Of a stretch of DNA of 11,348 nt, positions 1 to 11,348 are shown piece by piece. This stretch comes from Candidatus Heimdallarchaeota archaeon (GTDB lineage: Archaea; Asgardarchaeota; Heimdallarchaeia; Heimdallarchaeales; Kariarchaeaceae), in assembly GCA_015522385.1 (NCBI GenBank), contig WAMJ01000069.1:1-11348 (forward strand), given 5' to 3'. The position numbers and the translations under genes are program-made. The first letter of the stretch is position 1; every line of letters begins with the position of its first letter. A model generated the notes under the pieces. The model had not been told where the DNA came from and ran no database searches. It saw only the letters and a list, made by a program, of their open reading frames with translations.

Positions 1-265
1 CAATCTGTCCGTAGGTGATCTGGCGGAATCCGGTTGTGGAACTCAGCCACGGGTCATCTGCCTTCTGGAGGATTTCGGGTTGGTCTATCCACGGATAGAA
101 GAACCTCTCCATGTCCCGAATGGTCTTGAATTTGTACCCTGATTTCCTAAGAATTTGGTACTGCCTGTTGATCTGTGCGTTGAACTCATTCGGTTTCTGC
201 ACGAACATCTGTGCAGATTTCTGGATGAGTCCTTTGGGGTTCTGTATGATTTGTGGCTGATTCAT
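1..265 (-). CDS. Putative major capsid protein, N-terminal 88 residues (runs off the window)
   Basis: The frame starts at ATG 265-263 and stays open to the left edge, so only the amino end is seen. The start is firm: its ATG overlaps the TGA of the protease/scaffold gene by four bases, and a GGAGGT lies 8 bases upstream (274-279). I recognise no domain in the visible part. It is Gln/Lys-rich at first (MNQPQIIQNPKGLIQKSAQM) and carries LIQKSA, FVQKPN and ILQKAD at residues 13-18, 21-26 and 65-70, which resemble motifs in the neighbouring scaffold region. The call as major capsid protein comes from position: in HK97-type and Mu-type modules the gene straight after the protease/scaffold is the capsid protein. 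A separate scaffold or decoration protein is possible. Confidence 0.6.
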   Translation of the reverse strand, partial: MNQPQIIQNPKGLIQKSAQMFVQKPNEFNAQINRQYQILRKSGYKFKTIRDMERFFYPWIDQPEILQKADDPWLSSTTGFRQITYGQI

Positions 266-1224
266 CTGAAATTACCTCCGAAGAACTGATCGAAGTCCTC
301 ATCGTCGGGGAATGTACCCCTTCTCGCGTGCTCAGAGATGAATGCGTTGAGCTTCTCCTTGTCAACTGCGGGGTCGTCAATGGGCTTCTGCACCTGTACT
401 GAGACCGAGGGGGTGGCGCTCTTCTGGATGTTTGTCAGTCCGAGCTTCTGGAGCTCTGCCTGGAGGGCTGCAGCCACGATGCTGCCGATGTCCTCGGACT
501 TCTGCACAGCGGTCTCTGGCTGCTGGCAGCTGCACTGCTCCATCTTCTCGACCGGGGTCTCTGGGTCATCTGCTGGAGAATCACCCAGTTTGCTGTCGAT
601 GCTCTTGAGGAGATTCAACATCTCGCTGAACACCTCGGGTACACCGCCATTCTCTGGGGTCTCCATCTTCTGGATAGTCTGTGGCTCCTCTGTTGGAGGA
701 GTTTCATTCTCTGTCATCTGTTCACCTTTTTTTAGTATTACTGCGTCAAGATTCAGACGGGTGTCGTCACGGGTGAGCGATACCTCGAATGCTCCGAGGT
801 TAACTAGATCCTTCTTCTGGTCAGGTCGTGGCTTCTTCGTGGCCACTCCGCCAAGACTGAACCCCCTGATGATCCCCTTCTCGATCTCGTCCCATGCCAT
901 GTCGTCGGTCATCATGTCATCGTAGACTTTTCCGTCGAACACGATAGCCAGACCATCTCCTTGGGGCGCATCCTGGGGGTATGACTTCCGGATCTCGTCG
1001 AAGGACATGACCTGGAAGTTACGGGCCTCACCTACGGCCACATTGCTGTGCTGGTAGTTTAGTGGCACATTTCGCCGGTTGAGTATCTTGGCTGCGTTAT
1101 AGATAGAGTTCTTGGTGACGCAGTCGTCCTTCTTGTCGCAGTTAGTAGTGGTTAGTATGCCCTTGAACGTGCGGTCCTCTGCCTTGGTGAGGAGGGACAT
1201 CTCGTACATTGGGCTAACGCTCAT
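262..1224 (-). CDS. Prohead protease (XkdF-like serine protease) fused to scaffold region
   Basis: A 320-residue protein that should cleave the scaffold and capsid proteins while the procapsid matures. Residues about 18-165 follow the XkdF-type phage serine protease pattern: a small beta domain, then LNYQHSN with probable catalytic His59, Glu66 in VGEARN, and Ser123 in RGFSLGG, with an acidic partner close by. After about residue 166 the sequence becomes low-complexity, Pro/Glu-rich and then helical (SIVAAALQAELQKLG), as expected for a scaffold domain fused to its protease. The linker repeats IQKME, VEKME, VQKSE, IQKSA and VQKP, possible self-cleavage sites. The ATG at 1224 has no Shine-Dalgarno; a TATA-like element lies 16 bases upstream, and Met6 (1209) is an alternative start. 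It overlaps the next gene by four bases (ATGA). The Mu-like neighbourhood supports the call. Confidence 0.85.
   Translation of the reverse strand: MSVSPMYEMSLLTKAEDRTFKGILTTTNCDKKDDCVTKNSIYNAAKILNRRNVPLNYQHSNVAVGEARNFQVMSFDEIRKSYPQDAPQGDGLAIVFDGKVYDDMMTDDMAWDEIEKGIIRGFSLGGVATKKPRPDQKKDLVNLGAFEVSLTRDDTRLNLDAVILKKGEQMTENETPPTEEPQTIQKMETPENGGVPEVFSEMLNLLKSIDSKLGDSPADDPETPVEKMEQCSCQQPETAVQKSEDIGSIVAAALQAELQKLGLTNIQKSATPSVSVQVQKPIDDPAVDKEKLNAFISEHARRGTFPDDEDFDQFFGGNFR
274..279 (-). promoter_or_regulatory. Shine-Dalgarno of the putative capsid gene
   Basis: GGAGGT on the minus strand, 8 bases before the ATG at 265. It lies inside the 3' end of the protease gene, consistent with strong re-initiation of a highly expressed capsid protein. 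Confidence 0.75.
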
Positions 1225-1240
1225 GGTAGTATTAGAGCGA

Positions 1241-1250
1241 GCTATTTAAA
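1241..1250 (-). promoter_or_regulatory. TATA-box-like element before the protease gene
   Basis: The minus strand reads TTTAAATAGC, a good match to the archaeal TATA box. It is 16 bases upstream of the protease ATG and overlaps the stop codon of the gp10-like gene. The protease start has no Shine-Dalgarno, so a promoter giving a leaderless or very short leader fits. An almost identical TTTGAATAGC stands before the portal gene. Confidence 0.55.
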
Positions 1251-1740
1251 GGCTAGAAAGGTATTCTGCAACAGCTTCCTCCGCAATTAGCCGAGCATTG
1301 CTCCTCGCCGCCTCCAATGCCTGTCGCAGGAAGGGCTTGGGAGGTGTACCCTCCTTTGCGATACGCTTAGCTATAGCCCACGCCGCAGCCTTTGGATTCT
1401 TCATCTTGTTACGCTTCGCCCACCTGATCAATGGCTCTACGGGTGGCATGTGAGGGGATGTGCCGTACTCGATATAACTGGCGTGCTCCGCGATGAACTC
1501 AATGGTTCTCCGCCCCTCCCCTCCTATGATGAACCCGGAGTTCACCAGCTCTCCCGTGTCTGTAGCTCCACCGTATGGATTTCTGGAATTCTCCAGTGGG
1601 CCATTCTCCAGATATTCCTGAGCTTTCTGCAGTATGTAATCGGCGAGAGCGTCAGCGTAGTACTCTACAAGATCGTCAATGGAGTTTTGCAGCCAGTCCC
1701 CGAAGTCCCTCGCTGACTTATCATCTATTGTGAATTTCAT
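1246..1740 (-). CDS. HK97 gp10 / Mu gpG-like head-tail completion protein
   Basis: A 164-residue protein expected to act at the head-tail connector or in tail completion. It has features of the HK97 gp10 family and related Mu virion-morphogenesis proteins: a helical first third, DTGELVNSGF (61-70), then HASYIEYGTSPHMPP (86-100), where the A-x-Y-I-E-x-GT core is the family hallmark, and PKPFLRQALE (134-143) near the end. Its place between the MuF-like gene and the protease is that of Mu gpG. The frame is open further upstream to 1788, but ATG 1740 is chosen because it overlaps the preceding TGA by four bases (ATGA) and has AGGAGG 8 bases before it. Its TAA stop lies inside the TATA-like element of the next gene. 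Confidence 0.85.
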   Translation of the reverse strand: MKFTIDDKSARDFGDWLQNSIDDLVEYYADALADYILQKAQEYLENGPLENSRNPYGGATDTGELVNSGFIIGGEGRRTIEFIAEHASYIEYGTSPHMPPVEPLIRWAKRNKMKNPKAAAWAIAKRIAKEGTPPKPFLRQALEAARSNARLIAEEAVAEYLSSL

Positions 1741-2393
1741 AGTATTATCCTCCTGAGCTTCGACCTGCAATTGTAGTGCGGGACCCACTCCCGGTAAGGG
1801 TAGTCTGGAGCATACTTCATCGCAACCTCACGGACTATGCTCTTCAGTCGGTCCAGACGCACCCCCTTTTCACGGTTCATCCTCTTCTCCTCATCCACAC
1901 GAGCTGCGATCTCCAGACACTGCTGTGAGGTGCGATGATCCCGCCGTATTCCCCAGACATATCTGTAGCGATTCAGGGGGTCCCTGTCACGGTACACCCA
2001 TTCCCTACTGCTGTTCGAGATGTGCTGCGACTCGGTTCTGACCACAGATTTGAAGAGCTTCATCTGCGTATTCAGCCTCTGTTTCAGAGGTACTTCGGAA
2101 TTAGTTAGGATCTCGTTCTTCACCCGCTCTAGCATGAGATCTATTGCGTAGGGGAACTTTGACCGCTGCCAGTATCTCACCAAGTACAACTCCCCAGGAG
2201 CAGTGAGCCCAATAATACGCGAGATATGGTTCTGGGATCTCCTGAGGAATTCTTGACGAAATCTTTTGCGGATGTCATACCACTCGTATTCGATTGAATT
2301 TATTCCTGATGTCTGAATCTTATTCAGGATATATTTCCGGAATGCATCGATGAATGAGTTGATGAAACGTTGCTCAAGTGTTGATTTCTCCAC
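1737..2393 (-). CDS. MuF-like minor head (head morphogenesis) protein
   Basis: A 218-residue protein of the SPP1 gp7 / Mu gpF group, a minor capsid component bound to the portal inside the head. The amino half is helical and basic. The carboxy half carries the family signature: VVRTESQHISNSSREWVY (117-134), then WGIRRDHRTSQQCLEI (147-162), and PHYNCRSKLRRI (205-216) at the end, equivalent to the usual D-x-RT-x-x-C and P-H-x-x-C-R-C blocks. Cys159, His206 and Cys209 are the likely metal or structural residues. It starts at GTG 2393; the frame has no ATG before residue 83 and closes upstream at a stop. No convincing Shine-Dalgarno is present and the gap to the small upstream gene is 4 bases. 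Its end overlaps the gp10-like gene by four bases. No toxin or enzyme domain is attached here; that cargo sits on the portal instead. Confidence 0.85.
   Translation of the reverse strand: MEKSTLEQRFINSFIDAFRKYILNKIQTSGINSIEYEWYDIRKRFRQEFLRRSQNHISRIIGLTAPGELYLVRYWQRSKFPYAIDLMLERVKNEILTNSEVPLKQRLNTQMKLFKSVVRTESQHISNSSREWVYRDRDPLNRYRYVWGIRRDHRTSQQCLEIAARVDEEKRMNREKGVRLDRLKSIVREVAMKYAPDYPYREWVPHYNCRSKLRRIIL
1749..1754 (-). promoter_or_regulatory. Shine-Dalgarno that fixes the gp10-like start at 1740
   Basis: AGGAGG on the minus strand, 8 bases before ATG 1740. It selects this start over the 16-codon longer frame. Confidence 0.8.
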
Positions 2394-2397
2394 ACAG

Positions 2398-2547
2398 TCA
2401 TTGTGAGGCTGCTTTTAATTCCTTCAGTTTTTGGGCTCTAAGCTTGAGAGCACGGTCGAATGCCTCATCATCGGATAGCTCTTCCTCGGCATTCAATTCA
2501 ACCTCTGTCATTAGACTCTGGAGCGATAGTGGGTCTTTTTTATCCAT
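2398..2547 (-). CDS. Small 49-residue acidic/helical protein between portal and MuF
   Basis: A short gene from ATG 2547 to TGA 2398. The product has a polar start (MDKKDPLSLQSLMTEVELNA), an acidic centre (EEELSDDEAFD), and a basic amphipathic helix ending KLKELKAASQ. I do not recognise a family. It fills most of the space between the portal stop and the MuF start, with gaps of 18 and 4 bases, and runs in the same direction, which is why I believe it. There is no Shine-Dalgarno. A small head-assembly or connector accessory would fit the position, but that is inference only. Confidence 0.65.
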   Translation of the reverse strand: MDKKDPLSLQSLMTEVELNAEEELSDDEAFDRALKLRAQKLKELKAASQ

Positions 2548-2565
2548 TTGCTATATTATGTGCGT

Positions 2566-5217
2566 TTACGTTAATAAAGATATTAGTTGGTCAGTGGACA
2601 GTATGTAGTATTCCCCGTCAATCTTGTAATCCTTGTCCCCCCCGAGCCGGGACCTCAAAACTCTTATTGACAGTATGAATTCTGCAGGAATGGGTTTTCG
2701 CGAGTAAAATTGATCCCAGTCCTGTTGCGAGATGAACTCACCTGCATTCTCCCAGAAAGGATCTCGATCTATATAGAAATTATGCTCATCTGAGATCTTA
2801 TGATCAATCTCAAATATGACCTCACCGTAATATCGGGCTGCATTGAGATTAGTTGTGACATAGACACCGATCGAACCCTTGCCCAATTTCAGAATATCAT
2901 CTCTACTAAGCCCTATCTTAGAGTTCAAGATGGATCGGAGCTTCTCCCCCTTGAAGGAGGTCCCATGGAAAAGAGCGCTGTTGATAATCACCGGCTTGCT
3001 GAAGAGTTTGGGAGGGTTGTCCGAATCAGAGTATATCCCTTTAGTATACAGAATTTTAGCATATCGGTTCAACTCGGTTGGGGTGGATTTATCCAGAACT
3101 TCGACATTGTCCAGAATTGTCCGCACCTCATCTGCGCTCATCTTCTCAAGCTTTTCTGGCTGCGTTTCCAGATAGTGGATCAGTTGTTTTGCCCTATCCT
3201 GTAGAGACTGAACCGATGAGGTCTCTTCTGATTTCTTATCCTCATCTGGGTCTTCAAGTTTTTTTTTCTCCTTCTTGCTCAGGTTCTCGACGACGTTCTT
3301 GGGGATGAACATCCCCCCTTTGTAGAACTTACCTCGTATCGTCACACCCCCTGGAGGAGCCTTGAGTCTCTCACCTTTGTTAACGACCCTTGGCCTCACA
3401 ACCGCTACCTTGATCATGTCTTGCCCCTTCTGCCTCAGAGCATACAACCGGTGATGTCCATCGAGGAGATTCAGATTCTGATCGACGACCAGTGGGTCCA
3501 TGGAGGTCTGGGTGGTGTAGAATTCCAGCGTTTTTGGTCTCACCCTCGGAGAGCCATTCTTCACATCCTCCTCCTTGATCTCGAAGTCAGGATGGACCTT
3601 GAGTTCTGTGATGCCGATGTCCTCAAATTTCACGAAGTCGTAGTCCTGCTTCCACTCCCAGTCGGGATAATTCTGCGTGAACGAGTAGTGATCCGCCTTC
3701 TGCAGGGGAGCTCCTTGGAAAGGTTTGGTCCTCATTGCTCCCTCGAGCTCAGCGAAGAACGAATCCATCTCCTTGGATTCCGTATCCTCCTCGAAGCTGA
3801 ACTCCATGTCACCGGTGAGGGACACTTTGAACCCGAGATTTTGCATCATCTGTGCATGCTGTGCCTTCTTGAGCTTCAGATCAAGCTCGGCAACCTCATC
3901 CTGCTCCTCGCTCGGTCTGAACCTGATCGTGTAGTCGGTCACACCTATTAACTGGCAGATCTGCTGGAGCACCCTGTTGAGCACTTCCTGCCCGTATGAT
4001 ACCGCTCTGTTCGTGACGGTGATTTGTAAGCCTTCATTGTTTAGCCCTCCACCTTGGGAGACATCCGCTTGGAAGATAGGGCTCACCCCGTAGAACGCGG
4101 CCATCCGCTGCCGTGCCTCATCCCGAACAGCCTGAAACTGCATCTCTGCAGGGGTAAGATCGAACTTGACCTGCAGGGGTGCATTCTTGGATTCAGGGTC
4201 GTATGCAAAGTACGGGATCTCGTGTGGATCCTTCCGAAGTTTCTCCTTCATCTCTTCCATGAATGTCTTCAGCATCGTCGGGTTCTTGGTCGGAATCCCG
4301 AGCATGCTGTTCGGTGCCTTCTTCTCCCGGTAGTACGTCGCCATGTACTGCTCCTGCGCATTCGTCAGGATGAGGAGCTGCCACAAGGTGAGTGCAGGCG
4401 GATACCCGTAGTGAGCAGTTGGGGCGTACTTGGACTCGTGAATCACCTCTCCTCGTATATACCGCATGATTATGTCCTGCGTCCCTGGGCGGAACTGTAC
4501 CGCCACCACCGGGTGCAGGATGGATCCGCAGATACTGCACATGCCATCAGTGGTACTACGGACATCACGGTGATCTATGCAGGTGTACTCGTGCTGCCCT
4601 ATCCTGCCCGTCGCGTCAATTGACCATGCCATATTTCCGGGGTGTGCCCGCCAGATCTCCTCGATCTGCCTCTGCAAGATGAGGCCTTTAGCATGTGAAT
4701 ACGACAGCTGCACGATCACCCACATGTCATCAACTATCTCGAGGTCCAGCTCGCACTCCTTCAACACGTCCATAAGACGCTGGTGGTTCGTGTTGACCGG
4801 CTCCTCGATGAATCTCTCCAGGAGCTCACGGTCAGATACAGATGGCCCGATGATATTCGTGCTACCGCAGCTCTCGCATGCTCTCAGCTTGTAGTCGTAG
4901 TCTGTACCGCACGATGTGCACCGGGAATCGAATAGGGACGGCACCTCCAAACCATTCCTGAAGATCTCGTTCCGCAGGCTATTAATCATCGGTCTGGCAG
5001 TAGCATTGTTGAGCACTTGATAGTACATATGGTCGTATGACCTGGGGAGAATCTGGATAGTCTCGCCCCCCGATATTGTGCCTACAAGCTTCCTCTGGCT
5101 GAACGGGACCTGCATGACGAGAGCTTTTTTCAACTCCTCGTTCTCCGATCGAAGCTGCCTATAGTTCGAGGATGCCACCCCTATGATCTTCGATCTGATG
5201 TTGTCTAGTATTCCCAC
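2566..5217 (-). CDS. Portal protein with zinc-ribbon insertions fused to ParB/Srx-like and ADP-ribosyltransferase-like domains
   Basis: An 883-residue protein; plain portals are usually about 400-550. Residues about 45-460 look like a portal, with helical blocks such as YPPALTLWQLLILTNAQEQY (272-291) and the stem/wing region after 355. Two Cys/His clusters interrupt it: C100-x2-C103-x10-C114-x2-C117 and C213-x2-H216-x10-C227-x2-C230. Residues about 530-612 resemble a ParB/sulfiredoxin fold, with LDGHHRLYALRQKG (585-598). A linker GKFYKGGMFIP (629-639) resembles linkers in MuF-type phage toxins. Residues about 742-855 resemble an ADP-ribosyltransferase of the His-Tyr-Glu kind: LFHGTS (His751), GVYVTTNLNAARYYG (Tyr796/797) and IPAEFILSI (Glu846). 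The start is GTG 5217; an in-frame TAG lies a few codons upstream. There is no Shine-Dalgarno, but a TATA-like box sits 14 bases before it. The portal call is firm; the fused enzymes are motif-level calls. Confidence 0.85.
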   Translation of the reverse strand: MGILDNIRSKIIGVASSNYRQLRSENEELKKALVMQVPFSQRKLVGTISGGETIQILPRSYDHMYYQVLNNATARPMINSLRNEIFRNGLEVPSLFDSRCTSCGTDYDYKLRACESCGSTNIIGPSVSDRELLERFIEEPVNTNHQRLMDVLKECELDLEIVDDMWVIVQLSYSHAKGLILQRQIEEIWRAHPGNMAWSIDATGRIGQHEYTCIDHRDVRSTTDGMCSICGSILHPVVAVQFRPGTQDIIMRYIRGEVIHESKYAPTAHYGYPPALTLWQLLILTNAQEQYMATYYREKKAPNSMLGIPTKNPTMLKTFMEEMKEKLRKDPHEIPYFAYDPESKNAPLQVKFDLTPAEMQFQAVRDEARQRMAAFYGVSPIFQADVSQGGGLNNEGLQITVTNRAVSYGQEVLNRVLQQICQLIGVTDYTIRFRPSEEQDEVAELDLKLKKAQHAQMMQNLGFKVSLTGDMEFSFEEDTESKEMDSFFAELEGAMRTKPFQGAPLQKADHYSFTQNYPDWEWKQDYDFVKFEDIGITELKVHPDFEIKEEDVKNGSPRVRPKTLEFYTTQTSMDPLVVDQNLNLLDGHHRLYALRQKGQDMIKVAVVRPRVVNKGERLKAPPGGVTIRGKFYKGGMFIPKNVVENLSKKEKKKLEDPDEDKKSEETSSVQSLQDRAKQLIHYLETQPEKLEKMSADEVRTILDNVEVLDKSTPTELNRYAKILYTKGIYSDSDNPPKLFSKPVIINSALFHGTSFKGEKLRSILNSKIGLSRDDILKLGKGSIGVYVTTNLNAARYYGEVIFEIDHKISDEHNFYIDRDPFWENAGEFISQQDWDQFYSRKPIPAEFILSIRVLRSRLGGDKDYKIDGEYYILSTDQLISLLT

Positions 5218-5231
5218 GTAAGCATTGTGGG

Positions 5232-5241
5232 GCTATTCAAA
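5232..5241 (-). promoter_or_regulatory. TATA-box-like element before the portal gene
   Basis: The minus strand reads TTTGAATAGC, differing by one base from the element before the protease gene. It lies 14 bases before the portal GTG and contains the stop codon of the large terminase. The weak G in the box lowers confidence. Confidence 0.4.
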
Positions 5242-6820
5242 TACTACCGAGCAGGGTCATTCCTGAGTACTGATATTTTCTCACCGCTTTGATCGCCTGC
5301 CACAGGGCCATGGTGGTGTCGTCGTGCTTAGCCTTCGACTCAAATTTACCTTTATCACGGATAAACTGCCATGCAGCTAGCTCCTGTACCAGTGGCTGGA
5401 ACATGGTACGGCTGTCCTCATCCTTCCAGGGAATCACGATTTGTTTACTTTCAAACAACTGTCTGAGTGAAGGCACGCCCGTCTGCATGTCGTGCTTCTC
5501 GGTGCCTGTCACGGATTCTTCAATCGGCAGGTACTCATTGCTCATCATCTGAGCCAATATCTTCTGAAAACTGTTGGATTCCACCATGATGAGCTGGTGT
5601 CCGAACTGAGCGTAGAGATGCTTAATACGGGACAACTGGTACTGGTAGCCCATCCCTCGGTGCCTGTCCATATGAACAAGGTAGTACTTCCCATCACGCC
5701 CGACAATCGTCAAGAACACTGAGTAGTCCGCGTCCTTCGATGTGGATATCTGCAGGTCAACACCCATGACAGAAGTACCTTCAAAGGAATCATGGATGCT
5801 TATGCCCTCATCCTTACACAGATCTATCAGCCGTCGGGGAACTAGGGCAAGTTCATCGGAGAGCGGGTTCAGCAGATATTCCACTTCGAATACATACGGG
5901 CCTTGCGAGAGATACTGGTCTCCTAAATACTCCAAACTGCGGACCTCTGGCCATAACACCGTTGGTCTTTCCGGTTCGGGGGGAAGGGCATCTGTACCAT
6001 AGATTGAGTGATACCAGTCGTCGAAACCGAGTTCTGTTTCTTCTCTGATTGAATCATACTGTCGCTTGACCTGTAACCACCAGACAACCCACTTCTTGAA
6101 TTTGTCCTGTTGCCCCATGGGTACAGCGGGATACGAGCCCCCCTGCCATCCAGGGATATGTCCAGTTCTGATGAGATCTAAGACATCCCCCTGTCGTAAG
6201 ATTGTCCCCACATAGAGGATTCGGGTATGATCCTGTCTGGTTCCAAATATCGCGGCTCTGAATACCCCTTCCGCTTTCTCAAAGCTGATGTTCTGGTTCT
6301 CGTCCAGGAGATCATCCACAATTATGAGGTCAGGACTAAGTGTCCGGATCTTCGACGTCAGGCTCCGGATGTGGACGATGCTCCCGTTTGAGAGCTCGAT
6401 CTCTGTCTCGTTGCTCTTGGTGATCTGCACGTCCAGCCCCAGAGTGTCTATGGCATACTGTAGCATAGCCATGTAGTTGCGGGCCCATACCTTAACCTGT
6501 GGGTGCGAGTTCATGACCACCAGGACTTGAATTTTTTTTCGCAACGATTCCCACGTAGTAATCGCTTGAGTTACCGTGGTCTTGATGTGCCGGCGGGCGC
6601 TGCAAATATAGCACAGTTTATGTCTCAGATAATTTCCAAGCCACCTCTCGTGGAAATGTCTCGGGTTTGAGCAGGATTCGAGACACCCCGCGATGTCAAT
6701 GCCGAGCACGTGAAATGTAAAATATATCAGATTAGCCAAGGCAGCCTGTCTGTGTGCGTACTTCGCAATATAGTTCTTAGGGCTCAAGATCTTTTGAAGA
6801 TTTGGAGGGTCCCATGTCAT
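5237..6820 (-). CDS. terL: Terminase large subunit (ATPase and nuclease)
   Basis: The 527-residue genome-packaging motor. The ATPase half has a divergent Walker A at CSARRHIKTT (73-82), where Ile replaces the usual Gly before Lys80-Thr81, and a Walker B at LIIVDDLLDE (165-174). The nuclease half has an RNase H-like triad: Asp355 in MGVDLQIS, Glu414 in IMVESNSF, and Asp500/501 in KHDDTTMALW. A Cys/His cluster just before Walker A (C46, C50, H55, H57, C70, C73) could bind zinc. ATG 6820 is the first start in the frame; it has no Shine-Dalgarno. Its 5' end shares 7 bases with a divergent gene on the other strand, and a 12-base AT palindrome lies immediately upstream. The portal gene follows after 19 bases, as in most tailed viruses. 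Confidence 0.93.
   Translation of the reverse strand: MTWDPPNLQKILSPKNYIAKYAHRQAALANLIYFTFHVLGIDIAGCLESCSNPRHFHERWLGNYLRHKLCYICSARRHIKTTVTQAITTWESLRKKIQVLVVMNSHPQVKVWARNYMAMLQYAIDTLGLDVQITKSNETEIELSNGSIVHIRSLTSKIRTLSPDLIIVDDLLDENQNISFEKAEGVFRAAIFGTRQDHTRILYVGTILRQGDVLDLIRTGHIPGWQGGSYPAVPMGQQDKFKKWVVWWLQVKRQYDSIREETELGFDDWYHSIYGTDALPPEPERPTVLWPEVRSLEYLGDQYLSQGPYVFEVEYLLNPLSDELALVPRRLIDLCKDEGISIHDSFEGTSVMGVDLQISTSKDADYSVFLTIVGRDGKYYLVHMDRHRGMGYQYQLSRIKHLYAQFGHQLIMVESNSFQKILAQMMSNEYLPIEESVTGTEKHDMQTGVPSLRQLFESKQIVIPWKDEDSRTMFQPLVQELAAWQFIRDKGKFESKAKHDDTTMALWQAIKAVRKYQYSGMTLLGSI
6766..6773 (+). promoter_or_regulatory. Possible TATA box for the plus-strand regulator
   Basis: CAATATAG, centred about 44 bases before ATG 6814. 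An archaeal TATA box here would start transcription near 6797, leaving a leader of about 17 bases that contains the GGAGGG at 6804-6809. It lies inside the coding start of the large terminase. The match is modest. Confidence 0.35.
6804..6809 (+). promoter_or_regulatory. Shine-Dalgarno of the plus-strand regulator
   Basis: GGAGGG, 4 bases before ATG 6814. It favours this ATG over an in-frame TTG at 6802, which would lie upstream of the ribosome site itself. Confidence 0.55.
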
Positions 6821-7557
6821 GTCAATATATATTGAGCCCAGAAAACATATGCATGCAATGCTGTAACAATCCGCGACCTATCTGGAGCACGGAAGAGATC
6901 TGCCGAAATTGCGGGACCGTACTTGGGCCACGGTGGGAGTACGAAGTACCATATGCACAGGTGGCTGCACACAGTGCACCTGTGCTCGTGGTCGATTCGA
7001 CTATCAACAGTACTCTCTCTGAGATTGCTCGCAAGTACCCGTTGTCATATGAGACCAAGATGCGCATCATACAACGGGTAGGGCATTCGAAAAATAAGAG
7101 GAAGGCAGTACTGCGCGAGTATGCCAAAATAAATAGGTATTTTGTGCAGTCAGAGGGGGGTGAACTAGATCAAACTACCAATTGTCACGAACATTTTGAG
7201 ACAGCCGAAATAATTAGAAAGCGATTTGAACAAATAAAACTGGTGGAAAATATCAGGAAGCGGAAAGGGGAAACCATAAAAAGCATTTGTAGAAGACTTC
7301 AATTTTCCCGTCGCAGATATTATTACTGGAAAAATTGGAACAGGGATGGAAGAAAGAAGAAAGACCACGTATTGGACCGGTACTTTGAGGATATATGGAA
7401 CTGGCGAGAGCAGGGTGAGAGTATCAGAAATATTGCATTCCTCCTTTCACTACATTTCGATATAAATGTAAGTAAGGACACAGTGGCAAGATGGCTCAAT
7501 CGGAATCAAGCCAAGCAACATACTTGGTCAGCAACTCCGGTGCAAATTCCTGCATGA
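6814..7557 (+). CDS. TFB-like zinc ribbon fused to two helix-turn-helix segments (transcription regulator)
   Basis: A 247-residue protein and the only convincing plus-strand gene. Residues 13-33 form a zinc ribbon (C13-x2-C16-x13-C30-x2-C33) followed by GTVLGPRWEYE, close to the ribbon of archaeal TFB/eukaryotic TFIIB, which contacts RNA polymerase. VLVVDSTINSTLSEI (57-71) sits where TFB has its linker, but the cyclin repeats of a true TFB are absent. Instead there are two probable helix-turn-helix units: KGETIKSICRRLQFSRRRYY (151-170) and a segment at about 195-232 centred on FDINVSKDTVARWLNR (215-230), resembling transposase/resolvase DNA-binding domains. I infer a viral factor that touches host polymerase and directs or blocks it at chosen promoters. 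The ATG has GGAGGG before it. The middle (about 7090-7480) is more AT-rich than its neighbours, and both ends overlap terminase genes. Confidence 0.8.
   Translation: MSCQYILSPENICMQCCNNPRPIWSTEEICRNCGTVLGPRWEYEVPYAQVAAHSAPVLVVDSTINSTLSEIARKYPLSYETKMRIIQRVGHSKNKRKAVLREYAKINRYFVQSEGGELDQTTNCHEHFETAEIIRKRFEQIKLVENIRKRKGETIKSICRRLQFSRRRYYYWKNWNRDGRKKKDHVLDRYFEDIWNWREQGESIRNIAFLLSLHFDINVSKDTVARWLNRNQAKQHTWSATPVQIPA
6823..6834. promoter_or_regulatory. AT palindrome in the divergent start region (possible operator/TATA)
   Basis: CAATATATATTG, a perfect 12-base palindrome, lies 2 bases upstream of the large terminase ATG and just inside the divergent regulator gene. It is too near the terminase start to be its own -26 TATA box, so an operator is at least as likely. 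Confidence 0.4.
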
Positions 7558-8104
7558 ACTCTACCGTCTTCTCGAGCTTGTGGTGCATCTGAACCACTAA
7601 GGTGTTGGCGAGATCATCATCCACCAGTCCAAACAATTTGATGGCGTCGTTGATTGCGGATCGGGTCTCTTTCATGGCGTCAAGCCACAGCTTACGCCAC
7701 ATCACGTCGTCGGCTTTTGAGGGATCTTTCTCGATCTGCTCCACAAAACCAGCGGCCTTGGCGATCATCAACCTGTGATAGATGCTGATCTCTTCGGTTA
7801 GTGCAGGGAGGTCCCCTGGCTCTATCACACGTTTGAGTATCTCCTGCTTAACCCTGCGTTGCTCGTGGACGACTATATCCCTGGCTTGATCCTGATTACT
7901 CAGCATACGCTTCTTGTGCAGCGATATCGCAGCAGGTGTCACTCCCAATTGCCGGGCTATCCATGCTTGCGTCACCTTGGATCCCTTTTTCTCCAGGAAG
8001 TGATCCCCGTCGTAGATGCCAGTGAGAAGTGCTTTCTGCAGTGCGTCTCCGTCCTTGTGATTCAAAAATATATTGTTCTTACGGGTTGCTATGACCACAT
8101 ACAC
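7496..8104 (-). CDS. Putative terminase small subunit
   Basis: A 202-residue protein. Residues about 43-66 (VTQAWIARQLGVTPAAISLH) form a clear helix-turn-helix of the kind terminase small subunits use to bind the packaging site. The rest is helical (VDDVMWRKLW-type segments and a long helix at 165-200), suitable for oligomerisation into a ring. Position supports the role: it comes before the large terminase on the same strand, separated only by the inverted regulator gene. The first usable start is GTG 8104; further GTGs follow at codons 3 and beyond, and there is no Shine-Dalgarno, so the exact start is uncertain. Its last 62 bases overlap the end of the plus-strand regulator. A plain DNA-binding regulator cannot be excluded. 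Confidence 0.65.
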   Translation of the reverse strand: MYVVIATRKNNIFLNHKDGDALQKALLTGIYDGDHFLEKKGSKVTQAWIARQLGVTPAAISLHKKRMLSNQDQARDIVVHEQRRVKQEILKRVIEPGDLPALTEEISIYHRLMIAKAAGFVEQIEKDPSKADDVMWRKLWLDAMKETRSAINDAIKLFGLVDDDLANTLVVQMHHKLEKTVEFMQEFAPELLTKYVAWLDSD

Positions 8105-8107
8105 ATT

Positions 8108-8138
8108 ACTTAATCATAACTTAATCCGTTAACTTAAT
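8108..8138. repeat. Three direct ATTAAGT repeats upstream of the small terminase
   Basis: The plus strand has ACTTAAT at 8108-8114, 8119-8125 and 8132-8138 (ATTAAGT on the transcribed strand), spaced 11 and 13 bases, roughly one helical turn. The set ends 3 bases before the GTG start. Spacing and place suggest an operator, or binding sites for the small terminase itself. Confidence 0.6.
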
Positions 8139-8190
8139 GGTTGTAAAGCTGGACAGGGTATTGGAAGATTAAGGCGGGAGAGGCTGGTTT

Positions 8191-8202
8191 CTAGACCTCT
8201 AG
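8191..8202. repeat. Inverted repeat CTAGA-cc-TCTAG
   Basis: A perfect 5-base inverted repeat with a 2-base centre in the leader between the zinc-ribbon operon and the small terminase. It is short, and is listed because it sits among other symmetric elements. Confidence 0.4.
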
Positions 8203-8217
8203 GGTACTACTTACACG

Positions 8218-8252
8218 CCCCCGTGGGGGGAGGGTACCCCCTCGGAAGGGGG
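8218..8252 (-). promoter_or_regulatory. Alternating C/G blocks able to form competing hairpins in the leader
   Basis: On the plus strand: CCCCC (8218-8222), GGGGGG (8225-8230), CCCCC (8237-8241), GGGGG (8248-8252). On the minus transcript CCCCCT/AGGGGG close a 6-base stem on the tetraloop UCCG (8252-8237). The inner and outer blocks can instead pair with one another, so mutually exclusive folds are possible. The segment would lie near the 5' end of a transcript from the TATA box at 8275-8282. No known riboswitch class is recognised. Confidence 0.5.
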
Positions 8253-8273
8253 CATGTCCACATACTAACCACA

Positions 8274-8618
8274 CTATATATACATGCGTAATACGGAGTC
8301 GTCGCCGCAGTTGGAGCAGTGCAGTCTTCGCAGGTCCTCCTTGGACAGCAGCATCCCGCAGCTGGGGCACCCGATCCTGCACCAGCCCGTGGTGCGGTAC
8401 TTTGGGTAATGCCCGTGCCTGGTCATCACGCTACCGCGATCCTTGGTCAGCGGTATGTAGAACCACTCGGTGGCCATGTATCGGTCGAGCAGCATGATCA
8501 AGGGTATCTCGAGGTATTGGTACCCCATCATCCGTGCCTGGAGCAGGTTCTGCTGGAGCGTGAGCTCGGGGTGGTACGTGGCGGACTTCTGCTCGAGGAC
8601 GTACAGGGGGATCATCAT
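8274..8618 (-). CDS. Zinc-ribbon protein, paralogue B
   Basis: A 114-residue protein of unknown function, paralogous to its upstream neighbour. The shared block is PELTLQQNLLQARMMGYQYL (17-36 here), followed by an alternating hydrophobic region with FYIPLTKDRG (53-62). It ends in a zinc ribbon C84-x2-C87-x13-C101-x2-C104, with an extra Cys80. ATG 8618 is chosen because it overlaps the TGA of paralogue A by four bases; the next codon is also ATG and lies better placed behind AGAGG. A TTG at 8636 would add six residues. Its stop codon lies within the TATA box of the next operon. Base composition is more GC-rich than in paralogue A. A small nucleic-acid- or protein-binding role is likely, but I cannot say which. 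Confidence 0.72.
   Translation of the reverse strand: MMIPLYVLEQKSATYHPELTLQQNLLQARMMGYQYLEIPLIMLLDRYMATEWFYIPLTKDRGSVMTRHGHYPKYRTTGWCRIGCPSCGMLLSKEDLRRLHCSNCGDDSVLRMYI
8275..8282 (-). promoter_or_regulatory. TATA box (TATATATA) for the terminase/head operon
   Basis: A strong archaeal TATA match overlapping the last codons and TAG stop of the upstream gene. It would start transcription near 8252, about 150 bases before the small terminase GTG. No plus-strand gene lies to the right, so the minus direction is preferred. Confidence 0.5.
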
Positions 8619-8953
8619 CGCCTCTTCGATATGCAACTAAGACACATCGCGTCAAGTGTCCCGATCTGTGATTTGGCGAGAGGACCCCAGCATATTCTAC
8701 AGCCCCTTCTCGAGCTCTTCCCACTGCCGTAATATGCCCTAAACCATTTTTCGCTTAAGACCCCGAATACAAGTAATTCGAAGCCTCGATGGGAGGCAAG
8801 TGGGATAAGAAAATCTCCGAATTTGTGTGATGCATCAAATCTGATGTATCTGAATTTTACATGAGTATAGCCCATCATCCGGGCTTGAAGCAGGTTTTGC
8901 CGATAGCTTAACTCCGGGCGAGGTTTGTAGATCCGTGCGTCTTTGAGCCTCAT
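8615..8953 (-). CDS. Zinc-ribbon protein, paralogue A
   Basis: A 112-residue protein of unknown function. The conserved block PELSYRQNLLQARMMGYTHV (13-32) aligns without gaps to the downstream paralogue; the middle has FLIPLASHRGFELLVFG (48-64), and the end is a zinc ribbon C85-x2-C88-x15-C104-x2-C107 followed by basic residues. The frame is open far upstream to 9226, but ATG 8953 is the start: it overlaps the preceding TGA by four bases and has AGGAGGA 7 bases before it. The middle of the gene is visibly more AT-rich than paralogue B. Confidence 0.78.
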   Translation of the reverse strand: MRLKDARIYKPRPELSYRQNLLQARMMGYTHVKFRYIRFDASHKFGDFLIPLASHRGFELLVFGVLSEKWFRAYYGSGKSSRRGCRICWGPLAKSQIGTLDAMCLSCISKRR

Positions 8954-9141
8954 GTACGATTCCTCCTGATTCCCTGGATGGTGGTGACGACCCTGGTACC
9001 GTCCTGCCTTTCGACGAGCACGTTCCCGTTCCTGCCCTTGATGGCTTTTCCGTGTACAGTCACTAGTCGCAGCACCTCCCCCTTCTGTAGGATAGAGGGG
9101 ATCTTCGGACTCCGCCAGTGCCAGATATATCTCGCTGTCAT
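8950..9141 (-). CDS. 63-residue small basic beta-rich protein, unknown function
   Basis: From ATG 9141 to TGA 8950. After a start MTARYIWHWRSPKIPSILQK the sequence alternates as short beta strands (GEVLRLVTVHGKAIK, GNVLVERQDGTRVVT) and ends in a basic tail (IQGIRRNRT). This could be a small beta-barrel of the SH3/KOW sort that binds nucleic acid, but no family is recognised. The start has GAGGAG 5 bases upstream, and both ends join neighbours by ATGA overlaps, which strongly supports a real gene. Confidence 0.7.
   Translation of the reverse strand: MTARYIWHWRSPKIPSILQKGEVLRLVTVHGKAIKGRNGNVLVERQDGTRVVTTIQGIRRNRT
8961..8967 (-). promoter_or_regulatory. Shine-Dalgarno that fixes the start of paralogue A
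   Basis: AGGAGGA on the minus strand, 7 bases before ATG 8953. It rules out the much longer open frame starting near 9226, which has no such signal and whose extra part reads antisense-like against real small genes. Confidence 0.8.
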
Positions 9142-9290
9142 ATGATCTCCTCGAAGCAGCGGTCGCAGTAGGGACTGCCACCCATGAGCAGGAAGTCGGA
9201 GTACAGGATTCGGTCGCAGCGGGCACAGTGGATGTGGAGGTCCGTGATCATCCTGCGTTCGATTTGAGGGAGTGAGTCACATTTACACAC
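9138..9290 (-). CDS. 50-residue zinc-ribbon mini-protein
   Basis: From GTG 9290 to TGA 9138. The product contains a compact treble-clef-like ribbon, IHCARCDRILYSDFLLMGGS followed by PYCDRCFEEII, giving C22-x2-C25-x16-C42-x2-C45, plus CKC at residues 2-4. An ATG lies at codon 14 (9251), but GTG 9290 is preferred: GGGAGG stands 8 bases before it and the gap to the upstream gene is 2 bases, whereas the ATG has no properly spaced Shine-Dalgarno. Function unknown; phage and archaeal virus mini zinc fingers are often regulators of host polymerase, which is only an analogy here. Confidence 0.72.
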   Translation of the reverse strand: MCKCDSLPQIERRMITDLHIHCARCDRILYSDFLLMGGSPYCDRCFEEII

Positions 9291-9292
9291 GG

Positions 9293-9427
9293 TCAGAACC
9301 TCCCGACGATCAGTCGCCTACCGTGGTACTTCTTCCCGTGGGAGATGAGCCTCGTGAGCGAAGGTGTGACGTGACGGCAGATAGGACAGACGTAGTTCCT
9401 GCCCTGCAGCTGTACCTCATCTATCAC
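9293..9427 (-). CDS. 44-residue C2H2 zinc-finger mini-protein
   Basis: From GTG 9427 to TGA 9293. Almost the whole protein is one classic C2H2 finger: YVCPICRHVTPSLTRLISHG then KKYH, that is C14-x2-C17-x12-H30-x4-H35, followed by a basic tail (GRRLIVGRF). It should bind DNA or another protein; small single-finger proteins of this kind are common in archaeal viruses and their hosts. The start is fixed by a GTGA overlap with the previous stop and by AAGGAGG 7 bases upstream. The same frame is open back to 9646 but that part overlaps a better gene. Confidence 0.78.
   Translation of the reverse strand: MIDEVQLQGRNYVCPICRHVTPSLTRLISHGKKYHGRRLIVGRF
9299..9304 (-). promoter_or_regulatory. Shine-Dalgarno that supports the GTG start at 9290
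   Basis: GGGAGG on the minus strand, 8 bases before GTG 9290, embedded in the last codons of the C2H2 gene. Confidence 0.7.
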
Positions 9428-9621
9428 TCTGCTTCCTCCTTGATCTGCTCGGGACCAAGCTCCACTGTGTTGGGCGCGTAGTGGACCGTGCCCTCCTCGT
9501 CCCTGCTCTTCGGCACGTGCTCTTCGCAGAAGTAGATCGCTATGGGGAGGTCCAGGATCATGAGTCCGAGCCGCTTGTACTCCGCCTTCTTTCGGCAGTA
9601 CTCGACGTTGCACATGATCAT
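9424..9621 (-). CDS. 65-residue putative zinc-binding protein
   Basis: From ATG 9621 to TGA 9424. Four likely metal ligands appear as C4-x4-C9 (MCNVEYCRKKAEY) and C32-x2-H35 (YFCEEHV), separated by a hydrophobic hairpin LGLMILDLPIAIY; the tail is acidic and helical. This arrangement resembles small zinc-hook/B-box-like folds, but I do not recognise the family. An ATG exists 10 codons earlier (9651), but 9621 is preferred: it overlaps the upstream TGA by four bases and has GGGAGGGA 5 bases before it. The next gene begins in a GTGA overlap. Confidence 0.7.
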   Translation of the reverse strand: MIMCNVEYCRKKAEYKRLGLMILDLPIAIYFCEEHVPKSRDEEGTVHYAPNTVELGPEQIKEEAE

Positions 9622-9818
9622 GACGATCCCTCCCTGCAGAATGCATACCATCGTTCTACCTCTGGGGCAAGATCGAGGTATTCTTTGCTCCGACCGACCA
9701 CATCTAGTATCGCGAAGATCTTCGTGAGGTAGTAGCTGTACATGGGTATTTTATACTGCTTTCTCGCACGCTCAACCTTCTTGTTATACCTTATTAGTGC
9801 CTTTTTGAGTTTAGTCAT
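9618..9818 (-). CDS. 66-residue basic helical protein, unknown function
   Basis: From ATG 9818 to TGA 9618. The amino half is strongly basic and helical (MTKLKKALIRYNKKVERARK), the centre is aromatic and hydrophobic (MYSYYLTKIFAILDVV), and the end is acidic (EYLDLAPEVERWY). No family is recognised. GGAGGT stands 6 bases before the start, and both ends overlap neighbours by four bases. Compared with the flanking genes it is AT-rich. Confidence 0.7.
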   Translation of the reverse strand: MTKLKKALIRYNKKVERARKQYKIPMYSYYLTKIFAILDVVGRSKEYLDLAPEVERWYAFCREGSS

Positions 9819-10600
9819 ATCTTTACCTCCAAATCATGAGTGCGGAGATGGGCTCGTTTAGCCGAGTCGAGTCCAGCAGGATTCAGTTTCCGAGGAGGAG
9901 TGTATGTGGTGCAGAGCGGACAGTACGGGGTGTCCCACTTGGCCACCAGTTCCCCAATACGCTCTTCGATCTTCGAATCTATCATGGACTCTTGGTGCTT
10001 CAGCTCCTCCATGGCTGCTTTTTTGCTCAGCTCCTTCACCCTTTGAGTGTACTGCACTACCTCCTCTGGAGTCTTCTTCTTGCTCCCACGATCCTCTTGG
10101 GATTTTCGGAGTTCGTCCTCTACCTCGTACTCGTACAGGATTCGATCGATGTCTGACTGGGTGGCGTCTGGGGTGTAGTATATCTTGACACCGAACGTCC
10201 TTTTCGCAGTGCCTTTCCAAGGATATATCAGAAGTAATTTACGAGCCACGAGCAGTCGCATGAGCTTCTTGACCGTCTTGTCCTTCTCGTCCCTCCCCAG
10301 GATGAAGCAGATCCCGGAGTATGTGAATGCCTTCTGGATCTCGAATTCATGAATGATGTCCTTGTGGCGGTTGAACAGTTTGAGCTCGTTGATGGAATCG
10401 GTGGCGAGGTGGGAGATGCCGTAGTAATTCTGGATGGCCAGAGAGAGGGTGATCCCCCCTCTTCCTTCCTTCTCCCCTTCTACCCCATTTCCAAGGGGGG
10501 TAAGAAACTTACCCCTAGAAGAAGAAGAAGAAGAAGGATACTCTCTCTCTCTAGAGAGAGAAGAATCAGAGAGGAATTTGGAGGGTACTGAATCACTCAT
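9815..10600 (-). CDS. Winged-helix, coiled-coil and C2H2 zinc-finger protein with low-complexity start
   Basis: A 261-residue protein. Residues 1-50 are low complexity, Ser- then Gly/Glu-rich (REREYPSSSSSSRGKF), and are encoded by unusual repeat DNA. Residues about 88-145 look like a winged helix: FTYSGICFILGRDEKDKTVK, then LMRLLVARKLLLIYP and a beta wing FGVKIYYT. A charged helix, probably a coiled coil, spans about 150-220 (EDELRKSQEDRGSKKKTPEE). The end is a long-loop C2H2 motif, YCPLCTTY plus HLRTH (C227-x2-C230-x20-H251-x3-H255). It is probably a DNA-binding regulator or replication-initiation protein; I cannot decide which. ATG 10600 has AGGAGGA 6 bases upstream and overlaps the methyltransferase stop (ATGA). 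No other start exists before the winged helix. Confidence 0.75.
   Translation of the reverse strand: MSDSVPSKFLSDSSLSREREYPSSSSSSRGKFLTPLGNGVEGEKEGRGGITLSLAIQNYYGISHLATDSINELKLFNRHKDIIHEFEIQKAFTYSGICFILGRDEKDKTVKKLMRLLVARKLLLIYPWKGTAKRTFGVKIYYTPDATQSDIDRILYEYEVEDELRKSQEDRGSKKKTPEEVVQYTQRVKELSKKAAMEELKHQESMIDSKIEERIGELVAKWDTPYCPLCTTYTPPRKLNPAGLDSAKRAHLRTHDLEVKI
10497..10515. repeat. Perfect hairpin GGGGTAAG-aaa-CTTACCCC
   Basis: An 8-base perfect stem with a 3-base loop inside the 5' part of the winged-helix gene. It would form in either transcript strand. Confidence 0.6.
10518..10535. repeat. (GAA)6 microsatellite encoding poly-Ser
   Basis: Six GAA units on the plus strand. Read on the minus strand in the gene's frame they give a run of serines (residues 23-28). 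Length change here would keep the frame. Confidence 0.75.
10541..10561. repeat. (CT)n tract forming an 18-base palindrome
   Basis: CT repeats at 10541-10552 run into AG repeats at 10553-10560. Positions 10544-10561 are a perfect palindrome centred on CTAG. Being a dinucleotide repeat in coding sequence, slippage would shift the frame. Confidence 0.7.
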
Positions 10601-11292
10601 GCCGAATCCTCCTGGAAGAAACGGTCGATGTGACTCTTGGACGGCGATTTATGATCCGTTGGGCAACAGTAATCGCGGTCGTACCCTTTTCCAAAGCGGT
10701 AGTACATCATGGATCTGTTGTGGAGGACGAAGACGGTCATTCCGATGACGTAAGCCCCCTTGTGGTCCTCGAAGGTCACTCGGTGAGGGATGAACCACCA
10801 ACGGTCGAGCAGGTACGTATGCAGGAGTTGGTGGAAGTACTTTGTCTCCACTCTTGCAGGGATGAAGAACACCACTGTCCTGACGTGGTCGTTTTCAAGC
10901 TCGCGTATCGCTTTACTGACCCAGCGTTTGATGTCATTCCAAGGGGGATTGATGAACACGGACTCAGCAATCTCCCAAGATTCGGCCAGCCCGTCCTGTC
11001 CGTCATTGAGGTTGAACCGGTACTTGGTGCCCAGCCACCCGGGAGTTGAGGTCGAGTCGCACGGGTCGAGGTCGAAGGCGTACTCCGAGTCAAGGATATC
11101 GTACTCCTCTCTTGGTGTCCTGATGTCTTGGGACCCCTTGCCGTTCGTCCCGAATGCCCTGCCGAGTACAGAGTTGTTGATGTCCGTACATTTGTCCGTA
11201 CATTCATTGGTATAGTGCGTACTATACGCAATCATGGATCTAAGGGAAATGTCAAATGACAGAGTAGATCTTTGTGGTATGGTTCTTATCAA
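10597..11292 (-). CDS. DNA N6-adenine methyltransferase (phage Dam type)
   Basis: A protein of up to 231 residues that should methylate adenine in a short DNA site, often used by viruses against host restriction. From TTG 11292 the family pattern begins at DIRTPREEYDILDSEYAFDL (56-75), continues with DPCDST, then FINPPWNDIKRWVSKA, where NPPW (115-118) is the catalytic motif, and VVFFIPARVETKYFH (140-154), the usual P-A-x-x-x-T-x-x-F block. These match phage N-6-adenine methyltransferases (Dam, PF05869). Start choice is uncertain. TTG 11292 makes a TTGA overlap with a frame ending at 11289, copying the overlaps seen throughout this operon, but has only a weak GAAGG. ATG 11235 would give 212 residues with no Shine-Dalgarno. 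The first 40 codons contain a 12-base tandem repeat and an inverted repeat, and are poorly protein-like. Confidence 0.85.
   Translation of the reverse strand: MIRTIPQRSTLSFDISLRSMIAYSTHYTNECTDKCTDINNSVLGRAFGTNGKGSQDIRTPREEYDILDSEYAFDLDPCDSTSTPGWLGTKYRFNLNDGQDGLAESWEIAESVFINPPWNDIKRWVSKAIRELENDHVRTVVFFIPARVETKYFHQLLHTYLLDRWWFIPHRVTFEDHKGAYVIGMTVFVLHNRSMMYYRFGKGYDRDYCCPTDHKSPSKSHIDRFFQEDSA
11181..11204. repeat. Tandem 12-base repeat TGTCCGTACATT x2
   Basis: Two exact adjacent copies (11181-11192 and 11193-11204). On the minus strand they encode a repeated CTD-plus-one-residue pair (ECTDKCTD) near the start of the methyltransferase. They lie 5 bases from an inverted repeat. Confidence 0.8.
11210..11227. 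repeat. Inverted repeat GTATAGT-gcgt-ACTATAC
   Basis: Perfect 7-base arms with a 4-base centre, just downstream of the alternative methyltransferase ATG at 11235. The form is that of a dimeric regulator site. Confidence 0.6.
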
Positions 11293-11348
11293 GTACCTTC
11301 TCTTTCTCGATGAGGGCAGAAAGGGGTCTTGGGCACAGTAGCTAATAC
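11289..11348 (-). CDS. Possible 3' end of an upstream gene (19 residues seen)
   Basis: A frame open from the right edge to TGA 11289 would encode the last 19 residues, VLATVPKTPFCPHREREGT. It is listed because its stop makes a four-base TTGA overlap with the methyltransferase TTG, matching the operon's other junctions, and because it contains a Cys-Pro-His of the kind seen in the zinc proteins downstream. It is too short to be sure; the methyltransferase frame is also open to the edge. Confidence 0.35.
   Translation of the reverse strand, partial: VLATVPKTPFCPHREREGT

Follow-up and report, generated by a model that had tools for sequence, protein, structure and literature searches.

The gene at complement(2566..5217) of the window (the whole stretch of 11,348 nucleotides that was analysed) codes for a portal fusion protein of 883 aa, probably a portal subunit whose C-terminus is extended into a cargo arm with a likely ADP-ribosyltransferase (ART) at its end, which would be delivered with the DNA to act on a host macromolecule (a reading to which we give a probability of about 0.55). 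The 883-residue frame named in the original prediction is present, as a single frame on the minus strand with a GTG start, and its motifs sit where they had been placed (LDGHHR starts at residue 585, GKFYKGGMFIP at 629, FHGTS at 750, GVYVTT at 784 and IPAEFI at 843); the plus-strand reading of the same interval contains 17 stops. The protein is on record in two contigs (P0001).

The portal core (residues 68-470; 3808..5016, minus strand), which had also been predicted, was confirmed by a match to phrog_18178 (E 6.2e-56, far above chance), by tblastn matches to eight Haloarcula virus records, including the portal of HCTV-5 (E ~1e-39, 28-29% identity over 40-46% of the query), and by a PF04860 match below the Pfam cut-off (31.6 bits against 39.1). 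It contains two C-x2-C pairs (residues 100/103 and 114/117) plus cysteines 213, 227 and 230, resembling a zinc ribbon, and all of them are invariant in the five members of a clade (support 100/100) that groups the window's protein with four others, P0002-P0005, in the portal-core tree (29 of 99 loci, the window and 8 proteins). The search for the same fusion elsewhere, proposed as a check, succeeded for the portal-ParB-linker part, which recurs in these four of the 10 relatives found (41-44% identity), but not for the ART-like end, as no relative matches the C-terminus of the window's protein. The ParB-like domain and the linker are common to all five clade members, two of P0002-P0005 are also present as viral contigs (L001 and L002), and the records of these contigs alone came back when viral contigs were searched with the ParB-linker alignment. 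Viral-contig searches with the whole 883-aa protein gave four stretches that fit a pattern and no relatives, those with the terminase large subunit (TerL) gave no matches, and neither did megablast of the window against phages.

The gene order terminase - portal - MuF - neck - protease is that of tailed viruses. It comprises, all on the minus strand, the terminase large subunit (5237..6820; phrog_38, E 2.7e-41; PF17289), the portal fusion, a MuF-like protein of 218 aa (1737..2393; phrog_241, E 3.3e-5), a neck or tail-completion protein (1246..1788; phrog_5, E 4.6e-11) and a head-maturation protease-like protein of the XkdF/S78_2 type (262..1224; PF14550, E 1.1e-3, sub-cut-off; phrog_9427, E 9.6e-5). 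The portal-MuF-neck order is repeated in L002, whose MuF matches that of the window (phmmer E 1.5e-21). An alignment of open reading frames took in 87 of 114, and 59 downstream genes were kept after a redundancy cut. The cargo is on the portal and not on MuF, as had been proposed: the fusion frame holds the portal core and the extra domains, and the adjoining MuF protein is bare.

Because the portal kin are Haloarcula viruses, the window likely belongs to a tailed virus of archaea; no archaeal replication or transcription hallmark was found among the 22 Pfam families listed for the relatives' genomes. HCTV-5 (a Haloarcula virus isolate of the Druskaviridae, compared through gp107-gp110 and gp114), whose portal is 28.6% identical, contains a separate ART gene, gp109, between portal and MuF (ADPrib_exo_Tox, PF03496, E 5.3e-10), and its gp114 is annotated as Zeta toxin plus ParB nuclease and has a DGHHR stretch. 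ART and ParB are thus separate genes in HCTV-5, whereas in the window the ParB-like and the putative ART domains lie on the portal polypeptide. Homology of the window's ART-like piece to gp109 was rejected, there being no alignable similarity, and so was gp114 as an ART carrier (a motif impression, with a best score of 2.6 bits).

In the AlphaFold model, residues ~510-612 (3382..3690, minus strand, with LDGHHR at 585-590) carry a ParB/sulfiredoxin (Srx) fold, in agreement with the original prediction. Of the ten 10-residue blocks between 510 and 609, seven have a mean pLDDT of 78-88 and three of 61-68 (the run used four rows and left out P0005), and a fold search with the domain model matches ParB-N, ParB-CTP, Srx, SerK and SbnI, so that ParB-N/CTPase domains, sulfiredoxin, free serine kinase and SbnI share this fold. 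The assignment is also supported by phrog_620 (E 4e-4 with the full-length protein and 2.7e-5 for the ParB-like piece alone, above chance); searched against phages, the ParB-linker piece gave nothing under E 0.8. D586, G587, H589 and R590 are invariant in the five clade members, and the active-site arginine of the G-x-x-R motif is present. The active-site cysteine motif of Srx is GCHR, but this catalytic cysteine has no counterpart in the portal fusions, the five members having H, Y or N there (LDGHHR, LDGYHR or LDGNHR). A LIDGRHR stretch in L192 was rejected as a ParB domain, since its pieces came 4th and 7th among the 5116 listed, with one shuffle and two natural pieces scoring higher; in the same ranking, the ParB-like piece of HCTV-5 itself is absent from the best 12 of 5116 rows.

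This domain is followed by the shared linker module APPGGVTIRGKFYKGGMFIP (residues 620-639; 3301..3360, minus strand) and by a charged spacer (residues 656-734; 3016..3252, minus strand), predicted to be helical from its sequence and from low-confidence AlphaFold helices. The linker had been thought to resemble those of MuF toxins, but it is not specific to them, since a degenerate DNA pattern for GKFYKGG.FIP matched 46 viral contigs (44 of them further ones, with some duplicates) and varied types of protein: tape-measure-like, small, peptidase-like and nuclease-domain proteins and one Mu-type portal (frames of <250 aa were dropped, as were six that were repeats or own records, and the scan covered 8 of the 21 left). 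The linker piece had no match whatever in phages. The module, APxGGxxxxGxFYxGGxFxP, may serve more generally to attach cargo to virions or to mark it for packaging.

What comes after the linker differs within the clade: the end is ART-like in the window, zincin-like in three members (HExxH in 3/3: P0002, P0003 and P0005), and nothing is found in one, P0004, which as recorded stops 23 residues past the linker. P0002 and P0003 share their C-terminus (BLAST E 4e-55), P0005 is weakly similar to P0003 (BLAST E 1e-4 when four sequences were compared, not significant with phmmer), and the C-terminus of the window's protein matches none of the three. Sub-cut-off matches in a family scan of the relatives' C-termini, which left out P0009, were SprT-like for P0002 and P0003 and M76/M78 for P0005. 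These comparisons support, at the level of sequence, a C-terminus that is variable among close relatives, as expected of cargo, and the finding that relatives have another enzyme-like domain at this position suggests that the portal is perhaps a socket for cargo. More tentatively, the portal could be the standard carrier of exchangeable effectors in a lineage of archaeal or archaeal-type tailed viruses, with the ParB/Srx adaptor and the linker module as a socket for ART, zincin and other enzymes in several copies per virion, and with the module as a possible general cargo tag.

The motifs of H-Y-E ARTs follow the order H-G-T, G-x-Y-x-T, A-x-x-Y-Y and P-x-E-[FY]-I. In the ART-like region (residues 742-855; 2653..2994, minus strand), H751 (FHGTS), Y786 (GVYVTT) and E846 (IPAEFI) occur by position in H-Y-E order, with Y796/Y797 between the last two. 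The triad proposed originally keeps His751 and Glu846 but not Tyr796/797: from a profile alignment (which spans only the His-to-second-Tyr part) and what is known of PARPs, we take Tyr786 to be the triad tyrosine and Tyr796/797 the second one. Scans with Pfam, PHROG and NCBIfam (under HMMER filters) found no ART family model in this piece; searches for relatives returned only itself among 450 candidates of 486-1545 aa and none among 12 of its own length, and best matches were E 1.2 in PDB sequences (a myosin light chain), E 3 in phages and E 5 in plasmids, with none in eight genomes or records. A search of 294 genomes gave weak partial matches at E <= 1 in 33 of them (best 0.003); of the ten loci fetched, six aligned again, with the HG-T motif out of register, and these were judged to be chance. 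Structure prediction for residues 500-883, another of the suggested checks, yielded the ParB/Srx fold but no confident model of the ART region (mean pLDDT 34 for the piece alone from one sequence and 25-37 for blocks in context), and Foldseek with this low-confidence model was uninformative (best E 0.88).

This lack of family match, relatives and confident model favours an alternative that we consider possible but doubtful, namely that the motifs have arisen by chance or are what is left of a decayed domain, and that the C-terminus serves the portal as an arm with a structural or DNA-contacting role. Single-family ART profiles point the same way, ranking the window piece 37 to 4860 (593 for KptA, tested apart from the pool), and a PolyVal-only profile was not accepted as evidence for an ART (ranks 2286 and 4860). 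On the other side, a profile built from a pool of 11 ART-family matches scored the piece higher than each of 8701 nulls (5000 shuffles plus 3701 natural pieces), its lead over the best natural one being 0.7 bits, and four further pooled variants also ranked it first; this rank overstates the case, because the HG[STQ] motif on which the pool was cut is the one that had flagged the window, and three of the 11 pool members (L121-L123) were kept though under the Pfam PARP cut-off. The pool left out L115 and L116 (sub-cut-off PF13151, not ART-looking) and L111 (the second half of a split PolyVal match). Removing the four long PARPs lowered the piece to rank 6 (95-residue version) or 120 (170-residue version, which again favours the alternative). 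Leave-one-family-out profiles ranked it 10, 2, 1 and 8, on a par with nine left-out ART-family sequences, two of the long PARPs among them (ranks 1 to 224). The pooled profile misses gp109 of HCTV-5, a Pfam-supported ART. The ART-like C-terminus of the original prediction has motif order and the pooled profile in its favour, but not family models or single-family profiles; the enzyme-like HExxH domain at the same position in relatives also speaks against a purely structural arm. The ART motifs appear to be modestly above chance, and the terminal domain is most likely a predicted ART of the H-Y-E type.

Portal rings typically have 12 subunits, and portal C-termini usually lie on the capsid side. 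The arm consists, in this order, of the ParB/Srx-fold domain, the short linker, the helical spacer and the terminal domain. The ring would hold several copies of it at the portal vertex, where they would probably face the capsid, and the arm would enter the cell together with the DNA, perhaps after the neighbouring head protease has cut it free in the linker or the spacer; early in infection the ART would modify a host macromolecule, and the ParB-like domain may bind or hydrolyse nucleotide. The arm would act like the polyvalent and MuF effectors of phages, with the portal replacing MuF as carrier. However, portals generally remain in the shell and the arm has no identified cleavage site, both of which fit an active arm that is not delivered and works in the producing cell or the capsid, e.g. 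by modifying portal or terminase or by shielding the packaging machinery from host immunity. Part of the literature gives this as an alternative for portal- and terminase-linked ARTs, as a counter to immunity against the packaging apparatus (PMC9503650), and it is compatible with the anatomy described here, but the precedents of MuF and head ARTs (PMC9503650, PMC5576092, in part) favour delivery, as does the nearby head-protease-like gene, and we regard an undelivered arm as rather unlikely. Far less probable is that the fusion is an artefact, in which the portal has been joined to a downstream gene through the loss of a stop or a chimeric assembly, or in which the ART-like part is also made from an internal start: searches of proteins and genomes gave no counterpart of this part, and purine-rich stretches ahead of Met601 and Met636 leave room for internal initiation, but the portal-ParB-linker continuity of the four relatives and the occurrence of the protein in both contigs of record argue against it.

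Portal-fused effectors, ARTs included, are already described for phages, and the window's protein is a further variant among polyvalent virion proteins, notable because archaea are reported to be poor in them. Among polyvalent proteins, which are encoded by phages and conjugative elements, hub domains include ART, DdrB-ParB and metallopeptidase, and PBECR, 2H and InPase domains fused to portals are on record; the parts of this survey considered here describe a particular paucity in archaea, with proteins of >1,000 aa almost all bacterial (PMC5512222). The likeness would lie in the combination of several enzymatic domains in a single virion-linked polypeptide, the window's gene, between TerL and MuF, having a ParB/Srx domain by model and an ART by prediction; what sets it apart is the carrier, a portal of archaeal type that bears a ParB/Srx domain and ends in an ART-like region. 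Phage ARTs are described, in the sections considered, as tied to the terminase-portal module, fused to head-associated or portal proteins and predicted to act early in infection, with many of the Alt/VIP2 and N4 families sitting on MuF (PMC9503650); unlike them, the window's piece fits no ART family model and follows a ParB/Srx domain. MuF polymorphic toxins (n=191, 20% with a metallopeptidase domain and 14% putative ARTs, according to part of PMC5576092) also have a variable C-terminal toxin or enzyme domain on a head protein, whereas in the window the carrier of the toxin-like domain is the portal and the MuF domain is in a separate, bare gene. Phage polyvalent and MuF effectors are described mainly from bacteria (PMC5512222, in part), and a portal-anchored effector with a changing end would be a concrete, testable case of archaeal tailed viruses delivering enzymes with their DNA, in which the short linker module may mark virion cargo. 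A cargo socket would also explain why the portals of some relatives reach 1,114-1,528 residues.

The portal fusion gene (complement(2566..5217), minus strand, GTG start, 883 aa) belongs to a packaging module on the same strand, in which a profile search of the window identified a terminase large subunit (5237-6820, phrog_38, E 2.7e-41), the portal, a MuF-like protein (1737-2393, phrog_241, E 3.3e-5), a neck protein (1246-1788, phrog_5, E 4.6e-11) and a protease-like protein (262-1224, phrog_9427, E 9.6e-5). The encoded protein is a fusion of a portal core (residues 68-470 match phrog_18178, E 6.2e-56), a ParB/Srx fold and a differing C-terminal end. Both the portal core and the bare MuF, encoded by a separate gene adjoining the cargo-bearing portal, had been proposed in the original prediction and are confirmed by these matches. 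The phage collection contained no near DNA-level relatives of the window. On the plus strand, a gene divergent from that of the terminase (6802-7557, 5' ends overlapping by 19 bases) codes for a 251-aa protein with helix-turn-helix matches and an N-terminal C-x2-C...C-x2-CG start resembling the zinc ribbon of archaeal TFB.

A tblastn search against phages matched 10 records from archaeal hosts (eight of Haloarcula viruses and two of one Methanomassiliicoccales virus), and a protein search recovered the window's own protein and 10 relatives, four of which (P0002-P0005, 41-44% identical across 51-71% of the query length) have the portal, the ParB/Srx domain and the linker in common with it. These four group with the window (support 100/100) in a tree of the portal core only (38 rows, with P0002 and P0003 represented by viral contigs L001 and L002), and the five nearest sequences all have cysteines 100, 103, 114, 117, 213, 227 and 230. 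The portal relatives collected (3 loci, 16 loci and 80 kept of 538, two being already in the set) add up to 97 loci, which do not all represent distinct viruses. More distant relatives carry portal and MuF in one protein, with a PF04233 match in five of nine scanned, over the cut-off only in P0010 and below it in P0006, P0007, P0008 and P0011. P0007 (1528 aa) combines its portal and sub-cut-off MuF match with a D12-class DNA adenine methyltransferase (PF02086, E 2.6e-16, residues 970-1145), and P0007 (residue 597) and P0005 (residue 631) share a Cys motif (CV.RKI, about 20 residues, YC) beyond the C-terminal end of their portal cores. Many marine loci (labelled magrovirus-like by us, e.g., L051, L081 and L088) have, within 2 kb downstream of the portal, a large gene whose length varies greatly (about 360-1490 aa); no Pfam family matched more than three of 59 such genes.

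Of the portal fusion, the portal-ParB-linker part recurs in P0002-P0005 but the end does not: these four and the window diverge after the linker, and the window's end matches none of the others. P0002 and P0003 have a common C-terminus with an HExxH...GHG..W region at its end (BLAST E 4e-55 between the two); the HExxH region of P0005 is weakly similar to P0003 (BLAST E 1e-4 when four sequences were compared; not significant by phmmer), and P0004 as recorded stops 23 residues past the linker. All Pfam matches of the HExxH parts are below cut-off (SprT-like, E 0.0043 and 0.056; M76, 0.013; M78, 0.048), so "zincin-like" is a motif-level call.

The window's own end is predicted to have ADP-ribosyltransferase (ART) activity, with a probability of about 0.65. 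The order of its motifs counts for this reading, as does a pooled profile of 11 ART-family matches (seven PF00644, three of them under the cut-off, two PF13151 and two PF18760; window excluded), which scored the window piece (11.0 bits) over every one of 5000 shuffles and 3701 natural pieces (of the latter, the highest reached 10.3 bits and lacked the HG motif), a rank that is inflated because the same HG[STQ] motif had served to cut the pool. Four further variants of the profile also put it first, and four leave-one-family-out runs ranked the window 10, 2, 1 and 8, with the nine left-out sequences at 1 to 224. On the other side, removing the four long PARPs placed it at 6, or at 120 in a longer version; single-family profiles ranked it 37 to 4860, and that of KptA 593; neither an ART family model nor a sequence relative was found for this end, and structure prediction yielded no structural model. 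The pooled profile fails to recognise the real ART (gp109) of HCTV-5, a Haloarcula virus. Tyr796/797 had been put forward as the triad tyrosine, a place that the profile alignment gives instead to Tyr786 (GVYVTT), at the ART G-x-Y position; Tyr796/797 would then presumably be the second tyrosine, as in PARPs.

The likeness of the linker to those of MuF toxins is not specific. Searched as a degenerate DNA pattern, G[K/Q/E]FYxGGxF[I/L/M/F]P matched 46 viral contigs, two being the L001 and L002 records themselves and the others including several duplicates and one match within a 22-codon frame. Eight long proteins were scanned, comprising three tape-measure-like proteins (L179, L185 and, weakly, L157), a peptidase/endolysin-like one (L161), one with a staphylococcal-nuclease domain (L190), a Mu-type portal (L192, PF06074, E 3.2e-40), one with DUF7178/DUF5710 (L165) and one without a family match (L178), and the pattern is also found in many small proteins. 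Judged by this spread, the linker is a promiscuous short module and does not speak for a MuF toxin. A tblastn search of annotated phages with the linker of the window itself found nothing. A [KR]A..GG[EQ]...NGEFY.GG.FLP module occurs in small viral open frames (L158, L159, L160, L163, L166 and similar, with a stop-to-stop length of about 110-135 codons). The 1259-aa open frame of a different portal family in L192 (581-4357) has the linker module and, near its end, a LIDGRHR motif, whose ParB resemblance was not above the null.

In HCTV-5 the gene order is terminase, HNH, portal (gp107), HNH, ADP-ribosyltransferase (gp109, a PF03496 member, E 5.3e-10) and MuF (gp110). The slot and presumed role of gp109 are like those of the window's end, and, as no alignable similarity was found between them, the likeness is one of position and presumed role and not, as far as visible, of ancestry. 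The Methanomassiliicoccales virus has no ART-annotated gene between the portal and the next head gene. HCTV-5 gp114 carries the annotation Zeta toxin/ParB protein, and its DGHHR stretch aligns with the ParB-like stretch of the window (single-comparison E 0.001). Repeated tag-like modules are shared by gp109 (L098:14398-15366) and gp114 (L098:19987-23868): W..DPTE.AP.RWT..ETGEHRYQE.KP occurs once in the former and twice in the latter, and an RV[YF][VI]...D[ED][AV]P type is present in both; these are possibly virion-cargo tags.

The ART-like arm would be placed on the capsid side of the portal vertex, probably in several copies per particle; the neighbouring protease could release it, and its target may be a host macromolecule modified at an early stage of infection. 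PMC9503650 proposes delivery or, alternatively, the countering of immunity aimed at the packaging apparatus, and PMC8651126 counts an ADP-ribosyltransferase in HVTV-1 and HCTV-5 as one of the viral metabolic genes. Effectors fused to portals and ARTs packaged in heads have been published (PMC5512222, PMC9503650, PMC5576092), and in the open-licence text searched no portal-ParB-ART or portal-ParB-zincin protein was found described for archaeal viruses, so the window fusion would be a new form of a known class.

Portal kinship points towards archaeal viruses, but the portal-core tree also includes rows binned as bacteria, P0004 takes its name from a Cocleimonas MAG, and the isolates HCTV-5 and vir335 sit on long branches whose placement is uncertain. 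Nor was any archaeal hallmark seen among the Pfam families listed for the ORFs scanned from the L001 and L002 records. Among these 87 ORFs (both records together, L202-L207), matches to a Thoeris anti-defence 2-like domain (PF11195) were found for two, to a DNA methylase family (PF01555) for three and to a DpdA-like family for one.
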